Positions 1-64,000 of a DNA stretch of 64,000 bases are shown here, in pieces; positions within the stretch are counted from its first letter, which is position 1; every line of letters begins with the position of its first letter. The notes under the pieces were generated by a model that worked only from the letters and a program-made list of their open reading frames with translations, was not told the origin of the DNA and did not search any database. The position numbers and the translations under genes were made by a program. Origin of the DNA: Siminovitchia fordii DSM 16014 = CIP 108821. Lineage in GTDB: Bacteria; Bacillota; Bacilli; Bacillales; Bacillaceae_C. The stretch lies in NCBI RefSeq assembly GCF_000374565.1, contig NZ_KB894685.1:410221-474220 (forward strand), read 5' to 3'.

Positions 1-147
1 AAAGTGAAGAGTATTTCGGAAAATCTCAAGAGTATCCCTGAAAAGTGAAGAGTATTTCGGAAATCTCAAGAGTATCCTTCGAAGGTGAAGAGTATTTCGG
101 AAATCTTAAGAGTATCCTTTTAAAGTAAGAGCATTTATATAAAACTC
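1..147. repeat. Tandem array of a ~40-bp AAGAGT repeat (left copy, runs off the window edge)
   Basis: About three and a half head-to-tail units of 40-41 bp. Each unit has two similar halves, one with the core GAAGAGTATTTC and one with CTCAAGAGTATCC. The GAAGAGTATTTC core starts at 6, 47 and 87; the last unit, from about 121, is decayed. The array ends at the stop codon of the ankyrin pseudogene (146-148) and probably continues left of the window. It belongs to the same family as the larger array at 36091-36390. The period is not a multiple of three, so it is not coding. Confidence 0.85.
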
Positions 148-695
148 AATGATTATAGACTACACTGCCATCTAATCCACTACTTTCTCGACTGATCATC
201 TCCAGAACTTTCTTCGTTTCGACTGTTCCACGTTCATCTATCAATTGCTTTTAGTGAATAGCCTGATTTGTTTCTATCATGAACATTCGGTTGTTTCTTC
301 AAACATCTAACAATGAATTCATCTCCTTCTTCCGTGCGCTTTTTTAATACTTCTAGACATAGAGTAAAGATTGCTGAGTTGGAGAATTTCTTATCTTTTA
401 AATTTAAATCAACCCTTTTCAAACAATCTATCAGCCACATCCACTTGACCTGCAAAATTAATTTTTGCTGCTAAGAAATGCAACTCATTAAAGCCATCAT
501 TGGAGACAACATTAACCTTTGCATCAGTGTCCTGCAGATAATTTGCAATATCAAACTTTCTGCTAATTAATGACTTTTCCAGTAAACTTATACCTTTTTC
601 ATCAACAGAGTCTACTACCTCTTAAATGCTTTCATTTTCAACTTCCAATATTGGTGATTCTTGAATGTCAATATAGGGACTTTGAATATGGATCT
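146..695 (-). pseudogene. Decayed ankyrin-repeat protein gene
   Basis: Reading the minus strand across three frames gives a continuous ankyrin-like protein. One piece reads DEKGISLLEKSLISRKFDIA followed by a DAKVNVVSNDGFNELHFLAA-type repeat. The next piece begins VDLNLKDKKFSNSAIF and contains KKQPNVHDRNKSG. The last piece is DERGTVETKKVLEMISRES. The reading frame carries a TAA near 620 and needs frameshifts near 420 and 240, so the gene is dead. The 5' end is lost at about 695, where an IS3-type OrfA remnant begins. Ankyrin proteins of this kind are often found beside polymorphic toxins, but no toxin is visible here. The ankyrin call rests on the N-x-x-D/N-G-x-x-x-L-H pattern and is an inference. 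Confidence 0.55.
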
Positions 696-698
696 TAC

Positions 699-1021
699 TT
701 AACGCCACCTATTGATTTCCTCTAACTTTTTAAAATCAGATTTACTGCACGTAATCGTTTCTAAACGTAGTTTGACTTCAGCGCATAACTCTTCTTCTGG
801 TGTTTTGTATAGCCACGATGATACTGTAAGCCGGGCTCACTATTCTCTTCATATTTTTTGATCCATTGATATACCTGTTGGTAAGGAACTTTACATTGCC
901 AATCCTTGATCGTTCGATTATCAACTCTATATAATTCTGCCAGCTCATTAAGAGTAAAGTGGCTATTGTTATAAAAGTATAAAATCCATTTTTATTCTTT
1001 TGAAAAGCTATATCTTCTCAT
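699..1021 (-). pseudogene. IS3/IS150-type transposase OrfA remnant
   Basis: The minus strand from the ATG at 1021 encodes MRRYSFSKE, then an in-frame TAA, then NELAELYRVDNRTIKDWQ (helix-turn-helix) and QVYQWIKKYEENSEPGLQ. After a frameshift near 810 it continues with a TPEEELCAEVKLRLE / FKKLEEINRWR tail and a stop at 699. This is the normal layout of an IS3-family OrfA: HTH, GL motif, then a leucine-zipper tail. OrfB, the DDE integrase, is absent, so the element cannot move. It abuts the ankyrin pseudogene and probably truncated it. Confidence 0.6.
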
Positions 1022-1028
1022 AAAAAAT

Positions 1029-1085
1029 CTCCCCAGTAGGCAAACAGATTTTATTTTTTCATCTGTCTACTTATCGGGGAGCATA
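1029..1085. repeat. Imperfect inverted repeat upstream of the OrfA remnant
   Basis: CTCCCCAGTAGGCAAACAGAT on the left pairs imperfectly with ATCTGTCTACTTATCGGGGAG on the right. This hairpin sits directly upstream of the OrfA start. It resembles the terminal end plus leader hairpin of IS150-group elements, so it probably marks the left end of the dead insertion sequence. Confidence 0.5.
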
Positions 1086-1136
1086 TCATTATTAGATAAT
1101 GTTTAAAAATTGGGCTGCAGTTCAGAAGAAGCGGTT

Positions 1137-2765
1137 TTATATCCTTATAATTTGATGTCGGCCGTCAAATTCATACGGCAAGTTCAACAATTCATCGATA
1201 AAATTCATTCCGTACTCATTCAAATAATAAAAGATGTTCCATATTCTTTCCTGGGGCTGGCCGTCAGGCTTGAGTATTTGCTCAACACGATGATATTTTT
1301 CCAACGTGGAACCATGTTTCCTTGCAATACTGTCTTCCACTTTTCTTTGCAAAAATTCAAGTTGTCTTATCTGCACTGCCAAGTTGGATTCCGCCAAATG
1401 AACGTGCCCTTGGTCAATTTCCCTAACTTTTGCAATGATTTCCTTGTAGCGGTTGTCTATCTCGTTTTTTGTCTCCATAATCAACGACTCAAATCCTTCA
1501 TCCTTAATAGAGGCCAAAAAACGTTCTTTTTCTTCCGCTGTCCCCCTGTTCAATACAGCTTCGATTGACAAATTCAATTCATCCAAATCTCTGTCCGCCG
1601 TCTTATCAAGTAGAGTAATATTCAGTCTTGGTACAATAGGAGGCACCTGACTCCCCATTTTCTGAAATGCCGGAAGAAGTTCTCCCCAGTATGCGATTTC
1701 TCCAGGTCCCGCAATAAATGCCAGTGTAGGAAACAGCCACTCCTGCATAAGCGGGCGCGTGACTACATTATTACTGAATCGCTCAGGGTTCGATTCAAGT
1801 AATTCCATGAGCTCCTCTTCAGTAAAACGCAGTTCGTTTGTTTTGCTGACAAATATATTTTCTGTCGGATCAAACTCAAGCAGCTCCCGTTCATTTTCAT
1901 GATAATAAAATAGGTTTGCTGCATAGCCGTCAATTTCAATTGCTTTTGAAAAACCCATGCCCTGTTTTTTTTCCTGCTGATTAAGTACGGAATCAGTGAT
2001 CACTTGCCTATTATGAATCAAGCGGGAGAAAAAAGGCTTTTCGAGCTGTCGAAGCTTTGGATCGGCGGAATCGATGAGAAGCAAGCCATAATCTTTAAAG
2101 AAATACATGACCAAATATGAAAAAAATTCGGTGAATGTCCTTGTTTGTGTAATTGCTTCATCAACGACAGCAAGCATTTCTTTCGTATGGGCACGATCTC
2201 CAAAATATGAAAAGACTTGCCGGATCCATGTATGCATTTTATTTTTATCGAACTCGATATGGGAAGCCATCATTTTTCCAGTAAAGGTTTCATTATAGTT
2301 CTTCTTTTTAAAATTCTCTTTTTGCGGAGCAAATATATGATTGATCTCCAAATGATCATGGTCCTCACCAGCAACCCAAAATATCGGAACGACAGGCTGG
2401 CCCAATGCCTTTTCTTGCTGCTCAGCCAATTTTATTATTGAAATGATTTTATGTATTGTATATAAAGGTCCTGTCAGTAATCCGGCCTGCTGTCCACCAA
2501 TCACGGCAACCGACCGGCTGTCACGGAAACTCTCAAGTGAACGCTTAACGGCGGCAGAAGTTGGAAACTTATTCATATAATGATTGATGCATTCGGCCAT
2601 TCCTTCCCGGTTAAAATCCCGTTTCATCAAATCATCATATCGCTGCCGGAAAACTGTTTCTTCTTTTATATTATATTGAAAGAAATCCTTTACAGATTCC
2701 ATATCTTCAATGTATAGCGAAGCAAAGCGATTTGTTGCCAATACGGCAGCATTTTCCAATTCCAT
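1137..2765 (-). CDS. bshC: Bacillithiol biosynthesis cysteine-adding enzyme BshC
   Basis: Adds L-cysteine to glucosaminyl-malate, the last step in making bacillithiol, the low-molecular-weight thiol of Firmicutes; cytosolic. The 542 residues match the usual family length (about 540). Visible conserved blocks are GGQQAGLLTGP (residues 90-100) and FWVAGEDHDH (129-138) in the Rossmann-like core, followed by a charged, coiled-coil-like stretch around 420-490. The start ATG has AAGGAAG upstream with good spacing. Synteny is right: in B. subtilis bshC (yllA) follows panE (ylbQ), as here with one small gene between. The cell-division cluster that normally follows bshC is not in the window; an IS/repeat scar lies downstream instead. 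No clear terminator is seen. Confidence 0.93.
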   Translation of the reverse strand: MELENAAVLATNRFASLYIEDMESVKDFFQYNIKEETVFRQRYDDLMKRDFNREGMAECINHYMNKFPTSAAVKRSLESFRDSRSVAVIGGQQAGLLTGPLYTIHKIISIIKLAEQQEKALGQPVVPIFWVAGEDHDHLEINHIFAPQKENFKKKNYNETFTGKMMASHIEFDKNKMHTWIRQVFSYFGDRAHTKEMLAVVDEAITQTRTFTEFFSYLVMYFFKDYGLLLIDSADPKLRQLEKPFFSRLIHNRQVITDSVLNQQEKKQGMGFSKAIEIDGYAANLFYYHENERELLEFDPTENIFVSKTNELRFTEEELMELLESNPERFSNNVVTRPLMQEWLFPTLAFIAGPGEIAYWGELLPAFQKMGSQVPPIVPRLNITLLDKTADRDLDELNLSIEAVLNRGTAEEKERFLASIKDEGFESLIMETKNEIDNRYKEIIAKVREIDQGHVHLAESNLAVQIRQLEFLQRKVEDSIARKHGSTLEKYHRVEQILKPDGQPQERIWNIFYYLNEYGMNFIDELLNLPYEFDGRHQIIRI

Positions 2766-2855
2766 CTATGTACTTCCTTTCTCCAACTGTTTCAATCACA
2801 AAGAAGTATAGCAAACTATATAAAGAAATGACATTTTCCTGCTTAAGGAGCCATG

Positions 2856-3251
2856 CTATACACTGAAAATCAAGTTTTTCGCTCTCGTTATGATACCAAA
2901 TAATAGAAGTCCGATGTAAAAGACCGAGAACATTAGGAAGTTAAGCCGCAGGTAACCTGCGAACACTTTCCGATAAATAATTTCTTCTCTTGTTTTCCAA
3001 TGCAAGAAAGTGAAGAACACGGCTGTGACAAGCATGAATAATATGATGATAAACAGATAGGAGCTTTCCCATATGGTGATAATCATAAAATGCACCGAGA
3101 CAATCAGCACAAATGTAGTCGAATAAATAGCGGCATTAAGCGCTTTTCGGTGATTCCTTGTTAATTGTTTAACAACAGTAAATATTAATACATAAAAAAG
3201 GAGCGGCAGCGTGATGAATGAAGCTGCTGCTGATGATAAAAGAGTACCCAC
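2856..3251 (-). CDS. DUF3397 family small membrane protein
   Basis: A 131-residue protein with about four hydrophobic segments (roughly residues 8-28, 40-62, 65-85 and 100-122). It matches the DUF3397 pattern by its ITLPLL...VVKQLTRNH start and the LRLNFLMFS...LLLFG end. Function is unknown. The open frame extends 41 codons further upstream into panE, but the GTG at 3251 is the better start: it gives the family's usual length, and GGAGAGGAG lies about 13 nt upstream inside the last codons of panE. It is cotranscribed with panE (10-nt gap) and precedes bshC. Confidence 0.75.
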   Translation of the reverse strand: MGTLLSSAAASFITLPLLFYVLIFTVVKQLTRNHRKALNAAIYSTTFVLIVSVHFMIITIWESSYLFIIILFMLVTAVFFTFLHWKTREEIIYRKVFAGYLRLNFLMFSVFYIGLLLFGIITRAKNLIFSV

Positions 3252-3261
3252 CTTAGATTGC

Positions 3262-4158
3262 TCATCTCCTCTCCTGCTCGATTCCTTTGACCATGACATA
3301 AGCCATCTGAATCGCCTTAACCTTAGCCCCTTTTCTTTCCGCAACTCTAAGAATGTATCCCAATATAGCGTCAATTTCAGTTTTTCTGCCTTCCTGGATA
3401 TCTTTTAACATGGATGAGGTGTTTTGTTTCGTATTTTTACATATACCAATAATGCTGTTAAATAATACTTCTTTATCACCCAATGGGAAAATCGAATAGA
3501 TTTCTTCAAACATTAATTTTAATAACTCATAATAATATGGATTATCCACAAGACGTCCGTTCTTCACCTGAAAAATAACAGTCAGCGGATTGATCAATGC
3601 GTTTGCCATCAGTTTCTTGGTCATTATGGTCCGATATTCCTCATGGAAGCAAATTGGAAATCTGGGATCATAACTTTTCGGAAATCTTTCTTCCATGTCA
3701 TAATTCCCTTTATATACAGAAAGATTCATCTGTCCGACTCCATTATGAGAGACAGTGCGGTCATCCAATCGCTTGGCACCGTGTTCGACAGTAGAGACTA
3801 GAATTGTCTCTTGAGGCAGAGTATTTAATAACTCCAGATGTCCCATTCCGTTTTGAATGAAACATAATGGGATTGCCGTTGGAACAGACCTCAGTAAAGA
3901 TATTAATTGTGGTAAATCATATTGTTTTACAGCGATGATCAGGATGTCCTGATCTGTAATTCCACTATCTCCGAACCTGGCATCTGCTGCAATTACTTTT
4001 TCTTCCGCCTCCTTAATAAAAAGGCTGATTCCTAATTCATTGATTTTTTGGGCCTGTTCGTGCCGCCTTGTAAAAATGGTCACCGCGTGGTTTTGTCCCA
4101 AATACGCACCGAATAACAAGCCAATGGAGCCTCCACCGATTATACCTACTCGCATCAT
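3262..4158 (-). CDS. panE: 2-dehydropantoate 2-reductase
   Basis: Reduces ketopantoate to pantoate with NADPH in pantothenate and coenzyme A synthesis. The N-terminal Rossmann motif GIIGGGSIG (residues 5-13) binds NADPH. The C-terminal half carries the ketopantoate-reductase helical domain, including the KKLMANALINPLT block with the catalytic lysine and substrate-binding asparagines. The frame can open at a TTG at 4165-4167, but the paired ATGs at 4158 and 4155 give the normal MRVGIIGGG start, with a weak GGGTGAT upstream. The B. subtilis positional homologue is ylbQ, next to bshC. Confidence 0.85.
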   Translation of the reverse strand: MMRVGIIGGGSIGLLFGAYLGQNHAVTIFTRRHEQAQKINELGISLFIKEAEEKVIAADARFGDSGITDQDILIIAVKQYDLPQLISLLRSVPTAIPLCFIQNGMGHLELLNTLPQETILVSTVEHGAKRLDDRTVSHNGVGQMNLSVYKGNYDMEERFPKSYDPRFPICFHEEYRTIMTKKLMANALINPLTVIFQVKNGRLVDNPYYYELLKLMFEEIYSIFPLGDKEVLFNSIIGICKNTKQNTSSMLKDIQEGRKTEIDAILGYILRVAERKGAKVKAIQMAYVMVKGIEQERR

Positions 4159-4235
4159 ATCACCCAATTACCAAATTAAACTCACTTATTATTATTTTAG
4201 CAAATGTACGTTCACCAGCCTATTCCTTTTCGAAT

Positions 4236-4271
4236 AAAAAGTTCCTCTTCCTGATAAAAGAGGAACTTTTT
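4236..4271 (-). terminator. Intrinsic terminator of the carboxylase pair
   Basis: A 14-bp perfect stem (AAAAAGTTCCTCTT with its complement) around an 8-nt loop, A/T-rich on both sides, lies just after the carboxyltransferase stop. It could work in both directions. Confidence 0.85.
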
Positions 4272-4273
4272 AT

Positions 4274-5812
4274 TCAAACCGGATAGACAGGGTGCTTCCG
4301 AGTACTGAATACCACATCTTTTGTCTCATATAAATGAAATCGATCAATCAGCGTCTTCCGCAAATCCGCCGGCTCGGTTATTTCATCCACGATCAGTTCC
4401 GATGCAAGCCTATATATATCGATATGTTCCTTATACTCATCCTGTTTTTCATGTACGAACTTCCGGCGTTCTTCAGGGTCTTCAATAGCCTCAATTTTAT
4501 TGGAATATACTGCGTTCACCGCAGCTTCCGGTCCCATAACCGCAATTTGTGCCGTTGGCAAGGCAATACATACATCAGGCTCAAAAGCGGGGCCCGCCAT
4601 GGCGTAAAGCCCTGCTCCGTATGCTTTTCGTACAATGACGGATATTTTCGGAACGGTAGCGGAGCTCATTGACGCAATAAATTTTGCCCCATGCCTGATT
4701 ATTCCTGCTCTTTCAACCTTTGTTCCGATCATGAAACCAGGTACATCAGCCAAGAATAGCAATGGAATATGGTAAGCATCACAGAGTTGGATAAATTTAG
4801 CTCCTTTATCGGCCGAATCTACAAAAAGGACACCGCCTTTCACTTTGGGCTGGTTCGCAATAATACCTACCGTTTTTCCGCCTATTCTTGCAAAACCAGT
4901 AATAAGTTCGGAAGCAAACAGTTTTTTTATTTCAAAGAAGCTGTTTTCATCAATGATTGCCTCCACTGCCTCATACATGTCAAAAGGCGCATTTTGGTTT
5001 TTAGGGATAATTTCTTCAAGTCGCCTTCCCTGTTTCGGGGCTTTGCTTTCATGCTCATCCGGCTTTTCTGTAAAATTTGCCGGAAAATAAGTTAAATACC
5101 TCTGGGCCGCTGCTATGGCTTCTTCTTCCGTTTGCGCCAAAATGTCACCACAGCCACTTACAGAGCAGTGCATTCTCGCACCGCCCATTTCCTCCAAGGT
5201 TACTTTTTCACCAATGACCTTTTCAGCCATTCTTGGAGATCCCAAGTACATGGATGCATTCTTATCTACCATAATCACAATATCACAAAACGCCGGGATG
5301 TATGCACCTCCTGCAGCAGAAGGGCCAAAAAGAATGCAAACCTGGGGAATCATGCCTGACAATTTTACCTGGTTGTGAAAAATTCTTCCGGCACCTCTCC
5401 GATTTGGAAACATTTCCAGCTGATCTGTTATTCTGGCTCCAGCAGAATCAACCAAGTAAAACAAAGGGACTTTTAACTTTTCTGCAGTTTCCTGCATCCT
5501 GATTATTTTTTCAACTGTCTTGGCTCCCCACGACCCCGCCTTGACTGTTGAATCATTCGCAATCACACAGACTGTTTGTCCGTTCACTGTTCCGATTGCA
5601 GTGACCACCCCATCGGCAGGCAAATCCCCGGCTTGGTAATTGGCAAACATTCCGTCTTCTTGATATCGTCCCTCATCAAATAAGATTGACAGCCGATCTC
5701 TTACAAACATTTTATTTTGCCGCTTTAACTTTTCATGGTATTTTTGACTGCCTCCTGCCAGAACCACATTCTTTCTCTCAAGCAAAATATCTCTGTCTGT
5801 CTTTTCAGCCAT
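4274..5812 (-). CDS. Acyl-CoA carboxylase carboxyltransferase (beta) subunit
   Basis: Transfers CO2 from carboxybiotin to an acyl-CoA such as propionyl-, acetyl- or methylcrotonyl-CoA. The 512 residues hold both crotonase-like carboxyltransferase halves of the PccB/MmdA/YngE family. VDSAGARI and GPSAAGGAYIPA form the first acyl-CoA/oxyanion site; ADVPGFMIG and YGAGLYAMAGPAF form the second. The ATG at 5812 is chosen over the upstream TTG at 5836 because AAGGAGAG lies 8 nt before it. The 72-aa biotin carrier is directly upstream. No biotin carboxylase gene is nearby, so that subunit must come from elsewhere. The substrate cannot be told from sequence. Confidence 0.85.
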   Translation of the reverse strand: MAEKTDRDILLERKNVVLAGGSQKYHEKLKRQNKMFVRDRLSILFDEGRYQEDGMFANYQAGDLPADGVVTAIGTVNGQTVCVIANDSTVKAGSWGAKTVEKIIRMQETAEKLKVPLFYLVDSAGARITDQLEMFPNRRGAGRIFHNQVKLSGMIPQVCILFGPSAAGGAYIPAFCDIVIMVDKNASMYLGSPRMAEKVIGEKVTLEEMGGARMHCSVSGCGDILAQTEEEAIAAAQRYLTYFPANFTEKPDEHESKAPKQGRRLEEIIPKNQNAPFDMYEAVEAIIDENSFFEIKKLFASELITGFARIGGKTVGIIANQPKVKGGVLFVDSADKGAKFIQLCDAYHIPLLFLADVPGFMIGTKVERAGIIRHGAKFIASMSSATVPKISVIVRKAYGAGLYAMAGPAFEPDVCIALPTAQIAVMGPEAAVNAVYSNKIEAIEDPEERRKFVHEKQDEYKEHIDIYRLASELIVDEITEPADLRKTLIDRFHLYETKDVVFSTRKHPVYPV

Positions 5813-5836
5813 GTGAGAATCTCTCCTTGATTTCAA

Positions 5837-6049
5837 TTATTCCATAATAAAAAGAATATCCCCTTCATTAACAAAGTCCCCGGAAGAGACGTTCACTTTT
5901 ATTATTTTACCGGCTTCCGGACTTTCAATTGGAATTTCCATCTTCATTGATTCCAAGATCAATACTGTCTGGCCTGGGGATACTTCTTCTCCGGCACCAA
6001 CTTCAACTTTCCAAACTGTGCCTGCCATGGTCGCCTGAATTTCTTTCAT
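5837..6049 (-). CDS. Biotin carboxyl carrier protein, stand-alone 70-aa form
   Basis: A minimal biotinyl/lipoyl-attachment domain with the biotinylation motif ESMKMEI; the target lysine is residue 36 counted from the chosen start. It carries carboxybiotin between a biotin carboxylase and the carboxyltransferase encoded next. The ATG at 6049 has GGAGG 7 nt upstream; the ATG at 6055 overlaps that site too closely. It is far shorter than AccB (about 160 aa) and lacks its N-terminal part, like the YngHB type of B. subtilis. The stop lies about 24 nt before the carboxyltransferase start, so the two are one operon. Confidence 0.88.
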   Translation of the reverse strand: MKEIQATMAGTVWKVEVGAGEEVSPGQTVLILESMKMEIPIESPEAGKIIKVNVSSGDFVNEGDILFIME

Positions 6050-6246
6050 CTCCATTCCTCCGTCTCCTCATATTTTCAGAACCTTAGTTAAAAAAAGTGA
6101 AAGACACGGTCAGCACTCGTACATAATATTTGCGTTGTAACCGCTTCCTCTTTTCCATTATATCTGAAATTTTTCAGGCTTTGTTATATAATTAGATTTA
6201 ATTAAATAATTTAAATGTAAAATACATAGAACAAGGGGATGACAGC

Positions 6247-6726
6247 ATGCCTGAGGAAGTAAAGAAGCTAAGAATCAACTACAAAACGTTGGAAGAGTTT
6301 AAAAAATTTAAAGAATATGGTGCCCAGGAACTCTCCATGCTGGAGGATTTGCAGGAGAACATTGTTGAGGATGATTTGGATTCTCCGTTTTACGGTATCT
6401 ATTTCGGGGATAATCTTGCAGCACGCATGAGCCTGTACAAAAGAGAAGCTAAGTTTGACAAATATTTTGATCCGCCACAAGATTACCTTGAACTATGGAA
6501 ACTGGAGGTTCTCCCGGACTTCCAAGGTAAAGGATATGGAGAAAAACTTGTCAATTATGCAAAAAGCTATCATATGCCTATTAAAACAAACCCGCGATTA
6601 AACTCACGGCCATTTTTTGAAAAAATGGGGTTTCAAAACGTCAAATACGATGTAGACAGGGATCTGGGGGAAAACCCGCTTGTCTGGTATCCTGAAGGGG
6701 TAACTGAGCAAAAAAATAAAGAATAA
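6247..6726 (+). CDS. ylbP: GNAT family N-acetyltransferase YlbP
   Basis: A 159-residue acetyl-CoA-dependent acyltransferase; the substrate is unknown. The central LEVLPDFQGKGYGEKLV stretch carries the acetyl-CoA pyrophosphate-binding motif Q-G-K-G-Y-G, and SRPFFEKMGF is the typical GNAT C-terminal motif. The ATG follows AAGGGGATGACAGC. It is oriented away from the carboxylase operon, so the roughly 190 bp before it should hold divergent promoters. Synteny with B. subtilis ylbO-ylbP-ylbQ supports the name. Confidence 0.85.
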   Translation: MPEEVKKLRINYKTLEEFKKFKEYGAQELSMLEDLQENIVEDDLDSPFYGIYFGDNLAARMSLYKREAKFDKYFDPPQDYLELWKLEVLPDFQGKGYGEKLVNYAKSYHMPIKTNPRLNSRPFFEKMGFQNVKYDVDRDLGENPLVWYPEGVTEQKNKE

Positions 6727-6791
6727 TTGAAACCAAGTATGTTCCTGACTCGTATATATAATATACTTATACAGCTATGGGAGGTTTTTAC

Positions 6792-7232
6792 TTGAAACGT
6801 ACAGGGGAACTTGTGCTTGGAATCATTGGAATCATATCAAGCGCACTGATGTCGTTGGTCGGCATAATGTTCATATGGGCCAACCAATCTGATGAAGTTA
6901 AATCAGTATTAGACGAGGGAATTGCAGCCGAAGATCCGAATTGGGAAAGCAATCCCGGGGATCTCAATATGGTGATGGAAGCTTTAGCAAGCTATGGCTG
7001 GGCTGTAGTAATCGCATCCATTATTGGAATCGTTTTAGGTTTAATTGGAGTCATTAGTATCAAAGGAAATAAAAAACCGAAATTGGCCGGATGGATGTTC
7101 ATCATAGGAGCTTTATTGACAGGTATTATTTCTATCGGATTCGGATTTATTCCGGCACTTCTTTATTTGATAGCTGGTATAATGGCATTTGCCCGAAAGG
7201 CTCCGCCCGAACCAGAGCCGCCGGCATATTGA
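6792..7232 (+). CDS. DUF4064 membrane protein
   Basis: About 146 residues with four predicted membrane segments (roughly 5-27, 67-92, 100-122 and 115-138), a hydrophilic acidic loop after the first, and a proline-rich tail. This is the DUF4064 pattern, which starts with K-R-T-x-E-x-V/L-L-G-I-I-G. The start is the TTG at 6792: the ATG at 6777 lies within the GGGAGG ribosome site itself. It is followed by a strong terminator. Function is unknown. Confidence 0.75.
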   Translation: MKRTGELVLGIIGIISSALMSLVGIMFIWANQSDEVKSVLDEGIAAEDPNWESNPGDLNMVMEALASYGWAVVIASIIGIVLGLIGVISIKGNKKPKLAGWMFIIGALLTGIISIGFGFIPALLYLIAGIMAFARKAPPEPEPPAY

Positions 7233-7238
7233 CAGGCA

Positions 7239-7270
7239 CCGGGCCGATATTTTATCGGCCCGGTTTTTTT
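7239..7270 (+). terminator. Intrinsic terminator after the DUF4064 gene
   Basis: A GC-rich 10-bp stem (CCGGGCCGAT with its complement), a 5-nt loop and a run of seven T on the plus strand. Confidence 0.92.
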
Positions 7271-7325
7271 ACACCTGTTTTTGCGGAGAAAAATCAGCGG
7301 AAGGACGTTGTGAGTAGCCTACAGT

Positions 7326-7886
7326 TCAGACCCCCTCCGCCTTTCCTGTGACCTCATATCCCTCTTCCTTTGCCGCCAGTTTCCTGGCTTTATCCAAGAT
7401 TGTCAACAATGTAGAGTACTCCGCTTTCAGATTCCCATATTCTTTTTGCATCTCTTCTATTTCCACATTAAATTCCTCAATTTTCTGTCTCAATATCCGA
7501 TTTTCCTCTTTCAAAGCACTGTAAGATTGAATGTTCGCTTCCTGATCTTCCTGCAGTCCATTTAAATAGCTGATAACATCCTGTATGGATAAATGTGTAT
7601 CCTCCAGTTCCCTACTGGCCGCGCTTTCATTTTTTTCATTCGGTGACGGGCTATTTCGTTGCACTTGTTTCCTCTCTTTTTTTGCAAGCATAATTTCATT
7701 TTGATATGCCTTCCGTACATAGGAATTCCATCGGAATCCGCAGGCAGCCGCTGTCCTGGCCAATTTTGACCCTGCTTCTTTGAATGCCTTCAGTTGAGTA
7801 CTTCCTTCCCTTATATGGGAGAGGACCAAATCTGCAAGTAATCTATCTTCCTCTGCAGTCCATGCATCCTGTCTTCCAGTTGCCAA
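7326..7886 (-). CDS. ylbO: RsfA-family sporulation transcription factor (YlbO/GerR type)
   Basis: A 186-residue DNA-binding regulator. The N-terminus (about residues 5-60) is a Myb/SANT-like domain with W9-T-A-E-E-D-R-L-L and a [11 protein letters not shown] recognition block. A long coiled coil (about 110-165) follows. This is the RsfA-type layout. In B. subtilis the gene at this place, ylbO (gerR), is made in the mother cell and tunes spore-coat genes. The start is the TTG at 7886 with AGGAGTGA upstream. Assignment to YlbO rather than another RsfA paralogue rests on position between rpmF and ylbP. Confidence 0.8.
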
Positions 7887-7960
7887 TCAAATCACTCCTG
7901 ACTTTTTTAAAATATACATATGCATGTAATAGAAAAGATAGACTAACGAGCAAATGATAT

Positions 7961-8719
7961 TTATCTTTTTAGAAAACGCGTTACAGCCCTGTGATGCTCT
8001 TCCTTTGACCAAAGTAGCGCACACCGCCTAATTTCTTGGGCCATCCGTTCCTTTAAACTTCCTTTATGAATTTTTTCAATCAGTGCCGCTTTATACGATT
8101 TCAATACATCTGCTTCTCTTGAAAGTATTTGTTCCGTGAATTTTTTTACTGCATGAAGTGTGTCCCCATCATATATCTGGTTTATGAAACCGTACGCTGA
8201 TAGTTCCTGTACAGAAAGCAACTGCGCTTCTGTCAAAATTTGTAATGCAAGTGATGGGTTCATCCTTTCAAAAAGGAGGCTCGCCCCTCCCCATCCTGTA
8301 GTAATAGCGAGACTGCCCTGAATGAAACCGGCATTCGTGCCAGCCTTGGCTATTCTCATATCACAGGCAGCAGCCAATTCGCAACCTCCTCCCAAAGCCA
8401 CTCCGTTTAATACGGCAACAGTCGGTTTTGGTAAGACTGCAAGACGATACAGCAAGCTGCCCATTCTGGACAGCATGGAATATGCCTGTTCTTCTGTTTT
8501 TAAATGATGGAATTCCGCTACATCTCCCCCAGAACAAAAAGAACGCTCCCCCTCCCCTGTAATGGCCACTGCCTTAATAGAAGGATCTCTTTCCGCCTCA
8601 TCGAGCATCAGCTCCAGCCCGTCCATCACCTCAAAATTGATTGCATTCCATTTTTCTGGTCGGTCGATTTTCCAAAGAAGCAAACCATTTTTATATTTTG
8701 TAGAAGAATATCCTTTCAC
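7961..8719 (-). CDS. Enoyl-CoA hydratase/isomerase family protein
   Basis: A 252-residue crotonase-fold protein acting on CoA thioesters. FCSGGDVAEF gives one half of the oxyanion hole, and ALGGGCELAAACDMRIA gives the other half with the second acidic region. The GWGGASLLF and EAQLLSVQELSAYGFIN blocks are typical. It may be a hydratase or a 3-hydroxyisobutyryl-CoA hydrolase-like enzyme; the reaction is not decided. It starts with GTG behind AGGGGGATAAA. It lies between rpmF and ylbO, where B. subtilis has no such gene, so it is a lineage-specific insertion into a conserved block. Confidence 0.8.
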   Translation of the reverse strand: MKGYSSTKYKNGLLLWKIDRPEKWNAINFEVMDGLELMLDEAERDPSIKAVAITGEGERSFCSGGDVAEFHHLKTEEQAYSMLSRMGSLLYRLAVLPKPTVAVLNGVALGGGCELAAACDMRIAKAGTNAGFIQGSLAITTGWGGASLLFERMNPSLALQILTEAQLLSVQELSAYGFINQIYDGDTLHAVKKFTEQILSREADVLKSYKAALIEKIHKGSLKERMAQEIRRCALLWSKEEHHRAVTRFLKR

Positions 8720-8773
8720 CTTTATCCCCCTGTTTTATGTGGTGTCATCCCATTCATACCATAGAAAGCTTTA

Positions 8774-8814
8774 GAAAACAAAAAAAACGTGAAGGGTCTA
8801 AACTCTTCACGTTT
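8774..8814 (-). terminator. Intrinsic terminator downstream of rpmF
   Basis: A 10-bp stem AAACGTGAAG/CTTCACGTTT with a long T-run on the minus strand. It would end the ylbN-rpmF transcript after it passes through the palindromic repeat at 8857-8990. Confidence 0.85.
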
Positions 8815-8856
8815 CTTACAGCTGTTTGAAAAATACGATTCAATTATTTCGTTATC

Positions 8857-18561: not shown

Positions 18562-18963
18562 TTAATCTTTCCGGAATGAAAATGGATTTCTCGGGGCTTC
18601 ATTTTGCGATGGATTATTTTCTTGGCTGTTCCCTTGGAATTGGGTCAGGACTCCTTGGATCGCTCCTATGGCCTGGCTCAAATTATTGATGTGGTGCTGC
18701 ATTTGATTGGCATCCATTTTTTTTAACAATCCGGTCAAATGCTGAACCCACTTTTTATCGTCGTCTTTTTGGTGACCAGCTGTGGTGTTGCTCCCCTGTT
18801 TGTATTGGGTCCATTTTGGATCGTCTTCACCGAGCAAATACCAATCCTCATATAGTTCCTGCCAGGTGTATTCGTCATTCCTTACCAATTTTATGAGGTT
18901 GGGATGCTCTTTAATAAATGATTTGAATTTTTCTACCGATGGATGAAGCTTTTTCCCGGCCAT
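18562..18963 (-). CDS. ylbD: YlbD family protein (probable spore coat protein)
   Basis: A 133-residue protein beginning MAGKKLHPSVEKFKSFIKEHP and containing the family block YTWQELYEDWYLLGEDDPKW. YlbD is reported as a coat-associated protein in B. subtilis. The middle is polar and the C-terminus is rich in N, Q and P. ATG behind GAGGTGATTGAGCG; 17 nt before ylbE, so the two are cotranscribed. Confidence 0.87.
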   Translation of the reverse strand: MAGKKLHPSVEKFKSFIKEHPNLIKLVRNDEYTWQELYEDWYLLGEDDPKWTQYKQGSNTTAGHQKDDDKKWVQHLTGLLKKMDANQMQHHINNLSQAIGAIQGVLTQFQGNSQENNPSQNEAPRNPFSFRKD

Positions 18964-19040
18964 CGCTCAATCACCTCAATTTATCCTCCATTTATATTAT
19001 GATAATGATGGATGATTGTTCATGGAAAACAGGAACCGCT

Positions 19041-20102
19041 TCACATTTCGGACGGCTTGACAAAATTCTGTGTATATTTTTTCTTATAAACTCCAACGCC
19101 TAGCAAAGTATAATCATCTAAAAGTGCTTTGCGATGGTTTTCTGAGTTTAGCCACCCCTCAACAGCAGCAGGCCCATCAATATATTCGGCCGCAATATTT
19201 TCTCCGGCTGTTTGGAAAGGTACCTTTCCTTTCTTCAACCTTTTTGACAAGTCTCCAAAGATCGGCGATTCATGCGCAAAATAGTCGTTTTCATTCATAT
19301 CCTTACTATGGCCATATGCCACGTCGGCAATTTCTTCATCCCATTGTAGTGCTGGGAGATCGAACCGCATCCTGAAATTGTTCGTCAGATCAAAGATCTG
19401 CTGTTCACTTCCCCGTTCAATGGCTTCCCAGTCTTCTTCAGCCGGTTCTTCCGGACCGATCAGATCACCGCTGTAAATTAACTCATACGGCCGCTGGCTG
19501 ATAAGTGTCTTTTGATCCAAGAATCGGACACTGAACAATGAACCGGTGAACTTATCAATGGAAAGCTGGGCAAAAATGTCTCCAAGTTGTATGAGCGGCC
19601 TGATATTTAAATCCTCTTCCGACAATTCAAATCTGTAATTTCCTTCTTTTGTATTCACTACAAGCTCGGTCTCGAGTACAGTTGAGCGGTAGATATTCTC
19701 AATAGATTGATTTATTTTAAACGGGGCAATGTTCAACTCGTTGCCAACTGCATATATGGTAACAACCTTGCCGTCCTGGATACCTGCCTGCATATATGAT
19801 TCAAGTTCATCATTGTAGACCCACCATTCATACCCATAGGCGGAAGGATCCTTCCGGTCGGGCTCCCCGAAACCTTTAATCAAATCAGTCTCCGGCCTCC
19901 CTATCAGGGAACCTAATCCTTCGGCAGGCTGCTTGTCTGAATCAGTCATAGTGATATGAGGAATCGCCTCTTTATTGTCATGCTTTGGAGGAAGTGAATA
20001 AGTATCATCTTTTATGGGGCCCGTTTCTTCAGGGGAATATATATAAAAGCTTATTACAAGCAATGCTGCCGTGAAAATCATGATTCGGAATAAGTTACGC
20101 AG
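19041..20102 (-). CDS. ylbC: CAP-domain exported protein YlbC
   Basis: An N-terminal signal anchor (MIFTAALLVISFYIY) is followed by a CAP-associated domain (about residues 65-205; RPETDLIKGFGEPDRKDPS). A C-terminal SCP/CAP domain (about 230-345) has FDLTNNFRMRFDLPALQWDE, HSKDMNENDYFAHES and AGENIA...NSENHRKALL. The first ATG (20081) has no ribosome site. A CTG at 20102, in frame and 7 codons upstream, follows GAAGGGG at good spacing and gives a normal LRNLFRI leader, so a CTG start is likely. Function is unknown; CAP proteins are extracellular. Confidence 0.8.
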   Translation of the reverse strand: MRNLFRIMIFTAALLVISFYIYSPEETGPIKDDTYSLPPKHDNKEAIPHITMTDSDKQPAEGLGSLIGRPETDLIKGFGEPDRKDPSAYGYEWWVYNDELESYMQAGIQDGKVVTIYAVGNELNIAPFKINQSIENIYRSTVLETELVVNTKEGNYRFELSEEDLNIRPLIQLGDIFAQLSIDKFTGSLFSVRFLDQKTLISQRPYELIYSGDLIGPEEPAEEDWEAIERGSEQQIFDLTNNFRMRFDLPALQWDEEIADVAYGHSKDMNENDYFAHESPIFGDLSKRLKKGKVPFQTAGENIAAEYIDGPAAVEGWLNSENHRKALLDDYTLLGVGVYKKKYTQNFVKPSEM

Positions 20103-20182
20103 TTTTACCCCTTCTCTCTATGGCTCTCGTTATTTAGGTTAAATTATACCATTTCCTGCCGTATGAACATATAGCCAAAAAG

Positions 20183-20210
20183 AAAAAACCCTGATTTTAC
20201 AGGGTTTTTT
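20183..20210 (-). terminator. Intrinsic terminator of ylbB
   Basis: An 11-bp stem AAAAAACCCTG/CAGGGTTTTTT with a 6-nt loop, A/T tracts on both sides. Confidence 0.9.
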
Positions 20211-20219
20211 GATTAGACC

Positions 20220-20654
20220 TCAATGAACGGCCTGTTCACCATCATCTTCCGAGATTTCGGACAGTGCCTGTTTGGCTTGATTATCGGTTATATCCCTTAC
20301 TGCCAAATCTCCAAGTGCCACGATGCCGACCAATTCGCCGTTTTCTACAACCGGTAAGCGGCGAATCTGCTCTTTTGCCATTAATCGTGCAGCTTCTTGT
20401 GTAGTCGTATCAGGAGAAACAGTAAACAGGTTTTCACTCATGATATCCTCCACTTTGGATGAAGGGGGTTGTCTATCAGCAATGCAGCGTAAGACTATAT
20501 CTCGGTCCGTGATGATTCCCATCAGTTTTTTATTTTCAACAATCGGTATGACACCAACGTCCAGTTCTTTCATCCTCATAGCCACTTCATAAATTGTATC
20601 TCCCAGTGAACAAGTTTCGACGTCCTTGGTCATAATATCACTTATATGAGTCAT
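20220..20654 (-). CDS. ylbB: Tandem CBS-domain protein YlbB
   Basis: A 144-residue protein made of two CBS motifs forming one Bateman module (about residues 5-60 and 70-125). Each has the signature ending: GVIPIVENKKLMGIITDRDIV and RLPVVENGELVGIVALGDLA. Such proteins bind adenine nucleotides and act as sensors; the target is unknown. The ATG at 20654 has AAGGAGG 8 nt upstream; the TTG at 20660 is too close. It is divergent from ylbA. Confidence 0.88.
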   Translation of the reverse strand: MTHISDIMTKDVETCSLGDTIYEVAMRMKELDVGVIPIVENKKLMGIITDRDIVLRCIADRQPPSSKVEDIMSENLFTVSPDTTTQEAARLMAKEQIRRLPVVENGELVGIVALGDLAVRDITDNQAKQALSEISEDDGEQAVH

Positions 20655-20848
20655 ATCCAATTCCTCCTTTAATATTTGATTTCATACTTTTCCTATAGTC
20701 ACCATAATTGACAAAAATATACCTGAAAAAAGAACCTGTAGTCCCAAGGCAATTAATATTTGATTTCGTTGCAAGAAGGGGATTTTTCGACTATTATAAA
20801 ATATGGGGTAATGATAGCGGCCTGAATTTTTTAGGAGGGAATGTAGAT

Positions 20849-21208
20849 ATGAAGTTTGAAAACATCGGATTACAATCGTTTAAGATCGACTTAAACCGGC
20901 TTGACGAAGTAATGAGCAAAAACCGCATGGTGCGTGCAGGTCAATGGGACTATGAAAGAGTGACATATGACCATAAATTCGTAATTCAAGAAGGTACATA
21001 TTACTTGCGTATTCCTGGTTATGCCATAGAAGGAGATGTAGGAAGCGGTAAAGCTTTGATTCAATTAATGACGCCGTTGCTTGGCAAGCATTATTATCCA
21101 CACGGTGTGGAATATGGAGAAGATGAAGTTTTTCCGGCTTCCCTTGTAAAGCAGTGCAACCAAATTTTGGAAGCTGTTAAAAAAGACGTTGAGGTATTTT
21201 CTGAATAA
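20849..21208 (+). CDS. ylbA: YugN-like family protein YlbA
   Basis: A 119-residue protein (MKFENIGLQS ... LNRLDEVM ... WDYERVTYDHKFV ... YYLRIPGYAIEGDVG) of the YugN-like family; function unknown. The frame is open from 20708, but the ATG at 20849 has AGGAGGGAATGTAGAT before it and matches the family start. Divergent from ylbB, with about 195 bp between them. Confidence 0.85.
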   Translation: MKFENIGLQSFKIDLNRLDEVMSKNRMVRAGQWDYERVTYDHKFVIQEGTYYLRIPGYAIEGDVGSGKALIQLMTPLLGKHYYPHGVEYGEDEVFPASLVKQCNQILEAVKKDVEVFSE

Positions 21209-21217
21209 ACGATCGGC

Positions 21218-21248
21218 ATGAACACGGAAATTGACCGTGTTCTTTTTT
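21218..21248 (+). terminator. Intrinsic terminator of ylbA
   Basis: Stem GAACACGG/CCGTGTTC with a 7-nt loop, then TTTTTT on the plus strand. Confidence 0.9.
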
Positions 21249-21314
21249 AATCATGCAAAAAAATCAGTGTCTGTTCTATAATAAAGTATAGACCCTTTGT
21301 AAAGGAGAAACGAT

Positions 21315-22370
21315 TTGTTTGGAATAAAAAGAAAACATGTAATAATCGGTATAGCCATTGTTCTTATTGCCTTGGCTCTATATTTCATTATGCCCGTATC
21401 CGTCCCTTTGATTGCTGCATTGATCACCGCTTTAATTCTGGATCCGATTGTTAAGCTTCTTCAATCAAAGGTTTCCTTAAAAAGACACTTTTTGGTTATG
21501 ATCGTTTTTACAATTTTTACAATCATCTTGGGAGCCTGCATCTTCTTTATAACTACAAAGGTGGTTGGGCAAGCGGTTAAATTGGTGGAGGATTTTCCTC
21601 AATATGTGAATAATGTTTCTGAAATATGGAGCAATTATGAGGAAAATTTCAAGAATACTGCTCAAAGTCTTCCAGAAGAGGTAGTTCATTCAATTACTGA
21701 GGAAGTGAACGGTTTTTTAAATACCATGATCATCAGTATCCGCCAAAATTTAAATATTGAGAACATCAGTGCTGCACTTTCTTATATACCGAATTTCCTT
21801 GTGAGCTTCCTTGTATATTTAATAGCCTTATTTCTTTTTATGCTTGATCTGCCGAAAATTCAAAAAGGTATATACAGGCACTTAACCGAAGAGTCATCCA
21901 GAAAGGTCAAATTTATGACAGGCCGGATATCACATGTCGTAGTTGGTTTTTTCAAGGCACAGTTCCTTGTTAGCTTAATCATATTTGTGGTTTGCCTTAT
22001 CGGCTTGTTAATAATATCGCCTAAAATCGCCTTCATCATGTCCCTTGTCATATGGGTGATTGATCTTATTCCTATTATCGGCTCAATCATAGTGCTCGGT
22101 CCCTGGGCCCTGTATCACCTGCTGTCGGGCAATCTGGTTTTGGGAACGAAACTGGCGATATTGGCAATTGTCCTGCTGGTGATTCGGCGAACTGTAGAAC
22201 CGAAACTCATGGGGACTCATATGGGCCTTTCACCGCTTGCTACATTAATTGCCATGTATTTGGGCCTGAAATTACTGGGTATTCTCGGAATCATCATAGG
22301 TCCGCTAATTCTTATAGTATTTAAGACAGCAAAAGAAGCCGGGATCATTAGATTAAACTTTAAAATATAA
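21315..22370 (+). CDS. AI-2E family permease, YtvI-like
   Basis: A 351-residue membrane protein of the AI-2E/PerM family. It has an N-terminal pair of membrane segments (residues 8-50), one more near 60-85, a soluble region (90-150), and then five more with the family block FFKAQFLVSLIIFV...WVIDLIPIIGS and VEPKLMGTHMGLSPLATL. YtvI is a sporulation membrane protein, but YueF-type paralogues have other roles, so the function is open. It starts with TTG behind AAAGGAGAAACGA. Confidence 0.82.
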   Translation: MFGIKRKHVIIGIAIVLIALALYFIMPVSVPLIAALITALILDPIVKLLQSKVSLKRHFLVMIVFTIFTIILGACIFFITTKVVGQAVKLVEDFPQYVNNVSEIWSNYEENFKNTAQSLPEEVVHSITEEVNGFLNTMIISIRQNLNIENISAALSYIPNFLVSFLVYLIALFLFMLDLPKIQKGIYRHLTEESSRKVKFMTGRISHVVVGFFKAQFLVSLIIFVVCLIGLLIISPKIAFIMSLVIWVIDLIPIIGSIIVLGPWALYHLLSGNLVLGTKLAILAIVLLVIRRTVEPKLMGTHMGLSPLATLIAMYLGLKLLGILGIIIGPLILIVFKTAKEAGIIRLNFKI

Positions 22371-22406
22371 AAAGCATGCATGGCATACGCTGCCATGCAT
22401 GCTTTT
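22368..22406. terminator. Bidirectional terminator
   Basis: A 17-bp perfect stem (AAAAAGCATGCATGGCA and complement) with a 5-nt loop between two convergent genes. It has A/T runs on both sides, so it can stop both the permease and the DUF420 transcripts. Confidence 0.95.
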
Positions 22407-22867
22407 TAACCGCCCAAAATTGCCTTAATCAACGAAGTTGTTTCTCCTCCTTCATAAAATACATAAAGGAATAGATATACCAAAACACCCGTAATTCCTG
22501 TACCCAACCAAATAATACTTGTAACTGGCCCTAGTTTTCTATGGATATTCAATCGATTTTTTAATCCTGACCATAATGAAATAATTCCGAGAACAGCACC
22601 AACGGTTGCCAACGTAATATGGAAAAATAAAAAAATAGTGTAAAAAACCTTTAAGTTATCCGGGCCTCCAAAGGATGTGTTTCCTATGAAAACTGTCCTG
22701 CTTGAATAGATAATAAAAAATATTAAAGCAAAAACAGCTGCGGCCATCATTGTTTTCTTATGGTTCTCAATCTGGCCTTTCCGTATTTTTCCCCAACCGA
22801 TGCCCACCAGAACAGCGCTGATCACAATACATGCAGTACTTATAGTAGGTAAGAATGGAACAGACAT
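22406..22867 (-). CDS. ctaM: DUF420 membrane protein, CtaM (YozB) type
   Basis: A 153-residue protein with four membrane helices and the DUF420 pattern: conserved histidines in IENHKKTMM and LFFHITLATVGAVLG, and NIHRKLG. Family members (S. aureus CtaM, B. subtilis YozB) are required for maturation of heme A-containing oxidases. Location next to ctaG and the oxidase genes supports the same role. Confidence 0.85.
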   Translation of the reverse strand: MSVPFLPTISTACIVISAVLVGIGWGKIRKGQIENHKKTMMAAAVFALIFFIIYSSRTVFIGNTSFGGPDNLKVFYTIFLFFHITLATVGAVLGIISLWSGLKNRLNIHRKLGPVTSIIWLGTGITGVLVYLFLYVFYEGGETTSLIKAILGG

Positions 22868-23024
22868 CTACTTCAATTTCCTTCCTTGTCTAATATATTT
22901 TCATTATTTAATAATTACGCAAAGAGCACAACCTTAGGCGCAAGCAAGTCGAATAGTGAATAGGGGTTTTCTCAGTAAACTGAGAAATTCTACTTGAAAT
23001 ATTAGCCAATGGCACTATTAAAAT

Positions 23025-23047
23025 AAAGGGGTTGCCTCCCCCTTTTA
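23025..23047 (-). terminator. Intrinsic terminator of ctaG
   Basis: Stem AAAGGGG/CCCCTTT overlapping the ctaG stop codon, U-rich on the minus strand after the stem. Upstream, 22965-22990 holds a second 9-bp A/T-rich hairpin (TTTCTCAGT/ACTGAGAAA). Confidence 0.65.
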
Positions 23048-23953
23048 ATCCGTGGGATGAGGATCTCGATGAACAAGGCTCTCATCAATGGGATCCACAT
23101 CAGCCGCCTCTTTTCTATACCACTCGAAAAATACTTTTGCCAAAATGGTAGCAAGCACAATCTCCTGTATAATTTTCATCAAAACTCCGCCAAGCTGTTG
23201 GTCTTCCCTTGCAGGCATATTCGTAAATAGTTCTGGTCCGCTAATACTTAAACCAGCAAGTGTCGCACCAGGAACACAAAGTTCCATAGCCTTCATCCAC
23301 ATTTCTCCATCAGTGTATGTTGCGTACATTGCTTCAGGAGCAAAAATGATCAGTCCGCATGCCGGAGTAAGTAGCACTCCGTCACCAAGAATATAACCGA
23401 CTTTCTTCAAACCATGCAACTGGTATTGTCCTGGTAGTTTGTTGACAAGGGGCCACCAAAGAAAAATGGCAAAGATAAACAGTACCACAGTATAGAACGC
23501 GTGCAGGAATATGTTCAATTTGACAAAGTCCATCACCATCGGGATATGGTAGATGGAGAACAAGCCATTAAACATGACAAGGGCAATCAAAGGCTTAGTG
23601 AAGAAGCGAAATATTCCGTTGAAAAAAGGCTTTTCAATGACATGTTTCCATACCCAATTTGGGACACCCGAAATGAGCAGTGGTGGTATCACCAAATAAA
23701 GGAAGGCCATTTGAACCATATGAAAAGTGAACATAATATGCGCCATAAGGTCAACAGGTGAGCCTTTAATGACATAAAGCAGAAGCATGCTGATTAAAAA
23801 TAAAACGGCCTGGCTTACTTTCAAAGGTTCGCTGTCTTTGAATTGATGGCGTTTCTTGACTGTCAAATAAAAGTAACCAGCGAGTAAAATTAAAATGAAG
23901 ACCATGAAATAAGGACTCCAAAGTGCACGAAAACCAAATATACTTAAAGGCAT
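23045..23953 (-). CDS. ctaG: Cytochrome c oxidase assembly factor CtaG
   Basis: A 302-residue protein of the caa3_CtaG family with about seven membrane helices. It helps mature the copper centre of the aa3-type oxidase. Conserved blocks include FTFHMVQMAFLYLVIPPLLI near residue 75, FNGLFSIYHIP near 120 and WWPLVNKLPGQYQL near 168. This is the Bacillus CtaG and not the unrelated Cox11 type. ATG behind GAGGTGAAGGCGG. It follows ctaF at about 350 bp and may have its own promoter. Confidence 0.92.
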   Translation of the reverse strand: MPLSIFGFRALWSPYFMVFILILLAGYFYLTVKKRHQFKDSEPLKVSQAVLFLISMLLLYVIKGSPVDLMAHIMFTFHMVQMAFLYLVIPPLLISGVPNWVWKHVIEKPFFNGIFRFFTKPLIALVMFNGLFSIYHIPMVMDFVKLNIFLHAFYTVVLFIFAIFLWWPLVNKLPGQYQLHGLKKVGYILGDGVLLTPACGLIIFAPEAMYATYTDGEMWMKAMELCVPGATLAGLSISGPELFTNMPAREDQQLGGVLMKIIQEIVLATILAKVFFEWYRKEAADVDPIDESLVHRDPHPTD

Positions 23954-24270
23954 CCGCCTTCACCTCTTTTACGGTTTACAATTTCTTCTACATACCATTA
24001 TACTTAGGAGATTTCCGTACTTCAACGATTCAGGATGACAAGTTGATGAACATTGATAGAAACGCGGAAATGCTCGTATACCGCTTCATAAACTGGCAGG
24101 CTCCTGACTAGATAAGGACGGCGAAAGAAAGAGACTTTTAACACAGTGTGGAATTCTTCAATGAAATGAACGTGACTATTCACATAAGCTATGGTGCAGG
24201 AACAGAATTCCGGCACCATAGTCCGTAGTTAAGATGGCAATCACATGATCTTGCATTCAGGAACACATGA
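23954..24270. other. Intergenic region between ctaF and ctaG
   Basis: About 315 bp without a convincing gene; small frames here show no RBS or family match. It probably holds the ctaG promoter. Confidence 0.4.
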
Positions 24271-24300
24271 AAAAGCCAGTCGACATGTCGACTGGCTTAA
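24268..24300 (-). terminator. Intrinsic terminator of the ctaC-F operon
   Basis: A 12-bp perfect stem AAGCCAGTCGAC/GTCGACTGGCTT with a 2-nt centre and a U-tract on the minus strand. Confidence 0.88.
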
Positions 24301-24305
24301 AAATA

Positions 24306-24638
24306 TTACCACCAAACGATGGTCAAGAAGCCCAAAATGGTTACGAAACCGATAATGACTCCTCCGTATATAAACAGCTGAACCGCTTCATGGCCCTTTT
24401 CGCTCATATGCATGAAGTAATATAATTGGAAAATTACTTGAACCAATGCGAGCAAAAGAATAAATGGAATGACGAACCATTTATCAAATCCAGCTGCCAC
24501 TGCGCCAAATGCCACCAAAGTCAAAAAGATGGAGATGGCAAATGAGATTACTTGATGACGCATGTGCTCTTTGTTTCTTCTGCGACGGTATTCATAATCA
24601 ACACGTGGATTTCCAGAATTTAAGTATTGATCTTCCAT
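24306..24638 (-). CDS. ctaF: Cytochrome c oxidase subunit IV
   Basis: A small 110-residue membrane subunit of the caa3 oxidase with three helices. It starts with a polar segment rich in RRR and HMRHQ, then VISFAISIFLTLVAFGAVAAG, and has the LALVQVIFQLYYFMHM block typical of bacterial subunit IV. It starts 3 nt after the ctaE stop, as the last gene of the ctaCDEF operon. Confidence 0.93.
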   Translation of the reverse strand: MEDQYLNSGNPRVDYEYRRRRNKEHMRHQVISFAISIFLTLVAFGAVAAGFDKWFVIPFILLLALVQVIFQLYYFMHMSEKGHEAVQLFIYGGVIIGFVTILGFLTIVWW

Positions 24639-24641
24639 ACG

Positions 24642-25271
24642 TTATCCCACCATTCCCATTAAGTAAACGACAGTGAAGATAAATACCCAGACTACGTCGA
24701 TAAAGTGCCAATAGATACTTGCCAAATAGAACTTAGGCGCATTATAAAGACTTAGTCCTCGTTTTGCGTTGCGTACAAGCAATGCCGTGATCCACCCGAG
24801 ACCAAATATTACGTGGCCTCCATGGAATCCTACAAGTGTATAGAAAGCGGAACTAAAGGCACTGCTTTTAAAGCCGAATCCTAATTCTGTCGTATAGTGA
24901 TGAAACTCATAAACTTCAAGGACAAAGAATCCCAAACCAAGCAAAAGTGTAATGATAAACCACAATTGCATCTTTTTATAATTAAAGTTCCTCAAATGGT
25001 ATATCGCATACACACTTGTGACTGAGCTTGTCAATAAAAGCATCGTCATGGCAAATGCTAGCGGCAGACCAAAAACATCTGTTGAAGTAAGGCTGTCACT
25101 ATTTGGAACTTTATCCTTAAGTGCCAGATAAGTTGCAAAGAAAGAGGCGAAGAGAACAGTTTCGCCTCCAAGGAAAAACCAAAGACCCAAGAATTTATTT
25201 TTTCCTTCCAGCGTGGCTCTCTCTGGCGTCTCCGGCCATGTTTCTGGAGTAAATTGCTGTTCAACTGCCAT
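24642..25271 (-). CDS. ctaE: Cytochrome c oxidase subunit III
   Basis: A 209-residue, five-helix subunit III. FLGLWFFLGGETVLFASFFATYLAL opens the first helix, and GFHGGHVIFGLGWI and YWHFIDVVWVFIFTVVYLMG carry the conserved residues of the family. The ATG overlaps the ctaD stop by one base (TAATG), which implies translational coupling. Confidence 0.95.
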   Translation of the reverse strand: MAVEQQFTPETWPETPERATLEGKNKFLGLWFFLGGETVLFASFFATYLALKDKVPNSDSLTSTDVFGLPLAFAMTMLLLTSSVTSVYAIYHLRNFNYKKMQLWFIITLLLGLGFFVLEVYEFHHYTTELGFGFKSSAFSSAFYTLVGFHGGHVIFGLGWITALLVRNAKRGLSLYNAPKFYLASIYWHFIDVVWVFIFTVVYLMGMVG

Positions 25272-27136
25272 TATGCCTTAACTCCTTTCTCACTATCATC
25301 CATCAATTCTGATTTAGGTATATGATAGCCGTGGTCGTCTTTCAAGGAGCGTACAAGCATAGAACCAAATGCAATGACCAAACCGATAATCAATACTGGT
25401 ATTCCCCATGAATGCTCTTGGTGATAGATAGCTCCGAAAGATGCAACAAAGAAACCGAATGAGATCATGAAAGGAATGAAGGAACCATTTGGCATGTGAA
25501 TTTCACCAATAGGCTCTGCCGGTGTCATTTCAGTCCTTCCTTCCATTTTTTCCAACCAGAAAGCATCAAGTCCACGAACAAGTGGAAGTTGCTTGAAGTT
25601 GTAGAATGGCGGAGGTGAAGGAATTGCCCATTCGATTGAACGGCCATCTCCCCAAGGGTCGTTTGCAACTGCTTTTCCTTTAGCAGACACTACGATGTTA
25701 ATGAGCAATACAATTACTGCAACAGCCATTGTCAAAGCACCGATAGAACTGATCAGGTTTCCTGTAGTCAATCCCTGTCCGTCAAGGTAAGTAAAAACTC
25801 TTCGTGGCATACCCATCAATCCAAGGAAATGCTGAATAAAGAAAGTTAAATGGAATCCAATTACGAACAATGCCCATGTGATTTTACCTAATGTCTCATT
25901 CAACATTCTTCCAAAGATTTTTGGCCAGTAGTAATGAACTGCTGCAAAGATACCAAACACTACCCCACCTACGATTACATAGTGGAAGTGAGCGACAATA
26001 AAGTATGTGTCATGATACTGATAGTCGGCAGGAGCAGCAGCCTGCATGATACCAGTTACACCACCCATAACGAATGAAGGGATAAAAGCGGCAGCCCAAA
26101 GCATTGGAGTAGTAAACTTAATACTTCCTCCCCACATCGTTAAGAGCCAGTTAAAGATCTTAATACCTGTAGGTACGGCAATAGCCATTGTTGCAACAGC
26201 AAAAATCGCATTGGCAATGTTACCCAGTCCTACTGTAAACATGTGGTGAGCCCACACCATGAAACCAAGGAATCCAATCAATACAGTAGCAAAAACCATT
26301 GATGAATATCCGAACAGTCTCTTTCTTGAAAAAGTCGAGATAATTTCAGAGAAAATACCAAATGCTGGTAAGATCAAAATATATACTTCCGGATGTCCAA
26401 AAATCCAGAAGAAGTGTTCCCAGATGATTGTGTTTCCTCCAGCAGCCACGTTGAAGAAGTTCGCCCCAAACATTCTGTCAAATGTCAAAAGGAACAACGC
26501 AACTGTAAGAGGAGGGAATGCAAACAAGATAAGTGCTGATGTGATGAATGTTGTCCAAGTGAACATTGGCATTCTCATGTATGTCATTCCCGGTGCACGC
26601 ATGTTAATGATTGTAACGAGGAAGTTGATTCCTCCCATGAGCGTACCGAACCCGGAAATTTGAATTCCGGTGACATAGAAGTCAACACCATGGCTGGTTG
26701 AATTCATCGCAAGTGATGCATAGGAAGTCCAACCCGCATCAGGCGCTCCTCCCAGGAACCAGGATACGTTCACCAGCAATCCTCCGAATACGAAAAGCCA
26801 TAGGCCAAGAGCGTTCAAAAATGGGAAAGCAACGTCCCGCGCTCCGATTTGGAGAGGCATAATCGCATTCATAAAACCTATTAAGATCGGCATGGCTGCA
26901 AAGAAAATCATTGTAGTCCCATGCATCGTCATCATTTCATTAAACGTACCGGCACTCACAAAGTCATTGTTTGGCACTGCGAGCTGGATACGGATAATCA
27001 TCGCTTCGAGACCGCCTAGGAGAAAGAAGAAGAACCCTGCGGCGAAGTATAGGATACCAACTTTTTTATGGTCCACAGTTGTTAAGTAGTCCCATACAGC
27101 GGCTCCGAAACTTCTTTTTTGAGCAATAGTACTCAC
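25271..27136 (-). CDS. ctaD: Cytochrome c oxidase subunit I
   Basis: The catalytic subunit of the aa3/caa3 heme-copper oxidase. It reduces O2 to water and pumps protons in the cell membrane. At 621 residues with about 14 helices it is the fused Bacillus form. The heme a ligand lies in MTMHGTTMIFF; WEHFFWIFGHPEVYI carries a CuB histidine and the HPEVY motif. WAHHMFTVG carries the CuB histidine pair, and HDTYFIVAHFHYVIVGG the heme a3/a ligands. GTG start behind GGGAGG. Confidence 0.97.
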   Translation of the reverse strand: MSTIAQKRSFGAAVWDYLTTVDHKKVGILYFAAGFFFFLLGGLEAMIIRIQLAVPNNDFVSAGTFNEMMTMHGTTMIFFAAMPILIGFMNAIMPLQIGARDVAFPFLNALGLWLFVFGGLLVNVSWFLGGAPDAGWTSYASLAMNSTSHGVDFYVTGIQISGFGTLMGGINFLVTIINMRAPGMTYMRMPMFTWTTFITSALILFAFPPLTVALFLLTFDRMFGANFFNVAAGGNTIIWEHFFWIFGHPEVYILILPAFGIFSEIISTFSRKRLFGYSSMVFATVLIGFLGFMVWAHHMFTVGLGNIANAIFAVATMAIAVPTGIKIFNWLLTMWGGSIKFTTPMLWAAAFIPSFVMGGVTGIMQAAAPADYQYHDTYFIVAHFHYVIVGGVVFGIFAAVHYYWPKIFGRMLNETLGKITWALFVIGFHLTFFIQHFLGLMGMPRRVFTYLDGQGLTTGNLISSIGALTMAVAVIVLLINIVVSAKGKAVANDPWGDGRSIEWAIPSPPPFYNFKQLPLVRGLDAFWLEKMEGRTEMTPAEPIGEIHMPNGSFIPFMISFGFFVASFGAIYHQEHSWGIPVLIIGLVIAFGSMLVRSLKDDHGYHIPKSELMDDSEKGVKA

Positions 27137-27164
27137 AATTAAACCTCCCTTTGTTATACATTCA

Positions 27165-28232
27165 TTATTTTTGTACCTTTAATTCCATCAAATACGCAGC
27201 CAAGGCATCCAATTCCTGATCGGACATTTCCGGATACGTACCTGTCATTTTGTTGCCCGGTTTAATTTTCTCAGGATCTTTAATCCATTTTTTCAATTCT
27301 TCCTCATTGTGATCGAGAATCCCTGCAACTCTTTCACGATCAGCAAACCCAGCAAGGTTTGGAGCAAGTTCTCCACTAGGTTTTGCCTCTGGTGTCACTG
27401 CGTGACATGTAATACAGCTCTGGTTGAAAATTTCCTCGCCTTGTTTGGCTAGATCAGTAGTTGGTTCAACAGGCTCTTTTGCATTTTGCATGTCAGCAAC
27501 CCAGTTTTCAAAATCCTTCTGTGGCAATGCTTTTACTTTGAAGTCCATTAATGCATGAGAAGGACCGCATAGCTCTGCACACTTTCCATAGAATAAATTT
27601 CCTGCTTCCTCAGCTTTATCACTATCGGCAATCAACCAAAATTTATTGACGTTTTCCGGGTTAGTGTCTAATTTCCCACCCAGTGGAGGAATCCAGAAGG
27701 AGTGTTTTACATCTTTACTTACTACCTGGAAGTAGACTTTTTCATCCGTTGGAATGACAAGGTCCTGGCTCGTTACAATGCCAAGATCCGGATACTCGAA
27801 TTCCCACCAATATAAGTGTGCATTGACGTTAACAACGAGAGCTTCCCGTTTTCCATCGGCGTCTTTTTTATCAATTGCAGAAACATCACCTTGGCTGAAA
27901 GTAACAGCAACTGTCGGTACTGCAAGGATTAGAAGTAAAATGATCGGAATAACAGTCCATACAATTTCCAACGTGTGGCTGCCTTCGACCTGTTTTGGAA
28001 TTCTATCATCTTTACGTCGGAATTTAATAATGGCAAAAGTAAAGATAATTACTACAACAATGATTACCAATGTCATGATCCCTAAACTGAGAAGAATGAG
28101 ATCATACTGCTGTTTCCCAACTTCTCCTGCGGGAACCAGCCCGGATAGATAAGGCTCGCCGCAGCCTGAAAGCACTAGCGCCAATATCGCTAAAACTGAT
28201 AATAGACGCCACTTTTGCAGCCATAGTTTCAT
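27165..28232 (-). CDS. ctaC: Cytochrome c oxidase subunit II with fused cytochrome c domain
   Basis: A lipoprotein subunit II: signal peptide with lipobox LVLSGC, two membrane helices (about 48-70 and 90-110), then the external CuA domain. CuA ligands are visible in VKHSFWIPPLGGK and YGKCAELCGPSHALMDF (C-x3-C-x3-H-x2-M). The C-terminal ~90 residues are a cytochrome c domain with CITCH and the distal methionine region GNKMTGTYP. The enzyme is therefore a caa3-type oxidase taking electrons through its own heme c. Confidence 0.96.
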   Translation of the reverse strand: MKLWLQKWRLLSVLAILALVLSGCGEPYLSGLVPAGEVGKQQYDLILLSLGIMTLVIIVVVIIFTFAIIKFRRKDDRIPKQVEGSHTLEIVWTVIPIILLLILAVPTVAVTFSQGDVSAIDKKDADGKREALVVNVNAHLYWWEFEYPDLGIVTSQDLVIPTDEKVYFQVVSKDVKHSFWIPPLGGKLDTNPENVNKFWLIADSDKAEEAGNLFYGKCAELCGPSHALMDFKVKALPQKDFENWVADMQNAKEPVEPTTDLAKQGEEIFNQSCITCHAVTPEAKPSGELAPNLAGFADRERVAGILDHNEEELKKWIKDPEKIKPGNKMTGTYPEMSDQELDALAAYLMELKVQK

Positions 28233-28327
28233 AATTCAATCAAACCCCTCTTTCGTAAAATATCTTAGTGGTTGCAAGGACCGGGTCTTTCTATATGGAT
28301 TTCTTTTAAAAAGAAAGAATTCCCAAA

Positions 28328-29245
28328 CTAAATTACTGCGAAAATGACCATTGCTGTAAAAATGATGGTCAAATAATTCAATGAATAAACAAACATGAGT
28401 GTTGCCCATTTTATATCATTTTTCATTTTATATCCAGCAATTCCCAACAAAAGCCACCCAACATTTAATATCGTGGCTAAAACTACAAATGGTATTCCTA
28501 ATGCCGTCATGAAAAAAGGGATTGGCAACAATAAAGACACCCACATGACCATGCTGCGTTTCGTGGCAGCAAAACCTTTCACGACAGGAAGCATAGGAAT
28601 GCCGGCTGCTCTGTATTCCTCAGTTCTCCTCATGGCCAGCGCGTAAAAGTGAGGCGGCTGCCAAATGAACATGAGAAGGAACAGCATCCATGCCATCATC
28701 GGCAGACTCGGATCGATTGCCGCCCATCCGATCAACGGAGGAGCAGCTCCCGACAAGCTTCCAATGACAGTGTTGCTGACAAGCTTACGCTTAGCCCACA
28801 TACTGTAAAGGACCACATAACTTAATACTCCAATGACACCGATAAAACCGGCTGTTGCATTGGTGAGAAAAATGAGAATTAAACCCAATATTACGAATGT
28901 GAATCCTACTGTTAGGACTTTTGCGCCGCTAATCCGTCCGGTAACTGTCGGTCTTGATTTTGTCCTTTCCATAATAGGATCAATATCTCGGTCAATATAA
29001 TTATTGAAAGCACATGATCCAGCCATAATAAAGGCAGACCCGAGCAGCGTAAAAATGACCGTTTCCAAGGATTGGAGGAAATGCTGTCCATTATATATGA
29101 GTGCAAGCCATAGCCCCGCAAAAACCGGTATCAGATTAGAGTTGACAATGCCAATTTTGATCAATGCCATAAAATCCGACCAAGCCGTCGAAGGAGGGGC
29201 TTCCACTTCAGATATGAGGCGACTGTTATCCATATCTTTTCCCAC
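28328..29245 (-). CDS. ctaB: Protoheme IX farnesyltransferase (heme O synthase)
   Basis: Adds a farnesyl group to heme B, giving heme O, the substrate of ctaA. The 305-residue UbiA-family membrane prenyltransferase has the metal-binding motif NNYIDRDID near residue 95 and the second block KRKLVSNTVIGSLSGAAPPLIGW. GTG at 29245 behind AAAGGAG is likely the start (an ATG four codons in is the alternative). It lies about 95 bp before ctaC and divergent from ctaA. Confidence 0.95.
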   Translation of the reverse strand: MGKDMDNSRLISEVEAPPSTAWSDFMALIKIGIVNSNLIPVFAGLWLALIYNGQHFLQSLETVIFTLLGSAFIMAGSCAFNNYIDRDIDPIMERTKSRPTVTGRISGAKVLTVGFTFVILGLILIFLTNATAGFIGVIGVLSYVVLYSMWAKRKLVSNTVIGSLSGAAPPLIGWAAIDPSLPMMAWMLFLLMFIWQPPHFYALAMRRTEEYRAAGIPMLPVVKGFAATKRSMVMWVSLLLPIPFFMTALGIPFVVLATILNVGWLLLGIAGYKMKNDIKWATLMFVYSLNYLTIIFTAMVIFAVI

Positions 29246-29741
29246 TCGTCTCCTTTCCCAAAACTTAATTTACATATAATTCTTACTATAGGCCATCTTG
29301 AGACAGTTTTCCTGCATTATGTATGATGTTTCAGTATTTGTTCACTTATTTCCCTGTTTTTTCAACTTTTTCCTGAGAGCATGGCTAGACGTCTGCACAC
29401 CATATTGTAGCATACAGCTGCAGAAAAGCCGAGAGCGGTTGACCGGGATTATGAACGAAGGCCTTCAACAATATATTTAATCATATAATTCAACGATTTT
29501 TCCATTGCATTAAGCCATTATTTTGTCCAAAATGTGTCACCCAAAAATAATTTTATGACATAATTCAGCAGTCTCTTATACCATTACTATCAAAAATAGT
29601 TGTTTTTTTCAAGTTTATACTTTTTTCGACGGTGTTAACAAATTTGTCGGTTGTATTTTTGAGCCCGTTTATGTAGTATCGAAGTTGAATTCAAAATTCA
29701 ATTATTCCAATAAAAATTAATAAAGATAAGTGGGTGAAACT
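29246..29741. other. Divergent ctaB-ctaA control region
   Basis: Nearly 500 bp without a gene. In B. subtilis this region binds ResD and CcpA; here only the ctaA promoter below could be picked out by eye. AT-rich tracts at 29560-29640 could hold further activator sites. Confidence 0.5.
29651..29679 (+). promoter_or_regulatory. Predicted sigma-A promoter of ctaA
   Basis: TTGTAT (29651-29656), a 17-bp spacer and TAGTAT (29674-29679), about 60 bp before the ctaA start. Both hexamers differ slightly from consensus. Confidence 0.5.
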
Positions 29742-30722
29742 TTGCACCGGAAATTAAAATGGTTCGCTATACTTACAACGGTGGTGATGGTTTTTGTCCT
29801 GCTGGGTGGTGCTTTGGTTACAAAGACCGATTCTGGTATGGGTTGTGGAAGGTCATGGCCACTATGCAACGGCCAACTGATACCTACCGAAATCACTGCT
29901 GAACTTATCATTGAGCTGGCCCACCGGATCGTTTCCGGAAGTGCCGCCCTGCTCGTTCTGATACTTTCCATTTGGGCATGGAAAACGATTGGACACAAAA
30001 GGGAGACAAAAGCTCTTGCCATCCTTTCAGTTTTCTTTCTGATTTTGCAGGCACTGATAGGGGCAGCCGCTGTTGTCTGGGGACAGTCTAGCTTTGTATT
30101 GGCGCTTCACTTCGGAATCTCGCTGATTTCTTTTGCTTCTGTATTTTTATTGACCCTTCTGATTTTTGAGGTTGATAAGAAACTGGACACAACGAAAATC
30201 AGGTTGGATAAAAAAATGAAGTATCATACAATTGGAGTTACAGTTTATTCTTATATAGTTGTATACACAGGTGCTCTTGTCCGGCATACAGAAGCAAGTC
30301 TTGTCTGCAAAGATTGGCCTTTCTGTTTAAATAGCTCACCTTTCTCCCTTCCAACCAATTTGTATGAGTGGATCCAGATGGGACATCGTTTTATGGCGGG
30401 CCTCATATTTTTATGGATTGGCTATATTACTTGGATGGCGATCAAGAGGTATAAAGACCAGAAAGTTGTTGTCAATGGCTGGATTATTGCTTTCATCCTT
30501 GTTGCAATGCAAGTTGCAGCCGGAGCTGCAGTAGTATTTACAAGCTTGAATATTTTTGTTGCTTTGGCGCATGCACTTTTCATTACTTGCCTCTTTGGGC
30601 TACTGAGCTACTTTATCATGCTGATCACAAGAGGCGGCATGGAGTACTCCCCAGCTTCAAATACGGAAGATAGTGCAGAGGCAAAGGCTGAAATCAAATC
30701 GCCAAATATCATTCCTCAATAA
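29742..30722 (+). CDS. ctaA: Heme A synthase
   Basis: Oxidises the heme O methyl group to a formyl group, making heme A for the oxidase. Eight-helix membrane protein of about 326 residues. Conserved loops include [17 protein letters not shown] with the cysteine pair, a heme histidine in LAHRIVSG, a second half [17 protein letters not shown] and a GHRFMAG histidine. The TTG at 29742 is chosen because [13 protein letters not shown] aligns with the B. subtilis start and GGGTGA lies 5 nt upstream. The hydrophilic C-terminal tail is rich in E and A. Confidence 0.93.
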
Positions 30723-30749
30723 GAAATGCAAATGACTATCTTAATTATA

Positions 30750-30785
30750 AAAACTTGCACAGCCGAAAGCTGTGCAAGTTTTTTA
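30750..30785. terminator. Bidirectional terminator between ctaA and pycA
   Basis: A 12-bp perfect stem AACTTGCACAGC/GCTGTGCAAGTT, CGAAA loop and T-run on the plus strand, A-run on the other side. It serves two convergent genes. Confidence 0.95.
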
Positions 30786-30802
30786 TTTGCGGAACTCTTA
30801 TG

Positions 30803-33800
30803 CTATTTCTCTACCTCGATCAATAAATCCCCGGGTTGGATAGCATCTCCTGCATGTACAAAGATGTCTTTGACTATCCCGGAAAACGGCGCTTGGACTG
30901 TCGTTTCCATTTTCATCGCTTCTGTGAGCACAAGGTGATCCCCTTTTTGGACCTTTTCCCCTTTTTCGACGAGGACTTTCAATACGGTGCCTGGCATCGT
31001 GGCACCAATATGGGCCTGGTTCTTCGGGTCTGCCTTTTTTTTGAGCTCCACGGTCGATTTAATATTCTCATCCTTAATAACGACTTCCCTTGGCTGACCA
31101 TTCAGTTCAAAGTAGACGACCCGTGTACCGTCCGGCTGCGGCTGGCCAATGGAGACGAGCTTTACGATCAGCGTCTTCCCTGTTTCGATCTCTACTTCGA
31201 TTTCTTCACCTAGTCTCATACCGTGTACAAAAGTAGGGGTGTCGAGTACCGAAATGTCCCCGAATTGGTTCAGCGTGGCAATATACTCCAGGAACACCTT
31301 CGGATAAAGAGCGTAGGCGATCAGATCTTTATTGGATATGTCCGGCCCCATCTCATCTGACAGTTCTTCTTTGAGTTGGTCGAAATCCACATCTTCGAGC
31401 AGCTCACCCGGACGGGCTGTAATCGGTTCACGGTTTTTCAAGATTACTCGCTGCAGTTCTGCAGGAAATCCTCCGTGCGGCTGTCCAAGATATCCTTCGA
31501 ATAGCTCGACCACTGAATCAGGAAAATCAATTGACTGTCCCCTTTCCAGCACCGATTTTTCATCCAGGTCATTTTGAACCATGAATAACGCCATGTCTCC
31601 AACGACTTTAGAAGAGGGGGTCACTTTGACGATGTCTCCAAACATACGGTTAACCCGGCTGTACATGTCCTTGACCTCATCCCAGCGGCCGCCCAGTCCA
31701 ACAGCTTTCGCCTGCTGCTGCAGATTGCTGTACTGCCCGCCTGGCATCTCATGTTTGTACACCTCGGTATGAGGAGCGAGCATTCCGCTTTCAAAGTCCC
31801 GGTAATACTTGCGGATATCCTCCCAGTAGTATGAGAGTTTCTCCAGGGAATCAATATCTAGATCAAGCGCATCGTCCGTCCCTTCCAATGCATAATACAG
31901 CGTATTCAAGCTAGGCTGAGAGGTCAATCCGGCCATCGAACCGAGTGCCGTATCGATGATATCCACTCCCGCCTCAATCGCTTTCGTGTAAGTAAGGATA
32001 CCATTTCCACTAGTATCGTGCATATGAAGGTGGATCGGCAAATCAACCGTCTCTTTCAGTTCGGAAATCAGGCGGTAGGCCGCTGCCGGCTTTAAGAGAC
32101 CAGCCATGTCCTTGATCGCCAGCATATGCGCTCCCAGCGCCTGCAGCTCCCTGGCCATGTCTTTATAATAGTCGATATGGTATTTCGGCCTTTCGGAATC
32201 GTTGATATCTCCCGTATAGCAGATGGCTGCTTCGGCGATCTTACCCGACTGGCGGACCGAATCAATCGCCACCTCCATTCCTTTTACCCAGTTCAAACTA
32301 TCAAAGATCCGGAAGACATCAATCCCTGCATCTGCTGATTCCTGAATAAAAGCCTTGATGACATTATCCGGATAATTTTTGTAACCGACCGCATTCGACC
32401 CCCTGAACAGCATTTGGAACAAGATGTTTGGCATCTTTTCCCTCATCTTTGCCAGTCTGTCCCACGGATCCTCCTTCAAGAACCGGTAGGCAACATCAAA
32501 TGTGGCCCCTCCCCACATTTCTACAGAAAAGAGTTCGGATAGAAGGTGAGCTGTGGGTTCAGCAGCCTGGACGAGATCGCGGCTTCGGATACGGGTGGCC
32601 AACAGAGATTGATGCGCATCACGGAAGGTAGTATCTGTGATCAGGACCTTTTCCTGATTCCTGACCCATTCTGCCAGTCCATCGGGTCCCTGTTCATCGA
32701 GGATCTGTTTAGTGCCTAACGGGACTGTTTCGTCCACTGGCACGGCGGGAATCCTCGGATCGGGTTCGACAGGTTTTTTCGTCTTTTCTATGCCAGGAAA
32801 TCCGTTGACTGTAACCGTTCCTATATAAGTTAGCATTTTGGTACCTCGGTCCTTGCTCTCAGGAAAAGAGAACAGTTCAGGGGCACTGTCAAGAAAAGAA
32901 GTATCATACTCACCTGTTATAAACCGTTCGTGCTGCATGACGTTTATTAAAAATGGGATATTTGTTTTAATTCCGCGAATCCTGAATTCCTTCAAGTTTC
33001 TGACCATTTTTGCTGCAGCCTGTTCAAATGTCATTGCCTGTGTTGACAGCTTCACTAGGAGGGAATCGTAATAAGGAGTAATGACAGCTCCCTGAAACCC
33101 ATTTCCTGCATCCATACGGACGCCAAATCCTCCACCTGTCCGGAAAGCCATGATTTTTCCGGTATCAGGCATAAAATTATTCAGCGGATCCTCTGTCGTT
33201 ACTCTCGCCTGGATAGCATATCCATTCATCTTGATGTCTTCTTGTTTCGGAATTTGGACATTTTCCCCATGGAGTGAATGCCCCTCGGCAATCAAAATCT
33301 GCGACTGGACAATATCGATTCCCGTAATCATTTCCGTAATGGTATGTTCCACCTGGATTCTCGGGTTCACTTCAATAAAGTAGAACCGGTTTCCTTCGAC
33401 GAGGAATTCGACCGTTCCCGCATTGAGGTAGTCCACATTTTTCATAAGCTGGACAGCAGCTCCGCAGATCCTCTCCCTCATCTCCTCATTGAGTGATACA
33501 CACGGGGCAGTCTCTACCACTTTCTGGTGTCGCCTCTGGACAGAACAGTCGCGTTCAAACAAGTGAACGATGTTCCCGTGAGTGTCTCCAAGGATTTGCA
33601 CCTCAATGTGCTTCGGGTTTTCAATGAACTTCTCCACATAGACTTCATCATCACCAAAGGCTGCCTTCGCTTCAGACTTTGCCCGTTCATACGCCTCCTT
33701 TAACTCCCCCTTGCTTCTGACGATGCGCATGCCGCGACCGCCTCCCCCGAGGGACGCCTTGACCATAATTGGGTAACCGTATTCATTTCCGAAGGCAGCT

Positions 33801-34240
33801 GCTTCTTCCAGACTAGCAACCGGGCCATCACTGCCCGGAACAGCCGGTATGCCTGCCAGCACCGCCTGCTCTTTGGCTTTGACCTTATCACCGAACATAT
33901 CCAAATGCTGGATTTCGGGGCCGATGAAGGTGATCCCCTCTTCGGCGCACCGTTTTGCCAGCTCAATATTTTCCGAGAGGAATCCGTAGCCCGGATGGAT
34001 GGCATCAGCCTCAGACCGTTTGGCGATTTCGATGATGCCTTCGATGTCGAGATATGCATCGATCGGCTTTTTCCCTTCTCCTACCAGATAGGCCTCATCC
34101 GCCTTATAACGGTGATAGGACCCTGAGTCTTCACGGGAGTAGATTGCGACTGTACGGATTCCGAGTTCTGTGCAGGCTCGGAACACACGGATCGCAATTT
34201 CCCCGCGATTGGCAACTAATACTTTGTTAATCTTTGTCAT
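30803..34240 (-). CDS. pycA: Pyruvate carboxylase
   Basis: Makes oxaloacetate from pyruvate, bicarbonate and ATP, refilling the TCA cycle. A complete 1145-residue enzyme: biotin carboxylase (about 1-450; GGGGRGMR ATP loop and EVNPRIQVEHTITE), carboxyltransferase (about 530-800; TTFRDAHQSLLATR with the metal site, and MHDTSGNG), an allosteric linker, and a biotinyl domain with EAMKMET near the end. ATG behind GGGGAGAGAGCTTAC. It follows ftsW on the same strand, as in B. subtilis. Confidence 0.98.
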   Translation of the reverse strand: MTKINKVLVANRGEIAIRVFRACTELGIRTVAIYSREDSGSYHRYKADEAYLVGEGKKPIDAYLDIEGIIEIAKRSEADAIHPGYGFLSENIELAKRCAEEGITFIGPEIQHLDMFGDKVKAKEQAVLAGIPAVPGSDGPVASLEEAAAFGNEYGYPIMVKASLGGGGRGMRIVRSKGELKEAYERAKSEAKAAFGDDEVYVEKFIENPKHIEVQILGDTHGNIVHLFERDCSVQRRHQKVVETAPCVSLNEEMRERICGAAVQLMKNVDYLNAGTVEFLVEGNRFYFIEVNPRIQVEHTITEMITGIDIVQSQILIAEGHSLHGENVQIPKQEDIKMNGYAIQARVTTEDPLNNFMPDTGKIMAFRTGGGFGVRMDAGNGFQGAVITPYYDSLLVKLSTQAMTFEQAAAKMVRNLKEFRIRGIKTNIPFLINVMQHERFITGEYDTSFLDSAPELFSFPESKDRGTKMLTYIGTVTVNGFPGIEKTKKPVEPDPRIPAVPVDETVPLGTKQILDEQGPDGLAEWVRNQEKVLITDTTFRDAHQSLLATRIRSRDLVQAAEPTAHLLSELFSVEMWGGATFDVAYRFLKEDPWDRLAKMREKMPNILFQMLFRGSNAVGYKNYPDNVIKAFIQESADAGIDVFRIFDSLNWVKGMEVAIDSVRQSGKIAEAAICYTGDINDSERPKYHIDYYKDMARELQALGAHMLAIKDMAGLLKPAAAYRLISELKETVDLPIHLHMHDTSGNGILTYTKAIEAGVDIIDTALGSMAGLTSQPSLNTLYYALEGTDDALDLDIDSLEKLSYYWEDIRKYYRDFESGMLAPHTEVYKHEMPGGQYSNLQQQAKAVGLGGRWDEVKDMYSRVNRMFGDIVKVTPSSKVVGDMALFMVQNDLDEKSVLERGQSIDFPDSVVELFEGYLGQPHGGFPAELQRVILKNREPITARPGELLEDVDFDQLKEELSDEMGPDISNKDLIAYALYPKVFLEYIATLNQFGDISVLDTPTFVHGMRLGEEIEVEIETGKTLIVKLVSIGQPQPDGTRVVYFELNGQPREVVIKDENIKSTVELKKKADPKNQAHIGATMPGTVLKVLVEKGEKVQKGDHLVLTEAMKMETTVQAPFSGIVKDIFVHAGDAIQPGDLLIEVEK

Positions 34241-34274
34241 GTAAGCTCTCTCCCCTTCATAAACATTTATCTGT

Positions 34275-35525
34275 CTATTTAAGGTTCACCCATGGACGCT
34301 TATCTTGGCTGCCTTCATGTAATCTGTCAGTCCGGGGAACTGGAACAGTATTTTTAGTTTTGAACTTTTCCTCATATTGATTGAACATCGAAACGTTGGC
34401 AAGGATTCCCATCGCTATAGAAAGAACAAGGATGGAAGATCCCCCATAGCTGATAAACGGCAATGGCACTCCAGTAATCGGGATAAGTCCCGACATGCCA
34501 CCCAGATTGATAAACGATTGTATTCCAATCATCCCTGATATCCCGATGGCAAGCATGCTGCCAAATGGATCACGGCTTCTTGTACTGATATAAATTCCTC
34601 GCAAAACGATGAAACTTATGCTCGTCAGAACAAATACGACCCCAAAAACCCCCAGCTCTTCAGCAATAATTGCCATGATAAAGTCAGTATGGGCTTCGGG
34701 CAAATATCCCAGCTTTTGGACACTCTGTCCCAACCCCAGGCCTTTCAATCCTCCTGACCCGATGGCCAAAAAAGAGTTTACCAATTGAAAGCCTTCGTTT
34801 TGTCCTGTTCCAAACGGGTCCAAAAACCCATAGATTCGACCAAGCCGATTGTCAGTGAAGATCTTATCGGACTTTAATATGACAATCGGAGCAAGAACGG
34901 CTGCCAAAAGCAAGCCCAGCAAGCTCAGTTTAAATATAGTCTTCAGTCGCATGCCTGAGCACATGATGATCATCATACCGATGAGAAAGGTGATGAACGC
35001 TGTCCCATTATCTGGTTCCATGGCGATTAGAAAACAAACAAAAATAAGGAATATCAATGGAGGCAGTACGCCTTTATCAAGTTGATTTATGTATGCCTGT
35101 TTCTTGGAGTATACAGCAGATAAATAAACGATTACGCTCAGCTTGGCAAATTCTGAAGGCTGGATTTTCCTGGTACCAAGCTGAATCCAGCTTTGGGCAT
35201 TATTTGTTGCATGTCCAAATATATCCACAGCGAGCAACCCGAAAATTGCAGCTATAGTAATAAAAACTAGAAATTTTTTACTTTTAAATGCTTTATATGG
35301 AAATAGGGCAAAAAATAAAAAAAACAGAAACCCTATTGCCAAATTGATTTTTTGCTTTTGGTAAAAGAAATCCGCTGGATACCCATAATATTGAACGGCC
35401 ATCACCATACTTGCACTGTAAATCATAATCAATCCAAAGAGGCAAAGAAGCAAATAAACTGTGATGATTGAGTAATCATATGATTTCAAGATTTTTTTAA
35501 ACATATTATTCATCCAATCTATCAT
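34275..35525 (-). CDS. ftsW: Lipid II polymerase FtsW
   Basis: A 416-residue SEDS glycosyltransferase that polymerises peptidoglycan at the septum with a partner class B PBP. About ten membrane helices; conserved WIQLGTRKIQPSEFAKL (about 115-131), the long external loop with NEGFQLVNSFLAIGSGGL, and PEAHTDFIMAIIAEELG. The start is uncertain: ATGs at 35525, 35513 and 35504 are in frame and none has a strong ribosome site. In B. subtilis this position is ftsW (ylaO), before pycA. Confidence 0.93.
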   Translation of the reverse strand: MIDWMNNMFKKILKSYDYSIITVYLLLCLFGLIMIYSASMVMAVQYYGYPADFFYQKQKINLAIGFLFFLFFALFPYKAFKSKKFLVFITIAAIFGLLAVDIFGHATNNAQSWIQLGTRKIQPSEFAKLSVIVYLSAVYSKKQAYINQLDKGVLPPLIFLIFVCFLIAMEPDNGTAFITFLIGMMIIMCSGMRLKTIFKLSLLGLLLAAVLAPIVILKSDKIFTDNRLGRIYGFLDPFGTGQNEGFQLVNSFLAIGSGGLKGLGLGQSVQKLGYLPEAHTDFIMAIIAEELGVFGVVFVLTSISFIVLRGIYISTRSRDPFGSMLAIGISGMIGIQSFINLGGMSGLIPITGVPLPFISYGGSSILVLSIAMGILANVSMFNQYEEKFKTKNTVPVPRTDRLHEGSQDKRPWVNLK

Positions 35526-35621
35526 TCAGATTTCGCAGGGAGCATGGATAACAGTTTACTATCTATCTGTAAACTATAAAACTTCCTGTCTTTAGAGTTG
35601 GATTGGGCCATTCAATTAGAC

Positions 35622-35660
35622 GAAAAAACTCAAACAATTACAAACGAACTGTTTGAGCTT
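35622..35660 (-). terminator. Intrinsic terminator of ylaN
   Basis: Stem CTCAAACA/TGTTTGAG with a long loop and six U on the minus strand. Confidence 0.75.
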
Positions 35661-35694
35661 AACTGTCAGCGAGACGTATGCAACTTGCACTTTT

Positions 35695-35982
35695 TCATTT
35701 TTCACTTTGAGTAAATGCTTCGTGAAGCGCAGACAGTTTCCTTTCCAATGAAAAAATCAACTCTTTCCCGTCCTTTTCGTCGACCAGACCGAGACGGACG
35801 GCAAAATCTATCTCACGAGAAAAGCCAAACATTTGTGTATCAAGAACTTCCTCGTATAAAGGACATTGAGGCATTGTTAAGTTGTCCATTTGCACCTGAA
35901 TCAAACGCAATATTTTCTCTGCGTCTGCCTTCAAAAGAGCATAGGCTTTTTCCCGATGATTCAGCTTTATATCAGACACCAC
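35695..35982 (-). CDS. ylaN: YlaN family iron-homeostasis protein
   Basis: A 95-residue cytosolic protein, DUF1507/YlaN. The stretch [20 protein letters not shown] is the family signature, followed by [17 protein letters not shown]. YlaN is essential for growth in low iron in B. subtilis and has been linked to Fe(II) and the Fur regulator. The frame begins 11 codons earlier, but the GTG at 35982 (or 35979) follows AGGGGA at 6 nt and matches known starts. It has its own strong promoter. Confidence 0.88.
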
Positions 35983-36027
35983 ATTTAATCCCCCTATCTC
36001 CGGACAAATAGACAATACTATCTGTAA

Positions 36028-36056
36028 ATTTTAACCCTATTACTATGAAATTGCAA
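36028..36056 (-). promoter_or_regulatory. Predicted sigma-A promoter of ylaN
   Basis: Minus strand TTGCAA (36056-36051), 17-bp spacer, TAAAAT (36033-36028). The 40-bp repeat array begins only about 35 bp upstream of the -35 box. Confidence 0.65.
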
Positions 36057-36090
36057 GGGATTGCCCATTAATTTTGTCTTTATAATATCG

Positions 36091-36390
36091 AAGTTAAGAG
36101 TATTTCTAAAATCTGAAGAGTTTCCCGGCAAAGTTAAGAGTATTTCTAAAATCTGAAGAGTTTCCCGGCAAAGGTAAGAGTATTTCCTAATTCCGAAGAG
36201 TTTCCCGGCAAAGTTAAGAGTATTTCCTAATTCCGAAGAGTTTCCCGGCAAAGTTAAGAGTATTTCCTAATTCCGAAGAGTTTCCCGGAAAAGGTAAGAG
36301 TATTTCCTAATTCCAAAGAGTTTCCTGACAAAAGTTAAGAGTATTTCTAAAATCTGAAGAGTATCCCTACAAAGTTAAGAGTGTTGCATC
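36091..36390. repeat. Tandem array of the 40-bp AAGAGT repeat (right copy)
   Basis: Seven full units and a partial eighth, starting at 36091, 36131, 36171, 36211, 36251, 36291, 36332 and 36372. Each unit is two related 20-bp halves, with cores AAGTTAAGAGTATTTC and GAAGAGTTTCCCGGCA. Units are contiguous with no spacers. Two sub-types of the first half exist (TCTAAAATCT and CCTAATTCC), arranged in blocks. The array fills the divergent ylaN-ylaL intergenic region. A 77-codon minus-strand frame through it is an artefact, since 40 is not a multiple of 3. Confidence 0.93.
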
Positions 36391-36460
36391 ATTTTCCTTC
36401 AAACTTTTAATTTCATTTTTTTAGAGTTATACTAACTGGAGTGGATAAGGAGGTTATTGC

Positions 36461-36958
36461 ATGAATACAATCATGCCCATTAAGGGGAAAGTAAAGTTTC
36501 CAATCACATTAGACGCCGGAGTATGGATCTTTGATGATCGGCGGATTGATTTGAATACATATTTCACAGAAGAAAAAAAAGATAAAGATCCTGATGAAAT
36601 AGAATTTACAGTCGCTTCAAAGCATTGGGACAGGGTCATCAAAGAAGGGGCTGTGTCGCCGCCAACGCTTAAGTCGGAGCGTCAATTTGAAAAAGTAAAG
36701 GTATTGACCGGTTCATTCGGAATAGCGTTAAAACCGTTCTTGGAAAATGCCGAACCGGAACCAGGGACATCCGAGCTTGTCATTGAAACATCATCCGGCG
36801 AATTTTCTGTACCGCTGGAAGAAGGCAAAGATTTGATTCTTGCTTTTTCAAAAAATGGCAAACCTCTCCGAGAAGATGGGCCTGTCCATATCTTATACCC
36901 TGATGGCTCCAATAAAGAAAACCCCATAAAGAATGTAAAGGGGTTCCGAGTGCAATAG
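36461..36958 (+). CDS. ylaL: YlaL-like protein, unknown function
   Basis: A 165-residue soluble protein: MNTIMPIKGKVKFPITLDAG, then VWIFDDRRIDLNTYF, then a beta-rich remainder. By position (divergent from ylaN, convergent with ylaK) and length (B. subtilis YlaL is 157 aa) it is the YlaL homologue. I know no proven function. ATG behind GGATAAGGAGGTTATTGC. TATACT at 36433-36438 could be its -10 box. Confidence 0.75.
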   Translation: MNTIMPIKGKVKFPITLDAGVWIFDDRRIDLNTYFTEEKKDKDPDEIEFTVASKHWDRVIKEGAVSPPTLKSERQFEKVKVLTGSFGIALKPFLENAEPEPGTSELVIETSSGEFSVPLEEGKDLILAFSKNGKPLREDGPVHILYPDGSNKENPIKNVKGFRVQ

Positions 36959-36965
36959 AGTTAAA

Positions 36966-36992
36966 GCAGGCGTTATGGACGCCTGTTTTTTT
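36966..36992 (+). terminator. Intrinsic terminator of ylaL
   Basis: Stem CAGGCGT/ACGCCTG with a 5-nt loop, then seven T on the plus strand. Confidence 0.9.
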
Positions 36993-37019
36993 ATGATGTA
37001 ATGCAAAAACTGCATGTTT

Positions 37020-38351
37020 CTATAAAATATCTGCTGCGAGCTGTGCCAGATCAGATCTCTCCCCTTTGACAAGCTTAATATGACCGGCTGCACTCTGCTC
37101 TTTGAATTTTTCCAAAACATACGTCAATCCGTTATTATATTCATCCAGATAAGGATGATCAATTTGTTGCGGATCTCCCATCAACACAATTTTACTTCCT
37201 TCCCCCACCCTTGTTAAGATAGTTTTCACTTCGTGCTTTGTAAGATTCTGGGCTTCATCTATGATAATGAATTGCTCCGGGATGCTCCGTCCCCTTATAT
37301 ATGTCAGCGCTTCGACTTCAATGGAACCCATCCCTGCCAGGATTGAATCCAGTTCACCTGGTTTTTTCGTGTTGAATAAATATTCAAGGTTATCATATAT
37401 CGGCTGCATCCACGGCCTTAACTTCTCCTGCTTCTCACCCGGCAGGTAGCCGATGTCCTTTCCGACCGGGACGATCGGCCGTGCCACAAGCAGTTTTTTA
37501 TATTTTTTCATATCTTCAGTCTGCATTAATCCGGCTGCCAGAGTCAATAGAGTCTTCCCAGTACCGGCTTTTCCAATCATCGTGACTAGTTGAATATCCT
37601 GGCGAAAAAGCAGCTCCGCTGCCATCGTCTGCTGGACATTTCTCGGCTTGATTCCCCATATGGAGTCAAAATGGGTTATCAATTTTTTGATCATGGTTCC
37701 TGTTTCATCAACAATACCAAGCCCTGACGATGAACTTCCAAGCTCATCTTTCATGATGATAAATTGATTTGGATAAAGCGGTTTGCCGTTCACAATATCC
37801 AAGCTTGAAATTTCTCCTGTTTCATAAAAAATCCTTAATAAGTCGATATTCACAAAAACTTCTTGGGCCCCGGTATATAAATGGTCTACTTCAACTACAC
37901 GATCATTTAAAAAGTCTTCTGCCTGAAGTCCAAGGGCATCCGCCTTTACTCGCAACAGAGCATCTTTGCTGACGATAATGACCGGCTTTCCATTCTTTTT
38001 CTTTTCTTCCTCCTGGGCGATGTTTTTTGCCACCGCCAGAATCCGGTTGTCATTTGTCTTCTCTAAGAAAATCTCCTGAAGCTGGTGAAATGATCTGTGG
38101 TTAAGTTCGATTCTTAGGGTCCCTCCATTATCCAAGGCTATCCTTTCGTGAAGTTTTCCGGTCTGCCTGAAGCCGTCTATCAATTTGGAAACATGCCTTG
38201 CATTCCTGCCGATCTCGTTCACATACCTCTTCTTTGAGTCCAGTTCTTCCAGCACAACCGCCGGAATTACAATCTCATTGTCCTGGAACGAAAAAACGGC
38301 ATTCGGATCTTGCAACAAGACATTCGTATCTAAAACGTAAATTTTCGTCAA
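37020..38351 (-). CDS. ylaK: PhoH2-type PIN-PhoH ATPase YlaK
   Basis: A 443-residue fusion of an N-terminal PIN ribonuclease domain and a C-terminal PhoH ATPase/helicase domain. The PIN part has YVLDTNVLLQDP, VVLEELD and a late aspartate in NDNRILAVA. The ATPase part has GKAGTGKT (Walker A) and FIIIDEAQNLT (Walker B). PhoH2 proteins unwind and cut RNA. ATG at 38351. It is divergent from ylaJ and convergent with ylaL. Confidence 0.92.
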   Translation of the reverse strand: MTKIYVLDTNVLLQDPNAVFSFQDNEIVIPAVVLEELDSKKRYVNEIGRNARHVSKLIDGFRQTGKLHERIALDNGGTLRIELNHRSFHQLQEIFLEKTNDNRILAVAKNIAQEEEKKKNGKPVIIVSKDALLRVKADALGLQAEDFLNDRVVEVDHLYTGAQEVFVNIDLLRIFYETGEISSLDIVNGKPLYPNQFIIMKDELGSSSSGLGIVDETGTMIKKLITHFDSIWGIKPRNVQQTMAAELLFRQDIQLVTMIGKAGTGKTLLTLAAGLMQTEDMKKYKKLLVARPIVPVGKDIGYLPGEKQEKLRPWMQPIYDNLEYLFNTKKPGELDSILAGMGSIEVEALTYIRGRSIPEQFIIIDEAQNLTKHEVKTILTRVGEGSKIVLMGDPQQIDHPYLDEYNNGLTYVLEKFKEQSAAGHIKLVKGERSDLAQLAADIL

Positions 38352-38531
38352 ATTGATGCCTCCTGCTCCTTTTTAATATCATATGATGCTGTAGATCGGC
38401 CGGTTCCATTAGAAAAATGTCGTAGAGGGACAGCTCTTTGTCTGAAATATATGTACTTGTGCATAAACTTAGAAGCTTTATTGCACAATATAAAAATAAT
38501 GATAAATGGCAATAAACAGGAGGAAACCATA

Positions 38532-39122
38532 TTGAAAAAAGCAGCATTCGTTTTTGTCATTCTCATGCTCGGAGCCTGCGGACAGATCGATGAACAACAA
38601 AACGATAAAAGTGATGGAGGTAATCCTTCACTGCAAAATACAAAATCCGAAATTAGCCGTCAGGATAACACAGGAAACAGCGATGAAGAACGGGCTGATT
38701 ACTTGGCCGAGCTTGCTTCCAACATCCCCCATGTGAAAAATGCAACGGCAGTAGTAGCCGGCGAATACGCAATTATCGGCATAGATGTAGATAAAGACTT
38801 GGACCGTTCCAAAGTGGGTTCGATCAAATATTCAGTTTCTGAAAGCATCAAACATGATCCTGCAGGGGCCGGAGCTGTCGTGGTCGCCGATCCTGATATA
38901 AATGCCAGGCTCAAGGAAATAAAAGACGATATGTCAGAAGGCAGACCGATTCAAGGGATCATAAATGAATTGGCTGATATCACAGGAAGGCTGGTTCCTG
39001 AACTGCCTCCTCGGGAAAATGACAAAAACCCTCAGGAAGTCCCTCAAAAGCAGGATGAGGAAATGGACAAGCAGGACTCCCGTCAAATCAAAAAGGAACA
39101 GAATAAGCAATCCACGGAATGA
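38532..39122 (+). CDS. ylaJ: YhcN/YlaJ family sporulation lipoprotein
   Basis: A 196-residue lipoprotein (lipobox LMLGAC). The YhcN/YlaJ domain covers about residues 60-150: LAELASNIPHVKNATAVVAGE, then YAIIGIDVDKDLDRSKVGSIK and DPAGAGAVVVADPDINARL. A long K/E/Q-rich tail follows. The family is made in the forespore and sits in the spore membrane; it affects germination. The TTG at 38532 follows CAGGAGGAAACCAT. Confidence 0.87.
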   Translation: MKKAAFVFVILMLGACGQIDEQQNDKSDGGNPSLQNTKSEISRQDNTGNSDEERADYLAELASNIPHVKNATAVVAGEYAIIGIDVDKDLDRSKVGSIKYSVSESIKHDPAGAGAVVVADPDINARLKEIKDDMSEGRPIQGIINELADITGRLVPELPPRENDKNPQEVPQKQDEEMDKQDSRQIKKEQNKQSTE

Positions 39123-39231
39123 TAACAGACCGTGAGACACCTGATTATTATTAGTGAATTAATCATGTAAGAAATAGACCATAACATGGTATAATGGTTT
39201 GTAAACAGAACATTATCCAGAGGTGGTCGGA

Positions 39232-39432
39232 ATGAAAGTGCAATGCGTCATTTGCGATACACAGCACGAATTAGAAAATGACACACCCCTTGCAAAAAAA
39301 TTAAGGAACAGGCCGATTCATACTTATATGTGCGATGAGTGCCATAAAAGGATTGAAGAGAAAACAAAAGCACGTCTTGCAAGCGGGCAGTTTCAGCTAT
39401 ACAGTTTTAAAGGGAAAGAAAAAGATTTTTAA
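39232..39432 (+). CDS. ylaI: DUF2197 zinc-ribbon protein YlaI
   Basis: A 66-residue protein with two CxxC pairs, CVIC (residues 5-8) and CDEC (34-37), a probable zinc ribbon, then a basic C-terminus. YlaI family; function unknown. ATG at 39232 behind AGAGGTGGTCGGA; the GTG at 39223 is within that site. Confidence 0.88.
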   Translation: MKVQCVICDTQHELENDTPLAKKLRNRPIHTYMCDECHKRIEEKTKARLASGQFQLYSFKGKEKDF

Positions 39433-39780
39433 TATGAGCAGCACAAGCGCTTTGCGACATTGCAAAGAAGAGTAACAGGAGGGTTTATCGACGTACAGAC
39501 AGAGCAGAAATTTACTGGGGTTTGTTTCGTTCTCAAGAAGCCAGAAATGGCCTTAACAAAAATGAAGCAAAAACGGCATCGATAGAGCCGATGTTGATTT
39601 ATATCAAAGGCTGGACTCACTTCGTTAGGCACCGGCCTCCTCGAACTTACACGCCCTGTTCGACTGCTGGTTTAAGCCAGCTGCAACTTACTCCCGCTTC
39701 GCCTGCACTCAAAACGTCCTGTCAGTGGAACTTGTCAAATCTAAATGTGGCAGAAATGTTAATCACAATCTAATGTTTTC
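39433..39780. other. Intergenic region between ylaI and ylaH
   Basis: About 350 bp with no gene I can support. 39600-39740 has GC-rich pieces (CACCGGCCTCCTCGAAC, CTTCGCCTGCAC) that could be decayed copies of the dispersed palindromic element, but I could not align the ends. Confidence 0.35.
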
Positions 39781-39785
39781 TCAAC

Positions 39786-39815
39786 AAAAAAACCTAAAGC
39801 CATTTGGCTTTAGGT
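39786..39815 (-). terminator. Intrinsic terminator of ylaH
   Basis: An 11-bp stem ACCTAAAGCCA/TGGCTTTAGGT with a 2-nt centre and a U-run on the minus strand. Confidence 0.88.
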
Positions 39816-39818
39816 CTT

Positions 39819-40187
39819 TTAATTATTGAATGTCCCTGATTTTTTCTCCCTGTTCAACCTGATCTTATAAATAATCAATATGAGCGCTGCCACAACAAGC
39901 CCTTCTGCAATCGGAAGAAAAATACCAAGAAATGTGAGTAACGTACAGCCGATAAACAGAAAGATATAAATAATAGCCGATTTTAACAATGGCAGCTTTT
40001 TCGCAAATCCAAGTTTATAAACGAGGATGCATAGTGCTAATATTGTCAAAAATAAAATCCAATTTGCTGTTTTAGCATTTTGTGTCTGCAGATAATAAAA
40101 CTTAAAAAATGGAGAAAATCTATCGATTGCAGCTTGGTCCGCTTTCGTCATGCCCAAGACGAAGATCAGACTAAAGATAAAGTTCAT
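39819..40187 (-). CDS. ylaH: YlaH-like membrane protein
   Basis: A 122-residue protein with an external N-terminal part ([20 protein letters not shown]), then three membrane helices (about 42-60, 66-90 and 88-110), and a basic tail. It matches the YlaH-like family and sits next to typA as in B. subtilis. Function unknown. Confidence 0.82.
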
Positions 40188-40278
40188 TCAGGCTACCTCC
40201 CATGTCTTAGAAAGGGATTCCTTTGATCAAAGGAATCCCCCATAAGCATACCATATTTAAGGGAGTGCTAGAAAAAAA

Positions 40279-42108
40279 TTAGGCAAATTTTTTCTTTTTG
40301 GCCGCTTTTTCTCGTTCATTTTTGTTCAAAATTGTCTTACGTAAGCGAATGGACTCAGGAGTCACTTCGCATAGTTCATCATCATTCAAATATTCAAGGG
40401 ATTCTTCCAAAGACATAATCCTCGGCCTCTTGATAACAGACGTCTGGTCTTTTGTAGCCGACCTGACATTCGTTGCATGCTTCGTTTTCGTAATATTAAC
40501 AGCCAAATCATTATCGCGCGAATGCTCGCCGACAATCATCCCTTCATAAATTTCCGTACCGGGTTCAACAAATATCGTTCCACGGTCTTCCACATGCATG
40601 ATGCCGTAGGTCGTAGTCTTTCCGCTTTCCATCGAAACAAGTACTCCTTGATGCCTTCCTCCGATCTGACCGGAAGCCATTGGCTGGTAGCTGTCAAAAG
40701 TGTGGTTCAAAATACCATAGCCCCTTGTCAGGGACATGAACTCTGTTGTATATCCGATCAATCCTCTTGCAGGAACATGGAAAATCAAACGAACCTGACC
40801 CTTTCCGTTATTGATCATGTCGAGCATCGTCCCTTTGCGGGAACCAAGGGATTCTATGATGCTTCCAGTGTATTCTTCCGGAGTGTCAATTTGAACATGT
40901 TCAATAGGCTCACATAGTACACCATCAATCTCTTTGACGATGACTTGCGGCTTTGACACTTGAAGTTCAAAACCCTCACGACGCATATTCTCGATTAAAA
41001 TGGACAGGTGGAGTTCGCCTCTTCCCGAAACAATCCACGCATCCGGTGAATCAGTGTCTTCAACGCGGAGACTTACATCCGTTTCTAGCTGTGTTTTAAG
41101 CCTTTCCTCAATTTTTCTTGCTGTTACAAATTTACCCTCTCTGCCGGCAAAGGGGCTGTTGTTGACCAAAAATGTCATTTGAAGGGTAGGTTCATCAATC
41201 TTAAGCAGTGGCAGGGGTTCCTGATGATCGACTGGACACAGTGTTTCACCAACATTTATATCCTCCATTCCGGAAACTGCGACAATGTCCCCTGTAAAAG
41301 CCTCTTCTATTTCCATTCTTTTTAGGCCAAAGAAACCGAACAGCTTGGTTACCCGAAACTGTTTCACACTCCCATCCTGCTTCATAAGGGCGACCTGCTG
41401 GCCCACTTTGATAGTTCCTCGGAAAATGCGGCCAATTCCAACCCGGCCGACGTATTTATCATAATCTAAAAGGGATACTTGCAGTTGAAGAGGTTCTTCC
41501 CTATTTTCCACCGGTGCCGGGATGTGTGTCAAAATCGTCTCATATAATACTTCCATATTGTCTTCTTGATGATCCGGCACTTTACTTGCCGTTCCATTAA
41601 TCCCTGAAGCATAAATGACCGGGAACTCCAATTGATCATCATTGGCGTCAAGCTCTATGAACAGTTCCAGAACCTCATCCACGACTTCTTCAGGACGGGC
41701 GAAATCACGGTCAATCTTGTTGACCACAACAATTGGTGTCAAGTTCTGTTCCAACGCTTTTTTTAATACAAAGCGAGTTTGGGGCATACATCCTTCATAT
41801 GCATCCACTACCAGAAGTACACCGTCAACCATTTTTAAAATCCGTTCTACTTCTCCCCCGAAATCGGCATGTCCCGGTGTGTCCATGATATTGATCCTTG
41901 TATCTTTATATTGAATGGCGGTGTTTTTGGCCAAAATCGTAATACCGCGTTCACGTTCCAAATCATTTGAGTCCATTACCCGATCTTCGACATGCTCGTT
42001 TGTCCGGAATGTACCGGATTGTCTTAGAAGCTGGTCGACCAAAGTCGTCTTGCCATGGTCAACGTGAGCGATGATCGCAATATTCCTTATATCGTTTCTT
42101 GTATTCAA
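40279..42108 (-). CDS. typA: Translational GTPase TypA/BipA
   Basis: A 609-residue ribosome-binding GTPase of the EF-G group, used in ribosome assembly and growth at low temperature. G motifs: [10 protein letters not shown] (G1), RERGIT (G2), [12 protein letters not shown] (G3) and VVNKIDR (G4). Then come the EF-G-like domains and the BipA-specific C-terminal domain with [20 protein letters not shown]. The frame is open for 17 more codons; the TTG at 42108, behind GGAGGAACTAC, gives the normal [14 protein letters not shown] start. Divergent from ylaF. Confidence 0.96.
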
Positions 42109-42230
42109 AGTAGTTCCTCCTGCCTGTCTATCAGCGAATGCTGGCATATAACTTAACAATTATACCACATTAGTAGCCAAGCCGATATTTTTTTTGTACA
42201 ATTAGTTAATGGATAAGGAGGGCGAGCAGC

Positions 42231-42416
42231 GTGAATGGCATTAAGTGGAACTTTCTTTTTTTAGCCATATTAGCGGCCTTTTCCATCGTAGGGATGGGTT
42301 TTTCCCTCGGTGTAAGAAGCCTGATAGGGATGATTGTCTGTTTCATCATTTTGATTTCTGTTATGGGCTATGGCTTCGCAACAAAGAAAAAGTATAGGGA
42401 ATCCGGCAAATTATAA
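42231..42416 (+). CDS. ylaF: YlaF family (DUF5325) small membrane protein
   Basis: A 61-residue protein with two membrane helices (about 6-28 and 31-50) and a basic, tyrosine-containing tail (KKKYRESGK). It matches DUF5325/YlaF; function unknown. GTG start behind GGAGGGCGAGCAGC. In B. subtilis ylaF also lies beside typA. Confidence 0.82.
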   Translation: MNGIKWNFLFLAILAAFSIVGMGFSLGVRSLIGMIVCFIILISVMGYGFATKKKYRESGKL

Positions 42417-42460
42417 ACACTCCATGGTCATATGATTGCACATCTTATAAGAATCATACA

Positions 42461-42495
42461 GAAACGGTCCAGTTGTCATGACTGGACCGTTTCTT
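42461..42495. terminator. Bidirectional terminator between ylaF and suhB
   Basis: A 13-bp perfect stem GAAACGGTCCAGT and complement, 7-nt loop; moderate T/A on both sides. Confidence 0.85.
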
Positions 42496-42498
42496 AAT

Positions 42499-43299
42499 TT
42501 AGATGCCTTTAGACAAATATTTTTGAATGATTATTTCATGGAGTCCGGGTTTTGCCACAACAATCGGATTTTTCCCCAAAATATTTAGCGGTTCCCCTTT
42601 CAAATTTGTCACTTTCCCGCCAACTTCCTCAACAATAATTTTTCCCCCGGCAAAGTCCCACGGCGAAAGCCGCATTGTTATGTAGGCATCGAGCCTTCCA
42701 GTAGCAACAAATACAAACTCAAGTGCTGCCGAACCATAGGATCGGGTTCCTCTTGCATCGTTCACAAGTGGAATAAGTGATGTTTTCGGATCAATCAACC
42801 TGTTGGAAATTAGCCACGTTGAATTGATCCCTATCAACGCTTTTTCAACAGGCACCTCATCTAACGGCGGCAGCTTCTTTTCATTCCAATAGGCGCCTTC
42901 ACCTGCTTTAGCATGGTACAACTCCTGATACACAACATCATATACATATCCCAACATAGGGCTTCCATTTTCATAAATACCGATGGAGATCATGAAATTT
43001 CTCTGCTGGTGAACAAAATTGGTGGTGCCGTCGATTGGATCTATAATCCAAATGATCCCCGATAACCCTGCCAGGTCATCTCCAAAACCTTCTTCACCTA
43101 AAATATGGTGATCTGAAAATGTTTCCCTGATTTTTTTTGTAAAAAACTGTTCCGTTTCTTGATCGATATTCGTTACTAGGTCATCCGGGTTCGATTTTGT
43201 CATAACTTCAGGTGCGGTTGCAAAAGATGAGATAATCCTTTTGCCAGCCTCCTGTAGCCATGCTTTGGCATGTTTATCTATCAATGTCCAATTTGCCAT
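42499..43299 (-). CDS. suhB: Inositol monophosphatase family protein (YktC/SuhB)
   Basis: A 266-residue magnesium-dependent phosphatase. Metal-binding motifs: GEEGFG (68-73), IIDPIDGTTNFVHQ (85-98) and SPWDFAGGKIIVEEVGG near 200. B. subtilis YktC dephosphorylates inositol-1-phosphate in vitro. The ATG at 43299 follows GGAGG at 6 nt; the ATG at 43305 overlaps that site. Confidence 0.93.
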   Translation of the reverse strand: MANWTLIDKHAKAWLQEAGKRIISSFATAPEVMTKSNPDDLVTNIDQETEQFFTKKIRETFSDHHILGEEGFGDDLAGLSGIIWIIDPIDGTTNFVHQQRNFMISIGIYENGSPMLGYVYDVVYQELYHAKAGEGAYWNEKKLPPLDEVPVEKALIGINSTWLISNRLIDPKTSLIPLVNDARGTRSYGSAALEFVFVATGRLDAYITMRLSPWDFAGGKIIVEEVGGKVTNLKGEPLNILGKNPIVVAKPGLHEIIIQKYLSKGI

Positions 43300-43487
43300 T
43301 GTCATCCTCCGATCAGTCTTTCCTTCTTCATTACTCAGCTTATTGAATATCCATTATCTTTTCAAGTGTATAAGGAGAGCGGACTATAATATTTTGGAAT
43401 CCGGCACCAAAAGACGAACTCTTTCATATCAATAAACCTGAAAAGAGTTCGTCATTAGAATCTGTTATTCTGTTCATCTGCATCCAT

Positions 43488-43682
43488 TTACAAGGCTTCC
43501 ATTTTTATCAATTCAGCACGGATTCTTTCCAATTTTCGTTTTGCTTTTGTCTTCATTTCTTCGTTATTTTCTTGCATCGCATCAAACAGGACAGCGAGTT
43601 CATAGTTTAATTCGAGGTGAAGGACAGCAAGCTTCTGTTTATCCACTGACTTCTTTCGATAAGCGTTGACGACTTGCTTCAT
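43488..43682 (-). CDS. Small helical hypothetical protein
   Basis: A 64-residue, highly charged, helical protein (KQKLAVLHLELNYELAVLFDA, then KTKAKRKLERIRAELIKME), probably a helical hairpin or coiled coil. No family recognised. ATG at 43682 with AAGGAG 8 nt upstream. It lies alone between suhB and yktA, on the same strand. Confidence 0.65.
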   Translation of the reverse strand: MKQVVNAYRKKSVDKQKLAVLHLELNYELAVLFDAMQENNEEMKTKAKRKLERIRAELIKMEAL

Positions 43683-43884
43683 TACAAACACTCCTTCCGA
43701 GATTAGTGTGCAAGTGCTTACCTTATCATTCGCTTACTTTATCGTATGTTGCCGACTGATTGCCGGTAACAAAATTGTGCACATACCTAAGATGGTTACG
43801 AATGAGTTCTGCTTTAGTCATTAAGTACCCGCTTGTCGATACATATAAACTCATGTTGGTCCATGTCTGATGACTCCATTTTGC

Positions 43885-44154
43885 CTATATCCGAATTTTT
43901 TCTTCCGGAGCGGCCTGTTTCATTTTTTGAACAACATTATATGCTGAATAGCCGCTTACCTCTTCAAATTCATTGCAAATATTTTTTTCATCTGCTTTTC
44001 CCGGTACAATCTCTTTAAAACGTCGATACGCCTCAATTAGCACACTTCTTTCAATGCCTTTCTCATATGCTTTTTCTATTGATTGAAAAAAGTGGATGAC
44101 GTCCACAATTTCTTCAGTAGACCAATGATGGGAAATCGGATATTGATAGTCCAT
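43885..44154 (-). CDS. yktA: UPF0223 family protein YktA
   Basis: An 89-residue protein: YPISHHWSTEEIVDVIHFFQSIEKAYEKG, then RRFKEIVPGKADEKNICNEFEE, the UPF0223 pattern. Function unknown. Its ATG overlaps the stop of the upstream oxidoreductase gene by one base (TAATG), so translation is coupled. B. subtilis places yktA near suhB (yktC). Confidence 0.88.
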   Translation of the reverse strand: MDYQYPISHHWSTEEIVDVIHFFQSIEKAYEKGIERSVLIEAYRRFKEIVPGKADEKNICNEFEEVSGYSAYNVVQKMKQAAPEEKIRI

Positions 44155-45119
44155 TAATTATCCCTCCATTTCACTCGAATTTCTTCAGCTTCCTTTATCA
44201 TCATTTTGATAAGCTCGTCTACACTCAATAACTTGTTTATCAGACCTACCGCCTGACCTGCCCACCCGAATCCTTGCTCCGGCTTACCTTCATAAATATA
44301 TTTTTTGTTTGCTTCCCCGCTGATATACCTCTTCAATTCATCGTAACCGGCACCCGCTTCTTCGAGTTCGATAATCTTTTTTGACAGAGGAGTCGAAATT
44401 ACGCGCCCAGGTGCTTTAAGTGTTCTTTTGATGATTTCTGTATCTGTTTCGGATCCGTCAATAATGGCCTGCTTATACTGGCTTGAGGCATGAATACATT
44501 CCTTGGTGGCAATGAACCTCGTTCCCATTTCTATCCCTTCTGCCCCAAGACTGATAGCTGCCATAAGTCCCCTGCCGTCGGCTATCCCGCCGGAAGCTAT
44601 TACTGGGATTTTAACAGCGTCGACAACGGACGGGATAAGGACAAAAGTACCGGTATCTTCCCTGCCAATATGTCCTCCACCTTCCTGGCCAACCACCATG
44701 ACAGCATCTGCCCCCAGTTCTTCTGCCTTTATTGCCTGGCGCTTTGCTGCAACAAGAACAAGTTTCTTTACATCTACACTTTCAAGTTCTTTAAAAAATC
44801 CCGTTGGGTTTCCCCCAGTAACTGATACTACCTGTACCCCCTCTTCAAGTGCGGCTTCCAACATATGTTCAAAAGGACGTCCGTGCTGGCCAATGGCAAA
44901 ATTGACGCCAAAGGGATTATCGGTCATGGCTTTTGTTTTCCTTATTTCTTCTTTCAACTCTTCTGGATTTGAAAGGGACATGGCTGTTATTTGGCCGAGT
45001 CCTCCGGCATTTGATACCGCTGATGCCAACTCGGAATAGGCCAGGTAGGCCAATCCACCCTGAATAATCGGATACTTGATATTGAGTAAATCTGTTACTC
45101 GCGTTTTCCAATTTGCCAT
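44154..45119 (-). CDS. NAD(P)H-dependent flavin oxidoreductase (nitronate monooxygenase / FabK-like)
   Basis: A 321-residue TIM-barrel FMN enzyme. YPIIQGGLAYLAYSELASAVSNAGGLG is the family start; VVGQEGGGHIGR and VIASGGIADGRGLMAAISLGAEGIEMGTRF bind FMN. The group includes nitronate monooxygenases and FabK-type enoyl-ACP reductases; which one cannot be told. It occupies the place of speA in B. subtilis. ATG behind AAAGGAGAGTTATAAGAA. Confidence 0.85.
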   Translation of the reverse strand: MANWKTRVTDLLNIKYPIIQGGLAYLAYSELASAVSNAGGLGQITAMSLSNPEELKEEIRKTKAMTDNPFGVNFAIGQHGRPFEHMLEAALEEGVQVVSVTGGNPTGFFKELESVDVKKLVLVAAKRQAIKAEELGADAVMVVGQEGGGHIGREDTGTFVLIPSVVDAVKIPVIASGGIADGRGLMAAISLGAEGIEMGTRFIATKECIHASSQYKQAIIDGSETDTEIIKRTLKAPGRVISTPLSKKIIELEEAGAGYDELKRYISGEANKKYIYEGKPEQGFGWAGQAVGLINKLLSVDELIKMMIKEAEEIRVKWRDN

Positions 45120-45175
45120 TTCTTATAACTCTCCTTTGTCAAATTGATTAGAGCCGCAACTCTGGTTGATAAAAA

Positions 45176-45213
45176 ATAAAAGGAGCGCCCCATCCGGGAT
45201 TCTCCTTCTTTAC
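45176..45213 (-). terminator. Intrinsic terminator of SR1
   Basis: Minus strand: AAGGAG ... CCC ... GGG ... CTCCTT stem, then TTATTTTTT. It lies immediately after the SR1P stop codon. Confidence 0.75.
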
Positions 45214-45215
45214 CA

Positions 45216-45332
45216 TCAGTTTTCATCTGTCTTTTCATTACATTCACAGCAGCAGGAATACAACTTTGTCACTTTTTCATCCTCAAAGTAATCGATAGTA
45301 GAATTGCATTCCTGGCAGATGATGATCCCCAT
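45216..45332 (-). CDS. sr1P: SR1P, GapA-binding peptide encoded in SR1
   Basis: A 38-residue peptide MGIIICQECNSTIDYFEDEK followed by VTKLYSCCCECNEK. It closely matches B. subtilis SR1P (MGTIVCQDCN...HYFEDEKVT). Cysteine pairs CQEC and CCEC suggest a zinc knuckle. SR1P binds GapA and stimulates RNase J1 activity; the rnjA gene is also in this window. The ATG at 45332 is used because longer frames would begin upstream of the transcription start. Confidence 0.88.
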   Translation of the reverse strand: MGIIICQECNSTIDYFEDEKVTKLYSCCCECNEKTDEN

Positions 45333-45383
45333 AATCTCCATCCCTTCCCTGCGAACAGACTTGAAAATGTATTCATTAAAGTC

Positions 45384-45412
45384 ATAATAATATAACACAT
45401 ATCATTTATCAA
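45384..45412 (-). promoter_or_regulatory. SR1 promoter with predicted CcpN operator
   Basis: Minus strand TTGATA (45412-45407), 17-bp spacer, TATTAT (45389-45384), a near-consensus sigma-A promoter. TGTGTTATATT (45399-45389) fits the published CcpN box TRTGHYATAYW and overlaps the spacer and the -10. This predicts repression on glycolytic carbon sources, as in B. subtilis. Confidence 0.75.
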
Positions 45413-45447
45413 GCCCATTTTGTATGTCACAATCAAAGTAGCAGAGT

Positions 45448-46284
45448 CTATTCCGATTCAGAATCAATTAAAGCCGGGTCAAGAAGTTCATATCCCTTAT
45501 CACGCAAGCCAATAACAATTCTTTCCAAGCCGTCATTCGTCCATTCACGGTCATGCATAAGCAAATTGGCACCGTCCTGAAGCTGTGGTGCATTAACCAT
45601 AATGTCCGCTATGGCGTCTCCTGTCATATACTCTTTCTCCCAATCATAGCCATATGTCCAATTCATCAGCAGCATGTTCTCATCTGTAGCAATCTGGCTG
45701 CTGTATTCTGTGTTCTTGCCAAAAGGAGCACGGAAAAACTTCGGCTTTTCTCCTATGATTTTTTCAACTGCTTCATTTACAGACAGTATCTCTTCCTTTT
45801 GTTTTGCTTCTGAAAGGGTAGTCAAATCGCTATGCGAATATGTATGGTTTCCGATCATAAATCCGAGTTCATGTATCTCTTTGATGACTTTTTCTTTTTC
45901 AGGAGAATTGATCAAATGTCCATTGACGAAAAAAATAGCAGGCGCATTGAGCTTTTTCAAGGTTTTGGCCATTTCCAAGGCATGTTCATCAGGAGCATCA
46001 TCAATGGTTAATAGTGCGACTTTAGGGTTCGCCTCCCCAATCGGCTCCAAAGCAAATGTGTTTTGATTCAATTTATATTCCGGAGAAACGGAGATTTCCT
46101 CCTCCTGCTTTGCACTTTCCACTTTTTCCTGTTCCTCTTCCTTCTTCTCTGCCTCCTGGTTGTGATTCCTGGCTTCCTTCTTGACTGGCTCAGCCCCAGA
46201 CTGCTTGTCCTCAAGAGCCGATTTCTCCGCACTGCAAGCAGCCAGAAGTAGGATTGCCGCTGTCATGGTGAATAACTTCCTCAT
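45448..46284 (-). CDS. Polysaccharide deacetylase lipoprotein
   Basis: A 278-residue lipoprotein (lipobox LLLAAC) with a K/E-rich linker (25-70), then a NodB domain (about 85-275). Carbohydrate esterase 4 motifs: LTIDDAP (metal and base aspartates), NHTYSHSD (metal histidines) and RAPFGK. It likely removes acetyl groups from peptidoglycan or another surface glycan. ATG behind GAGGAGAACATGATTA. It lies between pdhD and SR1 and seems to be transcribed alone. Confidence 0.85.
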   Translation of the reverse strand: MRKLFTMTAAILLLAACSAEKSALEDKQSGAEPVKKEARNHNQEAEKKEEEQEKVESAKQEEEISVSPEYKLNQNTFALEPIGEANPKVALLTIDDAPDEHALEMAKTLKKLNAPAIFFVNGHLINSPEKEKVIKEIHELGFMIGNHTYSHSDLTTLSEAKQKEEILSVNEAVEKIIGEKPKFFRAPFGKNTEYSSQIATDENMLLMNWTYGYDWEKEYMTGDAIADIMVNAPQLQDGANLLMHDREWTNDGLERIVIGLRDKGYELLDPALIDSESE

Positions 46285-46372
46285 TAATCATGTTCTCCTC
46301 TCAAATCAATAAAAATATGAACTTACTCTATTATAACTTTTTTCACTTTAATAGATATTTAATCATCGCCAT

Positions 46373-46627
46373 TTAAAAAAAAGCCGATCTGTATAAGGTA
46401 TTCAAGAACAGATGAATCCCGGCATAAGCACCCAAACTTACCATAGTAATGAAAATAGTAGTCTTATTGGATTTGACTATCATTCTTGCAAGCAAAAAGG
46501 CAAGATAAAAAAACACCGAAAACAAAATGACCTTAGCAAGAATATGGTCACGCCCCGACAGCCATTCAACGAGTGTAAAGCCGCTCCAGACCATCAACTG
46601 CAATATGAGTGCCACATATTTTTTCAT
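46373..46627 (-). CDS. Small membrane protein, unknown
   Basis: An 84-residue protein with three membrane helices (KYVALILQLMVWSGFTLVEW; ILAKVILFSVFFYLAFLLA; FITMVSLGAYAGIHLFLN). No family recognised. The ATG at 46627 follows GGTGACATGTCC; the frame is open 31 codons further. Confidence 0.6.
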   Translation of the reverse strand: MKKYVALILQLMVWSGFTLVEWLSGRDHILAKVILFSVFFYLAFLLARMIVKSNKTTIFITMVSLGAYAGIHLFLNTLYRSAFF

Positions 46628-46708
46628 GGACATGTCACCAACTTTGCGGATATAAAATGCTCCTATAATAATAATATGCACTTCCAAGAAAAATTTAAAC
46701 CTTTCATA

Positions 46709-46750
46709 TGAAAAACCCATGAAACTTCAACGTGAAGTTCCATGGGTTGT
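46709..46750 (-). terminator. Intrinsic terminator of the pdh operon
   Basis: A long stem, AACCCATGGAACTTCACG against its near-complement, with a U-tract on the minus strand just after the pdhD stop. Confidence 0.85.
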
Positions 46751-46762
46751 TATAAAAAATCA

Positions 46763-48172
46763 TTATTTGATGATATGAATCGGCGTTCCTAAAGCAACTT
46801 CTGCTGCTTCCATCGTCATTTCTCCCAATGTCGGATGTGCATGGATGGTCATTGCCACATCTTCCGCTGTCATGCCTGCCTCGATGGCAAGCCCGATTTC
46901 AGCAATCATATCGGAAGCATTGGCTCCTGCAATCTGTCCACCAATGATTAAACCGTCCTCTTTGCGTGTAATCAACTTGACAAATCCATCTGTTTCATTG
47001 AGCGCCAATGCACGGCCGTTTGCAGCAAACGGAAATCTGGCTGCTTCAATTTCAATGCCTTCTTCTTTTGCTTGTTGTTCGGAATATCCGACAGATGCTA
47101 ATTCAGGCTCTGAAAAGACGACTGCCGGTATGCCTATATAATCGACTTCAGAGGATTGTCCCGCAATGACTTCTGCAGCAATTTTACCTTCATAAGAAGC
47201 TTTGTGTGCAAGTTTAGGTCCATCGACAATATCACCGATCGCAAAGATGCTTGGAACATTTGATCTGAGCTGTTTGTCGACTTCGATAAGCCCTTTATCA
47301 TCTATTTTAACCCCGACTTGTTCAAGGCCGAGCTCGTCTGTATTAGGCTTTCTTCCTACTGTCACCAAAACATAATCCGCTTCTATGGTTTGCTCTTCAC
47401 CTTTGGCAGAATACGTTACTTTTACTCCTTGTTCCGTCTCTTCGACGCCTTTTGCCTCTGCATTGGTAACAACATTAACATTTTTCTTTTTCAAGTTGCG
47501 TTTGACAAGAGCAGTCATTTGCTTCTCGAATCCGCCAAGAATATCTTTTGTTCCCTCAATGATCGTCACTTCAGTACCGAAATTCGCATAAGTAGACCCT
47601 AGTTCGACACCGACATAACCTCCACCGATTACTACCAGGCGTTTTGGAAGCTCGTCAAGGTTGAGCGCCCCTGTTGAATCGAGGATGCGTTTTGAATATT
47701 TAAAGCCTGGAATCTCAACAGGACGGGATCCGGTTGCGATAATGGCATGCTTGAATGTGTATGTTTGTGCGGAGTTTTCATCCATCACACGAATGCTGTT
47801 TTCATCGACGAAATAGGCTTCGCCTTTTACAATGTCGACCTTATTTCCTTTTAATAGCCCTTCGACACCGCCGGTAAGTTTATTTACTACTCCGGATTTC
47901 CATTCTTGGACTTTACCAAAGTCAAGGGTAACATTTTCCGCTTTGATTCCGATGTCTTCAGAGTTCTGGGCTTCGTGGAAACGGTGGGAAGCTGAAATTA
48001 GAGCCTTTGAAGGAATACATCCTACATTCAGGCAAACTCCTCCCAATTCCCCCTTCTCAACAATCGTCACTTTTTGACCAAGCTGTGCTGCCCGAATTGC
48101 AGCCACATAACCGCCAGGTCCGGCACCAATTACAATCGTGTCTGTCTCAATTGGAAAATCTCCTACTACCAT
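46763..48172 (-). CDS. pdhD: Dihydrolipoyl dehydrogenase (E3)
   Basis: Re-oxidises the lipoyl group of the pyruvate dehydrogenase complex and passes electrons to NAD via FAD. 469 residues: [20 protein letters not shown] motif, redox pair [29 protein letters not shown] motif and the C-terminal AHPTLGE catalytic histidine motif. Its ribosome site GGAGGCG lies in the last codons of pdhC. Confidence 0.97.
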
Positions 48173-48175
48173 ACT

Positions 48176-49519
48176 TTACGCCTCCATTAGTAAAAGTTCG
48201 GGATCACTTAACAGCCTCTTGATGTGATTTAATGCCTGTTGTGCAGTAGCGCCGTCAATAATCCGATGATCAAAGCTCAATGATAATGCTAACACAGGTG
48301 CGGCAACAATTTCACCATTTTTCACTACCGGTTTTTCCGCGATTCGTCCGATTCCAAGAATGGCAGTTTCCGGGTGATTGATGACCGGTGTGAACCACTG
48401 GCCGCCGGCGGAACCGATATTCGTGATTGTGCAGGAACCGCCACTCATTTCATTCGGGCTTAATTTTCCTGTTCTAGCTTTATCTGCCAATTCATTGATT
48501 TCTTTTGAAATTGTAAAAACTGATTTGGAGTCCGCGCGCTTGACAACCGGAACAAGCAAACCTCTTTCCGTATCAGCAGCAATTCCAATATTGTAGTAAT
48601 GCTTTTGAATGATTTCCTCTTTTTCATCATCCACAGATGTGTTCAATGCAGGATATTCACGTAGTGCACTTACCAATGCTTTTACCACGTATGGAAGATA
48701 AGTAAGCTTGATATCCTTTTCTGCCGCAATCCCTTTGAACTTCTTACGGTGTGCAACGAGTTCTGTTACATCGACTTCATCCATGAGAGTAACATGTGGT
48801 GCGGTATGTTTAGAGTTGACCATCGCCTTTGCGATCGCCTTTCTGATGCCATTCATTTTCTCTCTTGTTTCTGGATAGTCGCCTTCTGGAACAACAGGAG
48901 CTTTCTTCTGCTGTTTCTCCTCTTGTTTCGGTGTTTCCTGCGCTTCGGCTGAGACTTCTTTTTTAGCTGGAGCTTTTAAGTATTCATCGATGTCAGACTT
49001 TAAAATCCGTCCATTTTTTCCAGAACCGTTGACTCCTTGGATGTTCACATTTTTCTCACGTGCATATTTTCTGACTGAAGGCATGGCAATAACTCTTTTG
49101 TCTGAAGCTTCTTCCTCTTTCACTTCAGGCTGATCTCCGGCTCCGGTCGTCTTTTTCTCCTGCTCAGCCTCTACCTTTACTTCCTCTTTATCGATATCTT
49201 GACCTGATTCAGCTGCTGATTGAACATCTGCCTCTGTTTCATCTTCACCATGGCTTCCTTTAAATTGAAGGTCTTCATATCCAGGTGCATCAAACTTGAT
49301 AAGCACGTCACCGACGACAGCCGTCTCACCTTCTTGAACTAGAATCTCTTCGACTGTTCCGGCAACTGGAGAAGGTATTTCAACCACTGCCTTATCATTT
49401 TGAACTTCACATAAAACATCATCTTCTTCTACTTTTTTGCCTGGTTCAACGAACCATTTCACAATCTCGCCTTCGTGAATTCCTTCACCGATGTCAGGCA
49501 GCCTAAATTGAAATGACAA
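48176..49519 (-). CDS. pdhC: Dihydrolipoyllysine acetyltransferase (E2)
   Basis: The core of the pyruvate dehydrogenase complex, moving acetyl groups to coenzyme A. 447 residues: one lipoyl domain (1-78; lysine in [12 protein letters not shown]), an acidic linker (85-140), a peripheral-subunit-binding domain (about 145-180; [15 protein letters not shown]), an A/K/Q-rich linker, and the catalytic domain with [11 protein letters not shown] (HxxxDG). TTG start behind GGAGGGTGAAATACA. Unusually, 146 bp with a palindromic repeat separates it from pdhB. Confidence 0.96.
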
Positions 49520-49550
49520 TGTATTTCACCCTCCTGTTAAACGTTATTTC

Positions 49551-49665
49551 GTCCAGCGCCTATCGACTAGCAGACTTCGCGCCTCCTCCTACGATAAGTC
49601 AACCTTTATCTCTCCGGAGACACTTCAGTCTGTACGTCGATGAACAGGCGCTCGCGCTTTTGTTT
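49551..49665. repeat. Dispersed palindromic element, copy C, inside the pdh operon
   Basis: Left end CAGCGCCTATCGACTAGCAG, right end GTCTGTACGTCGATGAACAG then GCGCTCGCGCTTTTG; the ends are imperfect inverted repeats. An inner part holds GCGCCTCCTCCTACGATAAG and CTCTCCGGAGA. It fills nearly the whole pdhB-pdhC gap. Confidence 0.75.
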
Positions 49666-50643
49666 TTAAAATTCAAGCACTTTTTTTGCAGTTTCCATTA
49701 TATCCTTGTGGTTCGGAAGCCAAACCGGTTCCGCCTGTGAGAAAGGATATACTGTATCCGGAGCTGTTACCCTGAGAACCGGGGCGTCAAGACTCAAAAT
49801 GGCACGATCATTGATTTCCGCCACAACATTCGCTGCAATTCCCGCTTGTTTCTGAGCTTCCTGGACAACAATTGCCCGATTTGTTTTTTCTACTGATTTG
49901 ATGATCGTTTCTATATCAAGCGGACTGATTGTGCGAAGATCGATTACCTCAACAGAGTGACCTTCTTTTTCTAGTGCCTCAGCCGCTTTTATGGAGTCAT
50001 GTACCATGGCACCGTATGTGATGATCGACAGGTCTTTCCCTTCACGTTTCACCTCTGCCTTTCCAAGCGGAAGTGTGTATTCCTCTTCAGGAACCTCCTG
50101 CCTGAAAGAGCGGTAAAGTTTCATGTGTTCCAGGAAAATGACCGGATCATTGTCACGGATGGCAGAGATCAGCAAGCCCTTCGCATCATACGGTGTTGAG
50201 GGTATAACCACTTTCAACCCCGGCTGCTGAGCCATTAAACCCTCTAAGCTGTCTGCATGCAGTTCAGGGGTATGAACGCCGCCTCCAAAAGGCGAACGGA
50301 TCGTAATCGGCGCATGATAAGAGCCCCCTGTCCGATAACGCCAGCGTGCCATTTGTCCGCTGATGGAGTCCATCACTTCATAGACAAACCCGAAAAACTG
50401 GATTTCCGGAACCGGGCGGAACCCCTGAGTCGCAAGACCGATTGCAAGACCACCAATACCGGATTCGGCTAAAGGAGTGTCAAATACACGCTCTTCTCCA
50501 AATTCTTTTTGCAACCCTTCAGTCGCGCGGAAAACGCCGCCGTTCACCCCTACGTCTTCCCCAAACACAAGGACGTTTTCATCATTGCGCAGCTCGGTGC
50601 GAAGCGCGTCAGTTATAGCTTGAATCATAGTCATTTGCGCCAT
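49666..50643 (-). CDS. pdhB: Pyruvate dehydrogenase E1 beta subunit
   Basis: Forms the thiamine-diphosphate E1 heterotetramer with PdhA. 325 residues, starting [18 protein letters not shown] as in other bacilli; [15 protein letters not shown] and [11 protein letters not shown] are conserved. The C-terminal transketolase half has [14 protein letters not shown] a few bases after the pdhA stop, with AAGGAG inside the pdhA end. Confidence 0.97.
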
Positions 50644-50646
50644 GGC

Positions 50647-52158
<1,512 letters not shown>

Positions 52159-52190
52159 CAAAAAAAGGACGATCCATTCGTCCCCTAAAG
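52159..52190 (-). terminator. Intrinsic terminator of ykyA
   Basis: Stem GGACGA/TCGTCC, 5-nt loop, seven U on the minus strand. Confidence 0.88.
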
Positions 52191-52200
52191 TCGTGCAGCG

Positions 52201-52842
52201 CTAATCATTGATGATGCCTGCCTCTTTATAAAGTTTTTCTTTCTCTTCATTAAATTCTTCTGTAAATTTGTTGAACTCTTCACTAGCCGCCAGAACCTCT
52301 TCCTGTACTTTGTTGGCAGCCTCTATCTGAGCTTCCAAGTTTTCCAGCTTCAATTCTTTGTCTTTCATCAATTCATAAATCTTACGGTCTTCTTTGATTA
52401 CTTTCTTATAAGCTTCGACAAGCAGCTCGTGGCTTTCGTAACGCTGAATCATTAACTTTTGCAGTTCTTTCGCTTTTCCCCTTAACTGATCGTCCTTCAG
52501 TTTATCGATTAAATTATCGATTTTGTCGAATTCTTTTTTGGAGGCTGACATCGCTTTTTCCTCTTTGGCTAAAAGTTCCTCACGTTTATCTAAATTGGCA
52601 AGCGCCTTATCGGATAGTGAAGTGATCTCATCGAACTTTTTCATACCCAATTGCATGATGTCATCAAACAGCTTCTTTTCTTCTTCTTCCAGTTTCATCA
52701 AAGGCTTTTGCTGCTTTTCAAAGTCTTTTTCCAATACGACTGTCTCTTCAAGGCTCTTATGTATTTGCTCTTCCGGACTTCCGCATGCTGAAAGGAGAGT
52801 TGCGGATGCAAGCAATATTGCAGCTAAATGACGTTTCTTCAC
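52201..52842 (-). CDS. ykyA: YkyA family cell-wall-binding lipoprotein
   Basis: A 213-residue lipoprotein (signal, lipobox LLSAC). The rest is almost wholly alpha-helical coiled coil rich in K, E and L. It matches the YkyA family and its place between def and pdhA as in B. subtilis; function unknown. GTG start at 52842 behind GGGAGGAATATCG. Divergent from def. Confidence 0.85.
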   Translation of the reverse strand: MKKRHLAAILLASATLLSACGSPEEQIHKSLEETVVLEKDFEKQQKPLMKLEEEEKKLFDDIMQLGMKKFDEITSLSDKALANLDKREELLAKEEKAMSASKKEFDKIDNLIDKLKDDQLRGKAKELQKLMIQRYESHELLVEAYKKVIKEDRKIYELMKDKELKLENLEAQIEAANKVQEEVLAASEEFNKFTEEFNEEKEKLYKEAGIIND

Positions 52843-52866
52843 CGATATTCCTCCCATCAATACCAT

Positions 52867-53230
52867 AGTTTCTACTATAAAGGGAGAAAAAGGAATTTAC
52901 AACCGGCGATATTTAACTGAGAGGAATGAATGTTTATTAAGTCCTTATTTAAAGTAGGTATAATGCCATTTCATTTTAACGGACAGAGGGTCCGAGACCG
53001 AAAGCTTCAAAGCAATATTAAATACATTGCGTGTTCCTTTGTCTCTAAGTCATAAGCTATATTTTGGAACCATCGCCCCAAAAACAAGCAACCATCAAAA
53101 ATTGATAAACGGAAGATCTACATGACAGCCATTGTACCGTCACAGGGAATCAGTTATTTCTAAGGCGCTTACGCATTTCTTTCTTTTAACATTTTTGGTA
53201 AACTGATTTTTACAAGATACATTTCAGGAG
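52867..53230. other. Divergent ykyA-def intergenic region
   Basis: About 370 bp without a gene. AAGGCGCTTACGC near 53162 resembles the right end of the palindromic element family, but no matching left end was found. No firm promoter could be picked. Confidence 0.35.
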
Positions 53231-53238
53231 GAAATACG

Positions 53239-53793
53239 ATGCTGCTTATGAAAGATATTATTCGGGATGGGCATCCCACTTTAAGAGAAGTTGCAAAAGA
53301 AGTACCGCTTCCGCCCGCTCCCGCTGACATAGAAACATTAAAGAAAATGGAGGAATTCCTAAAAAACAGCCAAGATCCGGTTATCAGTGAAAAATACGGC
53401 CTGCGCGGCGGAGTCGGGCTTGCCGCCCCCCAAATTAATGTTTCCAAGAGAATGTTTTCGATGCGTGTAACTGATGATAAAGGAAAGGAATACAATTATT
53501 CGTTCATTAATCCGAAAATTGTCAGCCATTCAGTTGAAAAATCTTATTTGTCATCAGGCGAAGGATGCCTTTCAGTTGATCGAAATATACCTGGATATGT
53601 AGTTCGGCATGCAAGAGTTACTGTAAAAGGCTATAACGCGAAAGGCGAGGAAATAAAACTTCGTTTGCGGGGCCTCCCGGCCATCGTCTTCCAGCACGAA
53701 CTGGATCACTTGAACGGCGTTATGTTTTACGACCACATCGACCCAAAAAACCCATTCCAACTGAAAGAAGATGCAACTCCTATCGAAAATTAA
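53239..53793 (+). CDS. def: Peptide deformylase
   Basis: Removes the formyl group from the N-terminal methionine of new proteins. 184 residues, class II (Gram-positive) deformylase. All three metal motifs are present: GVGLAAPQI (58-66), EGCLS (108-112; Cys ligand) and QHELDH (152-157; two His ligands and catalytic Glu). ATG behind CAGGAGGAAATACG. Positional homologue of B. subtilis ykrB (defB). Confidence 0.96.
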
Positions 53794-53814
53794 TCCGGGC
53801 CTTCCGGATTTTTT
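53793..53814 (+). terminator. Intrinsic terminator of def
   Basis: Stem ATCCGG/CCGGAT with GCCTT loop, then seven T on the plus strand; starts at the def stop codon. Confidence 0.88.
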
Positions 53815-53884
53815 TATCGTCTAAAAACTGATGTAACGCCCAGACGATAAATAACTTATTCATCACATGAAACTACTTCTGACT

Positions 53885-53968
53885 CCAGAACCTGTTCAGG
53901 TTGCATTGCGCCTCTTCTTACGATAAGTCAACATCGGCTCTGACGGAGAGACGCTTGAGCGTTTTGGT
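53885..53968. repeat. Palindromic element, copy D (partial), overlapping the end of ykrA
   Basis: GCGCCTCTTCTTACGATAAG, followed by TCAAC, matches the inner part of copy C (GCGCCTCCTCCTACGATAAG then TCAAC). Its other end, ACGCTTGAGCGTTTTG, resembles the GGCGCTTGCGCTTTTG-type right end. It supplies the last codons and stop of ykrA. Confidence 0.55.
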
Positions 53969-54758
53969 CTTTCAGCGTTTCAAAAGAGTCAGCCAGAAGG
54001 CCAACTTCTTTCAACCCATTGACAATTCCATCATATTCCACATCTGTTGTAACAAAATCGGCATGTTCTTTTACTGCATCGTGTGCATTGCCCATAGCGA
54101 TTCCGGTTCCCACTTCCCGCAGCATTTCTATATCATTCATGCCATCCCCGAATGCATACACATCTTCCATTTTGAACCCAAGCCTGCCAATCAATTGTTG
54201 GATACCTCTCGCTTTTGATCCACCTTTCGGAACAATGTCGAGGGAAAGTTCATGCCACCTTATAAACGATACTTCTTGAATGGAGGACAAGTATCCTGCC
54301 TCATTCTCTTTAGTAAATAGGAGAGCCTGGTAAATATCTTTCTTTGTATAAAAATCCGGATCGTAATCGGGATAAGCTAATTTCAGTGTGCTCAGGCTCT
54401 TTCTGACACGCTCACTGTTTTTGGTGTTTGTTTTTAAGGTAGCCTCATTCATGTAAACAAGTGCATGCTCATGACAGTTGGCTACTTTTTCAACATCTTT
54501 CAATACCTCACTGTTTATGGGGTTTGCAGCAATCACTTCGTTCTCAAATACTACATACTGGCCATTAAAGCAGACGTAGGAGTTGATATTGAGCTCCTTA
54601 AGCAATGATGTAATCATAAAAGGAGCTCTTCCTGTTGCAATGGCTGTATAAATGCCGTTTTCTTGCAAAGTGTGGACTGCTTCCTTTGCCGATGGAGGAA
54701 GGTTTTTATCCTCGTCCAATAACGTACCATCAATGTCGAAAAAAACGATTTTTTTCAT
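53928..54758 (-). CDS. ykrA: HAD-superfamily (Cof-type) phosphatase YkrA
   Basis: A 276-residue class IIB HAD hydrolase. Motif I is FFDIDGTLLDED with nucleophile Asp and acid/base Asp; motif II is ATGRAP; the motif III lysine is in KGGSKARGIQQL; motif IV is FGDGMNDIEML. Substrate unknown. ATG at 54758 with only a weak GGTTGGAT upstream; the frame is open 44 codons further but loses similarity. The last ~20 residues (FETLKDQNAQASLRQSRC) fall in the palindromic element and look acquired. Confidence 0.88.
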   Translation of the reverse strand: MKKIVFFDIDGTLLDEDKNLPPSAKEAVHTLQENGIYTAIATGRAPFMITSLLKELNINSYVCFNGQYVVFENEVIAANPINSEVLKDVEKVANCHEHALVYMNEATLKTNTKNSERVRKSLSTLKLAYPDYDPDFYTKKDIYQALLFTKENEAGYLSSIQEVSFIRWHELSLDIVPKGGSKARGIQQLIGRLGFKMEDVYAFGDGMNDIEMLREVGTGIAMGNAHDAVKEHADFVTTDVEYDGIVNGLKEVGLLADSFETLKDQNAQASLRQSRC

Positions 54759-54876
54759 ATCCAACCACATCCAATTAATATTTTTTCCATTCATATCCAT
54801 GATAGTAATCCTTTTTTTCAGCATATAATAAAACAAACAAACTTGCACAAAAGAGAATTCAGTGTTCCAAGAAGCT

Positions 54877-54904
54877 TTTACTTTGGACAAAAATCGGTTA
54901 AAAT
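54877..54904 (+). promoter_or_regulatory. Possible promoter of the 23-aa ORF
   Basis: TTTACT (54877-54882), 16-bp spacer, TAAAAT (54899-54904). It would place the start of RNA about 15 nt before the ORF, which is very short. Confidence 0.3.
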
Positions 54905-54925
54905 GGATGTAAGGAGTGATTCACC

Positions 54926-54997
54926 ATGTTTAAGAAGCTAAGAAGGAAGCTTTTGAAACAATGGAAAGATTTGCTCAAGAAAAAGACAATTGCCTGA
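54926..54997 (+). CDS. Tiny cationic peptide (23 aa), unrecognised
   Basis: MFKKLRRKLLKQWKDLL followed by KKKTIA: ten Lys/Arg against one Asp, net charge about +9, with Leu, Phe and Trp spaced to form one face of an amphipathic helix. The ATG has AAGGAG 9 nt upstream. A terminator hairpin follows within 35 bp, so it looks like a complete mini-gene between divergent ykrA and rpoY. Function unknown. It could be a membrane-active peptide, a nucleic-acid binder or a leader peptide. Too short for composition tests, so coding is unproven. Confidence 0.5.
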   Translation: MFKKLRRKLLKQWKDLLKKKTIA

Positions 54998-55017
54998 TGA
55001 TTCAAATATCGCCGTTA

Positions 55018-55058
55018 ACAAACCCTCTTTTAATACAGAGGGCTTATTCTTTTATTAT
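55018..55058 (+). terminator. Terminator after the 23-aa ORF
   Basis: Stem ACCCTCT...AGAGGG(C/T) with an A/T loop, followed by TTATTCTTTTATTAT on the plus strand. Confidence 0.6.
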
Positions 55059-55167
55059 ATGTTATTCTTTTATTTAAAACCAAACATGTAAAAACATGCA
55101 TTAATTGCAGCTTTTTAATATAATAGAGAATATTGGAATTTGAACACGGAGCTAAGGAGAGAAAGTG

Positions 55168-55377
55168 ATGATTTATAAAGTGTACTATCAGGACAGCTTG
55201 ACGGAAATGCCTGTCCGGGAAAATACGAAAGTATTGTTTGTTGAAGCAGAAAGTGACCTCGCAGTACGTCGATATCTGAAAGACCGCCAAATCAATATCG
55301 AATTTATTCAAATGTTGGAAGGGCCTTATCTTGAATATGAAAAGAATAGTCCTGCCTTCAAATTGGAGAACGCATAG
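55168..55377 (+). CDS. rpoY: RNA polymerase epsilon subunit
   Basis: A 69-residue small RNAP subunit of Firmicutes (YkzG). MIYKVYYQDSLTEMPVRENT, LFVEAESDLAVRRYL and FIQMLEGPYLEYEK are the family blocks. The ATG at 55168 follows AAGGAGAGAAAGTG. It is 3 nt upstream of rnjA, the conserved rpoY-rnjA operon. Confidence 0.95.
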   Translation: MIYKVYYQDSLTEMPVRENTKVLFVEAESDLAVRRYLKDRQINIEFIQMLEGPYLEYEKNSPAFKLENA

Positions 55378-55380
55378 GAT

Positions 55381-57048
55381 ATGAAGTTTGTTAAAAATGA
55401 TCAGACGGCAGTTTTCGCCCTGGGCGGTTTGGGTGAAATCGGCAAAAACACATATGGAGTACAATTCCAGGATGAAATTATTTTGATCGATGCGGGAATA
55501 AAATTCCCAGAAGACGAGCTTCTTGGAATAGATTATGTCATCCCCGATTACACTTATATAGTCAAAAATGAAGATAAAGTGAAGGGGCTTTTTATCACGC
55601 ACGGCCACGAGGACCATATTGGGGGTATCCCTTACCTTTTGAGAGAAGTCAACATTCCTATCTATGCAGGAAAGCTTGCCATGGGCCTGATTAAAAACAA
55701 ACTTGAGGAGCATGGCCTCCTAAGAAAAACCAAGCTTTGTGAAATCAAAGAAGATGATGTCATCAAATTCAGAAAGACATCTGTCTCTTTCTTCAGGACA
55801 ACCCATAGTATCCCTGATTCGTATGGAATTGTGGTAAAAACTCCTCCTGGTAATATTGTTCATACAGGGGATTTCAAATTTGATTTTACCCCTGTAGGAG
55901 AACCGGCAAATTTGACTAAGATGGCGGAAATCGGAAAGGAAGGCGTTCTTTGTCTGATGTCCGACAGTACGAATGCGGAAGTTCCTCATTTTACAATGTC
56001 AGAGCGCAAGGTCGGGGCAAGCATTCAAGATATTTTCCGCAAGGTTGACGGTAGAATCATCTTTGCTACTTTTGCATCAAATATTCACAGATTACAGCAA
56101 GTCGCGGATGCGGCTGTAGCCAATGATAGAAAAATTGCTGTCTTCGGGAGAAGCATGGAAGCAGCAATCGAGATCGGCCAAGAACTGGGATACATCCGCG
56201 CTCCAAAGGATACATTCATTAATACTCAGCAGCTTAATAGGCTGCCTGCAAATAAGGTGACGATCCTTTGTACCGGAAGCCAAGGCGAACCAATGGCTGC
56301 ATTGTCACGCATCGCCAATGGAACGCATCGCCAAATACAGATTCAGCCTGGGGATACTGTCGTATTTTCATCCTCGCCTATTCCAGGAAATAAAAACAGC
56401 GTCAACAGGACAATCAACCTTTTATACCGTGCTGGAGCTGACGTCATTTCAGGATCGTTAAGCAATATCCATACTTCAGGTCACGGTGGCCAGGAAGAAC
56501 AGAAATTGATGCTTCGTCTCATGAAGCCAAAATTTTTCCTTCCAATCCACGGAGAATTCAGAATGCAGAAGATGCATGCACAATTGGCCGTCGACTGTGG
56601 GATTCCTGAAGAGAATTGCTTTATCATGGATAATGGAGATATCCTCGCACTCAGTTCTGATCAGGCAGATGTTGCGGGTAAAATACCGTCCGGATCTGTA
56701 TATATTGATGGAAGCGGAATCGGGGATATCGGTAATATCGTCCTTCGCGACCGCCGGATTTTATCAGAAGAAGGCCTTGTCATCGTTGTTGTGTCCATTG
56801 ACATGGATCAGTATAAAATTGCTGCAGGGCCGGATATCATTTCCCGTGGATTTGTCTACATGAGGGAATCCGGAGATTTGATCAATGAAGCCCAACGAAT
56901 GCTCACCAAACATTTAAACAAAGTGATGGACCGCAAAACAACCCAATGGTCAGAAATTAAGAATGAAATAACGGACACATTATTACCATTCTTATATGAA
57001 AGAACAAAAAGACGCCCGATGATTTTACCAATCATCATGGAAGTATAA
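55381..57048 (+). CDS. rnjA: Ribonuclease J1
   Basis: A 5'-3' exo- and endoribonuclease central to mRNA decay and rRNA processing. 555 residues: metallo-beta-lactamase motif HGHEDH (74-79), further zinc ligands in HTGDFKFD and SDSTNAE, the beta-CASP domain (about 200-370; [25 protein letters not shown]), [10 protein letters not shown] and the C-terminal domain. It starts 3 nt after rpoY. Confidence 0.98.
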
Positions 57049-57059
57049 ACAAAACCAAA

Positions 57060-57097
57060 TAAAGTGCTGCCTGCAAATTGCGGGCGGCACTTTTTAT
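57060..57097 (+). terminator. Intrinsic terminator of rpoY-rnjA
   Basis: A 13-bp stem (AAGTGCTGCCTGC with GCGGGCGGCACTT, two G-U pairs), then TTTTT on the plus strand. Confidence 0.85.
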
Positions 57098-57349
57098 ATT
57101 TGAATTTGCTTGTCAGTTGCTAGCTCTGCGATCGTGATAAATCAATTTGCCGCGAAAGACACGGGGACTTTGGCTTGGCGTCATTCCTAACCTTCACTTT
57201 TGCATTGTGGTTATACCAAAATCCTCGAGGGTAAATCCATTCTCTCGTCGGAAAAAACTTCTAAGTCACCATCGTAGTTGCTCTCACAATCATTAGCCTT
57301 TCCGGAACTAAAAATCGACCTGTATATCGCTATTCCACTTTCGCTTTTC
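57098..57349. other. Intergenic region between convergent rnjA and ktrC
   Basis: About 250 bp, no gene supported. TAGCTCTGCGATCG near 57121 and CTTTCGCTTTT near 57340 are weakly like ends of the palindromic family; not a firm call. Confidence 0.3.
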
Positions 57350-58012
57350 TTACTCAACCAAGACCTTCTTCTCAAACCGGTTGATATCTGTATCAGCCCC
57401 GATAATGATTAGAATATCGTTCAACTGAAGCGGATCATTGGCCAGTGGTGAGACGATAATTTCCTTTCCCCTTTTAATAGCTACAATATTCAAACCGTAT
57501 TTTGCCCGAATATCCAACTCCACAAGCGTATACCCAGCTAAGATATCATTAACCATCACCTCGACGATACTGTACTCCTCCGAGAGTTCAAGATAATCAA
57601 GGACATTTGTCGAAACAATATAATGTGCAATCCGCCTGCCCATATCCCTTTCAGGGTGAACAACATGGTCTGCCCCGATTTTTCGAAGGACCTTTTCGTG
57701 GTAGTCATTTTGCGCTTTAACGGTTATGTGTTCAACACCTAATTCCTTCAGAATAATCGTTGTCAGGATGCTTGATTGAATATTATCTCCAATAGCAACG
57801 ATGACATGATCAAAATTGCGTATGCCTAAACTTTTTAGAACATTCTCGTCCGTTGTGTCGGCAATGACTGCCTGCGTTGCTGTAGTAGCAAATTCGTTCA
57901 CACGATCTTCGTTCATATCGATGGCCATCACTTCCATACCCTGTTCGGTTAGGGAACGGACAATACTCCCTCCGAAACGCCCAAGGCCGATGACCGCAAA
58001 TTCTTTTTTCAA
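57350..58012 (-). CDS. ktrC: Potassium channel regulatory subunit KtrC (RCK)
   Basis: A 220-residue cytosolic RCK protein that gates a Ktr potassium channel with nucleotide or c-di-AMP binding. RCK_N (1-140) has FAVIGLGRFGGS (GxGxxG) and VKAQNDYHEKVLRKIGADHVVHPE. RCK_C (about 140-220) ends NDILIIIGADTDINRFE. The TTG at 58012 fits GGAGG spacing and the known KKEFAVIGLG start; the ATG at 58018 overlaps the site. The membrane partner is not in the window. Same place as ykqB beside rnjA. Confidence 0.9.
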   Translation of the reverse strand: MKKEFAVIGLGRFGGSIVRSLTEQGMEVMAIDMNEDRVNEFATTATQAVIADTTDENVLKSLGIRNFDHVIVAIGDNIQSSILTTIILKELGVEHITVKAQNDYHEKVLRKIGADHVVHPERDMGRRIAHYIVSTNVLDYLELSEEYSIVEVMVNDILAGYTLVELDIRAKYGLNIVAIKRGKEIIVSPLANDPLQLNDILIIIGADTDINRFEKKVLVE

Positions 58013-58113
58013 TTTCATTCCTCCACTTTCGATATGATGTCATTTTAGCATACTAGAGACCATTCACACATTAAAAACAGGGAAGTAGTATGTAAAAACT
58101 TCTCTCCGGAACC

Positions 58114-58157
58114 TCAAAAAAAAAAGCAAATCCATCGTTATAGACGAATTTACTTTT
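58114..58157 (-). terminator. Intrinsic terminator of the lia operon
   Basis: A 12-bp stem (AGTAAATTCGTC with GATGGATTTGCT, G-U tolerant), then ten U on the minus strand. Confidence 0.85.
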
Positions 58158-58785
58158 TAATTACCCCATTTTTAAATGCATATATAACAGCCTGCGTTCT
58201 GTCTTGAACCTCCAGTTTGCTCAAAATATTACTGACATGTGTTTTAACTGTTTTTAAAGTAATAAAAAGTTCATCGGCAATTTCTTTATTTGCTTTACCT
58301 TCTGTCATCAAATTAAGGATTTCCATTTCCCGGTTTGTTAAATCATCATGGAGCGGACGCTTTGTTTCATACTGAAACTTTCTCATCATTTTATCCGTAA
58401 CTTCAGGCTCTAACACTTTCCGGCCTTTAAATGCGGATCTGACAGCATCCGCAATGTCACTGGCCTTGGACGTTTTTAACATATAGCCGGCAGCACCAGC
58501 CTCCAGCGCTGGATATACTTTTTCATCATCCAAAAAGCTCGTTACTATCAATATTTTCGCCTCAGGCCATTCTTCCAGAATCATTTTTGTGGCATCTATA
58601 CCGTTCATGCCCTCCATGACCAAATCCATTAAAATGATATCCGGGCGGAGCGACAAGGCAAGGTCAACTCCCTGTTTTCCATCCCCCGCCTCACCGATCA
58701 CTTCTATATCCTCTTGAACAGATAAATAAGCCGAAACACCAATTCGAACCATTTCATGATCATCGACTAACAGAACTTTGATCAT
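58150..58785 (-). CDS. liaR: LuxR-type response regulator LiaR (VraR)
   Basis: A 211-residue NarL/LuxR response regulator: receiver (1-120) with acidic pocket DD8-9, phosphorylated Asp54 (ILMDLVMEGM) and a late Lys in LKTSKAS. The HTH (about 147-205) has LTNREMEILNLMTEGKANKE. Together with LiaS it answers cell-wall antibiotics. It begins 4 nt after liaS. Confidence 0.93.
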   Translation of the reverse strand: MIKVLLVDDHEMVRIGVSAYLSVQEDIEVIGEAGDGKQGVDLALSLRPDIILMDLVMEGMNGIDATKMILEEWPEAKILIVTSFLDDEKVYPALEAGAAGYMLKTSKASDIADAVRSAFKGRKVLEPEVTDKMMRKFQYETKRPLHDDLTNREMEILNLMTEGKANKEIADELFITLKTVKTHVSNILSKLEVQDRTQAVIYAFKNGVIKK

Positions 58786-58789
58786 TCTT

Positions 58790-59830
58790 TTATCCTCCCT
58801 CCTGATTTGGCAGAGGAATTTTAACTTCGATGCTTGTTCCCCTTCCCGGCAAACTGACTATCTTGATATTTCCTCCAATTTCTGAAGACCTTTCCTTCAT
58901 ATTTGTTAATCCATAGGAACCGGCCTTTTGATCGTCCATTTTGAAGCCTTTGCCGTCATCAATCACTTTTAAAAATACGAATTGATCCACTTCCATCATA
59001 TGGACTTCAAGTGTTTTTGCTTTTGCGTGTCTTAAAGTGTTTGAAACCGCCTCCTGCAATATACGGAATAAGTGATCCTCAATTCCTTTTTCCAATTGAA
59101 CGTCCTGTAAGTTCCATGTTACCTTCAAAGGAAGTTTGGCTGTAAATTCGGACAAGAGTTCCTGCATGCCGTCTTTAAGGCTTTTGCCCTCCAACTGAAT
59201 TGGCCTAAGATGAAGAAGCAATGCCCTCATTTCAGATTGGGCTTCATTAATGATCCCTTCGACTAAAATCCGTTGTTTTGTAGTAGCATCACTTGTTGGA
59301 TCAGGACTTTGATTGATTGCTGATAAAAGCATCGTGGCAGCAAAAAGCTGCTGGCTGACAGAATCATGAAGCTCCCTTGCCAGCCGATTTCTTTCCTTGG
59401 TTAGAACCTCTTCTTTTAACTCCCTGTTCCATTTCACCCGTTCGTTGGTGAATTTTTGATACAACATCGTTTGCTCTCTTAGCCGGACCCTGATGTTTTC
59501 GATCCCTTGCCAGATTGACGGGAAATTATCGTTTTTTGCCGGCGGAATACTTACCCGGTCATAATTTCCACCTTCCAGCTCCAGAAGACTCCATTCAATC
59601 TTTTCTACTTTTTTGTCAATAGAGATTCCGACTATGTAACCGGCAATCGAACCCACCAATAAACATATGGCGAGGATAAAGAAGACATTTGGAACAAGCA
59701 AATAACTTTTTTGCATCAATGATTGATACCAATCTGTATCAACAGTAAATAAAAATATCAAAAGGACAAATAGAAAAACGAAGAGGGCCAGGGACGCAAA
59801 GTAAAATGACAATGTTCTGGCCATTTTCAT
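58790..59830 (-). CDS. liaS: Sensor histidine kinase LiaS (VraS)
   Basis: A 346-residue membrane kinase with two N-terminal helices (about 8-30 and 42-70) and almost no external loop, typical of intramembrane-sensing kinases. HisKA_3 box ERNRLARELHDSVSQQLFAA (phospho-His), ATPase with FRILQEAVSNTLRHAKA, DDGKGF and GLTNMKER. Its ATG overlaps the liaF stop (ATGA). Controlled by LiaF. Confidence 0.94.
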   Translation of the reverse strand: MKMARTLSFYFASLALFVFLFVLLIFLFTVDTDWYQSLMQKSYLLVPNVFFILAICLLVGSIAGYIVGISIDKKVEKIEWSLLELEGGNYDRVSIPPAKNDNFPSIWQGIENIRVRLREQTMLYQKFTNERVKWNRELKEEVLTKERNRLARELHDSVSQQLFAATMLLSAINQSPDPTSDATTKQRILVEGIINEAQSEMRALLLHLRPIQLEGKSLKDGMQELLSEFTAKLPLKVTWNLQDVQLEKGIEDHLFRILQEAVSNTLRHAKAKTLEVHMMEVDQFVFLKVIDDGKGFKMDDQKAGSYGLTNMKERSSEIGGNIKIVSLPGRGTSIEVKIPLPNQEGG

Positions 59831-60549
59831 GTGCGTCTCACCTCAACATCTCCGAAAACTACACTTGTTACAATTTTTATTCTCCGGGATGCTGTCTCGT
59901 CATCTCCGTCTGTATAGTAAATGACGTTGGAATTCAATAGCTCTTCTTCCTGATTGAAAATATTTAATTTGCCGCTAATTGCTGAATGATTAATGGTTAC
60001 GGAAGCATCGATAGGCACAATTAGCTGTATATTACCAACTAATCCGCGTATGAGAACGACACTTTCTCCCGGTGGAAGCATAGTCATTCCCAGATCAATA
60101 ATCGTATTTCCAAACCCGCACTGTATATTAATATCATCCCATTCGAATATTTCGTTGACAACCCTTCGATTTCCAGAAAGCATGTTCTTAATAAAAGGTA
60201 TTTTCTTCTTGATTTTTGTCTGTTGGTTGGGCTGAATTGTATCTACGATTATTTTCTTTGGCTGATTTTTCGTTTTTGAATATTGGATAAGTGCGTAAAT
60301 CGCTGCCGAAATGATGAAAATTTTAAAGACGGCCGTAGAAATGAGGGGAATAAAAACAAGTGATACCCCGATTATTAAGTACATTTTCTTTGAATCTCTA
60401 AACTTTTGGCTTTTCCAGTAATATATGATGAAACAACCTATGAGGAGAGGGACAAATAGCCTCCAATTGAGCAGAAGCTCAAGCGCCATTCCAAATCCCG
60501 CAAACAGCATGACCCAGCCAATTTTGCTGTTTCTACTAATGTTTTTCAT
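59827..60549 (-). CDS. liaF: LiaF, inhibitor of the LiaS kinase
   Basis: A 240-residue protein with about four N-terminal membrane helices (to residue 90), then a cytosolic DUF2154/toastrack-like beta domain (about 135-238; FGNTIIDLGMTMLPPGESVVLIRGLVGNIQLIVP). It keeps LiaS inactive without stress. ATG behind GGGGGGACACCA. Confidence 0.92.
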   Translation of the reverse strand: MKNISRNSKIGWVMLFAGFGMALELLLNWRLFVPLLIGCFIIYYWKSQKFRDSKKMYLIIGVSLVFIPLISTAVFKIFIISAAIYALIQYSKTKNQPKKIIVDTIQPNQQTKIKKKIPFIKNMLSGNRRVVNEIFEWDDINIQCGFGNTIIDLGMTMLPPGESVVLIRGLVGNIQLIVPIDASVTINHSAISGKLNIFNQEEELLNSNVIYYTDGDDETASRRIKIVTSVVFGDVEVRRT

Positions 60550-60659
60550 TGGTGTCCCCCCTCATCGGTATGTTAGCCATAATAATATGTGTTCAAAAAG
60601 TTCCAATCAAAAGCTATTGGCTCGAGCAGCAGAATTTTTGAACATCCTCTTCTATTCTA

Positions 60660-61313
60660 TCACGAGTTGTCTCTTAATTCGCCTGTATCTTGTTTATTCA
60701 TTTCTTTTGCAAGCTGCTGAATACGTGCATCGAAAATGCTGATTTCATATTCATCATTTGCTTTCTTTTCCTCCCGTTCAAATAACTTTCCAACGCTCTC
60801 CATGTTTTCGGCGGGAATACCGAATTCAGTTTCCTTCAGTACCCTGTTCATTTTATTTTTCATTAATACTACATTTTCCTGCCCCATAAGCTCCAATCGT
60901 TTCATATGCATATCCTTCAGCTTTAACTTCATTTCCCGATACTTGTACTCGAGCTCCTCCAATTGGTTTACTGAATTGTTATAGGCAAGCTTCAATCGTT
61001 CTGCACGTTCCTCATATTCAGCCTGTTCACGCAATGCGATTTCTGATAAGTCCTCAGCTCCTGCTTTCAAAGCAATTTCCCCTTGTTCTTTTCTCTTTTC
61101 AGCCATTTTGTCTACATGCTGCCATTCTTTGTAAAATTCATCCCTCAAAAGCTTCTGCCTTTCAATCAGCTTTGCTGCTTTTTTCACTTCCGCTTCGCTT
61201 TCTCGCAAATATTGATTTAGAAGAGAGATGGGATTCGCCTGCTTTTGTCTCTCGGCTACGTCATAAAAGTCATCTTTTATGGCTTGTTTAATTTTTTCAA
61301 ATAAAGTGTTCAT
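60660..61313 (-). CDS. liaH: PspA/IM30 family protein LiaH
   Basis: A 217-residue phage-shock-type protein, almost all coiled coil (about 20-185), that forms rings on stressed membranes. It starts with NTLFEKIKQAIKDDFYDV and has NPISLLNQYLRESEAEV, as in LiaH. ATG behind AAAGGAGACTGAAAA. It is the main LiaR target with liaI. About 110 bp separate it from liaF. Confidence 0.9.
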   Translation of the reverse strand: MNTLFEKIKQAIKDDFYDVAERQKQANPISLLNQYLRESEAEVKKAAKLIERQKLLRDEFYKEWQHVDKMAEKRKEQGEIALKAGAEDLSEIALREQAEYEERAERLKLAYNNSVNQLEELEYKYREMKLKLKDMHMKRLELMGQENVVLMKNKMNRVLKETEFGIPAENMESVGKLFEREEKKANDEYEISIFDARIQQLAKEMNKQDTGELRDNS

Positions 61314-61333
61314 TTTTCAGTCTCCTTTAATTT

Positions 61334-61693
61334 TCAAATTTTTGTGCGGCTTTTTTCTAGGTCTTTCCATTGGCGTTCAAAGCTCGCAAACGGATCTTGC
61401 TCTGTATCAACTTTCTCTACTTTTTCTTTTTTCCAGTTTTTATATCCGACGTACAGGACATAAATGGCCGCTATTCCTGCCAATGCCGGCAAATTGCCAA
61501 GTAAACCTGACAGCCCGATCACTCCGATAATCCCCCAAGCAATCTTTTGCCATGTGGATCTGGTTTTTAAAAATTGTTTAAGCGAATAATAAACAATGAT
61601 CAGACTGATCGCCAATCCAACTATGTTTCCTAGGCTTGCAAAGGCAATTATTGCCAAAATGACAGCCAATGTGAAAGCAAGCAAGTTTTTCAT
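61334..61693 (-). CDS. liaI: LiaI-like membrane protein
   Basis: A 119-residue protein with hydrophobic segments (about 3-42, one or two helices, and 52-80), then a charged cytosolic tail ending KVDTEQDPFASFERQWKDLE. LiaI anchors LiaH to the membrane. The ATG at 61693 follows AAAGGAGAGAAAAAA. First gene of the operon. Confidence 0.8.
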   Translation of the reverse strand: MKNLLAFTLAVILAIIAFASLGNIVGLAISLIIVYYSLKQFLKTRSTWQKIAWGIIGVIGLSGLLGNLPALAGIAAIYVLYVGYKNWKKEKVEKVDTEQDPFASFERQWKDLEKSRTKI

Positions 61694-61704
61694 TTTTTTC
61701 TCTC

Positions 61705-61795
61705 CTTTCATACCTGTTGACTTTATCTTAAATAATGAATCAAAATTACCAAACGACCCTAAGCCGTGTTTTTCTCTAAGACCTGAGACTGAGAC
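61705..61795 (-). promoter_or_regulatory. Predicted liaI promoter and LiaR box
   Basis: Minus strand TCTCAGGTCTTAGAG near 61788-61774 resembles the LiaR site of the B. subtilis liaI promoter (ACTCCGGTCTTATAT). Downstream TTGGTA, 16-bp spacer, TAAGAT could be -35/-10. The resemblance is from memory. Confidence 0.45.
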
Positions 61796-61819
61796 ACCGA
61801 AAAGTTACGAACATGCTAA

Positions 61820-61852
61820 ATAAAAAATCCGACGCTGAACACGTCGGATTAG
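61820..61852 (-). terminator. Intrinsic terminator of corA
   Basis: A 9-bp stem AATCCGACG/CGTCGGATT, 7-nt loop and a U-tract on the minus strand. Confidence 0.9.
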
Positions 61853-61876
61853 CACTCCTTATACCTCCTGGCCGAT

Positions 61877-62824
61877 TTATTTCTTCCTTCCCTTCATTAC
61901 ATCCCCAGTCCACCCTTTTTCATGCAGCCACCAATAGATCAATCCGGTAGACAACAAAATCACTCCCCAAGCAAATCCATACCCATATTTCCAGTCAAAT
62001 TCGGGCATAAATTTGAAGTTCATTCCCCAGAGCGCACCTAATACAGTAATCGGTGTGACAAGAACTGTAAATACGGTCAAAGCCTTAATAATTTCATTTC
62101 CTCGATATGTATAGACATTCATGTTAATATTCAATAGCGTTTCAATCTGGTTGTCGTAATGATAGAGAAGTTTCATTGTTCTTTCCACACGGATGACCAC
62201 TTTCCGGTAAGCATCCATCTCTTCCACTTTGTCCAAATATGCCTCCTGCATGGCCAGAAGCATTTCTTCAACTGGTATTGTAAGCTGTTTTAAAAATAAC
62301 ATCTCCGAGCGGCATTCAAAGATTTCTTCCAGCATATTGCCGTGACTCCGTTCTCTGATCACTTTTTCAAGTCTTAACAGTTTTTCTTCAAAATCATCTA
62401 TACCATCAAGGAAATTTTTTAGTACTTCCCCTATCGTCAGGAGAAAGCCCTCGATCGCATTATCACATTTTTGAAATTGCTCCAACAATACCTCTTTACC
62501 ATAGTCAAAAATAGAATCTATATCCAGGTCAAATGTAATTAAAGTATCTTTTGATATATAAAAGTGTAGTAATTCGTAGGAATCTGCATTTTCAGGATTA
62601 CATAGGTAATTCAACGAGCCGACAAGTGCTGTGCTTCCACCCTTTTCCACCGGCAAGATCTTTAATGAAGTCGATTGAATATTTTTGGCATTTTTCACCC
62701 AAAGGCCAAATTCCGCAGACTTGTCTTGTAGTCGTTCAATTTCATCCTCATCTTCAAAATCCAAGTCTATCCATGTCCACCCGTGTTGAAAATAATGAGC
62801 TGTTTTCTTTTCTTCGATTACCAT
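61877..62824 (-). CDS. corA: CorA-type magnesium transporter
   Basis: A 315-residue CorA/MIT channel: large cytosolic N-terminal domain with long helices (about 110-245), then two C-terminal membrane helices. The selectivity motif is GMNF (in LGALWGMNFKFMPEF). It carries magnesium, perhaps other divalent metals. Transcribed alone, divergent from the next gene. Confidence 0.88.
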   Translation of the reverse strand: MVIEEKKTAHYFQHGWTWIDLDFEDEDEIERLQDKSAEFGLWVKNAKNIQSTSLKILPVEKGGSTALVGSLNYLCNPENADSYELLHFYISKDTLITFDLDIDSIFDYGKEVLLEQFQKCDNAIEGFLLTIGEVLKNFLDGIDDFEEKLLRLEKVIRERSHGNMLEEIFECRSEMLFLKQLTIPVEEMLLAMQEAYLDKVEEMDAYRKVVIRVERTMKLLYHYDNQIETLLNINMNVYTYRGNEIIKALTVFTVLVTPITVLGALWGMNFKFMPEFDWKYGYGFAWGVILLSTGLIYWWLHEKGWTGDVMKGRKK

Positions 62825-62949
62825 TCACTTTACCCCTATTCTGTTTTAATCATTTTTGTATTCCCTTTTAGCGCTAAATTATTCGTTATAAAGAGAGATA
62901 GTTTAAAGCAATCAACAACAGGGAATTTTTTCAAAACGGGGGTGATTTG

Positions 62950-63651
62950 ATGGAATTGCTTTTAATGCTTGGTTATTTCATTTTTGTTGCAGTCATTATT
63001 GAGATTTCCTCTACCTTGTTGGTGATCACCGGTTTGAAAAGAAAAGTTGCCAGATATCAGGTAATCTCTATGTTGACTAACACAGGTTTCACCACAGATG
63101 AAGCAAGATTGATCCTGGAACACCCTGTTCGCAGAAAAATCAGTGGATTCCTTATATTGTTTGGAGCATTTTCCCTCGCAGTCATCATTTCCATTCTCAG
63201 CTCCTATTTATCGGATGATATACATTTTAAACAATTGGGATTAATCCTGTGTATTGTTGGCATCACTTTATGTTTATTGAAGACGGGTCCAATTCGGAGA
63301 TTTTTAAAAGAAAAACTCAATGATTCCCTCCAAGATCAATACCAACTTGACGAACTTCCTATACGGGAGGCACTTTATATGAATAAGAGCGACTTGCTGA
63401 TTGATATCCCTCTTTCAGAAGAATCTCACTATGTTAATAAAAGATGGATAGATGTGTGGGACGATGACGAAGACATAAAGCTACTTTTTATCAGAAGAGG
63501 GGAAGAGGTCATCCGGCTTCATTTGGATGAAGAGCAATTGCATGAAGGAGACCTCCTGTTTGTCCTGGGGGATGAAAAAACTATTAAATATAAGTTCAGA
63601 AACGAACTTCACAGAAAAGAAAAAAACAATCATGGTATTTCAGGGTCTTAA
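62950..63651 (+). CDS. Membrane protein with C-terminal RCK_C (TrkA-C) domain
   Basis: About 233 residues: one N-terminal helix (4-28), a short cytosolic loop with YQVISMLTNTGFTTDEARLIL, two more helices (about 68-90 and 96-115), then an RCK_C/TrkA-C domain (about 150-220; DIPLSEESHYVNKRWIDVW and LHEGDLLFVLGDEKTIKYKF). RCK_C domains bind small ligands such as c-di-AMP. No transport domain is present. ATG at 62950 behind GGGGGTGATTTG. Confidence 0.75.
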   Translation: MELLLMLGYFIFVAVIIEISSTLLVITGLKRKVARYQVISMLTNTGFTTDEARLILEHPVRRKISGFLILFGAFSLAVIISILSSYLSDDIHFKQLGLILCIVGITLCLLKTGPIRRFLKEKLNDSLQDQYQLDELPIREALYMNKSDLLIDIPLSEESHYVNKRWIDVWDDDEDIKLLFIRRGEEVIRLHLDEEQLHEGDLLFVLGDEKTIKYKFRNELHRKEKNNHGISGS

Positions 63652-64000
63652 CGATTCTCTTTTTCGGTTAAATGAGTCCAGCCATCCTTTTGGATAACCT
63701 TCCCCTCTTTCATTAGCTTGCCCAACGCACGTTTGAAGGATCCTTTGCTCATTTGAAACCTTCCTTTTATATCTTCCGGCAAGCTTTTATCCCAGTATGG
63801 CATATTTCCGCCGCGGCTGACCAGGTAGCTGTATATCCTTTCCGCATCCTCATCAATGGCTTCGTGAGCCCTCGGAAGAAGCGATATGTTGATTGATCCA
63901 TCTTCTTTGACACCAATCACCCTCCCTTCCACCAATTGGCCGAGACGGGGCTCTTTTACTCTTTCCGAACGATGGATAAAACCAAGATACCCCTCTTCAG
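63648..64000 (-). CDS. cvfB: S1 RNA-binding regulator CvfB (partial, 5' part beyond the window)
   Basis: The visible 117 residues are the C-terminal part of a CvfB/YitL protein: the end of an S1 domain (GYLGFIHRSERVKEPRLGQL, then VEGRVIGVKEDGSINISLLP) and the C-terminal winged helix (SKGSFKRALGKLMKEGKVIQ). CvfB controls virulence and RNA processes in S. aureus. The frame stays open to the window edge. Its stop overlaps the upstream convergent gene by 4 nt. Confidence 0.85.
   Translation of the reverse strand, partial: EEGYLGFIHRSERVKEPRLGQLVEGRVIGVKEDGSINISLLPRAHEAIDEDAERIYSYLVSRGGNMPYWDKSLPEDIKGRFQMSKGSFKRALGKLMKEGKVIQKDGWTHLTEKENR

Follow-up and report, generated by a model that had tools for sequence, protein, structure and literature searches.

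Two arrays of one repeat family in the window

Short tandem repeats occupy two places in the window, the 64,000-nucleotide stretch of the Siminovitchia fordii genome analyzed here, and the question is how they came to be there and whether anything besides their own multiplication maintains them. The S. fordii genome (own genome) is designated G000 and those of five sister species G001-G005.

When the window was searched with Tandem Repeats Finder, array 2 (36091..36390, plus strand) was resolved as a 40-bp period with 7.3 copies and 90 % matches at 36091-36382, or about 15 units of 20-21 bp, which confirms the seven-plus contiguous 40-bp units reported in the initial annotation. Array 1, represented by its 3' part (1..147, plus strand), has the same period with 3.4 copies and 88 % matches at 1-136, followed by a decayed last unit. 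The earlier estimate of about 3.5 units was therefore close for this part, but the array is cut by the window edge: it begins 198 bp before the window, extends over approximately G000:C1:410023-410345 and contains an assembly gap (run of N). The two arrays belong to one repeat family and have identical orientation. With at most one mismatch, AAGAGTATTTC was observed 10 times in the window (1.76 expected; maximum of 6 in 100 shuffles).

Array 2 is located between two conserved genes. The gene to its left (35695..36015, minus strand; DUF1507, Pfam PF07408, E-value 4.8e-41), which we take to be ylaN from the gene order, has an orthologue in all six genomes. The divergent 165-aa gene to its right (P165; 36461..36958, plus strand) has orthologues in all five sisters, and a Pfam search returned no family above the cut-off for it. 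Array 1 lies between mraZ and bshC (1137..2765, minus strand; Pfam PF10079, E-value 2.3e-130; orthologue in 6/6 genomes). Positions 148..1136, part of the 2.1-kb mraZ-bshC stretch that holds array 1, have no counterpart in the sisters; a 73-aa ORF found there had no Pfam match, and this segment without a recognised gene may be a decayed insertion. Elsewhere in the window, on the minus strand, 15066-15185 and 45176-45386 matched the Rfam entries for the ylbH leader and SR1 sRNA.

Repeat unit and homogenisation

The basic unit of the family is 20-21 bp long (AAGAGTATTTCYnnAAAnTG), and two alternating versions of it often give a 40-bp unit; by eye, versions with ATTCYG-like and AAAGTG-like ends alternate in many arrays of the own genome. 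The proposed 40-bp unit of two 20-bp halves was thus right in that both halves carry AAGAGT, but the elementary unit is the 20-21-bp one. Among units pre-selected by the start motif, 224 were 20 bp, 47 were 21 bp and two were 19 bp in length. When 23 arrays of five genomes (G000, G002-G005) were segmented with a seed free of AAGAGT, under a penalty on gaps, 476 units of 20 bp, 97 of 21 bp, six of 19 bp and one of 27 bp were obtained. Higher-order periods of 120-201 bp also occur within arrays.

The variant preferences noted earlier for the left and the right array are visible in both, and the units abut without spacers, as had been described. A lack of coding potential had also been stated; this is essentially correct, although one reading frame is open in some arrays (ORFs of 191 aa and 155 aa).

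Local homogenisation, likewise proposed from the two window arrays, was measured on 10 of the 18 array pieces of the own genome: the best match of the 303 units was 96.8 % identical when sought within the array of the unit itself and 87.8 % when sought in the nine others. Some units are found unchanged at more than one site, with three exact 20-mers common to array 1 and the C4 array, and one each to array 2 and C11, C4 and C6, and C11 and C18. In our reading, these common units point to a short run of units that seeded a new site and then grew.

Distribution in the genome, the genus and beyond

The own genome contains at least 18 array pieces, a piece being a cluster of at least two 11-mer matches with up to one mismatch in the fetched stretches. 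Since the contig-end pairs C34/C16, C22/C32 and C30/C38 continue each other by sister synteny, these pieces represent at least about 15 intergenic sites. The 18 pieces total 8.4 kb (0.19 % of the genome). According to the ORF reading they lie between genes, the few overlapping ORFs look spurious, and three sites adjoin a terminator-like hairpin (by eye). The search pattern proposed in the initial annotation had at least 60 exact matches in the own genome and none when reversed, so that the family is far from confined to the window. By Pfam, ten of the neighbouring genes encode a CoA transferase, a class-III aminotransferase, an aldehyde dehydrogenase, a class-IV aminotransferase (pabC from its context), a GDSL lipase, an MMPL protein, anthranilate synthase (trpE), DNA polymerase I (polA), a DEAD helicase (cshA from its context) and a Band 7 protein. 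Arrays account for three contig breaks in the own assembly.

We derived a sequence model of three units (R1) from 56 own-genome stretches. At E-values of 0.01 or lower, the six genus members had at least 161, 9, 13, 44, 37 and 6 matches; related arrays, whose presence in sister species the initial annotation had left to be checked, are carried by all five sisters. Array presence and copy number differ between species (one genome per species), and the arrays could serve as strain markers. When 34 genomes of the taxonomic family were searched at E-values of 1e-4 or lower, all six genus members and one of the 28 others appeared among the matches listed. G017, outside the genus, carries 181 nearly identical units of AAGAGTATTTTTCTCTATCC (L161:6995-10631; 20-bp unit, 99 % matches) that start in the T-run after a terminator-like hairpin. 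This array was first found by a pattern demanding AAGAGT and may therefore be convergent with the Siminovitchia family. A 21-bp array is present at the same kind of place in G024 (L162:7902-8035).

In an order-wide sample of 299 genomes, matches were found in the own genome and G053 alone. The G053 match resembles, by eye, the in-gene place of L018 and is attributed to chance; the sisters are absent from the order-wide matches (unsampled or lost to stricter filters), so this search adds little. Over the named genome collection, the initial search pattern gave 58 stretches with one match each, a list in which records near the own genome are perhaps missing. Four of the 58 were inspected: two are Siminovitchia relatives with the family, and two are chance-like and lie inside genes. 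In pattern scans of viral contigs, the matches listed were mostly single. Applied to nine viral loci, R1 gave two weak GC-rich matches, both in one locus; viral contig L348 has one 20-bp array, which R1 did not match. BLAST, run with its low-complexity filter on, returned no match when one array was compared with plasmids and a second one with phages. A full-text literature search, in which subscription journals are mostly uncovered, listed no paper on this repeat family, and the papers containing the 12-base core or its reverse complement were unrelated by title.

Sites that are empty in the sister species

When the two window sites were compared with the orthologous places in the sisters, both were empty in all five. 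The spacing between ylaN and P165 is 445 bp with the array in the own genome and 171-222 bp without it in the sisters (5/5; G001 from residue 6). Conserved blocks flank the site and are both intact; the array itself lies in the unalignable spacer between them, where it replaces about 50-70 bp, so that a clean insertion junction cannot be seen. The bshC-mraZ spacing is 2100 bp in the own genome and 128-131 bp, without an array, in all five sisters. Here array 1 is embedded in about 1.7 kb of further DNA absent from the sisters, and the site was thus perhaps gained by a larger insertion. An R1 match at the bshC locus of three sisters (E-value 0.003) was set aside as it is inside mraZ. Because the two sites are empty in every sister, the window arrays have probably arisen recently, a sequence-based reading that supports the seed-then-expand course suggested in the initial annotation.

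Similar observations were made at other sites of the own genome. In G001, G003 and G004 the pabC site closes without an array, and none of the five sisters has one at the polA site. At the cshA site a long array in the own genome corresponds to two units in G001 and none in G002-G004; at the trpE site no array is present in G002 and G004, and a short weak match was found in G001. For the C7 site, both flanks were located in G001 and G004, and the stretch between them had no R1 match. For at least six own sites, no sister in which both flanks could be located has a full array; C6 has no orthologue in the sisters, and C11 and C15 were followed on one flank only. In G002, the pabC site holds, in place of an array, a short stretch of different extra DNA (L484:2893-3065), and the place perhaps takes insertions repeatedly. 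An R1 match in this locus (E-value 0.016) lies away from the junction and was set aside.

Older sites and other flavours of the unit

At one site, between the CoA-transferase and aminotransferase genes, all six species carry an array of identical orientation, although that of G001 numbers only 2.8 copies. The G003 array at this oldest site is very diverse (20 units, 19 of them distinct). Family units are also present upstream of a NERD-domain gene in the own genome and in G001-G004. Downstream of this gene, the units of G002 and G004 are opposite in orientation to the own array. The NERD orthologues of G002 and G004 are flanked on either side by family units that share one orientation, and in the own genome the gene stands between two oppositely oriented arrays (L076:5725-7850, on C16). 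A search for the NERD gene found none at the orthologous place in G003 and G001, though the upstream units are present. We also considered the NERD-domain nuclease as a general mobiliser and rejected it, as the association concerns one orthologous locus and the other two NERD genes of the own genome are far from every array found.

At two further sites the unit itself differs between species. At the lipase/MMPL site, the AAGAGT flavour is present in the own genome and G004, a vestige only in G001 (by eye), and 14 units of another flavour, which keeps GGTA, in G005. At the aldehyde dehydrogenase site, other flavours or remnants were observed in G001-G004 (the remnants in G002 by eye). R1 matched neither the arrays of G003 and G004 at the aldehyde dehydrogenase site nor that of G005 at the lipase site; what ties these flavours to the family is therefore period, location and a short core, and unrelated origins at a repeat-prone location could also account for them.

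Constraint within the unit

For the 23 arrays, distinct units were linked to their nearest neighbour and the changes were counted per column, using the 244 of 329 links with three or fewer differences (85 links with more were left out). The 398 changes were distributed non-uniformly over the 20 columns (chi-square p 2e-16, a value that assumes independent nearest-unit differences and that gene conversion between units could inflate). Columns 4-7, the AGTA core, had 37 changes when 79.6 were expected uniformly and 81.2 with base matching. Without the three arrays not matched by R1, 33 of 342 changes fell in AGTA (68.4 expected). Columns 15-16, an AA block about 10 bp from AGTA, had 15 changes against 40 expected. 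In the sister arrays the lowest four-column window was columns 4-7 (20 changes); in the own arrays it was columns 2-5 (15), with columns 4-7 second (17, tied). The AGTA deficit was present in 18 of the 23 arrays and absent in five. Chi-square per degree of freedom was 4.5 in the own and 3.5 in the sister arrays of the 20-bp family; in the controls, whose numbers are small, it was 1.3 and 2.0 (the second significant) for two 52-bp arrays of the own genome and 1.0 for a 58-bp array with two changes only. Moderate evidence from these comparisons suggests that the AGTA core is selected, or required by the copying process.

Origin and persistence of the arrays

All six genus members searched carry the family and hold an array at one common site, and the unit is partly constrained. 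The family shows the traits of a minisatellite, namely spacerless contiguous units and one family at many loci, and neither a gene nor transposon ends were found in the arrays. We conclude that they are probably a genus-level selfish dispersed minisatellite of Siminovitchia with a constrained core, which is seeded, expanded and decaying. A short run of 20-21-bp units would be copied out of an existing array to a new position between genes, as suggested by the sites empty in sisters and by the exact units in common. The array would then expand by slippage or unequal recombination, presumably in multi-unit steps in view of the local homogenisation and the 120- to 201-bp higher-order periods. Later it may decay or give way to another flavour of the unit, as the orthologous sites indicate. 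Arrays would persist where they do little harm: between genes, beside hairpins and, at ylaN, between conserved blocks. The AGTA core and, one helical turn from it, the AA block may have been kept because copies with them were amplified or bound.

This last alternative leads to a different account, in which the arrays are platforms for a sequence-specific DNA-binding protein with a nucleoid, segregation or regulatory role. The 20-bp period would set AGTA and AAA on one helix face and leave the rest as free spacer. Such a role agrees with several observations: AGTA and the AA block change less in own and sister arrays alike, 579 of the 580 segmented units are 19-21 bp long (in a segmentation that penalises gaps), this length is held even in the diverse oldest-site array of G003, and one site is occupied in all six species. 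Predicted curvature, calculated with wedge parameters, was at or above the 94th percentile of column-permuted controls in seven of 13 sister arrays; dinucleotide shuffles destroy the period and are a poor control, and against column-permuted units the effect is modest. However, no own array (0/10) exceeded the 86th percentile, and the mean over the 23 arrays was 0.74. The sites are not conserved either, at least six own ones being without a full array in the sisters, and orientation followed no significant rule with respect to replication (array strand opposite in 10 cases, the same in four and unclear in one; p 0.18). We therefore regard binding platforms as unlikely. In its more specific form, a genus-specific protein would bind AGTA and the AA block and keep arrays for the age of the genus while the sites and the rest of the unit turn over, which we find doubtful; a bacterial counterpart of satellite DNA co-evolving with its binding protein, which is what this would amount to, is just as doubtful. 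As free and constrained columns are separated in the minisatellite unit, the question of selfish-only or also-bound arrays is directly testable, and the constrained core would surprise a specialist if it were a binding site.

The remaining explanations are less probable. Minisatellites inside a non-autonomous transposon would resemble the BrickBuilt element, which, in the accessible part of its description, also has roughly 20-nt repeats without spacers at numerous intergenic loci, and array 1 does lie within a 2.1-kb stretch absent from the sisters. But 30 flanks of own arrays had no common leader, tail or terminal repeat, the single similarity among them was 20 bp long (ylaN and C34), and the pabC and ylaN junctions are, by eye, without a clear target duplication, which makes this origin very unlikely. 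A function as RNA (structured transcript, terminator or CRISPR-like guide) could be imagined for arrays that are placed between genes and possibly transcribed. We consider it highly improbable: array 2, the one array that was folded, had a predicted folding z of +2.2, worse than shuffles, and +1.4, not better, on the other strand; no Rfam family was found at the window arrays; and abutting units leave no unique spacers of the CRISPR kind. Own arrays contain six contig ends and three N runs, as would be seen with an artefact of assembly or chance, but conserved genes flank the window arrays, related arrays occur at orthologous sites in the assemblies of other species, and the shuffle and reversed-pattern controls were far lower, so that the chance of an artefact is practically negligible. 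In the reading that we favour, the birth, growth, decay and possible replacement of arrays can be followed by comparison within a single bacterial genus, with empty sites for reference.

Comparison with known repeat systems

Among dispersed bacterial minisatellites, the Siminovitchia family is closest in look to BrickBuilt, without its transposon ends. BrickBuilt is a minisatellite/MITE of Porphyromonas gingivalis with spacerless 23-nt tandem repeats at 19 intergenic loci in one strain and a leader and tail with IS5-type terminal inverted repeats, according to the part of the source available (PMC4596501). As far as that part goes, the likeness lies in the spacerless units of about 20 nt and the many intergenic loci per genome. 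The Siminovitchia arrays differ in that no leader, tail or terminal repeats were seen in the 30 flanks of the 18 pieces, in unit flavours that vary between sites and species, and in the constrained core.

E. coli palindromic units are intergenic, often clustered palindromes of 30-37 bp, as summarised in the accessible portion of PMC2884548. On that summary, the Siminovitchia units are comparably short, intergenic and often clustered, but array 2 is without a stable hairpin and folds no better than chance, unlike REP or palindromic units. Small dispersed repeats (Elhai et al., as cited in the same portion of PMC2884548) are in some cases 20 bp, tandem, varied in copy number, dispersed and possibly mobile. 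The size of about 20 bp, the tandem arrangement and the dispersal are shared with our family, in a comparison by description alone and limited to this second-hand account. The work of Elhai et al. was reportedly done on cyanobacteria. The mycobacterial interspersed repetitive units (MIRU-VNTR) are one family at many intergenic loci and are used for typing; by description, the Siminovitchia arrays resemble them as a single family of tandem repeats spread over many intergenic loci. MIRU-VNTR units are longer and belong to a different phylum.

Other tandem repeats observed

Several other arrays were observed in these genomes. G005 has 24.6 copies of the GGTATTTCC flavour of a 20-bp unit at L490:2543-3035, and the same flavour is found at its lipase site (L470:3241-3531). 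Another 20-bp unit is repeated 37 times with 99 % matches in G001 (L148:13768-14509). Arrays of 52-bp units are present in the own genome at L070:8033-8631 (11.5 copies) and L084:7792-8667 (16.8 copies), and further arrays of this period in G001 (L471) and G024 (L162). A 58-bp unit occurs in 10.7 nearly identical copies in G004 (L154:2785-3406). In the own genome, three copies of a 106-bp unit (L069:5164-5483) adjoin the array at the aldehyde dehydrogenase gene.
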